Positions 1-64,000 of a DNA stretch of 64,000 nucleotides are shown here, one piece after another. The notes under the pieces were generated by a model. It had not been told where the DNA came from and ran no database searches. It saw nothing but the letters and a program-made list of their open reading frames with translations. Within the stretch, counting starts at the first letter, position 1. Every line of letters starts with the position of its first letter. Made by a program: the position numbers and the translations under genes. This DNA comes from an uncultured Armatimonadota bacterium. Its GTDB lineage: Bacteria; Armatimonadota; Fimbriimonadia; Fimbriimonadales; Fimbriimonadaceae. The DNA lies in the NCBI GenBank assembly GCA_903899015.1, contig CAIUHP010000030.1:1-64000 (forward strand), written 5' to 3'.

Positions 1-1148
1 CTGTTTTTCAGTTCGTTTCGTGGGTGAGAGCTCCTGTCCTTTTTGCTTAGGCCAGGATCTTGCTCAGCGGGATCGGAGGGTTCGTGATGTTCGTCACGAG
101 AGTATTGGAGAGCGTCATTGCGTTCTTGAGCTAGAGACTCGGAAGTGGCGATGTCGGGATTGTAAGAAGCTGTTTTGGCAGCGGTTTCCTGGGATTTTGC
201 CGTGCAAGCGTGCGAGCGAACCTTTCCGTCGTTTCGTTGCAAATCAGCATCGCGACGGCATCAACTGCTCTCGTTTGTCTCAGCGAGAGAAGATCGGCAG
301 CGCTACGGTTGGACGCTGGTTCCTCGACTGCCTTGGACGGCTGGTTTCAGAGCGAAAGAACTCTCCTTGCCCACGGGTTCTAGGCATTGACGAGCATTTC
401 TTTACTCGAAAGGACGGGTATGCGACGACGCTGTGCGACCTTGGCGGCAACAAGGTCTATGACGTCGTCCTAGGACGCAGCGAAGCCTCGCTTGAGGGAT
501 ACCTGGGCAAGCTCAAGGGCAAAGACCTTGTGGAGGTCGTTTGCATGGATCTCTCGACCACCTACCGTGCTGTGGTCAAGAAGCACTTCCCGAACGCAAA
601 AATTGTGGCTGACCGTTTCCACGTGATCCGGCTGGTGAACCATCACTTCCTCAGTTGTTGGAAGCTGATTGACCCAGTTGGATCAAAGAGCCGAGGTCTG
701 GTAAGCCTCATGCGACGGCACAAATGCAATCTGAAGTCTCCGGAGCAAGCCGCAAAGCTGATGGCGTACCTAGCCGAAAATTCTGTGCTGGCCAGGATCT
801 ACGAGTTCAAACAAGACCTCTGCCAGCTCCTGCTCGAAAAGCACTGCAACGCAAAGAGGTGCCGCAAGCTAGCAAGGCGTTTCCTCAGAGCAATCGAAGA
901 CCTCATCGAGTCCAAACTCGAACCGCTGGTCGTGCTGGGACATACACTTCGCTCATGGCATGAAGAGATCGCCAGAATGTGGAGGTTCACGAAGAACAAC
1001 GGGATCACAGAAGGATTCCACAACAAGATGGAGTCACTTTCGCGACAAGCATACGGTTTTAGAAACTTTCAAAACTACCGACTAAGAGTGAGGGTAATGT
1101 GCTCGTAGGTCGGGTGAAGAAGAGTTGCCCCACGAATGGCGTAGAGCC
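1..1148 (+). mobile_element. ISL3-family insertion sequence, right part (left end outside window)
   Basis: The element consists of the transposase gene plus a short non-coding right flank. Read on the minus strand from position 1148, the right end begins GGCTCTACGCCATTCGTGGG, which resembles the GGCTCT-type terminal inverted repeats of ISL3 elements. Exactly 8 bp (1149-1156) separate this presumed end from the CCA end of the tRNA-Ala gene, and ISL3 elements usually make 8-bp target duplications. The left inverted repeat is not in the window, so the element cannot be fully delimited. Confidence 0.6.
2..1108 (+). CDS. ISL3-family transposase (5' end cut by window)
   Basis: This is a DDE transposase of the ISL3 family. 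The frame is open to the left window edge, so the true start probably lies upstream; the first in-window start codon is a GTG at 20. Near the N-terminus there is a zinc-finger-like region (CPFC, then CRDC followed by FWQRFP). The catalytic acids can be placed as D in VLGIDEHFF, D in the CMDLSTTY region followed by the family hallmark ADRFHV, and E in NNGITEGFHNKME. The end, NFQNYRLRV, is typical of the family C-terminus. There is no internal stop or frameshift, so the catalytic part looks intact. Whether the element is active cannot be judged without its left end. Confidence 0.9.
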   Translation, partial: CFSVRFVGESSCPFCLGQDLAQRDRRVRDVRHESIGERHCVLELETRKWRCRDCKKLFWQRFPGILPCKRASEPFRRFVANQHRDGINCSRLSQREKIGSATVGRWFLDCLGRLVSERKNSPCPRVLGIDEHFFTRKDGYATTLCDLGGNKVYDVVLGRSEASLEGYLGKLKGKDLVEVVCMDLSTTYRAVVKKHFPNAKIVADRFHVIRLVNHHFLSCWKLIDPVGSKSRGLVSLMRRHKCNLKSPEQAAKLMAYLAENSVLARIYEFKQDLCQLLLEKHCNAKRCRKLARRFLRAIEDLIESKLEPLVVLGHTLRSWHEEIARMWRFTKNNGITEGFHNKMESLSRQAYGFRNFQNYRLRVRVMCS

Positions 1149-1156
1149 AAACGAAG

Positions 1157-1232
1157 TGGTGGAGAATAGGGGGCTCGAACCCCTGACCTCTTCCATGCCA
1201 TGGAAGCGCTCTCCCAGCTGAGCTAATTCCCC
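1157..1232 (-). tRNA. tRNA-Ala (GGC anticodon), CCA encoded
   Basis: Read on the minus strand this is a 76-nt cloverleaf. The acceptor GGGGAAT pairs with ATTCTCC (one G-U). The D-arm contains AGCTCAGCTGGGAGAGC. The anticodon stem CTTCC/GGAAG encloses the loop ATGGCAT, giving anticodon GGC (alanine, GCC/GCU). The T-arm contains GGTTCGAGCCCC, and the 3' ACCA is encoded in the DNA. An ISL3 element ends 8 bp beyond its 3' end. Confidence 0.95.
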
Positions 1233-1278
1233 ACTTAGGTGCTTGTATTGAACCTTAGAAGTGGGCTAAAGGTCAAGT

Positions 1279-1812
1279 TTATGTTTGCTGAACCTTCAAA
1301 TCGATCTCGATGTGGACTCGAGAGTCGGTGGATTGGGATTGGATCACCTGGCCGACTTTCGTGAAAGTTCGGATGGCGGCGTAATTGTCGGAGTCGACGG
1401 TGGCTTTCCAGCGGTGAACATCGACCGAAAGGCACCTCCTCTTGAGCTCAGTAAGCATCGCGAGGCCGACTCCTGAGCCTTGCCACGGGTCGGCAATGAC
1501 GATGGCGATCTCTCCTGATTGATGGTCGGTGGGATCGCGAAAAAAACGGGCGACCCCGATGCCTTCGGTTTCGGTTCCTAGGTTGTCGACAGCAGTGGCG
1601 ACGAGCGCAATGTGATTCGTTCCATCACAGCAGGTGAGGAAGTCGAGCTCTCGCTCGGAAAGGTTTCGTCGGGCACTGTGGAATCGCCGATAGCGAGAAT
1701 CGGGACTGAGGCGTTGGATGCCAGACTGCAAGTGCGACCGATCGTCCGGCTGGATCGGGCGTATGCAAAATCTTCTGCCGTCAGTCGTTGTTAGGTCAAG
1801 GAAGGAATCCAT
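1279..1812 (-). CDS. GNAT-family N-acetyltransferase
   Basis: This 177-aa protein has the layout of a single GNAT domain, which transfers an acetyl group from acetyl-CoA to an amine. The N-terminal motif RPIQPDDRSHLQ resembles the RPIRPxD opening of stand-alone and Pat-type acetyltransferases. Mid-protein, GEIAIVIADPWQGSGVGLAML corresponds to motif A with the Q/R-x-x-G-x-G/A acetyl-CoA pyrophosphate loop. Near the end, the AAIRTFTKVG segment fits motif B. The substrate cannot be predicted. The start ATG at 1812 is chosen because the RPI motif follows about 17 residues in. It stands alone, downstream of and on the same strand as tRNA-Ala. Confidence 0.8.
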   Translation of the reverse strand: MDSFLDLTTTDGRRFCIRPIQPDDRSHLQSGIQRLSPDSRYRRFHSARRNLSERELDFLTCCDGTNHIALVATAVDNLGTETEGIGVARFFRDPTDHQSGEIAIVIADPWQGSGVGLAMLTELKRRCLSVDVHRWKATVDSDNYAAIRTFTKVGQVIQSQSTDSRVHIEIDLKVQQT

Positions 1813-1849
1813 TCACGTTGCCTATCCTAAAGGATGACATCGAATGAGA

Positions 1850-2899
1850 TTATTGGCCCGAAATCACACAACGAAAACCAGCATTATTTGTCGCGGTGTT
1901 AGGGTCGCACTTACCTCGGGCTCCGACCATATACCGCACGCAATATTGATCGCTACACAGGAATGAACCGCCTCGCTGTACGCGTTTCGGCACATTGGGT
2001 TCGTCTGGATCAAAGCCGGTCAAGGGACCTCTTGGATCTTTCACGACTCGGCCATGGCTACCGGAATAGGCGTTGGGACGATACCAGTCTAAACACCATT
2101 CCCATACGTTGCCTGTCATGTCGTAAAGGCCATAGCCATTTGCCGGGTAGGAACCTACCGGACTTGGACCTGAGAACCCATCCTCGCACGTATTGCGATC
2201 AGGGAAGTGCCCTTGGAAAATGTTGGCCCGCCAAACGCCATGTGGCGTCAGTTCATTTCCCCATCCATAAAGCTTTCTGTCGAGTCCACCTCGTGACGCA
2301 TATTCAAATTCAGCTTCAGTGGGCAAGCGTTTCCCGACCCATGTTGCATAGGCGTTGGCATCTTCCCAAGCAACTTGAACCACCGGGTATTTCCCTTTTC
2401 CTGCGATGTTGCTCCAGGGGCCCAGTGGATGTTTCCAATTGGCTCCGGGAACGTATCGCCACCAGTTCGACGGGTTATCGAGGGGTACCGATTGTCGAGG
2501 GGCAGTGAAAACGACAGAACCACTTTTTAAGGAAGCGATCGGTACGCCGGGAAAGTCTCTTGGGTCCAGCTTTCGCTCAGCAACGGTCACGTATCCGGTC
2601 GCCTTTACGAACGCCGCGAATTGGTCGTTCGTTACGAGCTCTTTGTCAATGGCAAACCGATGGACATAAACTTTATGGACCGGGCCCGCATCAGGGAGGT
2701 TGGCTTTCTCAATCCCCATCCAAAAGGTTCCAGATGGAATGAGGGCCATTCCTGCCAGATCCGGTTCAATATTCTTTGGCGTGATGACCTTTGAAGATTG
2801 TCCCGCCGGTCGGCTGTGAGGAGGCATATCGCAGCACGGCATAGTTGCGTGATGGGCAGGACCTGCGATCAGGGTCAGATAGAAAAGGGTGCTGAGCAT
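1850..2899 (-). CDS. Formylglycine-generating enzyme (FGE/SUMF1 family), secreted
   Basis: This 349-aa protein begins with a hydrophobic stretch (residues 1-20) compatible with export. It then carries the FGE-sulfatase fold from about residue 48 (MALIPSGTFWMG, the family opening motif) to the end (NNAGFRCV). In aerobic FGE two cysteines spaced C-x4-C bind copper and oxidise a sulfatase cysteine to formylglycine. Here the motif is GGSFLCSDQYC, with both cysteines present (Cys315 and Cys320). Many family members lack them and have other roles, so this one looks catalytically competent. No sulfatase gene lies in the window, so its client would be encoded elsewhere. The gene is monocistronic. No clear Shine-Dalgarno precedes the ATG at 2899. 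Confidence 0.85.
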   Translation of the reverse strand: MLSTLFYLTLIAGPAHHATMPCCDMPPHSRPAGQSSKVITPKNIEPDLAGMALIPSGTFWMGIEKANLPDAGPVHKVYVHRFAIDKELVTNDQFAAFVKATGYVTVAERKLDPRDFPGVPIASLKSGSVVFTAPRQSVPLDNPSNWWRYVPGANWKHPLGPWSNIAGKGKYPVVQVAWEDANAYATWVGKRLPTEAEFEYASRGGLDRKLYGWGNELTPHGVWRANIFQGHFPDRNTCEDGFSGPSPVGSYPANGYGLYDMTGNVWEWCLDWYRPNAYSGSHGRVVKDPRGPLTGFDPDEPNVPKRVQRGGSFLCSDQYCVRYMVGARGKCDPNTATNNAGFRCVISGQ

Positions 2900-3014
2900 G
2901 GAGAAGGACTAAGGCAGAACGAGACCAGTCATATAGGTTTGACGATTGGGGTCTTGTTCATCGATTCTCTTACGCCAAATCGAGAGAAAAGGTTGAATGA
3001 TCTGAACGTGGTGT

Positions 3015-3227
3015 GTGATCCGTTCATTTTTGAAGCTCGTTGCGCAGGAACTTCGGATGGCTGTCGCTACCGGGACCAAGTCGTATGTCCAAAACCAACG
3101 AGAGCTTCTCGATTTCGAAGTGACACCGGAGGAGGAGACAATCGTGCCCAATTGGCAAACGGAGGTGGGCAGGATCATCATCGTTCCAACAAGTGAAGCA
3201 CTTGATTATGGAAGAGAACTCGAGTGA
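3015..3227 (+). CDS. Possible small protein, 70 aa, unknown
   Basis: This short open frame has a protein-like acidic C-terminal half (FEVTPEEETIVPNWQTEVG, then RIIIVPTSEALDYG). The composition is more plausible than the overlapping minus-strand frame. No family is recognised, there is no clear ribosome-binding site, and the start (GTG at 3015) is uncertain. It could equally be chance. It lies between the FGE homologue (divergent) and the pseudopilin promoter region. Confidence 0.3.
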   Translation: MIRSFLKLVAQELRMAVATGTKSYVQNQRELLDFEVTPEEETIVPNWQTEVGRIIIVPTSEALDYGRELE

Positions 3228-3395
3228 TTTGTTGGAAACACTTAAAACGTAAAAGCTCCCTCGCTTGTTTGTTAGGCCACGAAAGATGATTCCTTGCGAT
3301 GTTTGAGATACTCATTTGGATAGACCGGTAAATCGTTAACTTGATCCTTTAGTAGCTAAGGAATGCTTTTCCAGCAAAAAAATGAATTAATCGCC

Positions 3396-3425
3396 TTATC
3401 AAGACCAAGAAACCCGTTGTATATT
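3396..3425 (+). promoter_or_regulatory. Candidate sigma70-type promoter for the pseudopilin at 3514
   Basis: TTATCA (3396-3401) and TATATT (3420-3425) are separated by 18 bp and resemble -35 and -10 boxes. The region is AT-rich compared with its surroundings. A transcript from here would have an 80-nt leader containing the hairpin at 3453-3483. This is pattern matching only. The rest of the 286-bp gap (3228-3513) shows nothing else recognisable. Confidence 0.35.
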
Positions 3426-3452
3426 AAGCCTGCAAGTGCCTTGAATCGTTTA

Positions 3453-3483
3453 GAACCATCTCACAAAGAGTTGTGTTTGGTTC
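3453..3483 (+). promoter_or_regulatory. Two-part hairpin in the leader of the pseudopilin gene
   Basis: The outer stem is GAACCA (3453-3458) with TGGTTC (3478-3483). The inner stem is CACAA (3462-3466) with TTGTG (3471-3475), closed by an AGAG loop. It lies 30 bp before the start codon, without a downstream T-run, so it is more likely an mRNA leader structure or a protein site than a terminator. Confidence 0.4.
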
Positions 3484-3513
3484 GGAAAATCTCACTGCTG
3501 AGGTTCGCGAAAA

Positions 3514-4392
3514 ATGTTTCGAAAAGCTTTTACTTTAATTGAATTACTTGTCGTTATCGCCATCATCGCTATCCTAGCCGCTATCCTATTCCCGGTCTTT
3601 GCTCAGGCCAAGGAAGCTGCTAAGAAAACACTCGACTTATCTAACTCAAAACAACATGCGCTCGGTATACACATGTATGCTGGCGATTTTGATGACGTAT
3701 TCCCACGCGAGGTTTACACGAGCAACATCAACCTGTGGGGTTGGCAAACTCCAACAACTTGGCGGGAAGCCATTCTCCCTTATGTGAACAATGGCAAGAC
3801 TATCTACCAAGATGGGTCGAAAACGCAGACATTTGCTCAGGGTGGTATTTGGGATACTCCTGCCAAAGTCGGTTCTCGTGGAGTCTATCAAGCAAACAAC
3901 AACTTGATGCCTGCCCAGTGCCAATGGGACAATGCAGCCGGTAATTCCCGTTGCGACCAAGATACAAACACTGGTCTAGCGACTGGGAAAGCTCCATTCC
4001 CATCCGTGTCCATGACGGAGCTTGACGCTCCGGCTCAGATTTCCGCTACTTGGACGGTTGGCGTCAACCCGGACTGGGGCGCCTCAGGCGACCAAGCCGA
4101 TTCGTCGTGGTGGTGGTGGGGCGGTGCTCAATGGCCACCCGTATTCACCGGACCAACCTCGCATGAGCAATGGGACGCTGATGCCACCTATTGGCCAAGC
4201 TGGGCAATGCCCCGTTATCGCTACGCAAAAGGACTCAACTCGGCCTTTGCGGATGGTCATGCTAAGTTCATCAAGAAGGGCGCATTCAATTGGTGCAAGT
4301 ACGTTTACGTGAACGGCAAGACGACCAACTGGAACGATAACTGGGATTGGTTGTTCAGCCCAGGCAACGCATGCGCGGCATTTGCACGATGA
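3514..4392 (+). CDS. Type II/IV pseudopilin-like protein, tryptophan-rich
   Basis: This 292-aa protein has a classic prepilin signal: short basic leader MFRKA, then [16 protein letters not shown] with Glu5 of the mature protein and a hydrophobic helix. It should be cleaved and N-methylated by a prepilin peptidase such as the one at 37511. Near the C-terminus, [12 protein letters not shown] matches the DGH-type end motif of large prepilin-like families common in Planctomycetes and Armatimonadota. The mature domain is strikingly rich in Trp, including a WWWW run. The gene lies far from the main pilus locus. Its stop overlaps the ATG of a lipoprotein gene (ATGA at 4389-4392), implying coupled translation. 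The precise role (pilus subunit or secretion pseudopilin) is not determinable. Confidence 0.85.
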
Positions 4393-4652
4393 TCACACGC
4401 TTGCTTATCGGTATTGGGTTGGCGATTGCTTGTGCAGGCTGTTCAAGTGAAGACAACGGCAACGTCGTCGAGGGCGCTAAGTCTGCGGCGGCCGCGCCAA
4501 AGTCTGCCAGCGACCTGAAAAAGGACATGCCGCCGGAAGCCCGTGCGGCTGCCGCTGCATCGATGGGCTCTGCTCAAGCCCAAACGCAGATGAATTCAGA
4601 TCCAGCGCGTGTCCACGCAATGGAAATGATGAAGAAGCAACGGGGGCAATAG
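4389..4652 (+). CDS. Small lipoprotein, unknown function
   Basis: This 87-aa protein begins [18 protein letters not shown], a type II signal peptide with lipobox ACAGC, so the mature chain should start at a lipidated cysteine. After that comes a low-complexity Ala/Ser/Lys region and a Met/Gln-rich end. The frame is open farther upstream (to 4347). The ATG at 4389 is preferred because it gives the signal peptide directly and makes a 4-bp ATGA overlap with the preceding pseudopilin gene. The coupling suggests the two proteins act together at the envelope. No homologous family is recognised. Confidence 0.75.
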
Positions 4653-4663
4653 CCCACTCATTC

Positions 4664-4688
4664 TTGGGCCGACAATTTGTCGGCCCAA
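4664..4688 (+). terminator. Perfect 11-bp palindromic hairpin between two lipoprotein genes
   Basis: TTGGGCCGACA (4664-4674), loop ATT, TGTCGGCCCAA (4678-4688): an uninterrupted GC-rich stem immediately after the lipoprotein stop. There is no T-run after it, so termination would be imperfect; it could act as an mRNA end stabiliser or attenuator. It overlaps the TTG at 4677 that would otherwise extend the next gene, arguing against that start. Confidence 0.6.
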
Positions 4689-4700
4689 AGGTATCTAGAT

Positions 4701-5102
4701 TTGAAGAGATTTCTACAATTCTCCGTGATTTTCGGCATAGCAGGCATCCTAGTGGGATGCCATGAAGAAGGCGAGTCGGTGGAAACACCCGTCGCCTCCA
4801 AAGTTTTTGATAGCACTCCAGATGCCAAATTCGAAGGCACTTGGAAAACCGAAGATGGCATGTCCACTTACCAGCTCAATAAGAATGGGACATACTTTCT
4901 CGATTCGAAAATCAAAGTTGCGGGCAACAAACCCATTAACTCTCATCTGAAAGGTATGTGGGGAATTAAAGGCTCGATGATGGAGTTCAAAGACCAAGCG
5001 AGTAACGTTGCATCTTACGGCTTTGAACTGCAAGGTAACAAACTTACTCTGACGTCTTCCGGGGTCGCTAAAGCGAAGACGATCATGGATCGCCAGCCTT
5101 AG
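4701..5102 (+). CDS. Lipoprotein with lipocalin-like small beta domain
   Basis: This protein is 133 aa from the TTG at 4701. The leader MKRFLQFSVIFGIAGILVGC is a lipoprotein signal peptide with lipobox LVGC. A longer frame from TTG 4677 would start inside a perfect hairpin and place eight hydrophilic residues ahead of the signal, so it is disfavoured. The mature part has alternating beta-strand patterns: FEGTWKTEDGMSTYQLNKNG, then LKGMWGIKGSMMEF and YGFELQGNKLTLT. These are typical of small lipocalin-like META/DUF domains that compare an observed state with a minimal one. The exact family is not assigned. It is possibly in the same transcript as the pseudopilin and the small lipoprotein. Confidence 0.7.
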   Translation: MKRFLQFSVIFGIAGILVGCHEEGESVETPVASKVFDSTPDAKFEGTWKTEDGMSTYQLNKNGTYFLDSKIKVAGNKPINSHLKGMWGIKGSMMEFKDQASNVASYGFELQGNKLTLTSSGVAKAKTIMDRQP

Positions 5103-5168
5103 CGGTATCTAGGCAACCCCAAGTGATGGGCCAACCGCTATCACCTTCGATGCTATTGGCAAGGGCTC

Positions 5169-5197
5169 GGGTGTCAAACGAATGAGGTTCAACACCC
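5169..5197. terminator. Weak hairpin between convergent genes
   Basis: GGGTGT (5169-5174) can pair with ACACCC (5192-5197), with a partly paired interior and a short T-run (TTT) on the plus side. It lies between the convergent lipoprotein gene and fhs, where a shared terminator is expected. The stem is short. Confidence 0.3.
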
Positions 5198-5205
5198 TTT
5201 GTGGC

Positions 5206-6834
5206 TTAAAAGAGCCCTGAGATCTTGCCGTTCTCATCCACGTCGATTACAAAGGCGGTAGGTGCCTTTCCTAATCCCGGCATGAGCATGATTTCGCCGC
5301 AGATCGCGACAAGAAATCCAGCCCCCGCGCTCAGTCGGATTTCTCGAACGTGCAGGGTGAAACCAGTTGGCGCATTGAGCAGAGTTGGGTCGTCCGACAA
5401 ACTGTATTGCGTCTTTGCAACACAGACCGGCAAGTTTCCAAACCCGTTCTTTTCGAGCCATTCCAGACTCTTCTTTGCTTTGTCTGAGAGTTCTACAGTC
5501 GCTCCACCATAAACCTTGGTGACGATGGCCAGTAGTTTTTCCTCGGTCGTGTTTTCCGGCTTATAGAGTGAGGTGAAGGTTGACGGTTGATCAGCGACTT
5601 CAACCACGAGTTCGGCTAAGTCGGTACACCCTGAACCGCCCCCTCCCCACGGATTGCAGGTGACGGCCTTGACACCAATTTCAGCGCACAGATGAATCAG
5701 AGTTTTGTGATCTTCAAGGTTGTCTTCCGCCCGTTGATTGATGCCAACGACCACTGGAGGACCATAACTCTGGAGGTGACGAATATGTTGCTTTAGGTTT
5801 TGCACGCCAACGGAGAGGTCGCCCTTACCGTGGTGTTGTAAAGCTCGAATGGTGGCAACAAGAACGATGGCGTCCGGTCCATGTCCTAACCGAGGACAGA
5901 GGATGTTTAAGAACTTTTCGGCTCCTAAATCCGCTCCGAACCCGGCTTCGGTGACGGTGTAATCGGCTAAACCGAGCGAACACTTGGTACCGACAATCGA
6001 AGAACAGCCATGGGCGATGTTGCCAAATGGTCCGCCATGAACAAATGCTGGGCCACCTTCCATGGTTTGCACGATATTGGGACGGATCGCACTCACGAGT
6101 AATGCGGCCATGGCACCGTGCGCCTTTAAGTCACGAGCATAAACGGGCTGCCGTTTCTTGTTTCTTCCGACCACGATCGCACCGAGCCGCTCCTTTAGAT
6201 TGGCGAGGGAGGTGGAAAGGCACAAAATCGCCATGATTTCGCTGGCCGGTGTGATGACAAATCCGTCCTCTCGGACCTGACCATTTCCACTTCCGAGCCC
6301 GACTACGATGCTTCTAAGTGCCCGGTCGTTCATGTCGATGGTTCTTGGCCAAAGATCTCCTCGTGTATCAATCTCCAACTCATTGCCAAAATTGATGTGC
6401 GAGTCCAGCATGGCGCTGAGCAAGTTGTGAGCAGCCGTGATCGCAGGGAAGTCGCCATTGAAGAATAAATTGATATCCTCCATCGGCAGAACTTGGCTGT
6501 ATCCGCCACCGCAGGCGCCACCTTTTATGCCAAAAATAGGGCCGAGCGCGGGTTCTCGAATGGCCGGAATGGCCATTTTGCCGATCTTCTGAAGTCCCTG
6601 TGCGAGACCAACTGTGACGGTTGATTTTCCTTCTCCCGACGGAGTTGGGCTAACGGCGGTGACGAGGATCAGTTTGCCTTTCCGAGTGCTGGAAAGGGTT
6701 GTGACTGCATTTTGAAGTAATTTGGCTTTGTAGCGTCCAAGTGGTTCATAGTCGTCGGTCGTTAGTCGGGCATCCTTGGCAACGTCCGTAATGTCGCGAA
6801 GTGTGGCGCTTTGTGCGATGTCTAGATTGGTCAT
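5206..6834 (-). CDS. fhs: Formate--tetrahydrofolate ligase
   Basis: This cytoplasmic enzyme makes 10-formyl-THF from formate, THF and ATP. At 542 aa it is close to the usual 550-560. The phosphate-binding loop TPSGEGKST is at residues 64-72. Other family-typical stretches are REPALGPIFGIKGGACGGGY (about 95-115), DINLFFNGDFPAITAAHNLL, FVHGGPFGNIAHGCSS and FGADLGAEKF. The C-terminal MLMPGLGKAPTA is also characteristic. Its start is 7 bp after the stop of the formate dehydrogenase catalytic gene, so the two are almost certainly co-transcribed. In this setting the ligase would exchange C1 units with formate that the dehydrogenase produces or consumes. No folD is next to it. Confidence 0.97.
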   Translation of the reverse strand: MTNLDIAQSATLRDITDVAKDARLTTDDYEPLGRYKAKLLQNAVTTLSSTRKGKLILVTAVSPTPSGEGKSTVTVGLAQGLQKIGKMAIPAIREPALGPIFGIKGGACGGGYSQVLPMEDINLFFNGDFPAITAAHNLLSAMLDSHINFGNELEIDTRGDLWPRTIDMNDRALRSIVVGLGSGNGQVREDGFVITPASEIMAILCLSTSLANLKERLGAIVVGRNKKRQPVYARDLKAHGAMAALLVSAIRPNIVQTMEGGPAFVHGGPFGNIAHGCSSIVGTKCSLGLADYTVTEAGFGADLGAEKFLNILCPRLGHGPDAIVLVATIRALQHHGKGDLSVGVQNLKQHIRHLQSYGPPVVVGINQRAEDNLEDHKTLIHLCAEIGVKAVTCNPWGGGGSGCTDLAELVVEVADQPSTFTSLYKPENTTEEKLLAIVTKVYGGATVELSDKAKKSLEWLEKNGFGNLPVCVAKTQYSLSDDPTLLNAPTGFTLHVREIRLSAGAGFLVAICGEIMLMPGLGKAPTAFVIDVDENGKISGLF

Positions 6835-6841
6835 AGGGGTC

Positions 6842-9517
6842 TCAGTTTTGGGATGCTTCCAGTAATCGCTCGATCCTTACGGCGGTTACCTTGTATTCGG
6901 GGGAGCTTACGACTCGGTCTCGGAAGCTACTGGTCACACGGTTCATAAAGACGCGTGGATCGTGGAACGTGGCGAATAATTCGGTTCGGTTAACTGTCGG
7001 GGTGATCCATACGGGCAGAACGGCCGATCCGTATCGGCTAGCGATTCTCACCGACTCACCGTCTTCGATGTGGAGTTGTTGGGCATCGTCCGGGTTCATC
7101 TCAAGTCGGTCGGTCGGTCGGATTCTGTTGTTATCCGTTCGCTCGGTCATAGTGCCTGCATTAAATTGAGCGAGCGTGCGACCCGTGTTTAGCAAGTATG
7201 GGTACTCCGAGTTTGTGACTTCAAGAGTTGGAAAATATTCAATCTTCGAGAACTTCGCAAGATCGCCGATGGGGAAGTTCTTGGTATGAAGAATAGTTGT
7301 GCCGGGGTGATCAGCGGTTGGGCATGGCCACTGCAAACCATTCTCTTCAATCCGGTCGTAGGAAATGCCTGCCCCAGGCTTCCAAACTCGCTGTACTTCG
7401 GACCAAATCTCGGCGGGCGACGCAAAGTTGAAATGCGACCCGTAACCCATATGAGTAGCAAGTTCTTTAATGATTTGCCAATCTGGCTTAGATTGCCCGA
7501 TGACGGGCAGACATTGCCGAACCCGTTGCACGCGCCGCTCGGAGTTCATGAAGGTCCCGTCTTTCTCATACGATGTGCAGCACGGAAGGAAGACGTTTCC
7601 GAATTCTTTGGCGGTTTCGCTCAAGAAGATGTCCTGAATGACGAGTAGGTCCAGTTTGCGCAGTCCTTCCGCCGTCTCTTTGGCGTTTGGACTCGAAAAG
7701 TACACATCGTAACCGATGGCATACAAGGCTTTAAGTGATCCTGCAACCGATGCGTCCAGCATCTTCATCCAATTCAGCCCCGGTTCGCGAGGAATGGGCA
7801 CGCCCCAGACCTCTTCAAAGAGAGGTGCAGATGTTTCGATGGGAGTGTAACCGGCTAAGTTTGACGGTTCACATCCCATGTGGGCGGACCCTTGAACGTT
7901 GTTTTGCCCGCGGAGTGGATTTTCGCCCGATCCGGGTTTGCCCAAATTTCCGGTGAGCAAGGCGAGATTCACCAAGCAACGAACCCCTTCCGTGCCTTGG
8001 GTATGTTCGGTCATTCCCAAGCCATGAAAGATCATCGCAGGTTTGGCGGTCGCGTAGATCTTTGCTGCTTTGCGGATGTCGTCAGCGGAAACGCCCGCGA
8101 TCTGCGCAGCGCGTTCTGGCGTCCATTCGGCTAAGAAGGCGCGAAAGCCTTCTAGGTCTTGAGTTCGCTGAACGATGAATTCGTGGTCGCAAAGGTCCGC
8201 TACCAAAATGGCGTGAGCGATAGCATGGAACGTTGGAATGTTGGTACCAGGACGTATCTGAAGATGTACATCGGCAAGTTGAGCCAACTCGGTCTTTCGT
8301 GGATCGACAACGACAAGTTGAGCTCCTTTTAGGACTTGCTGCTTGATTCGCGCTCCAACAATCGGGTGATTCTCGGTTGGGTTGGCTCCACAAATCATGA
8401 AGCCGTGAGCTAATTCGATGTCGTTAAAAGAGTTGGTTGAGGCACCGGTTCCGAGAGTGGACTTAAGTGCGCTTGCGCTCGGAGCGTGGCAAACACGAGC
8501 ACAGCAGTCCACATTGTTGGAGCCAATAACCACTCGGGCAAACTTCTGAGCAAAATAGTTTTCTTCGTTGGTTGCTCGCGACGAACCTAAGACGCCGATT
8601 GCCGATGGGCCGTGTTCTTGCAAAATGGATTTGAGCCTAGACCCAATAAAGGCATAGGCTTCGTCCCAACTTACTTCTTTCCAGGTTCCGTCGATGCGGA
8701 TCATGGGTTCCGTAACGCGGTCTTTGGCGTGAGCAAACCGGTGCGCGTAGCGTCCTTTGACACATAGATGCCCTTTATTGACGGGGGCGTCCTTTACTGG
8801 TCGAGCTACGATGACTTCGCCGTCGCGAACACCGACTTCCATTTCGCATCCGGTTCCGCAGTAAGCACAAGTTGTTCGCGTCCACGAGGTTGGCTGTCCT
8901 CTTTCGACAACCAAGCGATCCTGAATCGCTCCGGAAGGGCAAGTATCGGCACAAGCACCGCAACTAACGCACGAACTTGAGAGCAGGCTATCGCCTTTAT
9001 CGGGACGTATCTCCGTCCGATCTCCCCGATTCCAGACCCGCCAAACGAATTGGCCCTGGAGTTCGTTGCAGATTCTCACGCAACGGTAGCAGTGGACGCA
9101 CTTGTCCATATCGACTTGGATATACGGGTGGTCAAAGTCTTTGAAGCCACCACTACGTGCACCGCTCGGCTCGATTCCGTAGTGCTTGAGGTATCGATGG
9201 AACTCGATGTGATCGTCTAGTGGCTCATTTGCCGGATAGTTTGCGGCGAGCAGGCGAAGATTCGTTCGGCGATCTGCTTCTGTGGCATCCGAATGCGTCA
9301 GGATGCTCATGCCTTCTGCAAGCGGAGTCGTACATGCGGCCGCTAATCGATCTTGACCTTCAATTTCGACGCTACAAAGGCGGCAAGCTCCGGTCGGAAG
9401 AATTCTAGAGTCATTACATAGAGTGGGGACTTCTAAGCCAACTTGCCGGATCGCGGACAGTATGGAAACACCATCCGGAAATTCATGCTCTTGCTGATTG
9501 ATTCTTACATGAAGCAC
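6842..9517 (-). CDS. fdhA: NAD-dependent formate dehydrogenase, molybdopterin catalytic subunit (Cys form)
   Basis: The catalytic subunit interconverts formate and CO2. From the GTG at 9517 it has 891 aa. The order of domains is as follows. First is a 2Fe-2S ferredoxin-like domain with Cys34, 45, 48 and 62. Next are two 4Fe-4S motifs (CVHCYRCVRIC and CVSCGACADTC). Then comes a further 4Fe-4S motif, CAYCGTGC, and the large bis-MGD domain. The active-site residue is Cys343 in RVCHAPS, where other enzymes have selenocysteine. The GTG is chosen over the longer frame (to 9589) because GAGGAG sits 8 nt upstream and the 2Fe-2S domain then starts at once. It overlaps the upstream NADH-binding subunit gene by 13 bp. 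The layout resembles Rhodobacter FdsA. Confidence 0.93.
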   Translation of the reverse strand: MLHVRINQQEHEFPDGVSILSAIRQVGLEVPTLCNDSRILPTGACRLCSVEIEGQDRLAAACTTPLAEGMSILTHSDATEADRRTNLRLLAANYPANEPLDDHIEFHRYLKHYGIEPSGARSGGFKDFDHPYIQVDMDKCVHCYRCVRICNELQGQFVWRVWNRGDRTEIRPDKGDSLLSSSCVSCGACADTCPSGAIQDRLVVERGQPTSWTRTTCAYCGTGCEMEVGVRDGEVIVARPVKDAPVNKGHLCVKGRYAHRFAHAKDRVTEPMIRIDGTWKEVSWDEAYAFIGSRLKSILQEHGPSAIGVLGSSRATNEENYFAQKFARVVIGSNNVDCCARVCHAPSASALKSTLGTGASTNSFNDIELAHGFMICGANPTENHPIVGARIKQQVLKGAQLVVVDPRKTELAQLADVHLQIRPGTNIPTFHAIAHAILVADLCDHEFIVQRTQDLEGFRAFLAEWTPERAAQIAGVSADDIRKAAKIYATAKPAMIFHGLGMTEHTQGTEGVRCLVNLALLTGNLGKPGSGENPLRGQNNVQGSAHMGCEPSNLAGYTPIETSAPLFEEVWGVPIPREPGLNWMKMLDASVAGSLKALYAIGYDVYFSSPNAKETAEGLRKLDLLVIQDIFLSETAKEFGNVFLPCCTSYEKDGTFMNSERRVQRVRQCLPVIGQSKPDWQIIKELATHMGYGSHFNFASPAEIWSEVQRVWKPGAGISYDRIEENGLQWPCPTADHPGTTILHTKNFPIGDLAKFSKIEYFPTLEVTNSEYPYLLNTGRTLAQFNAGTMTERTDNNRIRPTDRLEMNPDDAQQLHIEDGESVRIASRYGSAVLPVWITPTVNRTELFATFHDPRVFMNRVTSSFRDRVVSSPEYKVTAVRIERLLEASQN

Positions 9518-10983
9518 GGTTGAAGCTCCTCGCTGAATTTTTCCAATACACTCGCGGCAAGAACCGAGAGGCCGGTTCCATGTCCGCACAAGCTTGTCCT
9601 TCTTAAGGCGTCGAGAATGGATCTCAACTCGCTTTCTTCACGTGAAGTAAGGGGTTGTCCCTTACTCGCCTGACTCAGTAGATTTTGTATTCGCCGACTA
9701 CCATGTCTACAAGGTGTGCACTTGCCACATGATTCTTGAGCTCCGAACTCAAATTCGTGAGTCAAGAGGTCGATCATACGAGTATTGCTGTCAAATGCGA
9801 CGATGCCCCCGTGACCGATAGCTCCTCCGACTTGGCGTAACTCCTCGAATCCAAAAAGAGTATCGAACTCTGAAGGGTGGAGCAAACCAACGATTGGTCC
9901 GCCAATCATGAGAGCTTTAATATCTCCGGTTCTTAATCCACCTCCGATCTCTTCTACGATCGTTCTCACGGGGATACCGAACTCAACTTCATAGAGGCCC
10001 GGTCGGTTAAAAAGGCTGTTGAGTGAGATCGCTTTCGTGCCTCGACTCTTGCTGAATCCGAGATTTGCGTAAGCTTCGGAACCATGAAGAATGATCCAAG
10101 GGATGCTTGAGAGAGTCTCTACGTTGTTGATGAGGGTCGGGCAATGGAAGAGTCCCGACTCAGTTGGGAACGGCGGCCTTGCTCTGACCTCGGGCCTTCG
10201 ATGTTCAATCGAGTTGAGCAGGGAAGTCTCCTCACCGCAAACGTAGCTTCCTTGCCCAATAACTAATTCAATTTCAAAGTTGCCCAGGATGCCCGCACTC
10301 TTTACTTCTGAGAGCGCAATCTCAAGCTTGGATTGGGCGACCGGATATTCCTTTCGCAGATAGATATATCCCTTATCGGCCCCCACTGCGAAAGCAGAAA
10401 TGGCAAGGGCTTCGATGAGTCGGTGAGGGACTCGTTCGATAATAAAGCGATCGATATAGGAGCCATGATCTCCCTCATCGGCGTTTGCGATCACGTACTT
10501 AGGGAGTATCGTCTGGTTTGCAACCGCCATCCATTTCTTTCCTGCTGGAAACCCGGCCCCTCCCCTGCCCCGGAGATTGGAGCGATCTACTTGTTCGATC
10601 ACCCAATGAGAAGTGTGTTGCCGAGCCGTCTCGAGGGCCTCGTACCCGCCGTGCGACCGATAGCTTGCTAAGTCGACCATGGATTGATCGACGACACCCA
10701 TTAGCACGATCGCTTCTTTGGAGCAGACCTCAACGTGAGGTTGATCGAGAGTTTCCGTACTCGATGGGGATGCGTAGCACTTTCCCAAGCAATATACGGG
10801 CGGCCATTGGCTCATGGCCATGCGCCATCGCTCTTGATTCTGCTGTTTAGCCGCAAAGCAGGATGTTCCGCGACAAACGCGATGGTCAAGAGTTACATCG
10901 CTCAGCGAGTAAAACGACTCAACTTCTGGACCAGTCTGCGCGGGTCTCATGGCCTGACAACTTCGTCTCGACTGTTTAGCCAC
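9505..10983 (-). CDS. Formate dehydrogenase NADH-binding subunit (fused NuoE/NuoF-like)
   Basis: This is the diaphorase subunit that passes electrons between formate dehydrogenase and NAD+. The 492-aa protein fuses two modules. The N-terminal thioredoxin-like 2Fe-2S domain has Cys37, 42, 65 and 69 in the NuoE pattern C-x4-C...C-x3-C. The NuoF-like part has NLRGRGGAGFPAGKKW (FMN/NADH loop), CGEETSLLNSIEHRRPEVR, and a C-terminal 4Fe-4S motif ESCGKCTPCR with a distal Cys in TSLCGHG. This is the architecture of FdsB-type subunits, so the enzyme is a soluble NAD-linked complex. The GTG at 10983 begins the listed frame; the ATG at 10950 is an equally possible start. It is first in the three-gene formate operon and divergent from the GH20 gene. 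Confidence 0.92.
   Translation of the reverse strand: MAKQSRRSCQAMRPAQTGPEVESFYSLSDVTLDHRVCRGTSCFAAKQQNQERWRMAMSQWPPVYCLGKCYASPSSTETLDQPHVEVCSKEAIVLMGVVDQSMVDLASYRSHGGYEALETARQHTSHWVIEQVDRSNLRGRGGAGFPAGKKWMAVANQTILPKYVIANADEGDHGSYIDRFIIERVPHRLIEALAISAFAVGADKGYIYLRKEYPVAQSKLEIALSEVKSAGILGNFEIELVIGQGSYVCGEETSLLNSIEHRRPEVRARPPFPTESGLFHCPTLINNVETLSSIPWIILHGSEAYANLGFSKSRGTKAISLNSLFNRPGLYEVEFGIPVRTIVEEIGGGLRTGDIKALMIGGPIVGLLHPSEFDTLFGFEELRQVGGAIGHGGIVAFDSNTRMIDLLTHEFEFGAQESCGKCTPCRHGSRRIQNLLSQASKGQPLTSREESELRSILDALRRTSLCGHGTGLSVLAASVLEKFSEELQPCFM
9526..9531 (-). promoter_or_regulatory. Ribosome-binding site fixing the fdhA start
   Basis: On the minus strand GAGGAG is followed after 8 nt by the GTG at 9517-9515. 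The site lies inside the end of the upstream subunit gene. It supports translation from 9517 rather than from the longer frame. Confidence 0.75.
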
Positions 10984-11099
10984 AACATGTTCGGAAGTTA
11001 CCGCAGTCGATGAAAAGTGTCGCGTCAGTGAATATCAGGACAGTATCGAATCGGCTGTGAGTCCCACTTTGATTCGGTCCTGCTAGACTCGGAGGGAAG

Positions 11100-13340
11100 A
11101 TGTTCGCTAGTACGATTTTGGCCGGATTGTTGATTCTTGGAAGCCAAGTAACTGGAAACGGTCAATCTGACGTGATTAGTTTTGGCCACCCTAAACTGGC
11201 TGAGATCGCCCTCAGAGAGAAAGTGCCTAACGTTGTGCCTTTGGCGCGATCAGTTATCTCCAAGACGACTGGGATGCTCTCACTTCCCCGAACAATCTAT
11301 GTGGCAGATAAGACACTCTTCCGTGTTGCCCAAGTGCTTTCCGATGAAATATTCGCGTCTACGGGGTCTCGATGTCAGGTGACTTCTAAACGCACCCCTA
11401 GAACGATCCTATTAGGATTGTCAAGTAAAGGAAGCCCTGAAAGCTACTTTCTCTCGGTCAGGAAGGACGTGACTATTACGGCCGCGACCCCTCAGGGAGT
11501 CAGTTGGGGTTCTGTCACCTTACTTCAAATCATAAGGTCTACTAATAGGCAAGCGTACGTCCCTGAATGCGAGATCATCGATCATCCAGGCAAGCCTTAT
11601 CGAGGGCTTATGATCGACGTGGCTCGGCGATGGCACTCGGTGAATGTGCTGAAACAATGCGTCGAGCTATGCCACTTTTATAAGCTGAATTACCTCCAGC
11701 TTCACCTTTCCGACGATCAAGCATTTACGTTCCCAAGCAAATCGTTTCCTGAGATCAACCGCAGTAACCAGCATGGCGGGCCGAGCTACACCGTCGCGGA
11801 ACTCAAGGATCTTGTGCAATATGCGGACGACCGGGGAGTCGCGATTGTGCCTGAGATGGACATTCCGGGCCATTCGGCGACTTTGAATCGCACCATGCCC
11901 GATCTATTCAAGATCAAGGGGACCCAACCATACGAACATCATGCGTCGATAAATTTCGTGAACGAGAAGGTGCTGAGGGCAGTCGATACTCTCATTGGGG
12001 AAATGTGCGAAGTCTTTCATTCCTCGCCCTATTTTCACATGGGTGGTGATGAAGCCGATATTGCTCTTGCAGACCAACATCCGGACTTCCAAGCAGCTTT
12101 CAAAAAACTCGGTTTGCCGCCCAAATCCCAGCAAGAACTGTTTCGCCGATTTATTGGCCAAGTCGACGAGATGGTGAAGCGACGTGGCAAGAAGCTTATT
12201 GTTTGGGAAGGCTTTGGAAGGGATTTAAAGTCGCGATTTCCGATTCCAAAAGATGTTCTCGTAATGGAGTTTGAGAACGCTTATTATCTGCCGCAAGAGC
12301 TTTTGAAGGATGGTTTCTCCGTCGTGAATGCTTCTTGGACCCCGCTTTACGTCGTGAATCGCCATGTTTGGCCCGCAAAGGCTGTTTATGATTGGAATGT
12401 TTCGAAATTTGGCCGTTTTTCGAATCTGTATCAAACGACTGAATGGACAAAGGTTTCAGGGCCTCGACTTACTCAGGCCATTCAGGGAGCCCAGGCTTGC
12501 TCATGGGAAGGTCCCGAAGAGAACGAAATCGAAACCCTGAGACGAATCGTTGCTGCAATGTCGGAGCGTATTTGGAATCTCGAGACCGGTGGAAGCTATC
12601 TCGAATTTTCCGAAAGGTCATCCCGAGCCGATCAGATTCTGGAAAAGCTGATTCATAGAGTCGAGATTAGATCGAGCAAACTCGATGCGGTCGATCCTTC
12701 TGGATTCGATGTAGCCTGCTTTGCCAAGCCTCTTCGAATTTCGCTTCATCCTTTCCAACCCGGGACCGTGCGATTTACGAAGGATGGAAAGCCTCCGACC
12801 GGAGTTTCGCCAATCTACCAAGGACCTATTGAAATAACTCAAACCACCACGATTAGGGCGGCTGAATTTGATGTGTCTGGGAAACAACAGGGCTTCGAAA
12901 GTTCAAAGACTTTTTATTACGTGGCTTCGCACACTGCAAATCTAGCCGTTGGTAAGAAAGTGACGGTTTCCGGTGGGACACAAGGTGGACAAGTTCCCGA
13001 ATTGGTAGTCGATGACAACTTGGATCTTGCTTCCAGTTGGTGGGCAGGTCCCGCTCCGCAGTGGCTCCAAGTCGATCTTGGACGTCCGACGAAAGTAAGT
13101 CGAATCGAGGTGTTTCCCTATTGGGATGGCTCCCGCTACTACCAGTACACCGTTGAGATCAGCGCTGATGGAAAGTCTTGGACTAAGGTCGCCGATCGGT
13201 CGCACAATACGGTTCCCTCGAGCAATCAAGGCGATGAAATCCGAATTTCACCGCAGAATGTTCGATTTGTAAAAGTGAATATGATCCGCGGTAGCGCCAA
13301 CGATAGCGTCCACCTCGTTGAAGTTCGCGTTTGGAAATGA
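11100..13340 (+). CDS. Secreted GH20 beta-N-acetylhexosaminidase with C-terminal discoidin domain
   Basis: This 746-aa exported enzyme cleaves terminal N-acetylhexosamines, for example from chitin or peptidoglycan fragments. A signal peptide (residues 1-22) is followed by the GH20b-type N-terminal domain and the GH20 barrel from about 165 (YRGLMIDVARRW). The substrate-assisted Asp-Glu pair is D317-E318 in FHMGGDEAD. LQLHLSDDQAF and VPEMDIPGHS are also typical. After about residue 545 there is a chitobiase C-terminal-like beta domain (FTKDGKPPTG...TIRAAEFD). The end (about 610-746) is an F5/8 type C carbohydrate-binding domain (NLAVGKKVTVSG...LQVDLGRPTKVSRIEV). The ATG is preceded by GGAGGG. 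A GH32-type gene follows 47 bp downstream. Confidence 0.93.
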   Translation: MFASTILAGLLILGSQVTGNGQSDVISFGHPKLAEIALREKVPNVVPLARSVISKTTGMLSLPRTIYVADKTLFRVAQVLSDEIFASTGSRCQVTSKRTPRTILLGLSSKGSPESYFLSVRKDVTITAATPQGVSWGSVTLLQIIRSTNRQAYVPECEIIDHPGKPYRGLMIDVARRWHSVNVLKQCVELCHFYKLNYLQLHLSDDQAFTFPSKSFPEINRSNQHGGPSYTVAELKDLVQYADDRGVAIVPEMDIPGHSATLNRTMPDLFKIKGTQPYEHHASINFVNEKVLRAVDTLIGEMCEVFHSSPYFHMGGDEADIALADQHPDFQAAFKKLGLPPKSQQELFRRFIGQVDEMVKRRGKKLIVWEGFGRDLKSRFPIPKDVLVMEFENAYYLPQELLKDGFSVVNASWTPLYVVNRHVWPAKAVYDWNVSKFGRFSNLYQTTEWTKVSGPRLTQAIQGAQACSWEGPEENEIETLRRIVAAMSERIWNLETGGSYLEFSERSSRADQILEKLIHRVEIRSSKLDAVDPSGFDVACFAKPLRISLHPFQPGTVRFTKDGKPPTGVSPIYQGPIEITQTTTIRAAEFDVSGKQQGFESSKTFYYVASHTANLAVGKKVTVSGGTQGGQVPELVVDDNLDLASSWWAGPAPQWLQVDLGRPTKVSRIEVFPYWDGSRYYQYTVEISADGKSWTKVADRSHNTVPSSNQGDEIRISPQNVRFVKVNMIRGSANDSVHLVEVRVWK

Positions 13341-13387
13341 ATTCTTTAGGGACAACCTTGCGGCACGAACGGGTGTAAGATCGGTTC

Positions 13388-15643
13388 ATGTGTCACTCGT
13401 GGGCCGGCCGGGTTTTGGGTTGTTTGATCGTTTTAGGATTGCAATCGATGGGGATGGCAGATCAGATGGTTGATAAAACGTTGGTGGTCTGGGCAGCGCC
13501 AAGGAACCTTAACCAGAGGGCGGGGTCGGCATTGACGCTCGACGACGGACATTCGCACTTCGATGGCATTGTGTTTGGCGAGATCGCGGAGCGGAGGTGG
13601 ATGGCGGGAAGTGATATGTACTCTCGCACAAATCGCGACCAATCCAACTGGCACTCAGAAGGAAGCAAAGACTTCGTTCAAATAGCGATTGTCTACCGAG
13701 GCAAGCAAGTGACTCTCTATCGAAACGGGGTCGAGTACGCCCAATACACCCTTGCGAACCCGGGTCTTAAATTCGGAGAAGCGGTGAACGTACTGTTTGG
13801 ACGTCGACACCTGGATGCAAAAGACCCCGATAACTCATTTACGGGACAGATTAAAGATGCCCGAATTTACGATCGAGCGCTCGATATTTCGGCGATCGCT
13901 CATCTACAGCCAGGAAAGCTTTCCGGAGTCAAGCCATGGGCTTGGTGGTCTTTTGCCGACAAGGGATTGATCGAGCAAACCGGCCGCTTTACTGAGATGA
14001 GCCTGATTGGGGACGTAAAGCTAGGTAAAGAAGGCTTGATACTTGGCGGCAAAGGGGCGACTCTTTTATGTCGAGCACTGGGTTCGGGACCAACATCCAA
14101 AGTTCCAGGCCAGTGGTCCGTTACCGACGCGGTTCCTGATGAAGTGGTTCAAGCCTCCCGGCAACTTCGCGAAAGGCTACTTGCTGATCCGACTCGGCCT
14201 GGTTATCACTTCTGCGTTCCGGAAGATCAGGGCATGCCAGGCGATCCTAATGGCGCGTTCTATGCGAATGGGCGATATCACCTGATGTACCTGTACAACC
14301 GAACTGGTTCAGGATTTTGCTGGGGGCACATTTCGAGCTCGGACCTCGTGCATTGGCGGCATCATCCGGATGCGATTGGACCAGGCGCGGGCGACGACGG
14401 CTGCTTCAGCGGGGGAGCTTTCTTAGATTCAGATGGCGTCGCCTATTTGTCCTATTGGATGCTTTGGGGGGCAAAAGGAATTGGCCTCGCCAAGAGTACG
14501 GATTCAAACTTCGATCACTGGACAAAGTCACCATCCAATCCGGTGATTCGCTCAACCGAATGGGGTGTCACCGAGATGCAAGGGAAGGGAGGTAAGCCGA
14601 TTTATGTCGGTTCAGCAGATCCTTCAAACATTTGGAAGAAAGACGGTCATTACTACATGCTCACCGGTAGCCTCGCAGTGCTCAACAAAGTTGGTCGAAA
14701 TCCAGACTCACCCATTTCTGAGCAAGGGGATCGACTCTATCTCTTTGAGTCGGACGACCTCAAGAAGTGGAATTACAAACACGTCTTTTATGAGCGCAAT
14801 CCGGCTTGGACGGATCGAAGCGAAGACGACATGTGCCCGAGCTTCCTGCCGTTACCGTCGGGACCCGGTGGAGGCTCGCCAAGTGGTAAGCATCTTCTGC
14901 TTTTCATTAGTCACAACAAGGGCTGCCAATACTATGTTGGAGATTATCGAGACGATCATTTCTTTCCCGATAACCATGGGCGCATGAGCTGGGTGGATAA
15001 CACATATTTCGCACCCGAAGCGCTTGTGGATGGCCAAGGGCGGCAGATCATGTGGGCTTGGCTTACGGACAATCCGACCGGCGATAGGGAGCGGGGTTGG
15101 TCAGGAGTCTATGGTCTCCCGCGAACCCTTTGGCTCGGAGACGATGGAACCCTTAGGATGGCACCGGTCCAAGAACTCGATTCGCTGCGAGGAAAAGAAG
15201 CAGAGTGGAACATCGCGAGCGTCATACCCATGCTCCAAGGAGTCGACAAAACTTCTTGTGAGGTTCAAACGGAATGGACCGTTGGAGCGTCCAGTCAATG
15301 TGGTCTCAACGTTCGAGCCTCGTCGGACGGTAAGGAATACACCAGCATATACTACGATGCTAAGACTCATGAGCTAGTTTTTGATGCCACCCATAGTGGT
15401 GGAGATGGCCGCACGGTCGTCGAGCGTGCTCCATTAACTCTCAAACCAGGCGAGAACCTCAAGCTCAGAGTATTCATCGACAAATCGGTCATTGAAGTCT
15501 TCGCAAATGACCGTCAGGCGATTGGGCGGCGGGTGTATCCGGTGGGTAAAGACAGCACGGAAATCAGCCTATTTGAAAGCGGCACGGATCATGTGCTCCA
15601 CCATCTTGTAGGATGGACCATGAATCCGTCGAACCCGTATTAG
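13388..15643 (+). CDS. Secreted GH32-type glycosidase with N-terminal LamG-like domain, divergent active site
   Basis: This is a 751-aa exported protein (signal peptide about 1-24). Residues about 30-180 form a concanavalin/LamG-like fold ending FTGQIKDARIYDRALD. Residues about 275-600 are a five-bladed GH32 propeller with GDPNGAFYANGRYHLMY, where Asp286 is the expected nucleophile. The C-terminal beta sandwich ends LRVFIDKSVIEVFANDRQA, a hallmark of GH32. Two standard motifs differ: RDP reads SADP (Asp411), and the acid/base motif EC reads MC at 482-483, with Glu479 three residues earlier. It is thus a fructan-hydrolase relative with altered specificity, or one using Glu479. Its end overlaps the convergent TIGR03790-like gene by 4 bp. 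Confidence 0.85.
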   Translation: MCHSWAGRVLGCLIVLGLQSMGMADQMVDKTLVVWAAPRNLNQRAGSALTLDDGHSHFDGIVFGEIAERRWMAGSDMYSRTNRDQSNWHSEGSKDFVQIAIVYRGKQVTLYRNGVEYAQYTLANPGLKFGEAVNVLFGRRHLDAKDPDNSFTGQIKDARIYDRALDISAIAHLQPGKLSGVKPWAWWSFADKGLIEQTGRFTEMSLIGDVKLGKEGLILGGKGATLLCRALGSGPTSKVPGQWSVTDAVPDEVVQASRQLRERLLADPTRPGYHFCVPEDQGMPGDPNGAFYANGRYHLMYLYNRTGSGFCWGHISSSDLVHWRHHPDAIGPGAGDDGCFSGGAFLDSDGVAYLSYWMLWGAKGIGLAKSTDSNFDHWTKSPSNPVIRSTEWGVTEMQGKGGKPIYVGSADPSNIWKKDGHYYMLTGSLAVLNKVGRNPDSPISEQGDRLYLFESDDLKKWNYKHVFYERNPAWTDRSEDDMCPSFLPLPSGPGGGSPSGKHLLLFISHNKGCQYYVGDYRDDHFFPDNHGRMSWVDNTYFAPEALVDGQGRQIMWAWLTDNPTGDRERGWSGVYGLPRTLWLGDDGTLRMAPVQELDSLRGKEAEWNIASVIPMLQGVDKTSCEVQTEWTVGASSQCGLNVRASSDGKEYTSIYYDAKTHELVFDATHSGGDGRTVVERAPLTLKPGENLKLRVFIDKSVIEVFANDRQAIGRRVYPVGKDSTEISLFESGTDHVLHHLVGWTMNPSNPY

Positions 15644-16854
15644 CCCTTATTGAGGCCGAAGAAAGGACAACATAGGGGATCTCCCACGACGATATCCTCC
15701 CAGGCGACGAAGGCAGAGGCGGCATAAAAGCTTTCTGCCATCGTGAAACCAGCGGTATAACGACTGAGCGCAATGGATGGCGAGGCAATCGCCTGCAACA
15801 ACGGTTCGTCGGAGTAACCCTTTCCGCAGGTGAGACCATGGGCTATCAGGTCGACTAGAAGCGATTGACCACCTTTCGTCGGTAGGAATGTTCGAGCGCT
15901 AGTTGAAACCGCAGTGTCGCTCAAGCTGCCCGGTGCAAACTGCAAAGACAGATAGGATTCTGGAGCGTACTTTGCATCATTACTGCCCCACGAGAAGTAT
16001 CCCAGCAAGTTGATACGATGACCGATGAAAGCTTCGTTAGTGTCTAATTCGTCGAAGATTCCTCGCTTTGAAAGAATGTCGTGAGCATTCAACATGTCGG
16101 CGTTGAACCCGCTGTATTCGGACTCGGTGGGGATGTTGTTTCCAACGATGGCGGATGGTTGAGTGGCTTTATTGCCCATTCCGAAGATCGGTTGAGCGTC
16201 GAGCAGCACGGTACTACGTTTCAATATTTGGGCGATATGGCTTTCTGCTTCAAGGGCTTCTCGCACCAAGGCTTTAGCATCCGCTTCAGTATAACCGTCG
16301 AGACGAGTGACTAAATATCCACCGAATTTGGCGTGGGAGAAAGGTTCGTTTGCGTTCCAATATCGATTTGCATAGGCAGCACCGATGGCTCCGCTCCCAG
16401 CGATGGTGATCCGACGCAATCCTGGCTTCGATCCGTAGTCAAGAGCAGATAAGTAGCTGTCCAAAGAAGGGTTTCCCCGAGTGGCGTCCGGCTCTTTACT
16501 TTGCTCCCAACAACTGCCCAGCGAGCAGCCAGAAATCCGGATTGGAATTCCTTTGGTCAAAACAATGAAGTCAATTTTGGGATGGCTGGCAAGGTACTTC
16601 TTGATCGGAGCTTCAACTTGCTGGGTGTAAGCCGACAGAGTAATCGTTTCGCTTTCGGTCTTGGTCGCGGAATCCTGGCATTGGACCGAGACTTGGTTTT
16701 TGATATGCCGTTTTTGTGCGTAGTCAGCTGCTACTGATCGAGAGATTGGGCTGTTCTTATTTGTCACCAACAACACTTCGTCGGGGCTCCGCCGATGATG
16801 TCCGGGCGCAATGATGGTGAGCAAGCTAGCGGCGACCAGGAAGCTGAGGTTCAC
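15640..16854 (-). CDS. TIGR03790-like secreted protein
   Basis: This 404-aa protein has an N-terminal signal peptide. The following text, PDEVLLVTNKNSPISRSVAADYAQKRHI, matches the opening pattern of the TIGR03790 family (xVxVVxNxxSxxSxxxAxYYxxxRxIP). It continues with IDFIVLTKGIPIRI, another family feature. The family is found mainly in Planctomycetes, Acidobacteria and Armatimonadota and has no established function. Several cysteines (in the CSLGSC region) could form disulfides outside the cytoplasm. It is convergent with the GH32 gene and divergent from the VIT/vWA gene, so it is probably monocistronic. Confidence 0.8.
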   Translation of the reverse strand: MNLSFLVAASLLTIIAPGHHRRSPDEVLLVTNKNSPISRSVAADYAQKRHIKNQVSVQCQDSATKTESETITLSAYTQQVEAPIKKYLASHPKIDFIVLTKGIPIRISGCSLGSCWEQSKEPDATRGNPSLDSYLSALDYGSKPGLRRITIAGSGAIGAAYANRYWNANEPFSHAKFGGYLVTRLDGYTEADAKALVREALEAESHIAQILKRSTVLLDAQPIFGMGNKATQPSAIVGNNIPTESEYSGFNADMLNAHDILSKRGIFDELDTNEAFIGHRINLLGYFSWGSNDAKYAPESYLSLQFAPGSLSDTAVSTSARTFLPTKGGQSLLVDLIAHGLTCGKGYSDEPLLQAIASPSIALSRYTAGFTMAESFYAASAFVAWEDIVVGDPLCCPFFGLNKG

Positions 16855-17033
16855 CCCATCATGTTAGCATCGGTGCCTCTCGAGGGCAGGGCGCAATCGG
16901 CCGAGTAGAGGTTGAATTTCCACCGGTAGCTAATTGCTTGACTAACTGATTTGATTTTCGCGTGGTGGAGCGCCCGGCGCGAAACGGCTCATTTTGATTG
17001 AACGGAAGATGTTCGACCCGACACCAAGTAGTC

Positions 17034-19421
17034 ATGAAGAATGCGAATTTGCTTGGAAGCGCAAGAATTGTGCTTGGATTACTCGTGGCTACAGCTTGTT
17101 CGACGAGTATGGCGCTGGGCCAAAGGCACGTTTCGAGTGCACCCGGGGACCTGAATATTGTGGGCAAGAATGGACGTGTGATCGGACTCTGCCCCCTGAA
17201 ACACACGAGTGTTGACGCGAATATTGCCGGATTTGGGGCCCGGGTTCATGTTGTTCAAACATTCACAAACCCAAGTGAAACTCCCATCGAAGCGATCTAT
17301 ACGTTTCCTTTACCGCATGACTCGGCAGTCGACCGGATGCGCATTAAGATTGGGAGCCGCGTCGTCGAGGGAACGATCAAGAGGCGGGAAGAGGCCAGAC
17401 GCATTTATGACACGGCCAAAGCGGCAGGGCAGACGGCTGGTCTACTGGACCAAGAGAGGCCAAATATCTTTACCCAATCAGTCGCCAATATCATGCCGGG
17501 CGGACAAGTTCAGGTTGAGATCAGCTACGTTCAGGTTCTCAAGTACGAGAACAGTCAGTTTGAATTTCATTTTCCAATGGTCGTTGGACCGCGATATCTG
17601 GGCAACGCGGCCGACCCAGAGAAAATTTCACCTCCTCTGACTCCCAAAGGAACTCGAACGGGAACTTCGATTGACGTGACGGTTCATCTCGATGCGGGTG
17701 CTCCGATTACGGGACTCTCCACGCTTCTGCATAAGACCATCGTCGATACCGACGGTGACAGTAAAGCTACCATCACGCTCGCGAAGCGAGATGAGATCCC
17801 CAATCGCGATTTCGTACTTCGCTATCAGACGGCGACCGATCGCGTTCGAAGCGCATTTGTGACAAGTTACTACGGAAAGAATGGCGGATTCTTTAACCTC
17901 ATTTTGCTTCCTCCGAAACAGCCTAGGGCCGAAGATATCGCTCCACGGGAAATGATCTTTGTGATGGATCAAAGTGGCAGTCAATCCGGGTTTCCCATCG
18001 AGAAATCGAAAGAGTTGACCTTCAAGCTTCTGAAGACGATGCGCCCGAATGACACATTCAATGTGTATGGCTTCAACACCGAAGTTCGATCGCTTTGGTC
18101 CAAACCTCAACCAGTGAACCAAACTACGTTGGCTCAAGCCCACCACTTTGTGGATTGGATGGAGGCTAACGGTGGGACAAACCTCCTGGAGGGCCTGCAC
18201 GCAGCCCTTACGGTTCCTAAAGACCCGCGAAGGCTCCGAGTTGTGCTTTTCAACACCGATGGCTATGTTGGAGACGAAACCAACATTTTAAAAGAGATCA
18301 AGAGAAACAGAGACCAGACCAGGATCTTCACTTTTGGGATCGGAAACGGTGTGAACCGATATCTCATCGATGCAATGAGTCTTGAAGGGCGAGGCGACAG
18401 TGAAATCGTCACCCTTTCAGAATCAGCCGATGCTGCGGCAAGTCGATTCGTCCAAAGATTGCGGTCACCGATTCTGACGGATGTTAAGCAGACCGTGAGT
18501 GGTATTCAGGTCAACGATGTCCTTCCGCGAAATATTCCGGACGTCTTTAGCGACCGGCCGATTGTTATTCAAGGCCGATATTGGAATCCTGGACAGGGAT
18601 CGATGGTCGTTTCAGGACGAGTAGGTGGGCGGCCATGGAGTCAAACCCTTAACCTGACCTTTCCAGCTGACACGGGCGAATCGTGTGTCGCCACTTTGTG
18701 GGCTCGGAAAAAAGTGGATGATCTTAACGACCAATCATTTGAAGACCAATTTCTGCGCGAGTCGGCTCAAGCCGTGGATTTCAAGTCGAAAATCGTTGAC
18801 GTGGCTTTGCAATTCGGAATCATGAGCGAATACACCTCTTTCGTTGCGGTCGAACCTCGAATCGTGAATATCGGTGGCAAGTCTCAAACCGTTCACGTGC
18901 CAGTGGAAATGACGGACGGAGTTTCATACAAGGGTATCGGAGATACTTCTTCGGGTGTGTCAACTCTCCAACTCAGCCCAACAAGTGTGCTTGGTGGTGC
19001 TACCAATACTGGAACGGTCACGCTTAGTAGTGCAAATGCACCCGCCAGATTTTCCGGTGGAGGTAAAGGCGGATCTGGGGGATTCTCGGCTGCCCCAGCG
19101 GCGGCAAAAGCGATAAATCGGACCCGTTCTATTCTGCAAAAGTCGCGATCGGAAGACGCGGAGGCTTCCTCTAGCCAACCCGAACCTCGCACCATGTTAT
19201 CGATTATCGATAGTCGACTCCGTGGCGCAAAAGGAAAGACATCCATGATGATCTATCTCAATCACTTTGATATCAAAGTCGTCGCCAAGTTGAAAAATCT
19301 TGGATTTACGATTGATCTTACGGATAAGAAGCTTATGCTGGTGATTGCCACTGGAGATGCGAAACTTCTCAAAAACTTGGTTGGAATGGCCGAGATCGAT
19401 CGGGTCAGTCCGGTCGAGTAA
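17034..19421 (+). CDS. VIT and von Willebrand factor A domain protein, secreted
   Basis: This protein is 795 aa from the ATG at 17034, which gives the signal peptide MKNANLLGSARIVLGLLVAT directly; the frame is open to 16998. Residues about 35-170 are a VIT domain (ARVHVVQTFTNPSETPIEAIYTFPLP). A vWA domain follows with the metal-binding motif DQSGS (Asp312, Ser314, Ser316) and NTDGYVGDE. Such proteins resemble inter-alpha-trypsin inhibitor heavy chains and bacterial surface adhesins or chaperones. After about 650 there is a Ser/Gly-rich linker (GGGKGGSGGF). A small conserved-looking C-terminal domain then ends DRVSPVE. No LPXTG or membrane anchor is visible. The partner is unknown. Confidence 0.88.
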   Translation: MKNANLLGSARIVLGLLVATACSTSMALGQRHVSSAPGDLNIVGKNGRVIGLCPLKHTSVDANIAGFGARVHVVQTFTNPSETPIEAIYTFPLPHDSAVDRMRIKIGSRVVEGTIKRREEARRIYDTAKAAGQTAGLLDQERPNIFTQSVANIMPGGQVQVEISYVQVLKYENSQFEFHFPMVVGPRYLGNAADPEKISPPLTPKGTRTGTSIDVTVHLDAGAPITGLSTLLHKTIVDTDGDSKATITLAKRDEIPNRDFVLRYQTATDRVRSAFVTSYYGKNGGFFNLILLPPKQPRAEDIAPREMIFVMDQSGSQSGFPIEKSKELTFKLLKTMRPNDTFNVYGFNTEVRSLWSKPQPVNQTTLAQAHHFVDWMEANGGTNLLEGLHAALTVPKDPRRLRVVLFNTDGYVGDETNILKEIKRNRDQTRIFTFGIGNGVNRYLIDAMSLEGRGDSEIVTLSESADAAASRFVQRLRSPILTDVKQTVSGIQVNDVLPRNIPDVFSDRPIVIQGRYWNPGQGSMVVSGRVGGRPWSQTLNLTFPADTGESCVATLWARKKVDDLNDQSFEDQFLRESAQAVDFKSKIVDVALQFGIMSEYTSFVAVEPRIVNIGGKSQTVHVPVEMTDGVSYKGIGDTSSGVSTLQLSPTSVLGGATNTGTVTLSSANAPARFSGGGKGGSGGFSAAPAAAKAINRTRSILQKSRSEDAEASSSQPEPRTMLSIIDSRLRGAKGKTSMMIYLNHFDIKVVAKLKNLGFTIDLTDKKLMLVIATGDAKLLKNLVGMAEIDRVSPVE

Positions 19422-19443
19422 GTACGGAGAACTCAGCCCTAGG

Positions 19444-20064
19444 CTAAGTCGATTCAGTCGTCTTCGCTCGCTCTCGAAGCGAAGACGTCTGAATGATCTG
19501 ATCGTCTAGGGCTCTCTGGAATGGGGAGCCGGCGGGCAAAAGTTTGAACTCCTCCAAGAATCCAAGAACCTCGCCGCCGACTTTGGCGAGCATTCCCAAA
19601 TTTTCAAGGCATGGGTCAGCCACCTTCCAATCTACAACGGACCACGATTTTCCATTGACGAGGTAGGAGATATAGGAAGTACCTGCTTGCCGGACCGATA
19701 CTTGCCAAACGACTCTTACCGAATTTCCCTCTCCCTGAAGGATCAGGACGACATATCGGCGATCGGCAGACCGATAGACAATTTGGTTGTTGCTCACGAC
19801 AAATCGAGAGGCGATGCCGGGGCGTGAAACGTTTGCCTCTTCGAGTAACTTGACGATGATTCCGGCAAGCATTTGGCCCGAAGGGGGATTAGGGCTTCCC
19901 AAAGATCGTCGAAGTTCGCTTACGACGAGCAAGTGCCAACTCTGGCCAAAAATCTGGGCCAACAGTTCAAGGGCATTACAGAGAGAATCAGTTAAAACGA
20001 GCGGTAGTAACGTGTTGGTCTGCTTCACGCCAACGATGCCGAGGACTTTTTTGAGGCTGACCAT
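19444..20064 (-). CDS. Conserved-looking hypothetical protein, 206 aa
   Basis: No family is recognised. The sequence is protein-like with alternating helices (NALELLAQIFGQSW, GQMLAGIIVKLLEEANV) and a beta-rich centre (SRFVVSNNQIVYRSADRRYVVLI). It lacks a signal peptide and membrane segments, so it is probably cytoplasmic. It starts with ATG at 20064. It is convergent with the VIT/vWA gene and separated from the upstream DHFR-like gene by a strong hairpin, so it is probably transcribed on its own. Confidence 0.6.
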   Translation of the reverse strand: MVSLKKVLGIVGVKQTNTLLPLVLTDSLCNALELLAQIFGQSWHLLVVSELRRSLGSPNPPSGQMLAGIIVKLLEEANVSRPGIASRFVVSNNQIVYRSADRRYVVLILQGEGNSVRVVWQVSVRQAGTSYISYLVNGKSWSVVDWKVADPCLENLGMLAKVGGEVLGFLEEFKLLPAGSPFQRALDDQIIQTSSLRERAKTTEST

Positions 20065-20209
20065 TTTTATGGAGACGACCGGAGCAACGCCAAGTTTATT
20101 AGATGGCTGAGAATATCATCCACTCATTCTGATTATCAATTGCTTTATGCACAGAAACGCACCCAAAGGGGTGTCCTGTGTTTGTTGAAATCCGAGAAAT
20201 GAATCGCAA

Positions 20210-20245
20210 ATCAAGCCAACAGAACCTTTGTTCTGCTGGCTTGAT
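20210..20245 (-). terminator. Hairpin terminator after the DHFR-like gene
   Basis: A 16-bp stem (20210-20225 with 20230-20245, one G-U pair) encloses a 4-nt loop. It lies 27 bp beyond the stop codon of the minus-strand DHFR-like gene. On the minus strand it is followed by TTTGCGATT, a weak T-tract. This stem could also work on the plus strand. Confidence 0.7.
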
Positions 20246-20271
20246 CTATTTCGAAAATTGAGAGTCGAGTG

Positions 20272-20802
20272 TCAGAACTCTTCGTCGTCAGGCATGACGT
20301 GGTAGTTCAACTGAACAAGCCCGCCTTCGAAGACGGTGGTGTCTTTCAGAAGGAGCATTGTGCGGTGGAATCCACCTGGGAAGAGAGGAACACCGGTGCC
20401 TAGGAGGATGGGATGCATCGAAACGGTAATTTCATCTAGCAAACCTTGCTCAAGGAAGCTACGAACGAGTTCGCCGCCCCCCACAAGCCAAACTCGGTCA
20501 CAACCTTCGGCATCTAAACGAGCAACTAAGCTAGGAAGGTCGGCTGAGTACAACTCCGTCTGAGGTGTATCAAGCTCCAATGAGCTAGACCGGCTTACCA
20601 CGATCGTACGTTTCTCGGAGTAGGGCCAATCTCCAAAAGTCCGAATGACTTCGTAGGTGCCACGACCCATGATTAAGGTTTCAACATCAGCAAAGAAGCT
20701 GGAGAACCCGTAATCCGCGTCGGTGAACATCCACGACAAGTCGTCATCGGGACCAGCGATGTACCCGTCAAGGCTAGCGGCGATGAACAGAATGACCGTC
20801 AC
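20272..20802 (-). CDS. Dihydrofolate reductase-like / RibD C-terminal family protein
   Basis: This 176-aa protein belongs to the DHFR-fold group resembling YwjB/YyaP and the RibD C-terminal reductase. It begins VILFIAASLDGYIAG, the family's NADPH-binding first strand. It carries LIMGRGTYEV, then VSRSSS, and the Gly-rich WLVGGGELV loop. The C-terminal region contains SMHPILLGTGVPLF, also family-typical. Reductase activity with NADPH is expected, but the substrate is unknown; it is unlikely to be the main DHFR. It is a single gene bounded downstream by a hairpin. Confidence 0.85.
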   Translation of the reverse strand: MTVILFIAASLDGYIAGPDDDLSWMFTDADYGFSSFFADVETLIMGRGTYEVIRTFGDWPYSEKRTIVVSRSSSLELDTPQTELYSADLPSLVARLDAEGCDRVWLVGGGELVRSFLEQGLLDEITVSMHPILLGTGVPLFPGGFHRTMLLLKDTTVFEGGLVQLNYHVMPDDEEF

Positions 20803-21037
20803 GGGGTCAAGATACCCGCCAAAGGGTTCGATTCACCGTACTTATCGACTATCAAGCGAGTAACCATTCAATCAATGGCTTGTGTTGAACTTAATCGAGC
20901 ATAAACCTCGCAAAATTTCGGGGTGAACACAAAGCCGTGGGAGGCCGTCTCCTAACTAAATGTAAACAGAAACGGAACCGAGAATCTGCTTCTTTTGGAA
21001 GTTCCGGAAAAAACAGTTCAGAATCAAACCTAATTCC

Positions 21038-21448
21038 ATGAGCGAAGAGAGCATTTGGGCTGAAACGACAGACGGAGGACTGCTTAAGCAACTCTTCGGC
21101 TACTATCCCACGCTCCACGATGCATCGATCCTTTCCATCGACATCGATCGCCCTTCGGATCGAATCGTCATGGTCGTCGATTATTCCGATTACTTGGCCC
21201 AAGACGACGATCGAGAGTTTTCAGCACGTATTCAATTGGAGTGGACCGGAATTAGCTCGTTTGAATTGCCGTTAGGTGATGAAGACTTGTTGAGCTTGGA
21301 CTTCGCTCGAGAGGGTGACCAAATCGTAACTTCCTTGGAAACGTGGCCCGCAGTGTTCGGGACGGTTGTAAGCGATTCTTTCGAAGCGATATTGGTTCAA
21401 ATTGATCCGGGCGATTTTGAGGGAAAATCACGGATTCGGTATCGATAA
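21038..21448 (+). CDS. Small acidic protein resembling Imm50-type immunity proteins
   Basis: This 136-aa acidic protein contains LFGYYPTLHDASILSIDIDR near the N-terminus. The pattern (F-G-Y-x-P-x-x-H-D-A) is reminiscent of Imm50-like immunity proteins of polymorphic toxin systems. No toxin gene is adjacent, so this is a family-level resemblance and not proof of immunity function. Its stop codon shares a base with the start of the Dus gene (TAATG at 21446-21450), so the two are translated from one mRNA. The start ATG lies after a 235-bp gap (20803-21037) in which I see no other element. Confidence 0.6.
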   Translation: MSEESIWAETTDGGLLKQLFGYYPTLHDASILSIDIDRPSDRIVMVVDYSDYLAQDDDREFSARIQLEWTGISSFELPLGDEDLLSLDFAREGDQIVTSLETWPAVFGTVVSDSFEAILVQIDPGDFEGKSRIRYR

Positions 21449-22455
21449 TGATTCAGCCTGATGTGCCTGCACTCGTTCTTGCTCCCATGGAAGGGATCAC
21501 TGATGCTCCAATGCGAGCGTATCAGGGAGCAACCGGCTGTTTCACCTACGCCGTATCCGAATTTCTGCGCGTAAACGAAAATCCTTTGCCTCCAAAGGTG
21601 TTCAAACGGGACGTGCCAGAACTCCTTTCGGGTACGCGAACGCCGACCGGTTTGCCAGTTCAAATCCAAATTCTAGGCGGTAACGCGACGAATATGGCGA
21701 TCTCGGCCGTCAACGCGGTCCGCGCAGGAGCGACCGCAATTGATATCAATTTTGGCTGCCCAGCAAAAACTGTCAACCGAAACGACGGAGGGGCTTCGCT
21801 CCTCAAGCATCCGCTACGGATCAAGGAGATCGTCAAGGCGGTAAGGGAAGCGGTCCCATCGGAAGTTCCAGTTTCCGCCAAAATCCGACTCGGGTGGGAA
21901 GACATTGAGGATGTCTACGAGAATGCCACGATGGCGGCGGTAGGAGGGGCTTCGTGGATCACGATTCACGCGAGAACCAGGATGCAAGGTTATTTGCCTC
22001 CCGTTTTTTGGAAGTCCATTGGACGAGTGCGAGAGATGCTTTCGTTACCGATCGTTGCCAACGGCGATATCTGGAACATCGACGACTTTCGGCAGTGTCG
22101 AGAGGAAACGGGCTGTATTCATTACATGATCGGTCGTGGAGCACTTGCAAATCCAAGATTGGCTCTCCAGGTATCGCATGAATTGGGGCTAAGCTCGCAC
22201 CAGGACCGGGATCGAGATTGGCAAGATCGGGACTGGATCCCCCAACTGCATGCGCTCGAATACTGGACATCTTACTACAAGCATTCAGTTTCGTTTAAGA
22301 CGATGCTTAGGTTAAAGCAGTGGCTCAAGTTCGCTGCCATTTTTGGAGAGTTTCGATATTTTGAGTCCGTCAAGCAGGCACAAACTCTCGAAGAGTTTTT
22401 TGCCCGCCTTGAACAAGTAATTGACGAACACGCGGGCGTTCTGAGCAGCCGCTAA
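21448..22455 (+). CDS. dus: tRNA-dihydrouridine synthase
   Basis: This 335-aa FMN enzyme reduces uridines in the tRNA D-loop using NADPH. The N-terminus LAPMEGITDAPMRA is the Dus signature. The catalytic motif INFGCPAKTVNRNDGGASLL holds Cys104, and K in SAKIRLGW binds tRNA/FMN. IHARTRMQGY and VANGDIW follow in order. The C-terminal helical domain is present (residues about 240-335). Some features resemble the DusC subgroup, but the subgroup is not certain. It is coupled to the preceding acidic protein by TAATG. Confidence 0.93.
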   Translation: MIQPDVPALVLAPMEGITDAPMRAYQGATGCFTYAVSEFLRVNENPLPPKVFKRDVPELLSGTRTPTGLPVQIQILGGNATNMAISAVNAVRAGATAIDINFGCPAKTVNRNDGGASLLKHPLRIKEIVKAVREAVPSEVPVSAKIRLGWEDIEDVYENATMAAVGGASWITIHARTRMQGYLPPVFWKSIGRVREMLSLPIVANGDIWNIDDFRQCREETGCIHYMIGRGALANPRLALQVSHELGLSSHQDRDRDWQDRDWIPQLHALEYWTSYYKHSVSFKTMLRLKQWLKFAAIFGEFRYFESVKQAQTLEEFFARLEQVIDEHAGVLSSR

Positions 22456-22554
22456 ATCGGAGATTTGAGGGCACATAGACCCTTTATTTGCGCGACGGGG
22501 CTATGCCTAGCATATGCACCTCCTATCTGAATCGACATCGGGATATGATTAAGC

Positions 22555-23919
22555 ATGGCTGCTACATCTGTCCGTCCCGAGACGGGAGCAATCACTCCGA
22601 TTGACCTCGAAAACTATCAAATCGCTTTTGAAGGGTCTCCCGCATTTCGGCAATCCATGAATGCGGTTTGCACCACTCCTGTTTCAAAAGTTGCGACGAA
22701 TCGCCGTAAGGCATCGCTTGTCGATAACACCTTTAGCCACCATTTGCCTGAGAATCCGGCAACGTCACAGAAGGGTAGTGGTCGCTGTTGGATGTTTGCA
22801 GCCCTGAATACCTTCCGATCCAGAGCCCAGCAGGCAATGAATTTGCCAGAAGGATTTGAGCTTAGCCAGAACTACACGATGTTTTGGGACAAGTTAGAGA
22901 AGGCAAATTACTACCTTGAGAACATCCTCCTAACGCTTGACGAGCCAATCGGCAGCCGCCTCCTAAACTATCTGCTGAGCAGCCCCATTCAAGATGGCGG
23001 GCAGTGGGATATGTTCGTGAACTTAATCGAGAAGTACGGCGTTGTGCCGAAATCGGTTATGCCCGAAACGGAAAGCAGTTCGAGCACTGGCCAGATGAAC
23101 GAGCATATCACTGGAAAACTTCGCGAATACGCTTGCGAGCTAAGGAAGAGCAATGCGGCTGGAACCAATCTTGAGGGCCTTCAGGCGATGAAGCAGGTTC
23201 AAATGACCGAAGTTTATCGCATGCTATGCATTCACTTAGGGGAACCTCCAGCTCACTTTGAGTGGCAGTGGCGCGACAAAGACAAGGCATTTCATCGAGT
23301 AGGAACTCTGACGCCAAAGGAATTCTATTCCCGATACGTTGGGTTCAACTTGACCGACATGATCTGCTTGATTCACGATCCTCGTCCGGGGCACGATTTC
23401 AATCGAACATATACGGTTCGCTTCCTCGGAAACGTAACGGGTGGTCGTCCGGTCGAATACCTGAACGTCGACTTAGGCACTATCAAGCAAGCAGCGATCA
23501 AGCAAATTCAGTCTGGCGAATCGGTTTGGTTTGGATGCGACGTGGGCAAGTTCTTGGAGAAAGATCTCGGCACGATGGACCTTGAGATGTTTGATTACGA
23601 CTTGGTTTACGGTACATCCAATAACATGAACAAGGCCGAACGGCTTCAATACGGGCACTCTGCGATGACGCATGCAATGGTGTTTACCGGAGTGGATGTT
23701 GCTGAAGATGGCTTGTCGAAGAAATGGAGAGTTGAAAATTCTTGGAGCGATAAAGTCGGCGACAAGGGCTTCTTCCAGATGAGCGACGCTTGGTTCGATG
23801 AATACAATTACGAAGTCGTTGTCCATAAGAATCACGTTCCAGGCGACGTTCTTAAGGCGCTCGACATGCAGCCCATCGAGCTTGATCCCTGGGACCCGAT
23901 GGGGAGTCTCGCACTTTAG
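22555..23919 (+). CDS. pepC: Aminopeptidase C / bleomycin hydrolase (C1B peptidase)
   Basis: This is a 454-aa cytoplasmic cysteine aminopeptidase of family C1B. The catalytic triad is visible: Cys78 in QKGSGRCWMFAALN, His in SAMTHAMVFTG, and Asn in VENSWSDKVGDKGFF. The ends (LDPWDPMGSLAL) match the conserved C-terminal tail that reaches into the active site and makes the enzyme an aminopeptidase. Length and order agree with PepC. No signal peptide. The gene is monocistronic, with a clear intrinsic terminator 21 bp after the stop. Confidence 0.95.
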   Translation: MAATSVRPETGAITPIDLENYQIAFEGSPAFRQSMNAVCTTPVSKVATNRRKASLVDNTFSHHLPENPATSQKGSGRCWMFAALNTFRSRAQQAMNLPEGFELSQNYTMFWDKLEKANYYLENILLTLDEPIGSRLLNYLLSSPIQDGGQWDMFVNLIEKYGVVPKSVMPETESSSSTGQMNEHITGKLREYACELRKSNAAGTNLEGLQAMKQVQMTEVYRMLCIHLGEPPAHFEWQWRDKDKAFHRVGTLTPKEFYSRYVGFNLTDMICLIHDPRPGHDFNRTYTVRFLGNVTGGRPVEYLNVDLGTIKQAAIKQIQSGESVWFGCDVGKFLEKDLGTMDLEMFDYDLVYGTSNNMNKAERLQYGHSAMTHAMVFTGVDVAEDGLSKKWRVENSWSDKVGDKGFFQMSDAWFDEYNYEVVVHKNHVPGDVLKALDMQPIELDPWDPMGSLAL

Positions 23920-23940
23920 GGGTGAACTAAATCAGCTAGT

Positions 23941-23969
23941 GAACGAGGCGCAGAATTTGCGCCTCGTTC
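23941..23969 (+). terminator. Intrinsic terminator of pepC
   Basis: A perfect 12-bp stem GAACGAGGCGCA / TGCGCCTCGTTC with a 5-nt loop, followed by CGTTTTG. Position (21 bp after the pepC stop) and T-run support Rho-independent termination. It may also serve the convergent gene ending at 23987. Confidence 0.85.
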
Positions 23970-23986
23970 CGTTTTGAGATAGGTGG

Positions 23987-24448
23987 TCAAAACCGAAGAG
24001 TTTTGACTAAAACTGGTTTCATTTCTTCTGTTTCGGATTCATCCATCTCGCGCCGATAGATCCTAAGCATGTTTTTCACTCGCTTGATATAGAAAACGTC
24101 GCCTGAACCGGCAAACCAGCCGAAAGCGGGAGCAATTGCGTCTTTAGGCACTTTTCTTGCATCGTAATCTTCGCGTTCTATCGGTTTCATGTCGTTTCCT
24201 GGGACACGGATATACCAAACGGACTTCTTGTTTACTATCAGGTACATGACCGATGCTGGCACCAGATTAGCGTCATGAATCACGGAAATTGACCAGTGAA
24301 TGCTAGACGCATCGATCACATCCTTGACACGAGATTGTCTTGACTTCGATTGGCCCTTTGGGGGCATGGGATGTGATGATTGAGCACACCAAGCCGCCGA
24401 TATTTGCATCACAATCACCGAAACAACCACAAAAAGGGATTTCCGCAT
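23987..24448 (-). CDS. Secreted hypothetical protein, 153 aa
   Basis: The N-terminus MRKSLFVVVSVIVMQISAAWC is a signal peptide; the cleavage site is near residue 22. The mature part is basic and beta-rich (VMYLIVNKKSVWYIRV, then GSGDVFYIKRVKNML). No family is recognised. It is divergent from the CCA-adding enzyme gene (53 bp between start codons) and convergent with pepC. Confidence 0.6.
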   Translation of the reverse strand: MRKSLFVVVSVIVMQISAAWCAQSSHPMPPKGQSKSRQSRVKDVIDASSIHWSISVIHDANLVPASVMYLIVNKKSVWYIRVPGNDMKPIEREDYDARKVPKDAIAPAFGWFAGSGDVFYIKRVKNMLRIYRREMDESETEEMKPVLVKTLRF

Positions 24449-24501
24449 CGCCGCTATTGTAATACACGGCCTGACATTTGGCTACAAACTGACTAAGCAA
24501 T

Positions 24502-25863
24502 ATGCACTCTGCACTGGAAGCAATACGACAAGCCACATTAGGAACCCCATTTGAGGGTGATCTGTGGCTTGTTGGGGGTGCCGTTCGAGACGAACTGCTC
24601 GAATTACCTGCGAAAAACGACCTCGATATTGTGACGCGAGGCTCAGCAGCAAGCCTGGCACGCGATCTGTATGAGAAGGGCATCTCTGAAATTCCGCCCG
24701 TCACGTACGAGCGATTTGGCACCGCGATGATCCGAGTGTGGGATGTAGATATCGAAATGGTAACTGCTCGAAAAGAGAGTTACGATGAGAATTCTCGGAA
24801 GCCGAATGTGGAAGCGGCAACTTACGTGGAAGACGCACTCCGGAGGGATTTTACAGTGAATACCCTCATGCGAAATATCCATAGTGGAGAGCTTTGGGAT
24901 CCGCTTAATATCGGTGTTTCTGACCTAAAATCGCGAATTCTTCGTACGCCAACCGATGCCCGGTCAACCTTCTTCGACGATCCTCTTCGGATGCTGAGAG
25001 CGGTTCGATTCAGGTGGAAGCTTGGTTTTGAGCCTGCTCCTGGACTTTATGAAACTATTCGAGAGTCGCGTGGCCGACTTTCAATTATAAGTTTTGAGAG
25101 AATCCGTGACGAATTCGTAAAGATGCTCGGTCACCCGACGGCTCCAGACGCCCTTCAAGACTTGATGCAACTGGGGCTATTCGATAGCTTCATGCCGGAA
25201 TTTGTTGCGATGGTGGGTTGCGAACAAGGCAAGTATCATCATCTTGACGTTTGGGATCATACGATGTTGGTTTTACGAAACGTCGGCAGTTCTGACTTAA
25301 CCCTTGCGTTGTCGGCACTTTTTCATGACGTTGCGAAGCCTCCTACACGCACGCTCGATGCTGAAGGCAATACGCGGTTCTTCGGACACGAAACTTTGGG
25401 CGCAGAGATGACGCAAACGATCATGCGACGTCTGAAGTTTGCTCAAAGAGAAATTGACGGAGTGGCGTTGCTCGTGAAGAATCACATGAGGCTGGGGAGT
25501 GCGCCGACATTTTCGTCCTCGGCTGCTCGGCGAGTGTTGCGCGATCTTGGCGACTTAACGGGACGATTACTCGACCTTGTGGAAGCTGACACGCTTGCCC
25601 TGAAACCGGGAGTTCGAGTCATGGAACTTTCAACGATTCGGGCGAAGCTGCAAGAAACCCAAAAAACGACGCCAAAAGAAACCCTTGAAAGTCCACTCAG
25701 CGGTTCGGAAATTATGGGAATAATGGGCATCCAAGGTGGACCGGAGGTAGGGCGAATCAAGCGACTGCTCACGGATCGAGTCTTGGACGGGCAGTTGATG
25801 CCAAGCGACAAGAATGCCGCGATTCAGTTCCTTGAGGAATTGAAGATTAACGAAAAATCATGA
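24502..25863 (+). CDS. cca: tRNA nucleotidyltransferase (CCA-adding type) with HD domain
   Basis: This 453-aa class II nucleotidyltransferase has LWLVGGAVRDELL (nucleotide-binding loop), NDLDIVTRG with the metal-binding D-x-D, and RRDFTVNTL (residues about 115). The neck-domain segment RMLRAVRFRWKLGF follows. An HD hydrolase domain begins near 250 with LFHDVAKPP. The enzyme adds or repairs the 3' CCA of tRNAs; since tRNA-Ala here encodes CCA, repair may be its main job. In some bacteria A-adding or poly(A) polymerase paralogues look alike, so the exact activity is not certain. Its stop overlaps ruvC by ATGA. Confidence 0.9.
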   Translation: MHSALEAIRQATLGTPFEGDLWLVGGAVRDELLELPAKNDLDIVTRGSAASLARDLYEKGISEIPPVTYERFGTAMIRVWDVDIEMVTARKESYDENSRKPNVEAATYVEDALRRDFTVNTLMRNIHSGELWDPLNIGVSDLKSRILRTPTDARSTFFDDPLRMLRAVRFRWKLGFEPAPGLYETIRESRGRLSIISFERIRDEFVKMLGHPTAPDALQDLMQLGLFDSFMPEFVAMVGCEQGKYHHLDVWDHTMLVLRNVGSSDLTLALSALFHDVAKPPTRTLDAEGNTRFFGHETLGAEMTQTIMRRLKFAQREIDGVALLVKNHMRLGSAPTFSSSAARRVLRDLGDLTGRLLDLVEADTLALKPGVRVMELSTIRAKLQETQKTTPKETLESPLSGSEIMGIMGIQGGPEVGRIKRLLTDRVLDGQLMPSDKNAAIQFLEELKINEKS

Positions 25864-26336
25864 TCATTTTAGGCATCGACCCCGGTCTTGAGAGAATCGG
25901 CTACGGGATTGTGAAGCGCGAAGGTTCGAAGTTGCAGGTTATCGATTTCGGCCTTATTCAGACTCCGCGAGTGTTGCTTCCTGAGCGCATTCGTATCATC
26001 CATGAGGAGGTCCTCAAAATCATTGATGAGAGGCAGCCTGACGCGATCGCAACGGAACGATTGCTTTTTACCGTTAATAAGACGACCGCAATGGACGTAG
26101 CGAAGGCGCTTGGCGGCGTCTTGTTGGCTTCAAGTTTTCGAGGGGTGCCTTGGACCGAATACTCACCCCCAGAGGTCAAACAAAGTGTCGTCGGTAATGG
26201 CAACGCAGACAAAAAACAAGTTCAATTTATGGTGGCTAGGCTGTTGAGCCTAAAAGAGGCCCCTAAGCCAGATGACGTAGCGGATGCACTTGCCATTGCG
26301 ATCACCCATGCCTTTCGAAGTCGAATAAGCCTGTAA
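25860..26336 (+). CDS. ruvC: Crossover junction endodeoxyribonuclease RuvC
   Basis: This 158-aa Holliday junction resolvase starts with the first acidic motif MIILGIDPGLERIGYG (Asp7). ATERLLF holds the second acid (Glu), and KPDDVADALAIAITH near the C-terminus carries the last Asp residues. Length is normal for the family. The ATG overlaps the cca stop (ATGA), so the two are translationally coupled. ruvA and ruvB are not in the window. A membrane protein gene follows after 11 bp with a good ribosome-binding site (AAGGAG). Confidence 0.95.
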   Translation: MIILGIDPGLERIGYGIVKREGSKLQVIDFGLIQTPRVLLPERIRIIHEEVLKIIDERQPDAIATERLLFTVNKTTAMDVAKALGGVLLASSFRGVPWTEYSPPEVKQSVVGNGNADKKQVQFMVARLLSLKEAPKPDDVADALAIAITHAFRSRISL

Positions 26337-26347
26337 GGAGAAATCAC

Positions 26348-27040
26348 GTGTCCAACCCCGCTCAGCCACCAGTGTTCCCTTACCAGCCTCCCAGAAAGCC
26401 TCAAAATACGGGGCCGTCTACAGGAGTGATTTTAAGCATCGTCGTTTGCTTGGGATTGGGTCTCACTCTGCTTATTGGCTTGGCGACTTACGCCGTTTTG
26501 TCTCGTCGAACGGTCGCGAAGCCCAGGGCTGGAATGAACCTGCCGATTCATTCTCAAAAACTGGGTAACGGTTGGTATTGGTTCGACTTACATGCGATCG
26601 GAGTCCGAGTTGCATCGACCTGCAGGACGCCAAAACCGGTGGCATTTCCTAAAAATAAGACCTCGTTAAGGTCGCCGCTTTTAGAATATGGTGGCTATCA
26701 GTTTTCCGGTCGTCACCTCTTTTTTCGGGTTGTGGCTTTCTATATGAAAAGGCGACCTAACAGCGTGAGCGTCCATGCGAATGCATTGCTTCGGCAGTGG
26801 AAGAAATCCACTCCCACTCTGAAAAACACGACGATTACTGATGATGTTGTTGGTCGATATCCTGGAAAAGTTTTAACTGGCGAATGTGTTGTCAGAGGCA
26901 AACCAAGCATGATGAAGTCGGCAATTGTCGTAGTTCGAAACACGCTGTACTACTTTGATGGATCCTACTTTGCTGACAGCCAAGATTGGTCAGAAGGGGC
27001 ATACGATTACACCATTCACACTGTCCAATTTCAGCAGTAA
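26348..27040 (+). CDS. Single-pass membrane protein, unknown, 230 aa
   Basis: It starts at a GTG preceded by AAGGAG. The N-terminus is proline-rich and cytoplasmic (PPVFPYQPPRKPQ), followed by one membrane segment (about residues 27-50, VILSIVVCLGLGLTLLIGLA) and a basic, beta-rich outer domain. No family is recognised. The short gap after ruvC implies co-transcription, but a functional link is not evident. Its end is 1 bp from the convergent GH20-type gene. Confidence 0.65.
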   Translation: MSNPAQPPVFPYQPPRKPQNTGPSTGVILSIVVCLGLGLTLLIGLATYAVLSRRTVAKPRAGMNLPIHSQKLGNGWYWFDLHAIGVRVASTCRTPKPVAFPKNKTSLRSPLLEYGGYQFSGRHLFFRVVAFYMKRRPNSVSVHANALLRQWKKSTPTLKNTTITDDVVGRYPGKVLTGECVVRGKPSMMKSAIVVVRNTLYYFDGSYFADSQDWSEGAYDYTIHTVQFQQ

Positions 27041-27041
27041 C

Positions 27042-28637
27042 TTACTCCCGAGCCCATGAATTGATTAACCACCATGCACCCTGATCATGGGGCATGAATG
27101 ACGGGTGAGTAATCATTTCAAAGGATGGCAAATAGCCCAGTGATCCGTCGCCATATTCCTTAATTCGTCCCATCACTTTTTCAACGTGCTGTTTGGCGGC
27201 CAGACACCTCTGCTGATCTGCCAACCCACCGCCGATTCGAATGTGGTTCGATTGGGCAATCTTCGACAGGTTGTCGAAGATTTGCCGACAAGGTGATAGC
27301 GCCGCTACTGCTGCACCTGGAAAGCCCTCTCGGTATTTGATATGCGCATCCTCGGCAAACTGAACGAACTGAATGGCGCATTTTGCAAAGTCAGATACTC
27401 CTCTAGCGGAAGCATCAGGAGCAAAAACGATAGACCGTTCGCAGAATTGGAGTGCCTTCTTGCCAATCTCTCCTGTGAGTTCTTCTCGGTGGTGAAGCCA
27501 TGCCAAAAATGGATTTGAGTAAAGGAGTAACCGACATTTGAGGCTGGACCGAATGCCTCCAAATTCAAATGTGCCACCGGCGTCCAACAGCTCGATCCCC
27601 ATTAAGCGAGCCCATTCTTCAAACGTTTCGCTTTCGTGAAGGTAAGCCTTTAGAAAAAGTTCGGCTGACCTTTCGGACTTGTAGTCGTTCGTCGGGGTCG
27701 ATTTCTCGTCGAAGTCGGCGGCCAACTCCGCACTACGAACAAGAATGTCTCCCGATGCTCGAATCGCGGGGAATAGGGTTTCGTAGTTGCCAAACAAGCC
27801 ACATTCCCACGTGGTTACACAAACACCATGAACCTGATCTCGGTAGGCATCGATTGCGTTCTCGCGAACATTTCGCTCACTTTGCGGCAAGTTGAGCCAA
27901 GTCGCGTTATAGGTGTGTAACGTCGGGCAATAGACCACTTCAAGTCCCGCGTTAGTGAACTGTTGGCTTGTTTTGCCGGCACTCTCGAAATACTTCCAAT
28001 GGAAGATCAGTGTTTCCTTGGGGATCGCTGAGAGAGCAGATGGATGCTCTTCAAACATGTCTCCCCAAACGGCTGGTCGGCGACCGGCATCAATCACCTT
28101 TTGTGCCAATGGTCCGAAATGCTCGGCATAGAGCATCGCCTTTCCATCGGTACCCTCAATTTCTTCGTACGCCGCGACTCTGGCTTTGCAGGCTGGGCAT
28201 TGGCCAAGCTGGGCCGTTTCATCGCCACCAATATGGATCAAGTCCGACTTAAAGATCGAAATTACGTCGTCGATCAACTTGCCAGCGAGTTCCACGAACT
28301 CTGGCTTACTCGGGCACGTTTGCATTCCTTTGAAGCGCCCTTCAGCCATTTTTGTTCCTGACTCGGTGTAAAGAAATCCTTCGAAATGGCCGAGCAGATT
28401 TACAAAAGGGATGATCTGAATCGATGGATATTCCTCTTGAAGAACCTGGATCATCTGTGGCGTGACACAACCCTTTCCGTGAGCCCATGGGGTTGATGGA
28501 TAAGCGAACCGATGCTCGAGATACAGGCCAATCGCGTTGTAACCTGATTCAACGGTCAAGTTACAGAACAAGCGCAAATGATCAAGCGTAGGAGCCTGTT
28601 CGCGAGCCAAATCATAGGTCCACATGCGGAGATTCAT
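27042..28637 (-). CDS. GH20-type beta-N-acetylhexosaminidase-like glycosidase, cytoplasmic
   Basis: This 531-aa protein has no signal peptide. Its barrel core reads YNAIGLYLEHRFAYPS, IIPFVNLLGHFEGFL and DLIHIGGDETAQLGQCPAC. The catalytic-type pair is Asp139-Glu140, as in GH20. A CPAC motif just after it is unusual and could bind metal or form a disulfide. FGEMFEEHP-like sequence (VWGDMFEEHP) and WECGLFGNYE fit substrate-binding tryptophans. The C-terminal half is helical. It lacks the N-terminal GH20b domain found in the gene at 11100, so it is a distinct subfamily that probably works on imported sugars. ATG at 28637. Confidence 0.85.
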   Translation of the reverse strand: MNLRMWTYDLAREQAPTLDHLRLFCNLTVESGYNAIGLYLEHRFAYPSTPWAHGKGCVTPQMIQVLQEEYPSIQIIPFVNLLGHFEGFLYTESGTKMAEGRFKGMQTCPSKPEFVELAGKLIDDVISIFKSDLIHIGGDETAQLGQCPACKARVAAYEEIEGTDGKAMLYAEHFGPLAQKVIDAGRRPAVWGDMFEEHPSALSAIPKETLIFHWKYFESAGKTSQQFTNAGLEVVYCPTLHTYNATWLNLPQSERNVRENAIDAYRDQVHGVCVTTWECGLFGNYETLFPAIRASGDILVRSAELAADFDEKSTPTNDYKSERSAELFLKAYLHESETFEEWARLMGIELLDAGGTFEFGGIRSSLKCRLLLYSNPFLAWLHHREELTGEIGKKALQFCERSIVFAPDASARGVSDFAKCAIQFVQFAEDAHIKYREGFPGAAVAALSPCRQIFDNLSKIAQSNHIRIGGGLADQQRCLAAKQHVEKVMGRIKEYGDGSLGYLPSFEMITHPSFMPHDQGAWWLINSWARE

Positions 28638-28694
28638 GAGTTCAGCGTACCTGCGCTAACCCTGTGCACCAACTTATCTTCGGATTCGAGCGAG

Positions 28695-29825
28695 CTAGAT
28701 GAGTTCGAGTGCGACTTCTGAGCAGAAGTGACGACCCTCTGGTGTCAGCCTTATGTGGCTGTCGGTGCTGACGATCCAACTTCGGTCCGTCAGCTTTCTG
28801 ATGGATGCATCAGAAAGGTTGATACCGGAAATAGGAAGACCTGAGTTCAACCTGAGCCCAAGCATGATCTTCTCCATCCTCAGGTTATCTTCGGTAAGGA
28901 CCTCTGACTCAAACGCAAGCGGTGCACCTTCTTCGATTGCTCTGCTGTAGCCGTCGGGGTGTTTAAGATTCGTATATCGGACTCGGCCTAGTTCAGTGCA
29001 GGTTGCTCCAACTGCGCCCGGACCGTACCCAACGTATTCTTCAGCATTCCAATAACAAAGGTTATGTTGGCACTCGCGTCCCGGAAGCGAGAAGTTCGAG
29101 ATCTCATATTGCTGGTATCCCGCTTCTGCCGAGCGTGAAACGCACTCTTCATACATGCTCACTTGTTGATCATCATCCGGCAAATCCAGCTGTCCTTTCA
29201 AGTGAAGCTTGTAATAGGCCGTATTCTGCTCAATGGTCAAGCAATAAAGGCTAAGGTGTTCCGGCTTAAGATTGAGTGCCCGATCGAGGTTGTTTCGCCA
29301 GCCATGAATGCTTTGACTCGGAAGCGCAAACATGAGATCAAGGTTGATATTTGTAAATCCGGCTTCTCTCGCCGCTCCAACTGCTCTCTCAATGTCTCCC
29401 GAGCGATGGACTCGGCCGAGTGTTACAAGGTCTGAATCAAGAAAGCTTTGAGCACCCAAACTAATTCGATTGAATCCCGCATCGCGCATGGATTTGAACT
29501 TTGGAATGTCGACCGTCCCCGGATTGGCCTCGCTGGTGATCTCTGCTCCCTCTAGGGGAGGATGACATTCCAGGACGGTTTTGAAGATTCGAATGAGTTG
29601 TCCTGCGGCAAGGAAAGTTGGCGTTCCGCCTCCAAAGAAGATCGTTTTTGCCGGTCGCCCTTTGAGCGGAGAATTCCGAATTTCTCGAATGATGGAGGCG
29701 ACGGTTCGCTCCATGATTTCTCCTTCCATGGCGTACGAATTAAAGTCGCAATAACCACACTTGGTTGGGCAGAAAGGAATATGGACATAAACCGCGATCG
29801 GTTGCTGAGAATGAAGAGTTGCCAA
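28695..29825 (-). CDS. hemW: Radical SAM heme chaperone HemW (coproporphyrinogen oxidase-like)
   Basis: This 376-aa radical SAM protein has the CxxxCxxC cluster motif at Cys19, Cys23 and Cys26 in VHIPFCPTKCGYCDF. The glycine-rich FFGGGTPTFL follows, as do TSEANPGTVD and RISLGAQSF. The C-terminal HemW domain contains YWNAEEYVGYGPGA. HemW relatives lack the extra cysteine of true HemN (which has CxxxCxxCxC); here the residue after the third Cys is Asp-Phe, so it is HemW rather than the anaerobic oxidase. It lies between two unrelated minus-strand genes. Confidence 0.92.
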   Translation of the reverse strand: MATLHSQQPIAVYVHIPFCPTKCGYCDFNSYAMEGEIMERTVASIIREIRNSPLKGRPAKTIFFGGGTPTFLAAGQLIRIFKTVLECHPPLEGAEITSEANPGTVDIPKFKSMRDAGFNRISLGAQSFLDSDLVTLGRVHRSGDIERAVGAAREAGFTNINLDLMFALPSQSIHGWRNNLDRALNLKPEHLSLYCLTIEQNTAYYKLHLKGQLDLPDDDQQVSMYEECVSRSAEAGYQQYEISNFSLPGRECQHNLCYWNAEEYVGYGPGAVGATCTELGRVRYTNLKHPDGYSRAIEEGAPLAFESEVLTEDNLRMEKIMLGLRLNSGLPISGINLSDASIRKLTDRSWIVSTDSHIRLTPEGRHFCSEVALELI

Positions 29826-29964
29826 TTTGGGTACCGACAGTTTACTTGGCGTTTCGTTTGAGTCGGATTTTTAGAGATTGTGGGTGACCCAATGAACCTA
29901 GGCGAAACTGTAAGACCGTCTTGAATGGTCACGTGCTTCGTTGAACAGCCTGATCAAACATTCA

Positions 29965-30837
29965 CTAGCCGCCAGAAGACTTAGGCAGGATTGCCTTGTA
30001 GAACGGGTCTTTGTCATGAGGTAGGAAGTTTAAAACGATGCACGTGTGTTCGGGAAGGTCCACTCGGACGAGGTCGTTTTCCTTGCTCATGAAAGCAACT
30101 TGAGACTCTTTCGGGCCGGTGATATTGACATGCCTGCCCTCAAACTTGACCCCAAGCCAGGATCCCTTAAACGAGCCTGAAACTTCGGCCTTGTATTTGG
30201 TGAATGCCTGGGTGAAAGGGTCAAAAGTGCAATATTCTTTGAAGGAAGTCAGCACTTTTTCGCCATCCATCATCGGCTTGAACATCGCGTCCAAAAGACT
30301 CATGTCGATATTCGGATACATGGTAAACGAGCGGTTGTTCTTCGAATCGGCGATTGAAACTTCGATGTGATCCGGCCAGAAAACGGCTTCCGCGTGGCGC
30401 TTGCCAAAGGGATCGTTTAGAATGACCGACTGGCGAAGTAGCTTGCCGTCGGGTCGAATCCAGTAGGTCGTAAAGTTCTGGCAAGCATAAGCGATTCGCT
30501 TCGTCTTGGTTACGTTCTCGCCCTTCGTTAAACCCTCGCTTTTGAGTATGAAACACGGTTTCTCGAACATCGTTCCCGAGGTGACTGACCAGCGAACATA
30601 ACCCTTTGCATATTCGGTAAAGGTCGCACCGCCAAATTTGCCTTCACCTATTGGAGCTTCGGTCTGTCCCTCAACACGAACTTCCATGACGGTGTCGGGT
30701 TGGAGTTGCGGGCCAAGGATGATTTCCCGCTGGCCCACCATAACGGCAGGCTTATAGGTGAATCGCGGCAGACCGTCAAATTGTTGAAACGGCACGGAAA
30801 GGCAAAGGATTGAAGCCAGCATCATTGTCAAAGGCAC
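29965..30837 (-). CDS. Secreted hypothetical protein, 290 aa
   Basis: A short hydrophobic N-terminus (MMLASILCLSVPF) suggests export; the start is either the GTG at 30837 or the ATG at 30825. The mature protein is beta-strand rich with repeated strand-turn pairs (FTYKPAVMVGQREIILGPQL, GGATFTEYAKGYVRWS). No family is recognised. It follows argS on the same strand with a 52-bp gap that holds a weak hairpin. Confidence 0.6.
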   Translation of the reverse strand: MPLTMMLASILCLSVPFQQFDGLPRFTYKPAVMVGQREIILGPQLQPDTVMEVRVEGQTEAPIGEGKFGGATFTEYAKGYVRWSVTSGTMFEKPCFILKSEGLTKGENVTKTKRIAYACQNFTTYWIRPDGKLLRQSVILNDPFGKRHAEAVFWPDHIEVSIADSKNNRSFTMYPNIDMSLLDAMFKPMMDGEKVLTSFKEYCTFDPFTQAFTKYKAEVSGSFKGSWLGVKFEGRHVNITGPKESQVAFMSKENDLVRVDLPEHTCIVLNFLPHDKDPFYKAILPKSSGG

Positions 30838-30878
30838 CTACGTTACTTTACGACAAGATTGCTCCCACTACCCAAGGA

Positions 30879-30901
30879 AAACCGATCGTTTAAATCGGTT
30901 T
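30879..30901 (-). terminator. Short hairpin at the end of argS
   Basis: On the minus strand AAACCGAT pairs with ATCGGTTT around a 7-nt loop that includes the argS stop codon; TTTCC follows. The 8-bp stem is short, so termination is only suggested. Confidence 0.35.
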
Positions 30902-32797
30902 AGCTTCGCGATCCATTCTTTCGGGGGCGCTTACTCCGAGTAGAAGGAGGGTTGCTTGCAAGCCGGTCCTTGCCGCATGACAGAGATTGAGTCTTGCGCG
31001 AGACAAATCGGGCTCGTCTGTTTGAATAACCCGGCATGCATCGTAAAAATGGTGGTAGGTTCGCGCTAATTCAACGGCATAGGTGGTAATTCGGTGGACG
31101 CCGTAATCCTTAGTGCAGCGAGCGACTTCCACGGGCAAGTCGAGAATCTTCTTGATCAGGGCCAGTTCGGTCGGGTGGGTGAGCAGGCTATCAAATCGGG
31201 CAGCCTCTGCTTCTCGAACGAAACCGGCATCAGCGGCTTTGGCGATAACGCTACAGATTCGGGCGTGAGCGTACTGGACGTAGAATACAGGATTCTCGTC
31301 GTTTTGCTTGGTTGCAAGGTCGATGTCAAAGTCCATGTGCGTGTCATGGCTCCTCATCAAATAAAAGAATCGAGCGACGTCCCGGCCGATTCGTTGCTGT
31401 TCTTCCTTAGGAGCGGCAGGAGCCGAGTTCGCGCCAATTTCGTCGATCAGGTCTCGTAATTCGTAGATGTTGCCATCTCTCTTTCGCATCGGGGCCGGCT
31501 TGCCATCCTTCACGAATCGAACGATTTGGAAGATGATGATTTCGAATCGCTCAAGCGGATAACCCAGTGCTTGGCAAACTGCATTCATACGAGGGATGTA
31601 ACCGTGATGATCGGGACCCAAGACGATGATGGCTTTGTCGTAGCCTCGCTGTCCGAGTTTGCTCTCCATATAGGCCACGTCTCCGGCGATGTATGCAGGG
31701 CGACCATCAGATCGGAGCAGAACTCGGTCCTTGTCATCTCCAAATTTGGTCGAACGAAGCCAAAGCGGACCGCATTCCTCCGCCTTTTGCTCAATTCTTT
31801 CCTCTTTGCCTTCTCGAATCACTTCGGATCGGAAGCAGCCTTCGTCGGCAGCTCCGTTCAGCTTGAGCTTTTCAAGCGAATCCGTTACGAGGCCGGAATC
31901 ATGCATCGACTGTTCTGAAAACCAAAGGTTGAATCCGACGCCAAATGTTTCAAGGTCCTGTCTTTGGCGCTCGATCATGAGTTCTTGGGATCGGGCTTGC
32001 CACCAGGTTGCCGGTTCACTCTTTGAATCGATGTTGGGATAGAGGCGTGTAACGTCTTCCGCAACTCCCTTTACATATTCCCCTTGGTAACCATTCTCGG
32101 GAAGGGGTTGATTAAGAGCGTAGGAGAGGACTGATTCGGCGAACAGTCGCATTTGCTTCGAATTGACGCCGTCGTTGATGTAGTACTCGCGGTCGATGTC
32201 GTAACCAGACGAGGCGAAGATTCGGGACAGAACGTCTCCAAATGCCGCTCCTCTTGCCGAGCCAACCGTTATCGGTCCGTTTGGGTTCACAGACACAAAT
32301 TCCACGTTCAAGCGGGGAAGCTTTTGGCCCTTAAATTGTTCGGCGGCTGCCTTCGGTAAATCGACTCCGAGGTCGAGAATGGTTTGGACATAGGCTGAGA
32401 TAGCTTCTGGCTTCAGTTTGAAGTTTAGAAACCCGGGCCCAGCGATGTCGATAGATGCAATTGGCGACGAGTCCGTCGCGCCATTCATGAGGACCGAAGC
32501 CAGTAATTCACCGAGCGCTCGAGGGGGAACTCCCGCCTTCTTGGTTGCTACGAGGGCGTAGTTGCAAGCAAAATCGCCGTGTTCCGGGTTCTTTGTGTCC
32601 GATATCTCAGTCGGGACACGAGCCTCCCCAGGAAATTGTCCCGAAGTAATAAGGGTCTCAACGGCAGATTCAACAAGATGCTTAAGAGTGTCGCGCAGCA
32701 AGACATCGTTGTACCCGCGAGAGGCTCTTGACTTCTCGTCTGGCTTCTCGGATTTCTGGTAGGAACTACGTGGGAGAGGCTCTGAGAACCCATTCAA
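30890..32797 (-). CDS. argS: Arginyl-tRNA synthetase, with an altered HIGH motif
   Basis: This 635-aa class I synthetase charges tRNA-Arg. The N-terminal Add1-like domain leads to VEFVSVNPNGPITVGSARGA, the catalytic entrance. The usual HxGH motif here reads TVGS (Thr177-Ser180), so both histidines are absent. REYYINDGV, PAYIAGDVAYMESKL and DHHGYIPRM are typical. The KMSKS region reads PAPMRKRDGN. The C-terminal DALR anticodon-binding domain ends LLLGVSAPERM. All other landmarks are in place and the gene is intact, so it is presumably functional. The frame allows a longer N-terminus than usual; a TTG start about 32 residues in is possible. No second argS is in the window. Confidence 0.93.
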   Translation of the reverse strand: MNGFSEPLPRSSYQKSEKPDEKSRASRGYNDVLLRDTLKHLVESAVETLITSGQFPGEARVPTEISDTKNPEHGDFACNYALVATKKAGVPPRALGELLASVLMNGATDSSPIASIDIAGPGFLNFKLKPEAISAYVQTILDLGVDLPKAAAEQFKGQKLPRLNVEFVSVNPNGPITVGSARGAAFGDVLSRIFASSGYDIDREYYINDGVNSKQMRLFAESVLSYALNQPLPENGYQGEYVKGVAEDVTRLYPNIDSKSEPATWWQARSQELMIERQRQDLETFGVGFNLWFSEQSMHDSGLVTDSLEKLKLNGAADEGCFRSEVIREGKEERIEQKAEECGPLWLRSTKFGDDKDRVLLRSDGRPAYIAGDVAYMESKLGQRGYDKAIIVLGPDHHGYIPRMNAVCQALGYPLERFEIIIFQIVRFVKDGKPAPMRKRDGNIYELRDLIDEIGANSAPAAPKEEQQRIGRDVARFFYLMRSHDTHMDFDIDLATKQNDENPVFYVQYAHARICSVIAKAADAGFVREAEAARFDSLLTHPTELALIKKILDLPVEVARCTKDYGVHRITTYAVELARTYHHFYDACRVIQTDEPDLSRARLNLCHAARTGLQATLLLLGVSAPERMDREAKPI

Positions 32798-33113
32798 CCA
32801 GAAGTTCAGGATGTTCCGTTGAATTGAAAAATTGATACGGCTTCTGCACTCTCATTACAGTGAGGAGAATATTCGGCCAGTTTCATGGAATGTAGTCCCG
32901 TTTGCCCCATTTCCTATTGACGAAAACGGTCCCAGTCCACGATGCTTTAAAGGAATGGCGCACTTGTGTGCGAACGAATCATGCGCATGGTCCCGTCAAA
33001 ATTACGTTCGGGCCCCTGCATTCGTTCCAGATAAGGGCTCTATGGTCTACAATATTCGGTCTTTGGGGGTAAATGACCCACGGCCGGACAAAGGGACTGG
33101 GTGAAAAGCATCT
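32798..33113. other. 316-bp intergenic region upstream of pilB
   Basis: This gap separates divergent argS and pilB and should hold both promoters. A TACAAT box at 33049-33054 could be the -10 of pilB, but a good -35 is not visible 16-18 bp upstream. A GG-N11-GC arrangement near 32957 is 1 bp off the sigma54 spacing. No gene or structured RNA is recognised. Confidence 0.4.
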
Positions 33114-34892
33114 ATGGCGTTGCCACGAAAACCGATGGTTCAATTCTTGGTTGAGAAGGGATATCTCAAGCAAGAGCAATTCGACGAAGCTCAAAAAGTT
33201 CAACAACAGACTGGGCAAACCGATATTGGAAAAGTTTTAGTCTCGCTCAACATGGTTGGCGAGAGGGAAGTACTGCAGGCGAAAGCTCAAGAAATGGGCT
33301 TTGCCTTTGCTGACTTGGATCGCATCCAAATCGACTCCAGCGCGCTCAACGTAGTCCCAGAGCGCATGGTGAAAACCCACAACGCGTTGCCTGTCAAGAA
33401 AGACGGCAACAACCTTTGGGTTGCGATGGCAAATCCGAATAACCTTGTTGCTCTGGACGATATTAAGATTGCGTCCGGATTGCGTGTTATTCCGGTTGTT
33501 GCTGTTACGGGTGCTATTGAAGACGCGATCAAGAAGTATTACGGCGGTGGTGCGGTTATGCCTGAGGCAGCAACCACCATTACTACGCCTACCCCGACCT
33601 CCGCGGCGCCTGCAAACTTTAATGCCGATATCCGCATGGCGATTGCCAATGCCGGTGCGGGTCGTAAGGCATCTGACGAAGATGTAGATGCGGAAGGCGA
33701 TGCAGAGAAGATGGCCGAACAGGCGCCAATTATTAAATTGGCGAACGCTCTCATTCAGCAGGCCGTTTCTGACAGAGCTTCTGATATTCACGTCGAGCCG
33801 CAACAGCGTGCGGTTCGAGTCCGGTACCGAATCGACGGTGTTCTCCAAGAAGCAATGACGGTTCCGAGGAACCTCATGGCGCCACTCATTAGCCGCTTAA
33901 AGATCATGGCGGACATGAACATTGCCGAACGACGTATCCCTCAAGACGGTCGTATCGAAGTTCGCCACGTTGGTAAGGAATACGACCTTCGTGTGAGTTC
34001 GATCCCTACGCCATTTGGCGAGAAGATCGTTATGCGTATTCTGGATAAGTCGAGCGTTATGATCGGCTTGCAGAAGATCGGATTTACGGAAGAGAACCAG
34101 GTCAAGATTGAAGAGTTGGTCAGTCAGCCGAACGGTATGTTCCTTTGTACGGGACCTACGGGATCGGGCAAGACGACCACTCAGTATTCAGTTCTCAACA
34201 AACTCAACACGGTCGGCGTTAACATCATTACTGCTGAAGACCCGGTTGAGTATCAGTTGAACGGAATTGCTCAGGTTCAGATGAACCGAAAAGCCGGTCT
34301 GACATTTGCCACCGCGCTCCGAGCCTTCCTTCGACAAGACCCTGACATCATCATGGTCGGAGAAATGCGTGACCTTGAAACAGCTGAAATCGCGATTGAA
34401 GCTGCTCTTACCGGTCACCTTGTACTTTCGACGCTTCACACGAACGACGCCCCTTCGGCTACCCTTCGTATGATTGACATGGGTGTTGAGCCGTACCTCA
34501 TCACTGCTACGGTTATTGGTGTTCTTGCTCAACGACTGGGTCGAAAAATTGACCCTGATAACAAGGAATCGTATCAAGTTCCCGCTTCAGATCTCCGAAG
34601 GTTCGGTCTCCAATATGCTGATCCTGACGAACTTGTAACGCTCTATCGTGGCGTTCCGGCGGAAAATAATCGTATGACAGGATATCGGGGTCGTACCGGT
34701 ATTCACGAATTGATGACGATGAATGCAGAAATTGCAGAACTCGTCGTGCGACGGGCTCCGTTGAACGACGTTAAGGAAGCTGCTAAAGCGAACGGCATGA
34801 AGGAGCTTCGAGAAGACGGTCTTGAGAAGGTGCTTAATGGCGTCACCGACCCTCAAGAAATCATGCGCGTCGTCTTCACTGCCGGTTTCTAG
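33114..34892 (+). CDS. pilB: Type IV pilus assembly / type II secretion ATPase (PilB/GspE)
   Basis: This 592-aa extension motor powers subunit assembly. The N-terminal MshEN-type domain (residues about 10-145, FLVEKGYLKQEQFDEAQ) in relatives binds c-di-GMP. The GspE/PilB ATPase follows: Walker A GPTGSGKTTT (Lys353), Asp box ITAEDPVEY, Walker B DPDIIMVGEMRD and His box GHLVLSTLHTND. In most PilB proteins a four-cysteine zinc site sits in the region before GYRGRTGIHEL; here that stretch has no cysteine. The region 150-200 is an Ala/Thr-rich linker. It is the first gene of the pilus locus; pilT starts 26 bp later. Distinguishing PilB from GspE rests on the neighbouring pilT. Confidence 0.94.
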   Translation: MALPRKPMVQFLVEKGYLKQEQFDEAQKVQQQTGQTDIGKVLVSLNMVGEREVLQAKAQEMGFAFADLDRIQIDSSALNVVPERMVKTHNALPVKKDGNNLWVAMANPNNLVALDDIKIASGLRVIPVVAVTGAIEDAIKKYYGGGAVMPEAATTITTPTPTSAAPANFNADIRMAIANAGAGRKASDEDVDAEGDAEKMAEQAPIIKLANALIQQAVSDRASDIHVEPQQRAVRVRYRIDGVLQEAMTVPRNLMAPLISRLKIMADMNIAERRIPQDGRIEVRHVGKEYDLRVSSIPTPFGEKIVMRILDKSSVMIGLQKIGFTEENQVKIEELVSQPNGMFLCTGPTGSGKTTTQYSVLNKLNTVGVNIITAEDPVEYQLNGIAQVQMNRKAGLTFATALRAFLRQDPDIIMVGEMRDLETAEIAIEAALTGHLVLSTLHTNDAPSATLRMIDMGVEPYLITATVIGVLAQRLGRKIDPDNKESYQVPASDLRRFGLQYADPDELVTLYRGVPAENNRMTGYRGRTGIHELMTMNAEIAELVVRRAPLNDVKEAAKANGMKELREDGLEKVLNGVTDPQEIMRVVFTAGF

Positions 34893-34918
34893 TAAGGAAA
34901 AGATAATTTAGGACAGAG

Positions 34919-36190
34919 ATGCAGAATAACCCGCCACCTCGACAGAATCCAGGAATGATGCCGCCTCCAGTCTCCCGACCAGGGGTTGGCTCGATGCCTC
35001 CAATGGGGCAAATGCCTCCGATGCAGAATGAGATTCCTAAAGAAGAAGAACCGGCCGTCCCGCCGATTTCGCTTAAGGACCTCCACATCGACGAGCTACT
35101 CCACATCGTGGTGGACAAGAACGCTTCTGACTTGCATATTTGTTATGCCTCGCCTCCCGTTGTTCGCGAAGATGGAAAGCTAAAGCGACTGAACTACGAA
35201 GAGTTCACTCCTCAAGACACTCAGCGAATGATGTACGACATCATTTCTGACGAGAACATCAACAAGTTCGAAACGACTCTTGAACTCGACTTTTCCTACC
35301 AACTTCCAAAGCGAGCTCGCTTCCGTGTGAATATGTATCGTGACCGCGGTGCGGTCGCGGCTGCTTTCCGATTGATTCCCCAGAAGATCCCGACAGTTGA
35401 GCAATTGAACTTGCCGCCGATCTTGAAACCGCTTTGCGAAAAACCTCGTGGATTGATTTTGGTTACGGGTCCTACCGGATCGGGTAAGTCGACATCGCTC
35501 GCTGCGATGATCAACCACATCAACATCAATTTCGCTCACCACATCATCACAATCGAAGACCCGATTGAGTATTTGCACGAGCACAAGCAATCGGTTATCA
35601 ACCAGCGTGAAGTTGGCTCAGATACTCGCAGCTTCTTAAACGCTCTTCGCGGCTCTCTTCGAGAAGATCCAGATATCCTGCTCGTTGGTGAAATGCGCGA
35701 CATGGAAACGATTTCGCTTGCCATTACGGCTGCTGAAACCGGTCACCTTGTCTTTGCCACGCTTCACACGAACAACGCAGCTGAATCTGTTGACCGTATG
35801 ATTGACGTTTTCCCTCCTGGACAACAGGAGCAGATCCGCGTTCAGCTCTCGAACAACTTGGTCGCGATTATCTCGCAGCAGCTCTTACCTAGAGCTGGTA
35901 GCGGAGGACGCGTTCCAGCAAACGAGATCATGATCGCTTCTTCTGCTATCAGGAACCTGATCCGTGAAGCAAAGTCGCACCAGATCACGTCCATGATTCA
36001 AACCAGTGGAAACATGGGAATGATCACCATGGACCAATGTTTGCGTGACTTGTATCTCAAGGGCTTCATCACCATGGAAGACGCAATGACACGTTGCCAG
36101 AACCCAGATGAACTTCGAAAGATGATCAACACAACCACTCAAGCGCAGGGTGGACAAGGCGGCCAAGGCGGGCCTCCAGCCAGAAGATAA
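34919..36190 (+). CDS. pilT: Type IV pilus retraction ATPase PilT
   Basis: This is a 423-aa hexameric ATPase that disassembles pili. Walker A GPTGSGKSTS, Asp box TIEDPIEYLHEHK, Walker B DPDILLVGEMRD and the His box GHLVFATLHTNN are complete. The PilT-specific AIRNLIREAK motif is present near residue 345, which separates it from PilB. Unlike typical PilT (about 350 aa) it has a 45-residue Pro/Met-rich N-terminal extension and a Gly-rich C-terminus (GGQGGQGGPPARR). AGGA 5 nt before the ATG supports the start. It lies between pilB and pilC in the same operon, meaning the pili are probably retractable. Confidence 0.95.
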   Translation: MQNNPPPRQNPGMMPPPVSRPGVGSMPPMGQMPPMQNEIPKEEEPAVPPISLKDLHIDELLHIVVDKNASDLHICYASPPVVREDGKLKRLNYEEFTPQDTQRMMYDIISDENINKFETTLELDFSYQLPKRARFRVNMYRDRGAVAAAFRLIPQKIPTVEQLNLPPILKPLCEKPRGLILVTGPTGSGKSTSLAAMINHININFAHHIITIEDPIEYLHEHKQSVINQREVGSDTRSFLNALRGSLREDPDILLVGEMRDMETISLAITAAETGHLVFATLHTNNAAESVDRMIDVFPPGQQEQIRVQLSNNLVAIISQQLLPRAGSGGRVPANEIMIASSAIRNLIREAKSHQITSMIQTSGNMGMITMDQCLRDLYLKGFITMEDAMTRCQNPDELRKMINTTTQAQGGQGGQGGPPARR

Positions 36191-36205
36191 TAACGAGGAA
36201 CAAAA

Positions 36206-37438
36206 ATGCCTGTATACAGCTACACATTTAGAGATGCCGCCGGTGGCCTCCAAAAAGGTACGGCAGACGCAGAAAGCGAAGACATTTTACGTCAGAGGTT
36301 TCAGGAGCAAGGCTTTACGATCACCGAGTTAACGATGATCAAGGCGAAGTCGCCTAAATCGAAGACTTACGGAAAAGTTAAGCTTACAAACCTCTCGGTC
36401 TTTTGTCGTCAGTTCTCGACGATGGTCGATGCGGGCGTTTCACTCGTTCGATGTTTGGACGTATTGGGTCATCAAACTCAAGACGCCAAGCTGAAGAAAA
36501 TTTTAATTGACATTGGTGAGCGCGTTGAGTCGGGCGAAAGCCTCTCACGTGCAATGCAACGTCACCCTAAGACCTTTAACAATTTGTTTATTGGTCTTAT
36601 CAAGGCGGGTGAAATTGGTGGTGTTCTCGAAGAATCACTCCAAAGACTTTCGCACTTCTTGGAAAAGGACGTTGAACTTCGAAGAAAAGTTAAGTCAGCT
36701 ATGACCTACCCGGTCCTAGTTTTGATCATGTCCACCGGTATCGTTATCTTCCTCGTTTCGTGGTTCGTTCCCCAGTGGGCTGCGATTCTTACGGACCTTG
36801 GACTCAAAGCTGACGACTTGCCGGCTCCAACCAAGTTCCTCATCGACGTCTCGAACGTTATCAAGTACTACTGGTGGATGGTTATGATCTCAACAGTCAT
36901 CTTCATCTTTGCCTATCGACTGTTCGTAAGCACCCGATTCGGTCGACGTGTTGCGGACCGTGTTCGACTGAAGATTCCTGTGTTTGGCAAACTCCACCAC
37001 AAGATCTGTATGGCGCGCTTCAGCCGAACAATGGGTACGTTGCTCACTTCAGGTGTTCCTATTCTTCAAGCGATGGAGACGGTTGCCGGTGTTATCGGAA
37101 ACTCGATCATGGCCGACGCGGTTCTCGAAGCTCGAGCCCGTATCCGAGAAGGAGACCGAATTGGCGATCCCCTCGAAGCATCTCGATTGTTCCCACCCAT
37201 GGTCGTTCACATGATCGGTGTTGGTGAAGAATCTGGATCTCTCGACTTTATGCTTCAAAAGATTGCTGACTTCTACGAGAGTGAAGTTGAAGCAACTCTA
37301 GCCTCACTGACGGCTGCAATTGAGCCGATCATGATCGTCGGCCTTGGTTTCGTTGTAGGATTCATCGTTATTTCGATGTTCTTACCGCTTGTTGACGTTA
37401 TTTCAAAGCTGTCCTCGGGCGGCGGCGACGACAAATAA
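36206..37438 (+). CDS. pilC: Inner-membrane platform protein PilC/GspF
   Basis: This is a 410-aa polytopic protein around which the motors turn. Two GspF domains are seen (about 70-190 and 270-395), with the repeated FCRQFSTMVDAGVSLVRCLDVL and FSRTMGTLLTSGVPILQAMET motifs. Membrane segments lie near 175-195, 225-245 and 375-400. The N-terminal MPVYSYTFRDAAG is typical. GAGGA just before the ATG gives the start. Gene order pilB-pilT-pilC is the classical arrangement. Confidence 0.95.
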   Translation: MPVYSYTFRDAAGGLQKGTADAESEDILRQRFQEQGFTITELTMIKAKSPKSKTYGKVKLTNLSVFCRQFSTMVDAGVSLVRCLDVLGHQTQDAKLKKILIDIGERVESGESLSRAMQRHPKTFNNLFIGLIKAGEIGGVLEESLQRLSHFLEKDVELRRKVKSAMTYPVLVLIMSTGIVIFLVSWFVPQWAAILTDLGLKADDLPAPTKFLIDVSNVIKYYWWMVMISTVIFIFAYRLFVSTRFGRRVADRVRLKIPVFGKLHHKICMARFSRTMGTLLTSGVPILQAMETVAGVIGNSIMADAVLEARARIREGDRIGDPLEASRLFPPMVVHMIGVGEESGSLDFMLQKIADFYESEVEATLASLTAAIEPIMIVGLGFVVGFIVISMFLPLVDVISKLSSGGGDDK

Positions 37439-37456
37439 GCAGACACATCCCTTTGT

Positions 37457-37489
37457 GCAGCCCGTTGGATCTTGTATCCGACGGGCTGC
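37457..37489 (+). terminator. 14-bp hairpin between pilC and pilD
   Basis: GCAGCCCGTTGGAT (37457-37470) pairs with ATCCGACGGGCTGC (37476-37489), one G-U pair, loop CTTGT. It lies 18 bp after the pilC stop and 21 bp before pilD. No T-run follows, so it may partly terminate or protect the upstream mRNA, lowering pilD expression compared with pilBTC. Confidence 0.65.
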
Positions 37490-37510
37490 GCTGTTAAGCT
37501 AAGTAAACGA

Positions 37511-38692
37511 ATGAACTTACCGTTATCGATGTTCCCAAGTTGGTCGTGGATTGTCGGTTTAGTTTTCGGGGCGACCATTGGCAGCTTCCTTAACGTGGTG
37601 ATCTACCGGCTTCCGCGCGGTATGTCGCTTTCGAACCCCAAAAACAGCTTTTGTCCCATCTGCAAGCACCAGTTAGGTGTTCCGGACCTTTTCCCTCTAT
37701 TGAGCTATTTAGCCTCGGGTGGAAAATGTCGCTATTGCAAGACCCCATTCTCTTCGCGCTATTTCTGGGTGGAACTCCTTAATGGTTCCCTTTGGGCGCT
37801 GATTTGGTGGCAGTACATCTTGGTCTCGTATGAGCCACTGAAAGCCGGTTTCTATGCGCTGACGTGCGCTGCCTTGGTTGCGGTCATTTTCATCGACTGG
37901 GAGCTGTACATCATTCCGGACGAGCTCAACGCGACCCTTCTCGTTTTTGGAGTGGCTTACCAGGCGTTCAACCACTCACTCAATGTCGCATTAGTTGGCG
38001 GTTTAGCTGGTTGGGGAATTCTCTGGGGAATTGCCTTGCTTGGGCGGTTGGGCTTTGGTAAGGACGCCATGGGGCACGGCGATATCAAGATGATGCGCGG
38101 TGTTGGGACCCTCATCGGTCCGGGACTGCTCGTCGCAAACATGGCGATCGCGGTCGTGTCCGGATTAGTGATCGGCCTCGCATTGATGTTTGTTAGTTCA
38201 AGACTCGCTAAGGGGCAAGTATCGGGAGTAGCGGAGGCCTCTGGAGGCGAAGAGGAAGTTTACGAACCAGAGTCGATCGGCAGTCTTTTCATCCACGGCG
38301 CGTGGTACCTGCTGTGCCTGGACATCATCGCAATTGCGTTTCCCAAGATGTACAAGTGGATCGGCGAAGAGCAGCTTGAACAGAATATCGACGATGATGA
38401 CTGGAAGCCATCGTTGACGACCATACCCTTTGGTCCCTATTTGGCCATCGGGGCCATCCTGTGTATGGTTTTTGCCAGTCCAATTGAGAAGGGAATATCA
38501 ACGTACATGCAGAATTTAAGCCGACCAAATACCAGTTTTAAAACAACTGGTCTCAGATTTGCCGTTACCAGTCGGAAACGTATAAACTGGTGTGCTGAAA
38601 CCCTGACAGGTGGATCAAAACAAGGTCGTAACTTTATGAGTTGCGATACCCGTCGCAGTGCGCGGGGAGGGAATGATTGGAACGTAGCGTGA
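37511..38692 (+). CDS. pilD: Prepilin peptidase (type IV leader peptidase, A24 family)
   Basis: This 393-aa membrane aspartic protease cleaves and N-methylates prepilins. From the ATG at 37511 it starts with a membrane helix. The cytosolic zinc motif has Cys48, 51, 73 and 76 (CPIC and CRYC), associated with the methyltransferase part. Catalytic aspartates are Asp129 (IDWELYIIPDE) and Asp191 (GHGDIKMM). An insert (about 235-310) separates the last helices. After the last membrane segment, from about residue 334, the sequence turns basic and unlike any peptidase (to 393); this tail overlaps hairpins at 38531-38591 and may be read-through of a regulatory region. All pseudopilins here would be its substrates. 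Confidence 0.9.
   Translation: MNLPLSMFPSWSWIVGLVFGATIGSFLNVVIYRLPRGMSLSNPKNSFCPICKHQLGVPDLFPLLSYLASGGKCRYCKTPFSSRYFWVELLNGSLWALIWWQYILVSYEPLKAGFYALTCAALVAVIFIDWELYIIPDELNATLLVFGVAYQAFNHSLNVALVGGLAGWGILWGIALLGRLGFGKDAMGHGDIKMMRGVGTLIGPGLLVANMAIAVVSGLVIGLALMFVSSRLAKGQVSGVAEASGGEEEVYEPESIGSLFIHGAWYLLCLDIIAIAFPKMYKWIGEEQLEQNIDDDDWKPSLTTIPFGPYLAIGAILCMVFASPIEKGISTYMQNLSRPNTSFKTTGLRFAVTSRKRINWCAETLTGGSKQGRNFMSCDTRRSARGGNDWNVA
38531..38591 (+). promoter_or_regulatory. Four-segment alternative hairpin region before the pseudopilin module
   Basis: ACCAGTT (38531-38537), AACTGGT (38545-38551), ACCAGT (38567-38572) and AACTGGT (38585-38591) can form two separate hairpins or alternative ones (1 with 4, or 2 with 3). 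It lies within the atypical tail of pilD, 180 bp before the pseudopilin start. Another hairpin, TGCGA/TCGCA, is at 38642-38657. I could not match it to a known riboswitch class. Confidence 0.4.
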
Positions 38693-38708
38693 ATAGGCCT
38701 ATCGACGA

Positions 38709-38723
38709 GTTCTCTTCGGGAAC
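38709..38723 (+). promoter_or_regulatory. UUCG-type hairpin upstream of the pseudopilin at 38772
   Basis: GTTCTCTTCGGGAAC folds on itself around a TTC/TTCG loop. It lies after the pilD stop and 48 bp before the start codon. There is no T-run. It may be a leader structure. Confidence 0.35.
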
Positions 38724-38771
38724 ACTATGGACGTTTTTTCAGTCACACAACCTGGGAAATGTGGAGTACAG

Positions 38772-39629
38772 ATGAATTTTAGAAGAGGCTTCACGCTCAT
38801 CGAGCTTTTAGTCGTTATCGCCATTATCGCGATCCTTGCGGGCATTATTTTTCCCGTATTTGCTCAGGTGAAGGCGTCTGCATACCGAAGCTCGGATATG
38901 TCGAACATGAATGCCATCCGGTCAGCTCTCCAGCTGTATCGGCAGGATCAGGGCGGATATCCCCCGGCTCTATTGGGTTATGTCACTCAATATAATGGTG
39001 GACCCAACCCGGTTGCAGGAGATATGGTTCCCGCTAACCAGGTTGTAGGAGCTTTGTTCCCCAAGAGAATCGATTCTCTGCAAACTCTTCGACCTTCGTA
39101 TGTTCGGCCCACTGCAGGCAATTTGGAGACTCAGTTCACTACAGCTGTTTGGCCAGCGAAGGTAGATGGCTCGTTGGCTTCCAATCCTGGATCCTATCAG
39201 AAGTATGGTCCCGCGGATGGCTATGTCACTCGATGCTTTAACCCAAACGATGGCGTAACCGCTCCCTACGACGTCACCAACTACTACTATCTGATAAGTG
39301 GTTATGACGTTGCCACCGTTCCCAACGAGAATGGTGTTGGCAGCCGAATCGAAATTCACTACTCGCCTTTCTGGAGCGGATACACCGTTCCTACCGATCC
39401 ATGCCACCCCGGACCCAATGAGATGGGTAGTGCGCAAGACGACACAAGGCAGCTTGGCTACTCCGAACCACCTGAAACGACGGTTGTCACGTGGAACAGC
39501 TTCTTTAGAGATTACACCGCTGGTGAAGTTGAGCATTCCCGAAAAGACATGGTTCTTTTCCTTGGTGGATCCGCGAAGCCTTATGACTCATTCTTAGTGA
39601 GCACTATGTCGTGGAAGGTCGGGCCGTAA
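38772..39629 (+). CDS. Type IV pseudopilin, normal-sized
   Basis: This protein is 285 aa from the ATG at 38772. The frame extends to 38727, but the leader MNFRRG, cleaved before [18 protein letters not shown], makes this start far more likely; GTGGAG lies upstream. Glu5 of the mature protein is present. The soluble domain starts with a conserved helix (SSDMSNMNAIRSALQLYRQDQGGYP) and continues with a Pro/Gly-rich domain. The C-terminus has FLGGSAKPYDS, resembling the end motif of large prepilins. It is the first exported component of the module. It could be the major or a minor subunit; abundance cannot be judged here. Confidence 0.88.
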   Translation: MNFRRGFTLIELLVVIAIIAILAGIIFPVFAQVKASAYRSSDMSNMNAIRSALQLYRQDQGGYPPALLGYVTQYNGGPNPVAGDMVPANQVVGALFPKRIDSLQTLRPSYVRPTAGNLETQFTTAVWPAKVDGSLASNPGSYQKYGPADGYVTRCFNPNDGVTAPYDVTNYYYLISGYDVATVPNENGVGSRIEIHYSPFWSGYTVPTDPCHPGPNEMGSAQDDTRQLGYSEPPETTVVTWNSFFRDYTAGEVEHSRKDMVLFLGGSAKPYDSFLVSTMSWKVGP

Positions 39630-39634
39630 GCTAC

Positions 39635-39639
39635 GGAGG
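39635..39639 (+). promoter_or_regulatory. Ribosome-binding site of the first giant pseudopilin
   Basis: GGAGG is followed after 4 nt by the ATG at 39644. It lies 5 bp after the stop of the preceding pseudopilin gene. It decides in favour of 39644 over the ATG at 39704, which has no such site. Confidence 0.55.
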
Positions 39640-39643
39640 ACGT

Positions 39644-41719
39644 ATGCCGCACACCGAATTGAATAGAAACAGTTGTGGACGTTCGCGCCTACCGGTAAGT
39701 AAGATGCAATCACTTAAACGCACGCTTGGTACGACTTTGGTCGAAGTGCTCGTAGTTATTGTCGTCTTCTTGGTCGGCATCTTGGCGGTCATTCAGATCT
39801 TTCCCAAGGGATTTCAACTCCTTCTCCTTGCTCGAAGTAAATCTGTTGCCCAATCGCTGGCTCGTGACACGGCTGAGAGCCTCGCGGCTCGAAGTGACGA
39901 GTTGCCAGAGCAGATTGTTGCCGTTCACTACGTCAATGGCAACTTGGTCATTGATTCCAATAGAGATCCTAACGACCTTGGCCCGATCGGAGTCAACTTG
40001 GCGAAGGACGGAGCAATGTCCGATGCGAGTGCAAATTCACTCGGCAACTGGCAGGGTGTGACGGGAAGCAACGTGTTCCGAAGAGTGATCGGCGAAGGAA
40101 GGCGCGTTCCAGCTCCTGGAGCGGTAGGCGCACCGGGTTCCGGCACAGGTTACTTTGGCGGACTGATGGTTCTTCAATTTGGACCGATTAGTTACCAGCC
40201 GGCGACTATTAGCACCCCTTCAAATCTCGCGGTTTACGGCAATGACCTACAGCAGATTATTGGTATTCCTGCGATCCAGGACCTGCGAACAGACTATCAG
40301 TTCTTCGTAGCGAATCCAAACGACAGCACGATCCAAGTTCTATTGCCTTCTGGGCAATATGCTCGAAACTACCGAGTTTCATTCTCGGCATATGTCACCA
40401 CTCCATCGGGATTAACCAAGCGCGACTACACCGAACTGCCTTTAGTCTCGTTGGCCGCAAACGTTCCTGATGCAAGTGGGCAATACCCGCTCGTAGCAAA
40501 AGCACTGGTTGGTGGTGGTGGGCTCGTCAATGATCCGGTCGTAAGCGTTGATCTCAATACCTTGCGAGTTCAGCGTTCCTTTACGATGATCGCAAAAACG
40601 GCGACCTTCGATCCGAACGAACCGTATGAGTACAAACTGCTCAACGAGAATATTGGGGTCCTCCTGTTTAACCCAGTTGGACACGAAGTTTTTGTTAGCC
40701 GAAACGGATACGATCGCGAGCCTCTTCAGGCGAAGGTCAACTATGACGTTTACGATTGGAGAATCCTACACGACGACTTCCGAATTGACGCTGGCGTCAC
40801 ACCGGGCGAACCGTCCGTTCTGAATCCTCAGTTGCTTTCAGCACAACATAAGCTGCCCGTTCAAAGCTTGAAGGTTGCTGGCCTAGCCGGGCCCGATGGA
40901 GTTCCAAACCCACCTATCACGCCGCTTGAAACTCCACGCAGTGATGGCACGACGGATACTTCGGCGGCAAACGCACAAGGAACCGATAACTTTGTACTCG
41001 TTGACTTGGAAACGGGTGGTGTGTTCTGTGAATACAACCCGTCCTTCCCAACGCAACGCCTGATTCGCGTAGATAAATCCAACGGAATTGTCACCGTGGA
41101 AGATATGGACGGCCAAAAGAGTAACGGTATCACGGGAGCTCTCTTGCTACCAGATGGCACGATCGCGACTGTTCAGATGGATAACCGCGCGGTTCGAGCC
41201 CTCTACATGACTCGGCAAGAGTATTCAGTCCAAATTCTGAAGGCCGCTTCGCAGTACACCTACTCGGCTTCTGCGGTCAACCTTAGCCCTGGACAGTTCT
41301 ACATTGGTGGCACAGTTTCGGGAATCGGCGTGCCCTGGAGAATCTACTTCCCCGTGTCTGATAACGGAAGGAAAGTAACGGTTGGGTCGGTTGCCTACCT
41401 GAGTAATGCAGATGGATTTAGCCACAGCATGGTCGGGCAAGACTTTGCCATCAAGCAACGAAGCGATCCAACTTTGAACCTGCCTTCGATTGATTTGACG
41501 GACGTAGACGGATCCGCAACCGGTGTTGATTTCTCGAATGGAATTGGCGCTAAAGGGATCAAGGGAGCTTCGATCGCCGTGCGAGTGCTTTGGAATCCAG
41601 ATTTCTTCAACCTAACCAATGACTCTGCGACAAACATGTCGCGATTAGAGCGATGGGGACGAAGTTGGAGACGAACAACGAACGAGACGTATATGCAGCG
41701 AGGGGACAACATCAAATGA
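39644..41719 (+). CDS. Giant PilV-like minor pseudopilin (691 aa)
   Basis: After a long leader, the prepilin motif reads LKRTLG, then TTLVEVLVVIVVFLVGILAV with Glu5, fitting PilV/GspI-type minor pilins. The hydrophobic helix is followed by ALARDTAESLAAR-like helical sequence. Typical minor pilins have 150-250 aa; this one has about 600 more residues of beta-rich sequence, with no recognised domain. The start at 39644 is favoured by GGAGG; ATG 39704 would shorten the leader by 20 residues. Its stop overlaps the next start (ATGATG at 41716). The extra mass would hang at the pilus tip or shaft. Confidence 0.85.
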   Translation: MPHTELNRNSCGRSRLPVSKMQSLKRTLGTTLVEVLVVIVVFLVGILAVIQIFPKGFQLLLLARSKSVAQSLARDTAESLAARSDELPEQIVAVHYVNGNLVIDSNRDPNDLGPIGVNLAKDGAMSDASANSLGNWQGVTGSNVFRRVIGEGRRVPAPGAVGAPGSGTGYFGGLMVLQFGPISYQPATISTPSNLAVYGNDLQQIIGIPAIQDLRTDYQFFVANPNDSTIQVLLPSGQYARNYRVSFSAYVTTPSGLTKRDYTELPLVSLAANVPDASGQYPLVAKALVGGGGLVNDPVVSVDLNTLRVQRSFTMIAKTATFDPNEPYEYKLLNENIGVLLFNPVGHEVFVSRNGYDREPLQAKVNYDVYDWRILHDDFRIDAGVTPGEPSVLNPQLLSAQHKLPVQSLKVAGLAGPDGVPNPPITPLETPRSDGTTDTSAANAQGTDNFVLVDLETGGVFCEYNPSFPTQRLIRVDKSNGIVTVEDMDGQKSNGITGALLLPDGTIATVQMDNRAVRALYMTRQEYSVQILKAASQYTYSASAVNLSPGQFYIGGTVSGIGVPWRIYFPVSDNGRKVTVGSVAYLSNADGFSHSMVGQDFAIKQRSDPTLNLPSIDLTDVDGSATGVDFSNGIGAKGIKGASIAVRVLWNPDFFNLTNDSATNMSRLERWGRSWRRTTNETYMQRGDNIK

Positions 41720-43944
41720 TGAAATTACGACGAGCATTCACCCTCATCGAACTGCTCACGGTCATTGCGATCAGCGCGGTCCTCATGACGATCATCGTCG
41801 TGCCGGTGTTTCAGAGCTTTAATTTCACGCGGTCTGCCCAGGCTTTTGCAGATGCTCAGGCGCGAGCTCGCATCGTTGCCGATCGAATATCCAATGAAAT
41901 TGGTAATTCGGTAGGCGTTCGAAGTAGCAGTCTGCTCGTGCAGACGATTCTGAACGGCAACCTAGCAAACGTTCCTCAGCACTCGTTGATCGTTGAGCTA
42001 CCGATTAAGGGAAGTCAAACGACTAACTTTCCTCAGATGATCGACGTTGTACTTCCATACGTGAAGTTGGACCTGTTGAAGCCGGCTGAAGGCGATGCCA
42101 AAAACGGACCTCCTTACACGAACCCGGTCAATGGCTACATTGACCCAACCCTTTTAGCACCTAAAGGACAGGTTGTTCTACCTGTCGGTATCGGACCCAC
42201 GATCATTCGCTATTTCGTTGGTTTGAAAGATCCGTTTTCGGCTTACAACAACCCTTACGACGGAATCCTAATGGCCATGGGCGGCGCACAAGACAACTTA
42301 TACGTCTTGTACCGCGCCGAAATCCAGCCCTATCTTTACCGTAAGGGCCAGGGTAGCAATGGAGACGTCACGGTCAAGTTCCGTCCGAACTTAGCCTATT
42401 TCCAATCAGATGCCGTCACCGATACTCAGATCATTGACTATGACGATCCTCGATTTTTCTTAGTCGATGGCGCCGATCCAGGCAAGGCTACCCGTGTTGC
42501 AGCTTGGAAGAAGGTTGCCCTGCTCCAAAGCGAGCTTAATCGCTACGACATGGTCCAACCGATCTATTCGAAGGTCACTCACGTCGCGTCCTATGATGGA
42601 AACGCTCCCCGAGTCATTCCACTCATTCAATTCCGCCCGAGCCATGTTGGCAACGATCCTGCCCAGGGCCAGCAAGCGATTCGAGAGGGTGAAGAGACGA
42701 ATAACTCAATGGTAATCGGACCTGACGTCTACAAGACTCGATTTGGCCAGTGGAGCAATCAGATTGTTCGAGTTTGGCCACAGACGTGGGATCCCAATGG
42801 CGCTCCTAATACCATCAACCAATATTTTGTAGGTCGAAACGATCCTAGCAATGGAACGGCTGGCTCCCCTCCCGGATTCAGCATCTACTTCTTTGATCCG
42901 TCAGTTTCCTTCGCGGACGTGTCGACAGGCACAGAAGTCTTCGATGTGACCACTTACGAAGGAATTGCTTCGAGTGGAGGTCGGTTCCCATTCAGCCAGG
43001 CCATCACGGCTGCCAATAACCGGTCTAATTGGTTGAGCAATCCGCTCATTCGACAACACTTTGTGCCGTTCGATCTGAACTCAGCACGAGGCAAGTTGAT
43101 GACGAGTTTTGAGATCTCAGAGGTAGGAGACCCCAATCAAGCGGCTAATCCCGCCAACCCCTACAACCTGCCAACGACACTATCGAGCCCCGTCGGTTAC
43201 GGGCCGTACACGCCTTCCACCGATCCTGACCTTAGCGGCAATTTCTATGACGCGAAGTTTTCAACGATCAATGAACTCTTCAACAAGATATGGGTCGATG
43301 CTGCGAACTTGCAGCCTCAAATTGACCGATTCATTGACCTAAGAGTTCTGAGAAATGGCGACGGTTCTGCAAGTCCGCTCCATCCCAGGCTCGGTTTCCC
43401 TAAGGCGCGCATCGTTCCTGGTAGCGAAATTGTTTACGGCCCCGACCAGTTGTCTGGACCTAACTATGGAAACCCGGTTCGATATGTGAGAACAACTCAC
43501 AATCCTGGACCTAATCAGTACCAGATCAATTATGTCGATCAACCCGAGCCCACCAACTCAGCAGGTCAAATTGACTACTCATTACTTGGACTTACAAGCG
43601 GTGAATTAACGGGCTTCAACCCCTTGATTTACAATGCGCAGAATTTCTGCAGCGCGGTTATCCAACCTCGCTTCAAGAAGGGCTACATCAAGTTCAACTC
43701 AGATCCAGCAGTTCCTCTTCCGATCGGTCAGATCCAGGTCTCGTACCGATTCCAATTCAACGGCTCGCAGACCGGAGCAGCCATTGTTGGTGCGAAGAGT
43801 GACGCATTTGCCGTTGACTACGACACTCGACAACTGATGTCGGTCTTGTTGACCATTCGCAATTACCCGCAAACGACCAACATTCCGAACCCACAGACCG
43901 TAACGCTTAAGGCAACTGCGGCCATCCGGAACTATCTTCGATGA
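41716..43944 (+). CDS. Giant PilW/GspJ-like minor pseudopilin (742 aa)
   Basis: Leader MMKLRRA, then FTLIELLTVIAISAVLMTII, gives a canonical prepilin with Glu5. The following AFADAQARARIVADRISNEIG helix resembles PilW/GspJ, which starts the tip complex. The remainder (about 650 aa) is beta-rich with several Pro/Asn segments and no recognised domain. The frame continues upstream to 41653, but the ATG at 41716 gives a proper leader and overlaps the previous stop by ATGA. Its own stop overlaps the next gene's ATG by the same arrangement at 43941. Confidence 0.85.
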   Translation: MMKLRRAFTLIELLTVIAISAVLMTIIVVPVFQSFNFTRSAQAFADAQARARIVADRISNEIGNSVGVRSSSLLVQTILNGNLANVPQHSLIVELPIKGSQTTNFPQMIDVVLPYVKLDLLKPAEGDAKNGPPYTNPVNGYIDPTLLAPKGQVVLPVGIGPTIIRYFVGLKDPFSAYNNPYDGILMAMGGAQDNLYVLYRAEIQPYLYRKGQGSNGDVTVKFRPNLAYFQSDAVTDTQIIDYDDPRFFLVDGADPGKATRVAAWKKVALLQSELNRYDMVQPIYSKVTHVASYDGNAPRVIPLIQFRPSHVGNDPAQGQQAIREGEETNNSMVIGPDVYKTRFGQWSNQIVRVWPQTWDPNGAPNTINQYFVGRNDPSNGTAGSPPGFSIYFFDPSVSFADVSTGTEVFDVTTYEGIASSGGRFPFSQAITAANNRSNWLSNPLIRQHFVPFDLNSARGKLMTSFEISEVGDPNQAANPANPYNLPTTLSSPVGYGPYTPSTDPDLSGNFYDAKFSTINELFNKIWVDAANLQPQIDRFIDLRVLRNGDGSASPLHPRLGFPKARIVPGSEIVYGPDQLSGPNYGNPVRYVRTTHNPGPNQYQINYVDQPEPTNSAGQIDYSLLGLTSGELTGFNPLIYNAQNFCSAVIQPRFKKGYIKFNSDPAVPLPIGQIQVSYRFQFNGSQTGAAIVGAKSDAFAVDYDTRQLMSVLLTIRNYPQTTNIPNPQTVTLKATAAIRNYLR

Positions 43945-46900
43945 AATCCATGAACCCAATCATCTCACAGCCGACAAGACAGCGGGAACGAGGTCAAACG
44001 ATCATCATTGCGATGGTCGTCCTCGGGATTCTCCTTATCCTTGGTTTTGTCTTCATCGGGATCATCGATAACAACGCTAAGTCAGCGTTTACTCTCGGAA
44101 ATCGATCGGTCGCCAACGACCTTGCTTTGGGAGGCATTCGGTATGCCCACCAGCAGCTTCTTCAGAGCGAACAAGGTGCGGACTGGCGTGGCTCGTCCAC
44201 GAATCTTGGAACCGGAAATGGAACGCTTGATCCAGATGCTTACTACCTGAGACCAGCCGCAACCCTTTTCAACGGCACGCGACTCACGGTCACACCGGGC
44301 GGGAGTCAGTTGGACTTAGGTGGTCCCGACGGACTCGGACCATTCTTCCGGATCAATAACTCAAATGGCCGGTCGCTCGTTCGAGTGCGCTATGCGCCAA
44401 GTGACGCAAACATCTTTAGTAACTCGCCGGTTGGGCCATTACGCAAGCCGGGACTCGCTCGCGACTACATCATCATCGAAGCGATCGGGCGACAAGGTCA
44501 GATCAATCCGCTCGACCCTACCACGCTGAACACCGGTTCTCAGATTCAGTATCGCAATTTCGCCACGGATCAAGACTTTAGAGCTGCTCTCGGTCTGCTA
44601 CGCCAGGGTGAAAACAAGCTTCCTAACTCGAAGGTCATTCGCGCATTTGCTTCAATCGGAATCATCGAGTCTGCTCGGTATATCACGAACGTGCACAACG
44701 TTTCTCGACCCGCAGAAATTGGCATTCCAAAAGAACTAGGTGTCCAATACCAAGGCACTGCGGTCAACAACTTGCTTTCCTACCAGTTAGGCTCAAGCAT
44801 GCCGTTGTTCAACCTCGGTAACCCTCCTTCACCAGCCGGCAATATTGAAGGTCTCGGATCGTTCTTTTCGAACGCAAATGTTATCGTCCACGGCAACGTC
44901 AAGCTCAATCTGAACCGATACATGGGCGACCAATTCGATGTAGCTGGTTCGATTAAGGGAGATGCTCCCGATCCCGCCGCTGGATATAACGGTGGTCAAC
45001 TCCAAGTCGTCCTTCGCGATGTTCTTGCCGATGGAACTTGGGCTTCTCCGAGTCTCAGCGTCCTGACGGATGCCGGCACCAACAGTTTCGACAGTTTGAA
45101 TCCAAATTTTGTCACTCTGCAAGGCGTGATTCGCGATGGAGCGTCTCCAACCGACCAAAGCGGCAATCCTCGTAGCATTGGATACAAGACGCCTCCTTCT
45201 ATGCAAGTAACAGACCCAGAAACGAATGAGAATCGCTACGTTTCGATCACCGCAGACAGTGGACGACAGAGTGGTTCCTATAACAGTGGTCGATTTGGGT
45301 TTGGCAGCGGAGTCTACGTTTTCAATCCTTCCGACATTCAGGTGCCAAGCAGCGAAAGTGGACGGGCAAATGTTGGTACAGAAGAGTCGCTTATGTACGA
45401 TTGGCTGAACCCACACAACGGGCAGGCTCACTCGGGTTGGCAGGGCTTTGTTTACATTCCACCTGCATCCAGCATCAAGTTGTTGGATGACGGATTTGGA
45501 ATTCAGAAGAACAGCCAAGCTAAACAAGAAGAGCGAACTTGGAGATTCACAGACGGGTCGGATACGGGTAGCTCCTACAATCGGTTCCGAATCGGTCTTG
45601 GTTCAGATGGTCGCCGACACATCGTTAACTCCTTTACGCCTATCAATCCAGCGACGCCGAATCAGACGATCAACGTGAATGGCAACTTGCTCACAACTGA
45701 TTTCGATAAGGGGCCCGTCTTCAACGGAGTTCTGTACTTCGAAGGCAATGTGCGCGTCTGGGGAATCATTCCAACCGACGTTCAGTTGACGCTCGTTTCG
45801 AACGCGACGATTTACATTGACAACAGTATCACCAAGGGTGTGACTGCTAACGGTCTCCAACCTTCCGAAGGCTACTCGCTCGGACAGTTGATTACGCGTC
45901 CAAGTAAATCTACTCTGATGTTGATGGCACGGGATAACGTTGCGATTAATACCACTCAGTTCCTTGGCGTTTCGCCTAACGAGCAGATTGAGCCGTATCA
46001 CGATACGCCTAATCTGGATGGTTACGATCCGATTATCGTGCACACCGGCGGCAACCTGATGCTGGATAGCCAATTCGTTCGAGACCCGCTTGGTCCTGGT
46101 GCGAATGCCACGAATCCAAGTACTCAAAAGCCATACGCCTTTGATTACTCGCAATTTGGAACTCCGGCAGTCAAGATCCCGACGAGTTTGCTGATCGCTC
46201 ATACGATGGACGATGGCCCAGCTTCGTCGACGTTCTTCCAATTGGATGTCAACTTTGGCGGTCCGGACCCGTCGCCATACTTCTTCTTGAGGGCGGGCAA
46301 TACCGCAAACAACTATATCGCAGGCGTCTCAACAACGCTGCCGGTTTACGGCTTGGGTGGTGAGGTTTACCAGCGATTCTCGAAGTTTGAGGCAACAACG
46401 TTCCCAGTTGTTGATCCAACAACAGCGACGATGTCCCCAGATGGTCAGCGAATGATCGCAAACGGATCGACCGGGAACTACTCGCTCTACTCGGAAGGCA
46501 CGAACGAACTCTTGTTCCGTCAGACGAGTGTTTCGGGAGTCGCTACTAACGATTACTTGATCGGACGAGCCGCTTTGGCTCCTCACGATATCCGAATCGA
46601 AGCTGCGATCTTCGCCGAGGAAGGTTCATTCTTCGTCATCCCTGGTCCTTGGTTCAACCCTGATCTCAATGACCGACGTGACAACTACACGAATGCGAGC
46701 GGAGTTTATGCGGGTGCGAGCACAACTGCAGAAAAGGATGCGATTCGATTGGAGAACTTTGGTGCTAGCCCAGGAATGCCTTTTGCAGGAGAGCCGCTTG
46801 ACGTTCGAATCCTGATTTCAGGTGCCGTGAGCGAGAACATGCCTCCTCCTGCTTCTGTCCAAGCTGAATGGCTGAAGAAATGGGGCTGGATTCCTCGTGA

Positions 46901-47165
46901 CTTCGCCGCTACCGGTTTGCTCATTCCAGCATCTCACGTCCCAGCGGGATACACCATCGATCCTGCCAACCCGGCCGCTAGCCTGGTTGTGCCCAACCTC
47001 ATTATCAACTACGATCCGGTCCTCGCTACCGGGCGGTCCAATGGCTTCGTAATCGACAATAGCCCCGATACACTCATCCGGGTTGACGATTTCGGTCGGC
47101 CGTTGCCGCCAATGCCGAGACTACCGGTAAGCCCTACCTTGGCTTACTTTGGAGAGGTGCATTAA
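43941..47165 (+). CDS. Large PilX-like pilus-associated protein (1074 aa)
   Basis: A basic leader (QPTRQRERG) is followed by QTIIIAMVVLGILLILGFVF, a hydrophobic helix as in PilX/GspK-type proteins, where Glu5 is absent. After the helix, NDLALGGIRYAHQQLLQS is a typical PilX helix. The 950-residue exported part has Asn/Gly-rich beta-strand repeats such as FEGNVRVWG with LTLVSNATIYI, suggesting a long parallel-beta structure. PilX/GspK proteins usually cap pseudopilus tips. ATGA overlap with the previous gene and one base from the next (TAAGATG) show tight coupling. Confidence 0.75.
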   Translation: MKSMNPIISQPTRQRERGQTIIIAMVVLGILLILGFVFIGIIDNNAKSAFTLGNRSVANDLALGGIRYAHQQLLQSEQGADWRGSSTNLGTGNGTLDPDAYYLRPAATLFNGTRLTVTPGGSQLDLGGPDGLGPFFRINNSNGRSLVRVRYAPSDANIFSNSPVGPLRKPGLARDYIIIEAIGRQGQINPLDPTTLNTGSQIQYRNFATDQDFRAALGLLRQGENKLPNSKVIRAFASIGIIESARYITNVHNVSRPAEIGIPKELGVQYQGTAVNNLLSYQLGSSMPLFNLGNPPSPAGNIEGLGSFFSNANVIVHGNVKLNLNRYMGDQFDVAGSIKGDAPDPAAGYNGGQLQVVLRDVLADGTWASPSLSVLTDAGTNSFDSLNPNFVTLQGVIRDGASPTDQSGNPRSIGYKTPPSMQVTDPETNENRYVSITADSGRQSGSYNSGRFGFGSGVYVFNPSDIQVPSSESGRANVGTEESLMYDWLNPHNGQAHSGWQGFVYIPPASSIKLLDDGFGIQKNSQAKQEERTWRFTDGSDTGSSYNRFRIGLGSDGRRHIVNSFTPINPATPNQTINVNGNLLTTDFDKGPVFNGVLYFEGNVRVWGIIPTDVQLTLVSNATIYIDNSITKGVTANGLQPSEGYSLGQLITRPSKSTLMLMARDNVAINTTQFLGVSPNEQIEPYHDTPNLDGYDPIIVHTGGNLMLDSQFVRDPLGPGANATNPSTQKPYAFDYSQFGTPAVKIPTSLLIAHTMDDGPASSTFFQLDVNFGGPDPSPYFFLRAGNTANNYIAGVSTTLPVYGLGGEVYQRFSKFEATTFPVVDPTTATMSPDGQRMIANGSTGNYSLYSEGTNELLFRQTSVSGVATNDYLIGRAALAPHDIRIEAAIFAEEGSFFVIPGPWFNPDLNDRRDNYTNASGVYAGASTTAEKDAIRLENFGASPGMPFAGEPLDVRILISGAVSENMPPPASVQAEWLKKWGWIPRDFAATGLLIPASHVPAGYTIDPANPAASLVVPNLIINYDPVLATGRSNGFVIDNSPDTLIRVDDFGRPLPPMPRLPVSPTLAYFGEVH

Positions 47166-47166
47166 G

Positions 47167-50100
47167 ATGTTTGGCCGATTGCTCGGACTGTTCGGACTAT
47201 CCGCCCTTGCGACCATGGCAGTCGCAGGACCCCAGACGTTTACCCAACGATCTCAACAGATTCGGGCCGGTATTGTCGTTCTGTCTAGCGCGAAAGCGTC
47301 GCTCACTGCGGCACCCCAAAGCGCCGGTCCCTACGCACTTTATAACCTCGATTCGAATCGGTCAATCAAGCCGGCGGGATGGACGGTAGTCAATCCTTAC
47401 GCTCCGTCTCGGGTGACCCAAGATATCTATGATCGGTGGTTTAGTCTTGATTCATCGACTCCTCCTGTAGGAACCGCGATCGCCAAGAACAACGCCGCTT
47501 ATTGGGAAGTCTTTCTAAGTCAGGTTTCCGACGATACGCTTGCGAACTACGACTTACTGGTCGTGAACCCACGTTTCTACGCGTCGTTGAATCCACTCGA
47601 ACAGCAGCGCCTTCGACGATTTGTCGATCATGGCGGCGTACTGTGGATTGACCCGGCAGGCATGAATCCTGGCATTTCGGGAATGGACGAGTTTAACAAC
47701 TTCCCGATCCCATTCCTGCAGGTACCGGCTCCCGGTGGTATTAGCGGAATTCAGCAAACCAATTTCGACAGCCCATTGATGAAGTCATTCATCAACATGG
47801 GGCCTTCGGATATCGATTATCTGAATTCAAACTTAAGCTCTTACATCCTTCAGAACGTTGACTTTTCACTCTACGGTGGCACGGTTAACGCTATTTCAAC
47901 TTTGGCCGGAGCGACGACAACCGACTTTTTGAGTCTCCAAACTGTGAGCACGGTTGCAGGTTCGCCAGTTATTTCACTTGGCAGAATCGGCGATGGCTTT
48001 GTGGTGGTTACCGCACGTGGCGCTTCGGTCATGCTAAACCGATCTCACGATGCATTAGGCAACTACCTTGCCAACACTGGATTTGCAGCCATGAGACCGG
48101 TCTTGGATGCTGACGGGCTCGCTGCAACCAAGCTTGCAGTGAACATGGTTTCCTTGCTGCGAGAGTATCGACAGCCAGCGGGTGGCTCACAGAAAGTTTC
48201 AAGTTCCGCGATCGACCTCAATCCTCCTTTGATCGCTCGCTCGCTCGTTGCTAATTCGAATTACGGCGCCAATAACGGTGCCGCTTCACCTACCATATAT
48301 AAGGGATTACTAGTAACGACCGTCGACGGGTACATCAAGGTATATGATGCGAATCCAGCTAATGATCTAGACGGTGACGGGAACCCTGACGAAGGAATTC
48401 AGGATTACAGCTTAGGTACATCGTACGACGAGATTTGGGAGAGTAGCCAGCTTCCCCAGCCTCTATCCTCCCCTGTTTGTGCAGAGGTTCCGGGTGGTGG
48501 TGGAAATCAACCAACCGATGAAGTCTTGGTGGTTGATGGAAATGGCAACCTTCACGTTTTTAACCTTGAACCAAGAAATGCCGATGGCACACTCAGTTCG
48601 ACGGCTAACGAAGCGTCGTACAGCCCAATTTCTCCTCCAAACGGGGCAGCTACATTGGACCCTGTTAATTCGCCGATTCCTTTGGCGCCGACTGTTCATG
48701 AAGGGATTGCTTACCTTACCGATAACTTCCAGCGCGGTCCCGGTCAGCTAACGGGACGAATCTGGCTTGTTAATTTGGCGACCGGCGCTTACGTGTCCTC
48801 GACGGGGACTGGTGGTCCGTTTGTTGCTGGTGGAACCAACTCCTCGGTGCAGCTCCCACAGTTCACTTACGGCTCAACGGTTGGCTATATTCCTATCCTC
48901 GATAACTCGGGTGGAATGGACAAAGTTGTGTACACGCCGTTTGCCGGCAATCCCGCTTTCTCTGTAACTTCAGCTGGTTTTACGAGTTTCTGGCTGGGAG
49001 CGAAGGGCGAGAGGCCGACAACCTACGATCCTCAGCCTGGTAACACGTCAGACGGCCTTCAGGTGACAACGCGTGCAAGTCAGAGCGGTTTACCAATCTA
49101 TACCGGCTCGGGTCAGTTGGGCGTCAAGCTCACCATCATCGACCAAAACGGAAACCCTTTGAATGCAACAGCCATGGCGGGCTTATTCACGGGGCAAGTT
49201 CAAGACCTTGGCGGCGGTGTTCTAAAGTTCTTATTTGCACCTGGGATAACTTCACTCCCTTCCGGAACAACCGGCGTTCGAATCGATTACACTATCGACT
49301 GGGGTAGCAGTATTCCAGGCGTCTTGGCTGCAGTTGAGCGCGGAAGAGTGATGTTGCCTGACCAGCCTTCGAGTGGAAGCAGTTCACCTCGAACGATTAT
49401 GGGTGCCGTTGCATTATCTCCGCGGGGCACAGCTTATGTAGTTGCCGGCGAGCTTGGGACGAACGGCGGACTCTTTGGATTCCGAGAGCAGGGAAGAGGT
49501 CTCTTTAATTGCATTCTTCGGTATGAGCTTTATGGTCAGCATTCAATTACGCTGAACGGTTCGACGAACGTTACATCACAACCGACGGTAATTGACGAAG
49601 ACTATCTTGTCACGAACGTGGTGCCCATCTTGAACAACAAGAACATGACGGGCCTTTCGTTCAGCGGTGGACCTTCGATTCGCAATAACCAAGTTATCGT
49701 CACTGCCACCGGCAAGAAAGGATTTATTCCGGTAACGATCGTGATGGCGTTTAACGCTGAACCATCGACTCCGCAGTTTGTCATTGGCGATTTGCCAGAT
49801 GGAACGGAAATTCTTCAGCCAGATATGGCGAGAAGCACGGTCTTGAATCAGCCTGAAACTCAGTCGGCGCTATCGCTTGGATCGTATCAGTACGACTCAG
49901 CGACCCAGATTGTGACTTTCCCTAGTCTTTCTGGATCGTCTCGTGGGCAAATTCAAAACTGCCTAAGTTTGAGCCAGCCAGTTATCATCCGAAAGCCCGG
50001 ACAGTCAGACGTACTTTTGCAGCCTGACTCGGTTGGTGGCTCGGTTTGGAATCCTCTTCAGTGGTTCTATGTCATCGATGGAATGGTGCCGAGCGGCGGA

Positions 50101-51921
50101 ACACCGCTCATCACGGGTAACTCGGTATTTATCAGCGGCGCAAGTGGTTTGTATTCCGGCTTAAGTGGCGGAAGCTTCTTGAATACCACAGGAACTCTCT
50201 ATGCACTGAATGCGCAGATTCCAGCGAACCAACTTCACCCGACAGTTGAGCGCCCTTGGCAGAATCAGCTTTGGTCCCTCGATCCCGCAACTTCAACTCC
50301 TTTCGTGGGTGATGCCAACGTTCTTTGGCCACAGTTGAATACCGTTACCAGCTTTGACGACTTCAAGATCAAACTTGGGCAAACGACATTAGGTGTTGGA
50401 GCAACAACGATTGGCGGAGCCGGCCCGGTCCCGTCCACGAAGTCCTTTGGAGTCGTCGGTGGCGACAATGTCTTAGCGGCATGGGGTGATCAAGGAATCT
50501 ACACCTATGCGAAAGGGAACTTTGTTATTTGCGACGAAGGACGTGTTATCGAAATGGATGCTAGTGGTAACCCGCTATGGTCCACGGACACAACGACCAG
50601 CGTCGGCCCGAGCAACATCAGTTCGGCGGGATCCATTAAGTCGTTGGTGCGTCCTGTACGAGCTTATAAGATTACGGATTCTCGTTACCTCGTCGTAGAC
50701 GCAGGAGCTAATCGAGTCGCGACGCTCAACCAAGATGGTATTGAAGCTCGATCCATCTCGAACTTCAAACTTGATCCTGCGATTGTGCCAAACGGATATG
50801 TTGCTGGTGAGCCTCTCACACTCAATGGTCCGAGAGATGCGCTCTATTACACGACGTTCGTGAACATGGGCTCTGCGCTTAATCTCGTCAGTCAAGGCGA
50901 TGGCCAAACGAATACGAGCACTGAATATTGGCAACACTATTTGGTAGCAGATACGGGCAATAATCGATTGGTTGAGATCATTGATCGCTTTTACTACAAC
51001 CCCGTTACCCAAGCGATTGGCTCGCCGGTCACTATAGGTGGCGTCGCTCAAGTTGGTGTGCTTCTTTGGCATTCCCCCGCTTCAGTGACAGGTAAGCAGT
51101 ACGCCTACACCAGTATCAATCGAGTGAAGGTTCCGGACCCGAGCGGCGGACATTTCGTGTACGTCACCGGAGTTGGCGGCACATTGCCGACGAGGGTTAG
51201 CAACGGCTTAGATGTTCAATCGCCAACGAGCATCGTTGATGTAAAGACCGGAAATGGCGGAATCGTCATCTTCGATCCGACGAATCCAAATGGCTTGCTG
51301 CCGATTAACTCTATTCAGCTGCCCGACGTAACAGGAACCAGCTTCTGGAATCCGTCATCGGGGCAGTTTGATAACTCAATCAACCAGTCGACACCCGCTG
51401 GACTTCAGACCTATCTTCGAAGAAAAGGTGGCGTTCACACGTTCACAAACTTGAACTCAGTGACCGCAAAGGTCGTCCAAATAGGATCGGTTGAGCAGAT
51501 TGCGATCATGATTACGGATAGCACTGGCGTCTACGAAGCTACTTACGACCCGACCAATCCGGGTAGTGGCTTGAGCCTAGATTGGATGATGCCTAACGAA
51601 GTTTTCAGAAACATGAAGCAGACCGTCGCAGGCGGTGTGACGGTGCCGGCTCAATCGAATGCGATTGATCTCCGAGCACTGTACGCAAAACGCCTTGATT
51701 CAGGCGAAATTCTGATCGTCAATGGATATGTTGGCTACACGCTCGGAGGAGCTACGTTCTCGGGCGAAATTATGCAAGTGGATGGCACGGCAAATAGTGC
51801 GAAATGGACCCAGACCAATCTTGGATTCGGCAACACAAGTATTTCGCTTGACTTGTCTGGCATGAACCCAAGCACTGGCACACGCGGCATCTTAATGCCC
51901 GTATTTGCGGATCGGCGATGA
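47167..51921 (+). CDS. Giant secreted beta-propeller protein with GATase-like N-terminal domain (1584 aa)
   Basis: From the ATG at 47167 a signal peptide (MFGRLLGLFGLSALATMAVAG) directs export. Residues about 75-230 resemble the GATase-like fold of ThuA/DUF4159-type proteins (YDLLVVNPRFYASL, LRRFVDHGGVLWIDPAG). The following about 1300 residues are PQQ/NHL-like propeller repeats, for example YLVADTGNNRLVEIIDRF and YLVVDAGANRVATLNQDG, plus FYAINALIP-type strands. The position right after minor pilin genes mirrors PilY1, the tip adhesin of other pili, although no PilY1 calcium motif was identified. It starts 1 bp after the PilX-like stop; the next start overlaps its stop (ATGA). Confidence 0.75.
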   Translation: MFGRLLGLFGLSALATMAVAGPQTFTQRSQQIRAGIVVLSSAKASLTAAPQSAGPYALYNLDSNRSIKPAGWTVVNPYAPSRVTQDIYDRWFSLDSSTPPVGTAIAKNNAAYWEVFLSQVSDDTLANYDLLVVNPRFYASLNPLEQQRLRRFVDHGGVLWIDPAGMNPGISGMDEFNNFPIPFLQVPAPGGISGIQQTNFDSPLMKSFINMGPSDIDYLNSNLSSYILQNVDFSLYGGTVNAISTLAGATTTDFLSLQTVSTVAGSPVISLGRIGDGFVVVTARGASVMLNRSHDALGNYLANTGFAAMRPVLDADGLAATKLAVNMVSLLREYRQPAGGSQKVSSSAIDLNPPLIARSLVANSNYGANNGAASPTIYKGLLVTTVDGYIKVYDANPANDLDGDGNPDEGIQDYSLGTSYDEIWESSQLPQPLSSPVCAEVPGGGGNQPTDEVLVVDGNGNLHVFNLEPRNADGTLSSTANEASYSPISPPNGAATLDPVNSPIPLAPTVHEGIAYLTDNFQRGPGQLTGRIWLVNLATGAYVSSTGTGGPFVAGGTNSSVQLPQFTYGSTVGYIPILDNSGGMDKVVYTPFAGNPAFSVTSAGFTSFWLGAKGERPTTYDPQPGNTSDGLQVTTRASQSGLPIYTGSGQLGVKLTIIDQNGNPLNATAMAGLFTGQVQDLGGGVLKFLFAPGITSLPSGTTGVRIDYTIDWGSSIPGVLAAVERGRVMLPDQPSSGSSSPRTIMGAVALSPRGTAYVVAGELGTNGGLFGFREQGRGLFNCILRYELYGQHSITLNGSTNVTSQPTVIDEDYLVTNVVPILNNKNMTGLSFSGGPSIRNNQVIVTATGKKGFIPVTIVMAFNAEPSTPQFVIGDLPDGTEILQPDMARSTVLNQPETQSALSLGSYQYDSATQIVTFPSLSGSSRGQIQNCLSLSQPVIIRKPGQSDVLLQPDSVGGSVWNPLQWFYVIDGMVPSGGTPLITGNSVFISGASGLYSGLSGGSFLNTTGTLYALNAQIPANQLHPTVERPWQNQLWSLDPATSTPFVGDANVLWPQLNTVTSFDDFKIKLGQTTLGVGATTIGGAGPVPSTKSFGVVGGDNVLAAWGDQGIYTYAKGNFVICDEGRVIEMDASGNPLWSTDTTTSVGPSNISSAGSIKSLVRPVRAYKITDSRYLVVDAGANRVATLNQDGIEARSISNFKLDPAIVPNGYVAGEPLTLNGPRDALYYTTFVNMGSALNLVSQGDGQTNTSTEYWQHYLVADTGNNRLVEIIDRFYYNPVTQAIGSPVTIGGVAQVGVLLWHSPASVTGKQYAYTSINRVKVPDPSGGHFVYVTGVGGTLPTRVSNGLDVQSPTSIVDVKTGNGGIVIFDPTNPNGLLPINSIQLPDVTGTSFWNPSSGQFDNSINQSTPAGLQTYLRRKGGVHTFTNLNSVTAKVVQIGSVEQIAIMITDSTGVYEATYDPTNPGSGLSLDWMMPNEVFRNMKQTVAGGVTVPAQSNAIDLRALYAKRLDSGEILIVNGYVGYTLGGATFSGEIMQVDGTANSAKWTQTNLGFGNTSISLDLSGMNPSTGTRGILMPVFADRR

Positions 51922-54900
51922 GGAATGGCAATTTGGTGAGATTTATGGCAACCAGAAAGAGCAATTGGCTCGCACCCCTGGCGATCGTTCTGTCGGTCTG
52001 TGTAAGCAATATCGCTTCAGCACAGTCGATTGAAGACTGGCCCTCGTTTAAGGGCTCAAACGCGCGCACAGGTCGTAACGGCGATCCCACTAGTTCCGGC
52101 CCTGGAAAGGCTAACTTGAGATGGTGGACACCAAACGGCGTCAACGCTCCCGCGAGCGGTACCTATATCGTTGATAACACGGATATTGGTTCCACTTCGG
52201 CTTACGGCTTGAACCCTAATGGTGTGTTCTCCACGACGGGAGCTAGTTGGCTTCCTTCGCCGAGTTCCTTGGGCGGATCCAACAACAATGATGCGTCTAA
52301 TCCTTGGATTGAATACGATCCGGTTAATGTCTACAACGAGCGCGTCCCGTCTTATATCTACTCCTCGGTAACAGCCGCGACTTCAACTTCTGACCCAACT
52401 TCTGGAGCGACCGCGTCTGCGACTTGGCAGTTGAATCCAACTGCCGGAGCAGGCAATTACGGAGTCTACGTTTGGTTCCCGTCTTACGGTCAGCAAGTCA
52501 ACGGCACCTACACCTACGGCACGCTCTTTCCAGTCGTGCAAGTTGCGATCAAGAATAATCTCGGAAATACACTCGCGACGTATACCGAGATCATTGATCG
52601 AACGGTTTTTGGTGGTGGCTGGGTTCGTATTGGTAATTCAGGCTTTGACTCCACAGGTTTGCATCGAGACAATGCGAGCTTGCCCAAGGTATTTCCTTAC
52701 GATGGATCGGGATCGATCACGGTCACGGTATTCAATACCGTTCCTTACATCCCATTGCTTGGCACAGGAACAGCGGAAACAAATCTAGGAAACAAGCGAG
52801 TCTATGCCGACGCGGCAATGGCCGTTCCGCAAAGTGGCTACTACGATTCCAGTCCAGTATCAGCTCAGCTGACTGTTGGTTCGCCAGCAACTACCCGAAC
52901 GGTAGCGGCAGTTAACCAGCTCACAACGAGTATCCAAAATGGGACGTTCAAGACAATCGCCACTGGCGTTGTTACTTCCTACCAATACGATACGGGTGCT
53001 CCAGTTTGGACCTATACACCGGTTCAAGAAAGTTCGCTTGGCATTCAAACTGATAACACGACTGCGTCCGTAACGAATGGTTTTGTTCAAGACACGGTGA
53101 CAACTCGTTATTCGGGAGCTTATGCTTCCGTTGCACCAATCACGGCGTTGGCGCCAACCGATAGTGTTACTTATACGCCCACCCTTGTTCCCGACACTTA
53201 TCAGATCTACCTGTACGTACCCGGAAACAATAATGGCCGTCTCTTTGGGCAAGCGGTTCTAGGCACGATCTTCGAAGGGACGACTGCGACTAACTTTACG
53301 GTTGATGAGACCCTTGCAGCTGGATGGGTGAAGATTGGAACTGGGCGCTATACCAATACTGTTGGATCGCCACTCAAGGTCACTCTTACGAATGGTACGA
53401 CCAATCCCGCCGACATCGGTTTGAAGGCCTACGCCAACGCAATTAAGTTTGTTGGCTCAACGAGTCAAGCAATCACTTCAACTCCCGTGATCGCGACGGT
53501 TGGTATCAAGCATCCAGACGGAACGACGGTCCAGACTCAGGTTGACATCATCGTAGATGAGACAGGTGTGATCCATTGTCTCGACGCAACCGGAAACGGC
53601 GACGGAACGACGACAGAGTATTGGAGTTATCCAAGCACTTTGGACTCATCCGGAAACGATCCGAACCAGACGGCTTCGCTAGACTTGGGTGCCGCCATGC
53701 CGCAAGGATTCAACATGAGCTCTGCTCTTGTTCAAACGATTGGCGGAGTGGATTACCTCTACATCGCGAGTAACGGTGGGCGTGTTTACTGTATTAACAT
53801 GGCTGGCCGTGGAGACTATCTCAGCGCGACCAGAAGAGTCGGTACCACTAATCGCGTTTGGACTTTCCCTGCGACATCGCCAAGCGCCAAGCCATTGCCT
53901 GCGCTTTCGGGTGGTGTTGGTGGTTCGGTTGTGTATGGTGCACCTAATGGTAAGCCAACTATTTTTGTTCCCGCGGGTGAAGGCCGAGTTTATGCGCTCG
54001 ATGCGGTTGGGAACGCCGACCTCTCGACCAATATCCTCTGGGCCTATCCTAAAGTCAACTCGGTAAACCTGACGGGAATTGCAAACACTCCTGCTTACGA
54101 GTTTGGCAATCTGTATTTTGGAACGATCGGAAACGACACAAACAACGGCCAATTGATCTGCCTCGACGTAACGAATTTGGCAGGTGGAAATCCCACCGTC
54201 AAGTGGGCATTCTCAGGAGACAATCTGACGAGATCCGTTGGTACCTTCCTTTCTAGCCCGGCTGTGGTCCCCTACCAACTCATTAACGGTGGGGTGGCGA
54301 CCAATGGATTGGTATATGCATCCAACCAGAACACTTATGTTTATGCGTTCGATGCTTTGTCTGGGGCGATCGCTTGGCGAACTTCGGAGCTGAATAACTC
54401 GGCTCAGGGTGCCCTGACCTTTACTCAGATGACGACCTATGATAACTCTGGGAACTTTGCTTCGATCCCCGTCATCATGGTTCCGACTCGGGACGGACGA
54501 TTTGACGGGTTGTTTGCGGATCCAGCGACAACCAATCAGTACTCGACTCGACGAGCATACGAATTTAACACTGCGTCTCCGCAGGTCAAGAGTACGCTCG
54601 CGGTTTCGAATCAATGGATGTACGGCACCGACGAAAGTGGTTATCTGTATGCGTTCAACGATGGCAGCGGATACCTTTCCCCAGGAGATCCTCCTGGCGG
54701 TCAAACGATTGTTGAGAACAATCCAGCTGGCGCAATCTTCCGAAACGCAAAGCTCAAGTTGCTTACACGAGACGGATACAACTTGTTGCGCCTGCCCACC
54801 GGTTCAAATCTGAACTATAATGACGCAGTCACGAAATATACGTTCACTCGAAATCCGCTCGCTTTCGAGTGGGGTGAGCACGTATACATCTTGGTCTACG

Positions 54901-57900
54901 ATTTCCCATTCATCACGAGTAACGGTGCTTCAACCGTGCCTCCTCCGGTTGTGAACATCACTTTCAGTTCGCAAGGCCGAACGTTGCCAGCGAACCCAGT
55001 AATGGCTCGGCTCTTCAAGGACCCAACCACGGCTCCGCTTGATCCCAGCGATCCTAGCTACCACGACGATGGCTACGCAATCATGGAGTACACGATTGCG
55101 AGTGGCCAAAATCAACAGCTTGTACCGGGACCAGGAACGATCTCATTCACGATGTCTTCGGGAGCGCTCAATTCGGGTGGTACCCCTCAGAACATCGCGC
55201 TCAATCCGGCTCAATCAAACTTCGGCTATCTGATTGCCAACCCATTGGCACTCGCTATGCCGGCAGCGAACGGTACTTACGCGGACGCAACTGCGATTGG
55301 TCTGTCAGTAAACCCTTCGGATGCTGAGAACCTAGTTAATGGAAATCCGAAGCTTCCTGGAACAACAAAGCAAGAGAACCTACTTGGTCAAGGAACTCCG
55401 ATTGCGAACCACGGTAATTCGGCAAGCGCAAACGTCTTTGTCATCGATCGAACTATGGTCGCGATGAACTCCGGCGATAACCAAGGTCTGACCAATGTTC
55501 AGGTAGACCTGAGAAATCTCGGTTGGCAAGGCGGACATCTGGCGATCTACAAGCCCTTGCCTCTTCCTTATTACGCCAACTTCGAAGACTATCCGGATAA
55601 CTATCCGAATAACAGCCTTGACTATCCCGACATCCTTAGCGACCAAGTTCAGGTAACCAAGGATCCTAACGGAACTCCTGAGAACCCTCGGTTCAACGGT
55701 GTCACCCTTCTGCCGGCGCTCATCAAAGATCCAGTTTCGGGTCAAGTTCGGCCGATGCAACTTGGTGACGATCCAGCAAACCGCGTTCTTCAACCGACAC
55801 CGTTCGCATTCACAGTGAACGTGCCGCGGTTCCAACCGGCAAACACGAATGCGCAGGTTTCCAATGCGGGCGCCCTCGTGACAAACTCGGCCGGTGCGTA
55901 CTTGAACCAAGGTTACATGGGGCGAGCAAAGGTTTATGTCGGAGTTGGCCAAAGTGGATTCTCTGATCCTAGCCAGGTCGATTCCTACCGAAGCTTCAAT
56001 CTCAGCACATCAGTCGATGTCGATGAGAAGTTGGCGGTCACAACACCTACCGTTGATCTGGGTACTTTGCCCGGTGGAGCAGGATACGATCCGCTGATGC
56101 CGGGATCCAATTACGATCCTAGCTCGACCGCTTCGCTGACAAGCAGTGTCTTCCAGCCATGGGCGGGTTACTACTCCAAGATCTTCCAACCGTTTACGGT
56201 CGTGAATTTGGGTAACTCGAACTTGCTTAATGTACGAGTTGCAAAAGCCGCTCAGCTACCTCCAACCGGTTCTTCGATTCCGATTTACAACCCATGGGGT
56301 TTCTATTCGGACTCAAACGACTTGTTAGGTTTTGTGGATGGTTCACTTGACCTTTGGAGCAACATCGATGCTACCTTCGCACCGGAAGGCAGTGGCCCGA
56401 ATCGAACAGTGGCCCTTCAGAAGGCCCGTGTATCCGACGTTTCGGGCGCTTCGCTCAATGTGAATCCAATACGACGAGCAAACGCCAATCTTGGAACGAC
56501 CGGCACGTTCACAGTTGCAGGTCAGACGTATCAAGACGTTCTTAACCAGACGGTAGTGGGTGGAGCTTTACGGTATCAACCAGGCCCTCCCGTCATCGGA
56601 GTGTCTATTCCTCTCGGAATGCCCGCTGGTTCTTACTCGAACACAGTGGAAGTGATTGAGAAGAATTCGCTCAATGAAATTTGGCAAGTCTTCAACAACG
56701 CGCCAGAAGCTGCCGCCAATCCTGGATTCACACTGAACTTCAAAGTTCGTGAGTCACAGTTGACGAGCAACTTCACCACTTACTCCGCGCCGATGATCGA
56801 TAGCGGTGTGACTCAACCAAACGCTCTTGCCCCACTTGCATACAGCAATCGGCAACCGACAATGGTTCGAGACCCATTTGGTTCGCTTGTCATGGCCTTT
56901 TCGTCGGATCGACCAAGTTGGAATTCGGCGCAACCGACCGCGACGACTCAATTAGGTAATTACAGTCTGTACATTGCGACCGTTGGCAACAGCGCCTCGT
57001 ATAGTTCGACCGGCATTACAGGAACGCCCGATGCATTCTCGCCGTTAAGTGACCTGAACGCGTTCGTTCCTGCTTCATCTGGACAGTGGTTCCGTCAAGC
57101 GATTAGTAACTACCCTTCGATGTCTGCCGACGCGTTGTTTGGTAGCCAAACCGGTGAGTCGATTATTGCGGGAACCGTGCAGTACGGTAATCCAAGTTTC
57201 CCTCAGTCGGGCTTGAAGAACCCGTACAACCCAGCGCAAACGTTCAACGCCATGTTGATGGCGTTCACGGGCGATGCTCAAAAGCAGACTCCGAGTGGAC
57301 GACTAGGCGAATCGAAGCTCTTTATGTCGATTCTCACCCTGGCAGGCGGTGGAACAGCAAGCATTACTCCTCAACCGGTCGTTCTTGCTGCAGATCCACA
57401 GGTTGCTAAGGGCAAACCAAGTGTTGTCCAAACAGCCAATGGCGCGATGGTGTTCTATCCGGGAGCTAGCGGCAGTCAATCGAATATCTTCTACACGATC
57501 TACGGCAACGGCGGATCTGGCACTCCTTCGTTCACTGATCCGATCGCATTACCATTCGGTTCTGGATTCCAGTCCGTGTCATCGCCGTCGGCTTCAGCTC
57601 GAATTTACAATGGTACGGGTGAATTCCGACAAACAGGTGGTAGCCCTGTTCAGCAGTTGGCTGCGAACGACAAGATTGTTGAGTTGACCTTTACAGGTCT
57701 GCTTCGCGGTCGGTCCAATCCGGAAGTCTTCTTTGGCAGAATGCGAGTTGATCCCAACGCGCTGGTCGTCGTGGATGACAATGGCTTGGGTGCCAACAAT
57801 CCGAGTTCAGACGGAAATGTATTCCTTGACCTTAACCCAGTTGTCAACGAGTCTTTGACGGCAACAGGTCAATCGGGTCTCTATCGAGCGCTCGGCGTGA

Positions 57901-58772
57901 TGTGGGAGCGATCGGGTTCCATCCAGCTCTACCAAGTTCTGAACGGAGCCAGCACCAACCTCATCATTCCAAACACCGCTGCCTTTGATCAGCAGAGTGG
58001 ATTGATTTCTTGCGATTCTCGATTGGGTGGCAAGATCTACTTCGATGTCACTCTGGGAACCGTTCGATTCTCCGGTGCGGTGCCAAGCAAGAATGCGGAT
58101 CTACTCGTTTCGTACACGCCGCGATTCTTGAGAATCTCAACTGGCGTCGGACAAGGATATACGAAGGCTACCGGACTCTACGATGCTCGTGAAACCAGCA
58201 ACGTTCAATACTGGAGACTCAAGAATGGTGCCCAGGCGACATTCGGCGACGACATCCAGAACGGACGATACGTGTACACGTACAATCGGGCTTCCGGTGG
58301 TAGCGGACTTCCTCCTCGACCATTCCTAAGCACCCTAAGGCTGGGTATTCAACTTGGCTTCCGAATTGCATGTGACAATACGGGAGCACCTCAAGGAGTC
58401 GTCGTAACGGGAGCACGCGGACCCTATCAAATTGATCCTGCGAACGGAAGGATCTACTTCACCGATCTTGACGAGGATAACACCGTAAGCGTCTCCTACT
58501 TGGCCCTCCTGGAAACGGGAACCGGCACCACCACCGTCAATACAGGCAACGTAAGCGTATCGCTCGTAAGAGAGGTTGCTGAGCAGCAGATCATGATTGA
58601 CAATGCGGTTAACGAGTCCGATCTAACGGCATTCCTTGATCCATTCTCGTTCATTAACCAGCGCCGTCCACCACTGATCTGGCTGTTGTGGACAAGCTCA
58701 AGATCGGGTGTTCCCGACGTCTACTTTGAGTCCATTGCTCCTCAATGGTCTCCGGTAAGCGTTAGCAAATAA
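51918..58772 (+). CDS. Giant secreted PQQ-propeller / golvesin-like domain protein (2284 aa)
   Basis: This is the largest gene here. It starts at ATG 51918 (ATGA overlap) or 51945; the signal peptide ends at about residue 35 (SNIASAQ). Two golvesin-C-terminal-like beta modules lie near 170-300 and 410-515 (GNYGVYVWFPSYGQQ and DTYQIYLYVPGNNN). PQQ-like propeller repeats follow (about 530-930, for example VYALDAVGN, YVYAFDALSGAIAW and YLYAFNDGSGY). The C-terminal half has a sialidase-like set (TMVRDPFGSLVMAFSSDRP) and beta-sandwich modules (YQIDPANGRIYFTD). The last residues have no anchor motif. It is inferred to be a pilus-tip or surface adhesin; no catalytic motif is seen. Confidence 0.75.
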   Translation: MRNGNLVRFMATRKSNWLAPLAIVLSVCVSNIASAQSIEDWPSFKGSNARTGRNGDPTSSGPGKANLRWWTPNGVNAPASGTYIVDNTDIGSTSAYGLNPNGVFSTTGASWLPSPSSLGGSNNNDASNPWIEYDPVNVYNERVPSYIYSSVTAATSTSDPTSGATASATWQLNPTAGAGNYGVYVWFPSYGQQVNGTYTYGTLFPVVQVAIKNNLGNTLATYTEIIDRTVFGGGWVRIGNSGFDSTGLHRDNASLPKVFPYDGSGSITVTVFNTVPYIPLLGTGTAETNLGNKRVYADAAMAVPQSGYYDSSPVSAQLTVGSPATTRTVAAVNQLTTSIQNGTFKTIATGVVTSYQYDTGAPVWTYTPVQESSLGIQTDNTTASVTNGFVQDTVTTRYSGAYASVAPITALAPTDSVTYTPTLVPDTYQIYLYVPGNNNGRLFGQAVLGTIFEGTTATNFTVDETLAAGWVKIGTGRYTNTVGSPLKVTLTNGTTNPADIGLKAYANAIKFVGSTSQAITSTPVIATVGIKHPDGTTVQTQVDIIVDETGVIHCLDATGNGDGTTTEYWSYPSTLDSSGNDPNQTASLDLGAAMPQGFNMSSALVQTIGGVDYLYIASNGGRVYCINMAGRGDYLSATRRVGTTNRVWTFPATSPSAKPLPALSGGVGGSVVYGAPNGKPTIFVPAGEGRVYALDAVGNADLSTNILWAYPKVNSVNLTGIANTPAYEFGNLYFGTIGNDTNNGQLICLDVTNLAGGNPTVKWAFSGDNLTRSVGTFLSSPAVVPYQLINGGVATNGLVYASNQNTYVYAFDALSGAIAWRTSELNNSAQGALTFTQMTTYDNSGNFASIPVIMVPTRDGRFDGLFADPATTNQYSTRRAYEFNTASPQVKSTLAVSNQWMYGTDESGYLYAFNDGSGYLSPGDPPGGQTIVENNPAGAIFRNAKLKLLTRDGYNLLRLPTGSNLNYNDAVTKYTFTRNPLAFEWGEHVYILVYDFPFITSNGASTVPPPVVNITFSSQGRTLPANPVMARLFKDPTTAPLDPSDPSYHDDGYAIMEYTIASGQNQQLVPGPGTISFTMSSGALNSGGTPQNIALNPAQSNFGYLIANPLALAMPAANGTYADATAIGLSVNPSDAENLVNGNPKLPGTTKQENLLGQGTPIANHGNSASANVFVIDRTMVAMNSGDNQGLTNVQVDLRNLGWQGGHLAIYKPLPLPYYANFEDYPDNYPNNSLDYPDILSDQVQVTKDPNGTPENPRFNGVTLLPALIKDPVSGQVRPMQLGDDPANRVLQPTPFAFTVNVPRFQPANTNAQVSNAGALVTNSAGAYLNQGYMGRAKVYVGVGQSGFSDPSQVDSYRSFNLSTSVDVDEKLAVTTPTVDLGTLPGGAGYDPLMPGSNYDPSSTASLTSSVFQPWAGYYSKIFQPFTVVNLGNSNLLNVRVAKAAQLPPTGSSIPIYNPWGFYSDSNDLLGFVDGSLDLWSNIDATFAPEGSGPNRTVALQKARVSDVSGASLNVNPIRRANANLGTTGTFTVAGQTYQDVLNQTVVGGALRYQPGPPVIGVSIPLGMPAGSYSNTVEVIEKNSLNEIWQVFNNAPEAAANPGFTLNFKVRESQLTSNFTTYSAPMIDSGVTQPNALAPLAYSNRQPTMVRDPFGSLVMAFSSDRPSWNSAQPTATTQLGNYSLYIATVGNSASYSSTGITGTPDAFSPLSDLNAFVPASSGQWFRQAISNYPSMSADALFGSQTGESIIAGTVQYGNPSFPQSGLKNPYNPAQTFNAMLMAFTGDAQKQTPSGRLGESKLFMSILTLAGGGTASITPQPVVLAADPQVAKGKPSVVQTANGAMVFYPGASGSQSNIFYTIYGNGGSGTPSFTDPIALPFGSGFQSVSSPSASARIYNGTGEFRQTGGSPVQQLAANDKIVELTFTGLLRGRSNPEVFFGRMRVDPNALVVVDDNGLGANNPSSDGNVFLDLNPVVNESLTATGQSGLYRALGVMWERSGSIQLYQVLNGASTNLIIPNTAAFDQQSGLISCDSRLGGKIYFDVTLGTVRFSGAVPSKNADLLVSYTPRFLRISTGVGQGYTKATGLYDARETSNVQYWRLKNGAQATFGDDIQNGRYVYTYNRASGGSGLPPRPFLSTLRLGIQLGFRIACDNTGAPQGVVVTGARGPYQIDPANGRIYFTDLDEDNTVSVSYLALLETGTGTTTVNTGNVSVSLVREVAEQQIMIDNAVNESDLTAFLDPFSFINQRRPPLIWLLWTSSRSGVPDVYFESIAPQWSPVSVSK

Positions 58773-58789
58773 ATCGGGAACATTCACAA

Positions 58790-58835
58790 GAAAATTTCCG
58801 CTTCCCTAATGAAAATTAGAGAAGCGGAAATTTTC
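58790..58835 (+). terminator. Strong terminator ending the pseudopilin module
   Basis: GAAAATTTCCGCTTC (58790-58804) pairs perfectly with GAAGCGGAAATTTTC (58821-58835). The inner CTAAT/ATTAG extends the stem around a GAAA loop, and ATTTTGGGG follows. It is 17 bp after the stop of the 2284-aa gene and probably ends the long transcript before pilM. Confidence 0.85.
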
Positions 58836-59187
58836 ATTTTGGGGCTCTTCTAGACTCCCTAATTCAGTTTTCTTTTGTTTAGATGACTTGAAGTGCTGTT
58901 TCTACTCATGAACGAGTAAACGGTTACATCCATTCCTGAACAGATTGTGGAGATCGCGGTAGTCAATCACGTTTCTCGCATGTTTTTTCCTGTAAACTTG
59001 TATCTAAGCGAACACCATCGGACAGGGCCAGACTGAAAGGTTAGCCGTGAAAGAAGTGTACGGATAAGGTCTTCAGAGTCGTTTTCGAAGCTAGAGTGTG
59101 AAGATTCGCACCTCAGCAACGAAAGTTGCGAACTGAATGACTTACCGTGTCCGTCTCTTCAGGGAGTCTGATAGGCGGTTTTGCTTG
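58836..59187. other. 352-bp non-coding region before the pilM promoter
   Basis: No gene is evident. The region has short self-complementary parts, for example GCAAC-GAAA-GTTGC near 59116-59129. It could hold further promoters or a small RNA. Known structured RNA classes (c-di-GMP-I, 6S, SRP) were looked for by eye and not matched. Confidence 0.4.
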
Positions 59188-59215
59188 TTGACAGCATCCT
59201 GGGACCGATGATAAG
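59188..59215 (+). promoter_or_regulatory. Sigma70-type promoter of the pilMNOP operon
   Basis: TTGACA (59188-59193) and GATAAG (59210-59215) are separated by 16 bp. Transcription would start near 59222, leaving a leader of about 27 nt for pilM at 59249. That supports 59249 and makes the ATG at 59216 unlikely as a start. Confidence 0.6.
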
Positions 59216-59248
59216 ATGGTCTCCAGAAAGGGAAGGGATAGTTACCTA

Positions 59249-60556
59249 ATGGCCAAAAAGCTAAGTAGCGCGCTCGGCATCGATATCGGCAGTCAGAAAA
59301 TAAAAGTTTGTGAGATCCGTTCCCAAGGCCGAGGTGAACCAGTCGTCACGGCGCTCGGAATCATTGATACTCCGGAAGGAGCAGTGGATCACACAGGCGT
59401 TTACAACAGTGACGCCGTAGGTCAAGCGCTTCGTCAAGTTTTATCGCAAAGCGGAGCATCAAGCTCGCAAGCGATCATTTCAGTCGCGGGTCAGGCAAGT
59501 GTTCTTGTCCGAACGCTTGAGGTTCCAAAAATGAACCCGGCTGAATTGAAGGAGCACATGCAGTGGGAGATCAACCGAAACATCCCATTTGCAGAAAGCA
59601 CGATCGTAAGTGATTTCCGTCCTTTGGGAGGAGATGATCCAAATTCTCCAAACATGGACGTTGTAATGGCGATTGCGCCACAGAGCGCGATTGACACGAT
59701 GATCGCTTGCGTCAAGAAGGCTGGCAAGAGCACCAATGCTATCGATGTAGAGCCGCTAAGCATGGCTCGATCGATTCAGAAGAGCTATGACGACATTCTA
59801 GCTGGCAAGACAGTCTGCATGGTCGATATCGGCCACAAGACGACTTCGATCAATATCTACCACGGTGATCGTCTTTTGATGCCTCGCCAGGTACCGGTCG
59901 GTGGTGAACTGTTCACGAAGGCGATTGCGGATGCGTTTGCGATCAGCATTCCAGAAGCCGAAGCCATGAAGTTGGAAAGTGCAAGCATTCCAGAGTGGGC
60001 TGGTCCTACTGGGGATGCGATGGATCCATTTGGAGATTCTGGGATTACCGCTGGTTTCCAAGCATACAATCCATTTGCAGATGATCCCCTTCCTTATACG
60101 GCACCAGCTGACGCATCTACAAATCCGTTTGCTGATCCAGCGCCATTCAGTGATCCATCTGCGGATCCAGAGGCTTCTGACGATTTGCCTTCATTTGATG
60201 CAATTCCAGAGCCTGCAGCACATACGCCTGCACCGGTAGATAACACGCCAGCGGGCAGGATCTTCACTGCAATCGCTCCGATCCTGGAAGAGTTCGTTTC
60301 GGAAGTTCGTCGATCCATTGACTACTATCGCAGCCGCGGTGGAGATGTTGACGCGGTCGAACTTTGTGGTGGTGGCGCGAAGCTGGTTGGCTTAAACGCA
60401 TACCTAACGAAGTCGCTCGGAATTGAGTGTGACTCTTACGATCCTCTGCGTCGTCTGAATTTAAACGTTCGTAAAATGGCCCCGACTTTTGTCGAGGACC
60501 ATAAGCAGGAATTCGCTGTCGCCGTAGGCAACGGCCTCCACATCTTCTTCGACTAA
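59249..60556 (+). CDS. pilM: Type IV pilus assembly ATPase-like protein PilM, with an acidic NPF-containing insertion
   Basis: This 435-aa FtsA/actin-like cytoplasmic protein anchors the PilN-PilO-PilP alignment complex. The start MAKKLSSALGIDIGSQKIKVCEI is typical. LKEHMQWEINRNIPFA and VCMVDIGHKTTSINI (phosphate-binding turn) follow, with CGGGAKLVGLNAYL near the end. Residues about 255-335 form an insertion rich in Asp, Pro and Ala, absent from usual PilM (about 350 aa). It repeats NPFAD (274-278 and 292-296) and DPFGD. The upstream frame to 59216 is excluded because it would begin at the promoter. pilN starts 4 bp after the stop. Confidence 0.93.
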   Translation: MAKKLSSALGIDIGSQKIKVCEIRSQGRGEPVVTALGIIDTPEGAVDHTGVYNSDAVGQALRQVLSQSGASSSQAIISVAGQASVLVRTLEVPKMNPAELKEHMQWEINRNIPFAESTIVSDFRPLGGDDPNSPNMDVVMAIAPQSAIDTMIACVKKAGKSTNAIDVEPLSMARSIQKSYDDILAGKTVCMVDIGHKTTSINIYHGDRLLMPRQVPVGGELFTKAIADAFAISIPEAEAMKLESASIPEWAGPTGDAMDPFGDSGITAGFQAYNPFADDPLPYTAPADASTNPFADPAPFSDPSADPEASDDLPSFDAIPEPAAHTPAPVDNTPAGRIFTAIAPILEEFVSEVRRSIDYYRSRGGDVDAVELCGGGAKLVGLNAYLTKSLGIECDSYDPLRRLNLNVRKMAPTFVEDHKQEFAVAVGNGLHIFFD

Positions 60557-60560
60557 AAGC

Positions 60561-61496
60561 ATGAAGCTAAACCTACTGCCAACAACGGTCTCGAAAGGCA
60601 AGCAAGCCAAATCTGGCATATTCTTGTCCGCCCTTATAGCCATCGTGGGTGCTATCGTTGCGATATTCGTCTCGACGTCGTCGTCCAAAGCTTTGGCGAC
60701 TGCACGTCAGGATTACGAAGATTCGCGCGGTCCTGCGGAGGCTGCTGCTGCCAAAGCGGCAGAAGCCGATACAATTTTAAATGCACCTGGTTCCGTTGCG
60801 TTGATTCGCGATGCCAGGCTCGCGGAGGCAATGGATAAGCATAATGATGTCTATCCTGACCTCTACGAGGGGCTAAAGCCATACATTCCCTCATTCTTCC
60901 GAGTGAACAGTATGTTTGCGACCCCAGCTGCTCCGGATTCTTCAACGATTACTCTGGTAGGAACCATCAAGACCTATCAGCAATATGCTGACTTGATGCT
61001 TGCCTTCTCTCGATATCCCGGACTAGTCTCGGTTGGTCGAGCTGGATACCAGACGAACGATGAGATCGTTCCTAATCTCAGCCCTGTAGACCAGTTGGGA
61101 ACGCCTCACAAGCCGACCGATGGGCCGGTACCTGAGGATAAGCTTGAGCGCTTAACCTACTTCCAGTCCCAAGTGCAGCCTCAGGGCTACACAGGCATTG
61201 GCAACTTTGGAAGTGGAACCGATAGCACTCGAGGGGCAATGCCTGACTACTCGTTGGTAACGGTTACCCTGACAACCACTAAGAACCTAATGGTGCCCCT
61301 GCCTAAGTCGACACTCTCGTCCAGTGGCTCAACAACGAGCGCAACTGGCGGCGGAGCTGGATCCGGGCTGCCCCCAGGAGGTCCTGGGGGTGCTGGTGCT
61401 CGTGGTGCAGGAGCCGGCGCTCCTCCGTCTCAAGACGATACAACGACCAAAACTACCGGAAAGGGCAAGAAGGGCTCTGACGATAGCGGAGACTAG
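60561..61496 (+). CDS. pilN: Type IV pilus alignment protein PilN
   Basis: This is a 311-aa inner-membrane protein. The extreme N-terminus MKLNLLPTTVSKGKQ carries the INLLP-type motif that PilM binds. A membrane helix (about 17-40) and a coiled region follow. The ferredoxin-fold region is seen around STITLVGTIKTYQQYADLMLAF, which is typical. The C-terminal tail (about 255-311) is Gly/Ala-rich (GGGAGSGLPPGGPGGAG) and then charged; usual PilN lacks it. It overlaps nothing; pilO starts 11 bp on. Confidence 0.85.
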   Translation: MKLNLLPTTVSKGKQAKSGIFLSALIAIVGAIVAIFVSTSSSKALATARQDYEDSRGPAEAAAAKAAEADTILNAPGSVALIRDARLAEAMDKHNDVYPDLYEGLKPYIPSFFRVNSMFATPAAPDSSTITLVGTIKTYQQYADLMLAFSRYPGLVSVGRAGYQTNDEIVPNLSPVDQLGTPHKPTDGPVPEDKLERLTYFQSQVQPQGYTGIGNFGSGTDSTRGAMPDYSLVTVTLTTTKNLMVPLPKSTLSSSGSTTSATGGGAGSGLPPGGPGGAGARGAGAGAPPSQDDTTTKTTGKGKKGSDDSGD

Positions 61497-61507
61497 GAAA
61501 CGAAATT

Positions 61508-62353
61508 ATGAAATTAGGCCGCTTTGCAATTCTCATGATCGGAATCCTAATCTGTGTAGGATTCTTGAGCTGGGGCATTTTCTATCAGATGATGCCTAAC
61601 AATAAGGAAATCGCCATGCTTGAAAAGGCGACTGCGGACAACAAAGATCAGGCCGCGCTAATGCCAAAGGCAAAAATGCGACGTGAAGAAGCCGTGAAGA
61701 TGGTGGAAGCCAAGGCTGCCGAGTGGGCAAAGACCGTTGCCTTGCGAACGCCGAATACTTCGGTCCGCGATGGAGGCATTGACCTCTCAATCGATCCTTG
61801 GCAGTTAATGGTCGAGACTCCTAGATTTAGGAATGCGATCCAGCAAGCAGTTAATACTCAAGTCAAGAAAGGTGGCGTTAAAGTTGTTAATGGGCCAGCG
61901 GTTCCGCTAGTCGATACGACACAACCTGCCAATCAACTGCTAGCAAGCTTCTTCAACTACCCGGCAATTCCGTTCCCAGTCGTTATTTTTGACTTCGGTA
62001 CAGTCACCGTGCAGGGAACTTATAAGCAAATCATGGACAATGTTCGCGCTTATAAGACAATGCCGCACTATTTGGCCGTCGCAGACGGTCTAAGAATTGA
62101 CGGTACATCACCGAACCTAACCGGAACTTACAACTTGACAATCGTTGGGTTCATCCGAGCTAAGAAGATTGCTCCGGCTGTAAACGAAGGTGCGGCCGCA
62201 GCCGCAACGGGTGGCTTTGGAGGCGCTGGCGGCTTCCCCGGTGGCCCAGGAGGTCCTGGCGGATTTGGTGGACCCGGCGGAGCTGGCCGAGGTGCCGGTG
62301 CTCGCGGTGGCGGTAACGGACCTTCAATGTCCAAGGCACAGGCAGGCTCTTAG
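61508..62353 (+). CDS. pilO: Type IV pilus alignment protein PilO
   Basis: This is a 281-aa inner-membrane partner of PilN. MKLGRFAILMIGILICVGFLSWGIFY is the anchor helix. A coiled region (KEIAMLEKATADNKDQ) follows. The globular region includes FDFGTVTVQGTYKQIMDNVRAY, as in PilO. The C-terminal tail, after about residue 230, is almost entirely glycine and proline (GGFGGAGGFPGGPGGPGG), as in the neighbours. Identity relies on order after pilN and on general fold signs, as PilO sequences diverge strongly. Confidence 0.8.
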   Translation: MKLGRFAILMIGILICVGFLSWGIFYQMMPNNKEIAMLEKATADNKDQAALMPKAKMRREEAVKMVEAKAAEWAKTVALRTPNTSVRDGGIDLSIDPWQLMVETPRFRNAIQQAVNTQVKKGGVKVVNGPAVPLVDTTQPANQLLASFFNYPAIPFPVVIFDFGTVTVQGTYKQIMDNVRAYKTMPHYLAVADGLRIDGTSPNLTGTYNLTIVGFIRAKKIAPAVNEGAAAAATGGFGGAGGFPGGPGGPGGFGGPGGAGRGAGARGGGNGPSMSKAQAGS

Positions 62354-62355
62354 GA
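62352..62355 (+). promoter_or_regulatory. AGGA motif choosing the pilP start
   Basis: AGGA overlaps the pilO stop codon and is 9 nt before the ATG at 62365, but directly abuts the ATG at 62356. This favours the later start and implies reinitiation after pilO. Confidence 0.4.
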
Positions 62356-62364
62356 ATGCTAGTC

Positions 62365-63144
62365 ATGGGTAAGAAAAACAAGTTCATGAACAACACGATT
62401 CTTCTAGGTACGCGTAGTTCGATCCGAGCTCTAGCACTTAGTGCCATTGTCGTTGCTGCGTTTGGTTGCGGTGGTGGAAACGCTGGTTCTTCATCAAGCG
62501 CGTCGCCAAGCGTTAGCACTCCCACTGCGGTGGCTTATACACCGAAGAGTGTGGATGCGGGTGTTCCCGTTGATCGATCTACCGATACAAAGCCTCATGC
62601 AGCACTTGTGGCCGCATCATCAAGATTTGGCTATCGTGCCGATCCCTTCTCATTGACGAAGGAAGAGCAGGCGTACGATCATCAGCAGGAATCAGAGCGC
62701 GTTATCTCTTCGATGGGTGGCTTTACCGTTGACTTCGAGCAGAAAGAAGACAAAACTGAAGATGTCGTACCTGAGGAGCCACAGCCTTATCGCCGATTAG
62801 CTGGAATCGTAGTTGGAGACTCAGTACTCGCAATTATTGATATGGGTAACGGTCGTCCGGTTGAGATCATTCGACCAGGAATGAAGATTCCTGACACCGA
62901 GTGGACAGTTGTGTCGATCGACCAGGACAAAGCAGTTCTCCATCGAGATGGTCCTAATCGACCTCACACGGTAACCGTGCGACTCGAGAGCCCACCTGCT
63001 GGCGTTGGCGGTGCCACTGGTTTCGGTGGTGGCGGCCAGTTTGGCGGTCCTGGTGCACCTGGCCCTGGTGGCGCTGGTAGAGGTCCCCGTGCAGGCGGCG
63101 TCTCAAGCTCAGGCGGGGGAAGCCCGACTAATGCTGGTAACTAA
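62365..63144 (+). CDS. pilP: PilP-like pilus lipoprotein
   Basis: From the ATG at 62365 (AGGA 9 nt upstream; an ATG at 62356 would abut that site) the protein has 259 aa. A lipoprotein signal with lipobox AFGC (about residue 36) is followed by a Ser/Thr-rich linker and a charged stretch. The beta domain YRRLAGIVVGDSVLAIIDMGNGRPVEI with VVSIDQDKAVLHRDG matches the PilP/GspC homology region, which links PilNO to the secretin. The C-terminal tail is Gly-rich (GGATGFGGGGQFGG). Order pilM-N-O-P supports the call. Confidence 0.8.
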   Translation: MGKKNKFMNNTILLGTRSSIRALALSAIVVAAFGCGGGNAGSSSSASPSVSTPTAVAYTPKSVDAGVPVDRSTDTKPHAALVAASSRFGYRADPFSLTKEEQAYDHQQESERVISSMGGFTVDFEQKEDKTEDVVPEEPQPYRRLAGIVVGDSVLAIIDMGNGRPVEIIRPGMKIPDTEWTVVSIDQDKAVLHRDGPNRPHTVTVRLESPPAGVGGATGFGGGGQFGGPGAPGPGGAGRGPRAGGVSSSGGGSPTNAGN

Positions 63145-63219
63145 ATGAATCAGCACACACGTTTTGAAAACAATGAATCGGTAATGGATTGGGCCTTCTG
63201 TAGGTTCAGAGGTAAAAGA

Positions 63220-63912
63220 ATGAAAACAACGATGAAACTCGCTATGAGCGTTGCATTCGGCATTTTCTTGCTGGGTGCTATGCCGTCGGTTGCCTCGGCT
63301 CAGGAGGACATTTCTCAAAAACAGATTTCGTCTTTAGAGTTGGAGCAAGCCGATGTACGGGAAGCCCTAAGGGCACTGTTTAAGAACGTTAACGTTTCTT
63401 ACTCAATCGCTCCTGAAGTTCAGGGTCCTATCACTGTCAGCTTGAAGAATGTAACCTTCGAGACTGCTCTTCAAAACGTTCTCCGTCAAGTAGATGCGAC
63501 TTACCGCATCGAAGCTGGCGTGTATGAGATCGTCAAGAAAGCGGAGAGCATCGGTCCAAACCAGAAGACCGAAACCGACACCAAACCGGTTGACACAAAG
63601 ATCATTCGAAGAATCAAGATTCGCTCGGCAGATCCTGCCTTCATTGCGATGATGCTCGGTTCTAAAGAAGGCAATCAGAATTACGACGTAGCTCCTGAGA
63701 GAAGCACTCTCAATAAGACACAAGCTGCCGGTGGCGGTGGTGGTGGTCTCGGCGGCGGCGGTATGGGTGGTGGCGGTATGGGCGGCGGTGGCTTCGGCGG
63801 CGGCGGCATGGGCGGCGGCGGCATGGGCGGCGGCGGCATGAGCGGCGGCGGCATGGGCGGCGGTGGTGGTATGAGCGGCGGCGGTGGCGGTCGTGGCGGC
63901 TTCGGCGGCTAA
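63220..63912 (+). CDS. Secretin-associated STN-domain protein with a Gly-rich tail (split PilQ N-domain)
   Basis: This protein is 230 aa from the ATG at 63220 (frame open to 63145); AGAGG precedes it. A signal peptide ends at VASA-QE. Residues about 32-100 are a secretin/TonB N-terminal (STN/N0) domain: LEQADVREALRALFKNVNVSYSI, then GPITVSLKNVTFETALQNVL and YEIVKKAE. A second strand-rich segment (IIRRIKIRSADPAFIAMMLG) resembles the beginning of an N1 domain and then stops. The last 60 residues are (Met/Leu/Phe)-Gly4 repeats. PilQ usually has these N-domains and the channel in one chain; here they end before the next gene. Confidence 0.8.
   Translation: MKTTMKLAMSVAFGIFLLGAMPSVASAQEDISQKQISSLELEQADVREALRALFKNVNVSYSIAPEVQGPITVSLKNVTFETALQNVLRQVDATYRIEAGVYEIVKKAESIGPNQKTETDTKPVDTKIIRRIKIRSADPAFIAMMLGSKEGNQNYDVAPERSTLNKTQAAGGGGGGLGGGGMGGGGMGGGGFGGGGMGGGGMGGGGMSGGGMGGGGGMSGGGGGRGGFGG
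63738..63912 (+). repeat. GGC-rich tandem repeat coding for Gly4-Met units
   Basis: About 11 imperfect copies of a 15-bp unit (ATG GGC GGC GGC GGC and variants with TTC, CTC or ATG AGC). The wobble positions in the first copies vary (GGT/GGC), whereas the later copies are nearly pure GGC, a sign of recent expansion. This array encodes the tail of the STN protein. Confidence 0.8.
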
Positions 63913-63949
63913 TCGTTGGGTCAACTTAGAGGGTTTATGAGGATAGAAA

Positions 63950-64000
63950 TGAGTAAGAACTGGGCAAAAATGGCTGCGGTGGCGATTTTCGCCGGAGTAG
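63950..64000 (+). CDS. Start of an exported protein, probably the secretin PilQ (3' end outside window)
   Basis: Only 17 codons are visible: MSKNWAKMAAVAIFAGV, a basic start and hydrophobic stretch as in a signal peptide. GAGG lies 6 nt upstream of the ATG. The position after pilMNOP and the STN protein suggests the secretin gene, but no domain can be seen, so this is inference from order. Confidence 0.55.

Follow-up and report, generated by a model that had tools for sequence, protein, structure and literature searches.

The 64,000-nucleotide stretch of DNA from an uncultured Armatimonadota bacterium (family probably Fimbriimonadaceae) analysed here (the window) carries on its minus strand three consecutive genes, fdhB, fdhA and fhs, which we read, with a probability of about 0.7, as a formate-handling operon of an aerobic heterotroph that serves formate oxidation and the partitioning of one-carbon units. 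FdhAB is predicted to be a soluble, NAD+-linked Mo or W formate dehydrogenase (FDH), in which electrons from formate would pass from the bis-MGD cofactor through 4Fe-4S clusters and a 2Fe-2S cluster to FMN and on to NAD+ as the presumed acceptor. The formate-tetrahydrofolate ligase, Fhs, would ligate the same formate to tetrahydrofolate (THF) with ATP, or run in the reverse direction and yield ATP. Formate would stand at a branch point: it would be oxidized to gain NADH or attached to THF as 10-formyl-THF, and excess one-carbon units could exit via Fhs and FDH as CO2. This reading is supported by the equivalog scores of FDH and Fhs, the retained catalytic Cys, His and Arg residues, the predicted models, the linkage of the genes and their co-occurrence; the absence of FdhD and the carriers in which fhs does not lie beside fdhA (7 of 17) count against it.

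Gene layout and domain composition

The open frames at 9505-10983 (492 aa), 6842-9589 (915 aa) and 5206-6834 (542 aa) correspond to fdhB, fdhA and fhs, respectively, and plus-strand genes flank the set on either side. Alignment with relatives places the start of fdhB (9505..10950, 481 aa, a NAD-binding diaphorase subunit) at the ATG at 10950 and that of fdhA (6842..9520, 892 aa, the bis-MGD catalytic subunit) at a GTG at 9520 preceded by AGGAG, so that the two genes likely overlap by 16 nt and not by 85. The spacing between fdhA and fhs (5206..6834, 542 aa) is 7 nt, and the initial description of the genes as overlapping or 7 bp apart therefore holds. A recent foreign origin of the operon was rejected, as the GC content (0.517–0.530) and GC3 (0.529–0.552) of the three genes are similar to those of neighbouring genes.

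FdhA scores 761.4 bits against TIGR01591, the NCBIfam formate dehydrogenase equivalog (cut-off 666.25), and the folds closest to its predicted model are 9ktl_A (RaFDH), 7vw6_A (MeFDH1) and 6tg9_A (RcFDH). The active-site Cys and His (C367 and H368 of the 915-aa frame, in CARVCH; codons at 8486..8491, minus strand) occupy conserved columns of a 38-row alignment: the His is found in all 38 rows and the Cys in 37, the remaining row having an in-frame TGA, which confirms the Cys-type catalytic subunit proposed at the outset. R560 (LRGQNNVQG, same frame; codon at 7910..7912, minus strand) is likewise present in 38 of 38 rows and is presumably the catalytic Arg familiar from the FDH literature. A TGA at the active-site position occurs only in G123, a genome outside the family. 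Selenocysteine in the family FdhA was rejected, the other in-frame TGAs falling ahead of the start codon or, in L070, at the extreme end, and in each case not within the gene.

Cys columns of the alignment define a 2Fe-2S site and two ferredoxin 4Fe-4S sites at the N-terminus of FdhA. The His/Cys3 4Fe-4S motif between the 2Fe-2S and ferredoxin domains is absent from the window protein and from 30 other rows of the 38, and is present in seven. It is an accessory feature and the name FDH stands without it; judged from the alignment, the clade of the window FdhA is an oddity in lacking the motif. Identity of FdhA across the genera of its branch is 62–75%. A 55% identical FdhA is encoded in an Acidobacteriota contig alongside kynureninase, FAD-monooxygenase and Cyclase-family genes, a neighbourhood suggestive of tryptophan breakdown with release of formate, which favours formate oxidation. 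Against this, the arylformamidase-like gene found in L040 scores 27 bits, far below the family cut-off of 223.

FdhB is a NuoF protein fused to a shrunken NuoE-like domain. Its FMN and 4Fe-4S domains are of the NuoF type (PF01512, PF10589), and the predicted model resembles FdsB of NAD-dependent FDH as well as NuoF. The mini NuoE-like domain (10669..10950, minus strand) scores 10.3 bits against Pfam 2Fe-2S_thioredx alone, below the cut-off of 24.8. The cysteines of its C-x4-C...C-x3-C pattern are invariant in 16 aligned sequences, and all four PDB matches of its profile are 24-kDa (NuoE/FdsG/HoxE-type) chains, although the matches are weak (best E 0.037). Both halves of the "NuoE/NuoF-type subunit" named by the initial annotation are thus represented, with the refinement that they form one fused protein in which the NuoE-like part is weak on its own. 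Fhs, the sole copy in the genome, scores 746 bits against PF01268 and 756.8 bits against PRK13505 (cut-off 652) over its full length (residues 2–542). Taken with the FDH scores and the NuoF-type subunit, this supports, at the level of sequence, the initial proposal of formate oxidation with NADH gain beside formate activation on THF.

Recurrence of the fdh–fhs linkage

The order fdhB-fdhA-fhs is found in six family genomes, which represent five genera besides the window's own; four others, belonging to three genera, have the reverse order fhs-fdhA and lack fdhB. Linkage of fdh and fhs is therefore seen in 10 of 17 FDH-bearing family genomes, and its recurrence in two opposite gene orders goes beyond chance, in line with the coupling in one operon first suggested for these genes; they are presumably expressed together. 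In the other seven carriers fhs does not adjoin fdhA. Over 151 genomes, Fhs accompanies FDH in 25 of 27 carriers versus 42 of the 124 genomes lacking FDH (Fisher p 1.2e-8, in a test that ignores kinship).

Within the genus, fdhA is present in only one of 20 genomes, and fhs scores above cut-off in 10 of the 19 other members. One genome, G013, shares the locus and carries fhs there but no fdhBA; the locus is marked by plus-strand flanking genes outside the operon, a GH20 hexosaminidase-like gene (11100..13340) and a GH32 gene (13388..15643), whose products have 64% and 70% identical counterparts, respectively, in L088. Such a distribution might suggest that fdhBA and fhs became neighbours by chance in a single genome, but this is hardly credible and is refuted by the recurrence of the arrangement: five further genera include genomes with the same order, four genomes from three genera have the opposite one, and in G140 and G123, both outside the family, fhs again adjoins fdhA. 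The window protein groups among genus members in the Fhs tree, with weak support (86/10), and pairs with G053 in the FdhA tree (98/96); one row of the latter, L087_G012, was wrong and was left in; it is a NuoG-like protein whose branch is very long.

Metabolic context and the absence of FdhD

MoaA, FolD and GcvP are all encoded in the window's own genome, the glycine cleavage system being represented in the searches by its P protein (GcvP) only. The initial annotation had called for a search for folD and glycine cleavage genes, and had regarded a lack of molybdopterin synthesis genes and folD as fatal to its proposal; with MoaA and FolD present, this check did not refute it. GcvP converts glycine to methylene-THF. 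FolD and GcvP each match in all 32 genomes scanned, whether or not FDH is present, and the co-occurrence of FDH, Fhs, FolD and GcvP in one genome is for this reason not discriminating for the reductive glycine pathway. PurU is the usual deformylase; none of the 17 FDH carriers scanned has a PurU match that exceeds the cut-off, which leaves Fhs as the only enzyme found to link formate and 10-formyl-THF. COX1, a haem-copper oxidase, is present in 23 of 23 genomes scanned, the window's own included.

The initial annotation also envisaged CO2 reduction, whereby FdhAB would make formate from CO2 and Fhs, FolD and glycine synthase would fix it. NADH is a weak electron donor for CO2 reduction, and the haem-copper oxidase, together with the polysaccharide hydrolases encoded next to the operon, indicates an aerobic heterotroph. 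The pathway genes searched for are indeed present, but FolD and GcvP are equally present in genomes without FDH and so provide no evidence for the route; with an NAD-linked FDH and a haem-copper oxidase, net CO2 fixation by the host is unlikely. Oxygen-tolerant CO2-reducing FDHs exist, and the Desulfovibrio desulfuricans study suggests that the route could be possible in aerobes (PMC7547702), yet for this operon we consider it highly improbable. A rather doubtful alternative is that the operon acts mainly as an overflow valve for one-carbon units, external formate not being its main substrate: Fhs would run in reverse (10-formyl-THF + ADP + Pi -> formate + ATP) and FDH would burn the formate to CO2 with gain of NADH. 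The ubiquity of GcvP and FolD, the lack of PurU and the position of fhs next or close to NAD(P) transhydrogenase genes in two genomes (G030, G060) are consistent with this. That FDH is hardly ever found in the absence of Fhs, whereas many genomes with Fhs have no FDH, would be expected if FDH consumes the product of Fhs. Formate assimilation fits the same counts, however, and the direction of Fhs is set by pools invisible in sequence.

FdhD (PF02634) was matched neither in the window's own genome (G000) nor in any of 36 family genomes, all 17 FDH carriers included, with the profile matching in 8 of 14 control genomes; the initial annotation had listed fdhD among the genes to look for and had not expected this outcome. 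In published work, E. coli FdhF is inactive without FdhD (PMC10609526), the FdhD-family protein FdsC is required for the R. capsulatus FDH (PMC10609526, PMC6239281) and MeFDH1 of M. extorquens requires FdhD (PMC13197769); a review mentions, giving no particulars, that fdhD is missing from some organisms that express FDH. It could be supposed that FdhA is no active FDH, its cofactor remaining unsulfurated or another substrate having been adopted. The absence of FdhD in 36 of 36 genomes and the E. coli precedent favour this, but the score above the equivalog cut-off, the conserved catalytic residues, the 62–75% identity kept across genera and the recurring link to fhs make it improbable. FdhD is a maturation factor and not part of the enzyme, so the description of FdhA as working like an FDH stands, and its full membership of the FDH kind is qualified.

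A rhodanese gene in a NasC-like locus of the window's genome (L131) and an XdhC gene three genes downstream of fdhA in G054 are not common to the fdhA loci of the carriers and are leads only as FdhD substitutes. We suggest, tentatively, that the family FDH might mature without FdhD, through another sulfur donor or with no sulfido ligand, and that in the relatives lacking fdhB the catalytic subunit, encoded directly behind fhs, might take formate straight from Fhs, with NuoEF of complex I or a different carrier receiving the electrons, as a minimal module for burning one-carbon units. In the bacteria studied, bis-MGD FDHs are described as requiring sulfuration of the FdhD type, and 17 of 17 carriers here are without FdhD; all of them keep a well conserved enzyme, and the operon with fhs recurs among them. 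The clade is a small, naturally occurring setting for identifying the sulfuration step that is missing, or for demonstrating that the enzyme can do without it. In addition, the two forms of the operon suggest that formate in aerobic heterotrophs branches directly between energy gain and the supply of one-carbon units.

Comparison with known systems

The beta subunit of MeFDH1 (Fdh1AB) from Methylorubrum extorquens AM1 is a fusion of the NuoE–NuoF type. This enzyme (PDB codes: 7vw6, 8j83) is similarly a two-subunit, alpha-beta NAD-linked FDH with a Cys active site, and its alpha subunit superposes on the FdhA model with a TM-score of 0.85, but with 32% identity in the structural alignment. The part ahead of the NuoF domain is shorter in FdhB, where the match begins at residue 101 versus residue 186 of 7e5z_B, and the reported dependence of MeFDH1 on FdhD (PMC13197769) contrasts with a host lacking it.

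The best fold and sequence match of the window protein is FdsABG(CD) of Rhodobacter capsulatus, R. aestuarii and Cupriavidus necator (PDB codes: 6tg9, 9ktl, 6vw7), which shares the NuoG-like N-terminus of the bis-MGD subunit and the NuoF-type beta subunit. FdsG is a separate subunit there, whereas the NuoE-like domain is fused into FdhB here, and a Cys-rich segment seen in 9wxb_B is lacking from the window FdhA. FdsABG(CD) is reported to need FdsC (PMC10609526, PMC6239281), and the FdhD family is absent here. Bacillus subtilis ForCE1 (PDB code: 8rqz) also has a NuoG-like N-terminus on an FDH catalytic subunit, one that works without NuoF, as may be compared with the relatives lacking fdhB. ForC has CQ at the catalytic Cys, a DUF1641 partner and fdhD in the genome (PMC8808070); the window FdhA has CH at this position and no DUF1641-type partner was seen in its company. 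The reductive glycine pathway of D. desulfuricans G11 resembles the present case in that FDH, Fhs, FolD and the glycine cleavage P-protein are all encoded. That organism is described as an anaerobic sulfate reducer growing on hydrogen (PMC7547702), whereas the genes discussed here combine an NAD-linked FDH with a haem-copper oxidase and with FolD and GcvP that are universal among the genomes scanned.

Operon organization and subunit structure

The three genes lie on the minus strand of the window, flanked on both sides by plus-strand neighbours. The gene fdhB runs from an ATG at 10950 to 9505, fdhA from a GTG at 9520 to 6842, and fhs, for formate-tetrahydrofolate ligase (Fhs), from 6834 to 5206. 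For fdhB and fdhA, start codons inward of the frames in the initial annotation were chosen because the aligned relatives begin there and, for fdhA, an AGGAG lies about 8 nt before the GTG. The close packing originally described is borne out, with a 16 nt overlap between fdhB and fdhA and a 7 nt gap between fdhA and fhs. The own genome (4.94 Mb, 119 contigs, 99.87% complete) holds a single copy of fhs. Near the left end of the window is an ISL3-family transposase gene (PF01610; 20-1108); the 79 bp just after it (1154-1232) are 98.7% identical to a stretch of the related genome G005 (L084 11512-11590) and are probably an insertion-sequence end.

FdhA scores 761 bits against the NCBIfam formate dehydrogenase (FDH) alpha subunit model (cut-off 666) and falls far under the nitrate reductase and NuoG cut-offs. 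The solved structures that match it best in sequence are alpha chains of NAD-dependent FDHs (9wxb_B, 6tg9_A), and the best structural matches to its model (pLDDT 76.6) are 9ktl_A, 7vw6_A and 6tg9_A (TM-score 0.85-0.86 by query length). The catalytic His and Arg are invariant in all 38 aligned rows, and the catalytic Cys is present in 37. The remaining row, from a genome of another Armatimonadota family (G123:C72; fdhA at L074 1943-4618, fhs convergent behind), carries an in-frame TGA precisely where the codon for the active-site Cys would be and is a probable selenocysteine form. FdsA-type FDHs and NuoG carry a His/Cys3 4Fe-4S motif, a cluster off the main electron path; none is found in the corresponding segment of the window FdhA. 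In 31 of the 38 rows (all 15 aligned family rows, the related genomes G085 and G092, ten Thermoplasmata, two Acidobacteriota, one Sandaracinaceae and one Erythrobacter) this segment contains no more than two Cys; in seven (L049, L074-L079) it contains at least three. Judged by this alignment, absence of the motif is a feature of the clade. FdhB (model pLDDT 83.1) resembles FdsB and NuoF, and its N-terminal domain of about 95 residues has the NuoE cysteine pattern, with only weak similarity scores.

Distribution and linkage of fdh and fhs

Among 151 genomes (our own and 150 relatives), 27 were scored as FDH carriers, with a best match that is FdhA-like at 38% identity or more: 17 in the family, two in other families of the order and eight elsewhere in the phylum. 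Fhs is above cut-off in 25 of the 27 (absent from G054 and G134) versus 42 of 124 other genomes (Fisher p 1.2e-8, kinship ignored); within the order the counts are 18/19 versus 24/94 (p 1.5e-8, kinship likewise ignored). FDH thus implies Fhs, but the converse fails.

The two genes are adjacent in 10 of the 17 family carriers and in neither carrier from the rest of the order. The order fdhB-fdhA-fhs occurs in our own genome, G053, G041, G050, G072 and G031; G030 and G057 have an fdhA of the same branch, with fhs on a separate contig. In G045, G035, G061 and G037 the order is fhs-fdhA without fdhB, with gaps of roughly 10-30 nt, and the only NuoF-like protein that such carriers yielded, at about 38% identity, is presumably that of complex I. 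The genes are on different contigs in G058, G064 and G075 and about 4 kb apart in G060, and fhs was not found in G054 (74% complete). For the eight further phylum carriers, a number of the loci are short or truncated at a contig end; among them, the order in G140 is fhs-fdhA, and in G123 the two genes converge. On the named contigs of other phyla no fhs was found within the flanks examined around fdhA relatives, and Thermoplasmata loci are mostly fdhB-fdhA without fhs. The public label of JADZEW010000016.1 (L033), titled Methanoregulaceae archaeon, looks wrong, as the contig gives the same match values as G030, a genome of the bacterial family studied here.

Within the genus (20 genomes), fdhA is found only in our own, and fhs is above cut-off in 10 of the 19 others. 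The related genome G013 has at the same locus fhs, a GH43 gene and then GH20 and GH32 genes, the last two sharing 64% and 70% identity with their counterparts next to the window operon. Because G013 shares this locus without fdhBA, the pair was either lost there or gained in our own genome; the base composition of the operon gives no sign of recent import.

Proposed direction of flux and role

We infer the direction of flux through FDH and Fhs, as we do the maturation of the FDH. Most likely, a single formate pool would feed both oxidation, with gain of NADH, and capture on THF, and the pair could serve to dispose of surplus one-carbon units. Of the metabolic options weighed, CO2 fixation toward the reductive glycine route, as raised in the initial annotation, ranks as the least likely. 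The absence of molybdopterin synthesis genes and folD, which was to speak against the reading in the initial annotation, is not what we see: MoaA was detected in our own genome and in each of the 17 scanned FDH carriers, versus 5 of 15 FDH-less genus members, and FolD and GcvP each match in all 32 genomes scanned (FolD above cut-off in 31). Being universal among these genomes, FolD and GcvP provide no evidence for a special pathway. COX1 is present in all 23 genomes scanned. PurU is above cut-off in one of 23 and in none of the 17 FDH carriers scanned; the single case (G018:C36:35964-36785), a genus member without FDH and Fhs, is possibly one formyl-THF/formate enzyme replaced by another.

An Acidobacteriota contig (L040, JAFAOW010000247.1, 6270-14972) encodes a stand-alone FdhA of the same clade, 55% identical to that of the window. 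On one side its neighbour is a kynureninase (477 bits against a cut-off of 246); on the other lie an FAD monooxygenase and a Cyclase-family protein that resembles arylformamidase weakly (27 bits against a cut-off of 223). All these genes share one strand with fdhA, and an amidohydrolase is encoded farther upstream. Since the arylformamidase reaction releases formate, this FdhA probably serves to oxidize formate set free when tryptophan is degraded, and the arrangement suggests an enzyme dedicated to that source. In G030 (L091 695-3725), where fhs and fdhA are not neighbours, fhs comes after the transhydrogenase gene pntB; in G060 (L070 10010-15819), fdhA and fhs are separated by NAD(P) transhydrogenase (pnt) genes. 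These positions hint at a redox role.

Absence of FdhD and possible maturation of the FDH

The FDH maturation protein FdhD (PF02634), whose gene the initial annotation had proposed to look for, is missing: the search gave no match in our own genome or among 36 genomes of the family, which include 17 FDH carriers, while 8 of 14 control genomes matched. G085, of another family, has FdhD and G092 does not; it is absent from G156, the genome of the L040 contig, by the same search. FdhD occurs in 15 of 27 further genomes bearing relatives of the window FdhA, many of them incomplete, and in 9 of the 12 of these labelled Thermoplasmata or Thermoplasmatota. A possible lead on how the cofactor could be sulfurated in the absence of FdhD comes from G054 (L068 3068-9354), where the genes after fdhA encode a 2Fe-2S protein, a molybdoenzyme of the xanthine dehydrogenase type and the sulfuration chaperone XdhC.

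A search of open-access literature, judged by title or abstract start, yielded no description of the present clade or of an fdh-fhs operon in it. A study of methanol-fed soil reports a Fimbriimonas MAG, which it does not list with the bins that have complete FDH genes (PMC10994693). In M. extorquens, MeFDH1 activity requires fdhD (PMC13197769). An FDH without fdhD is a phenomenon already noted in print.
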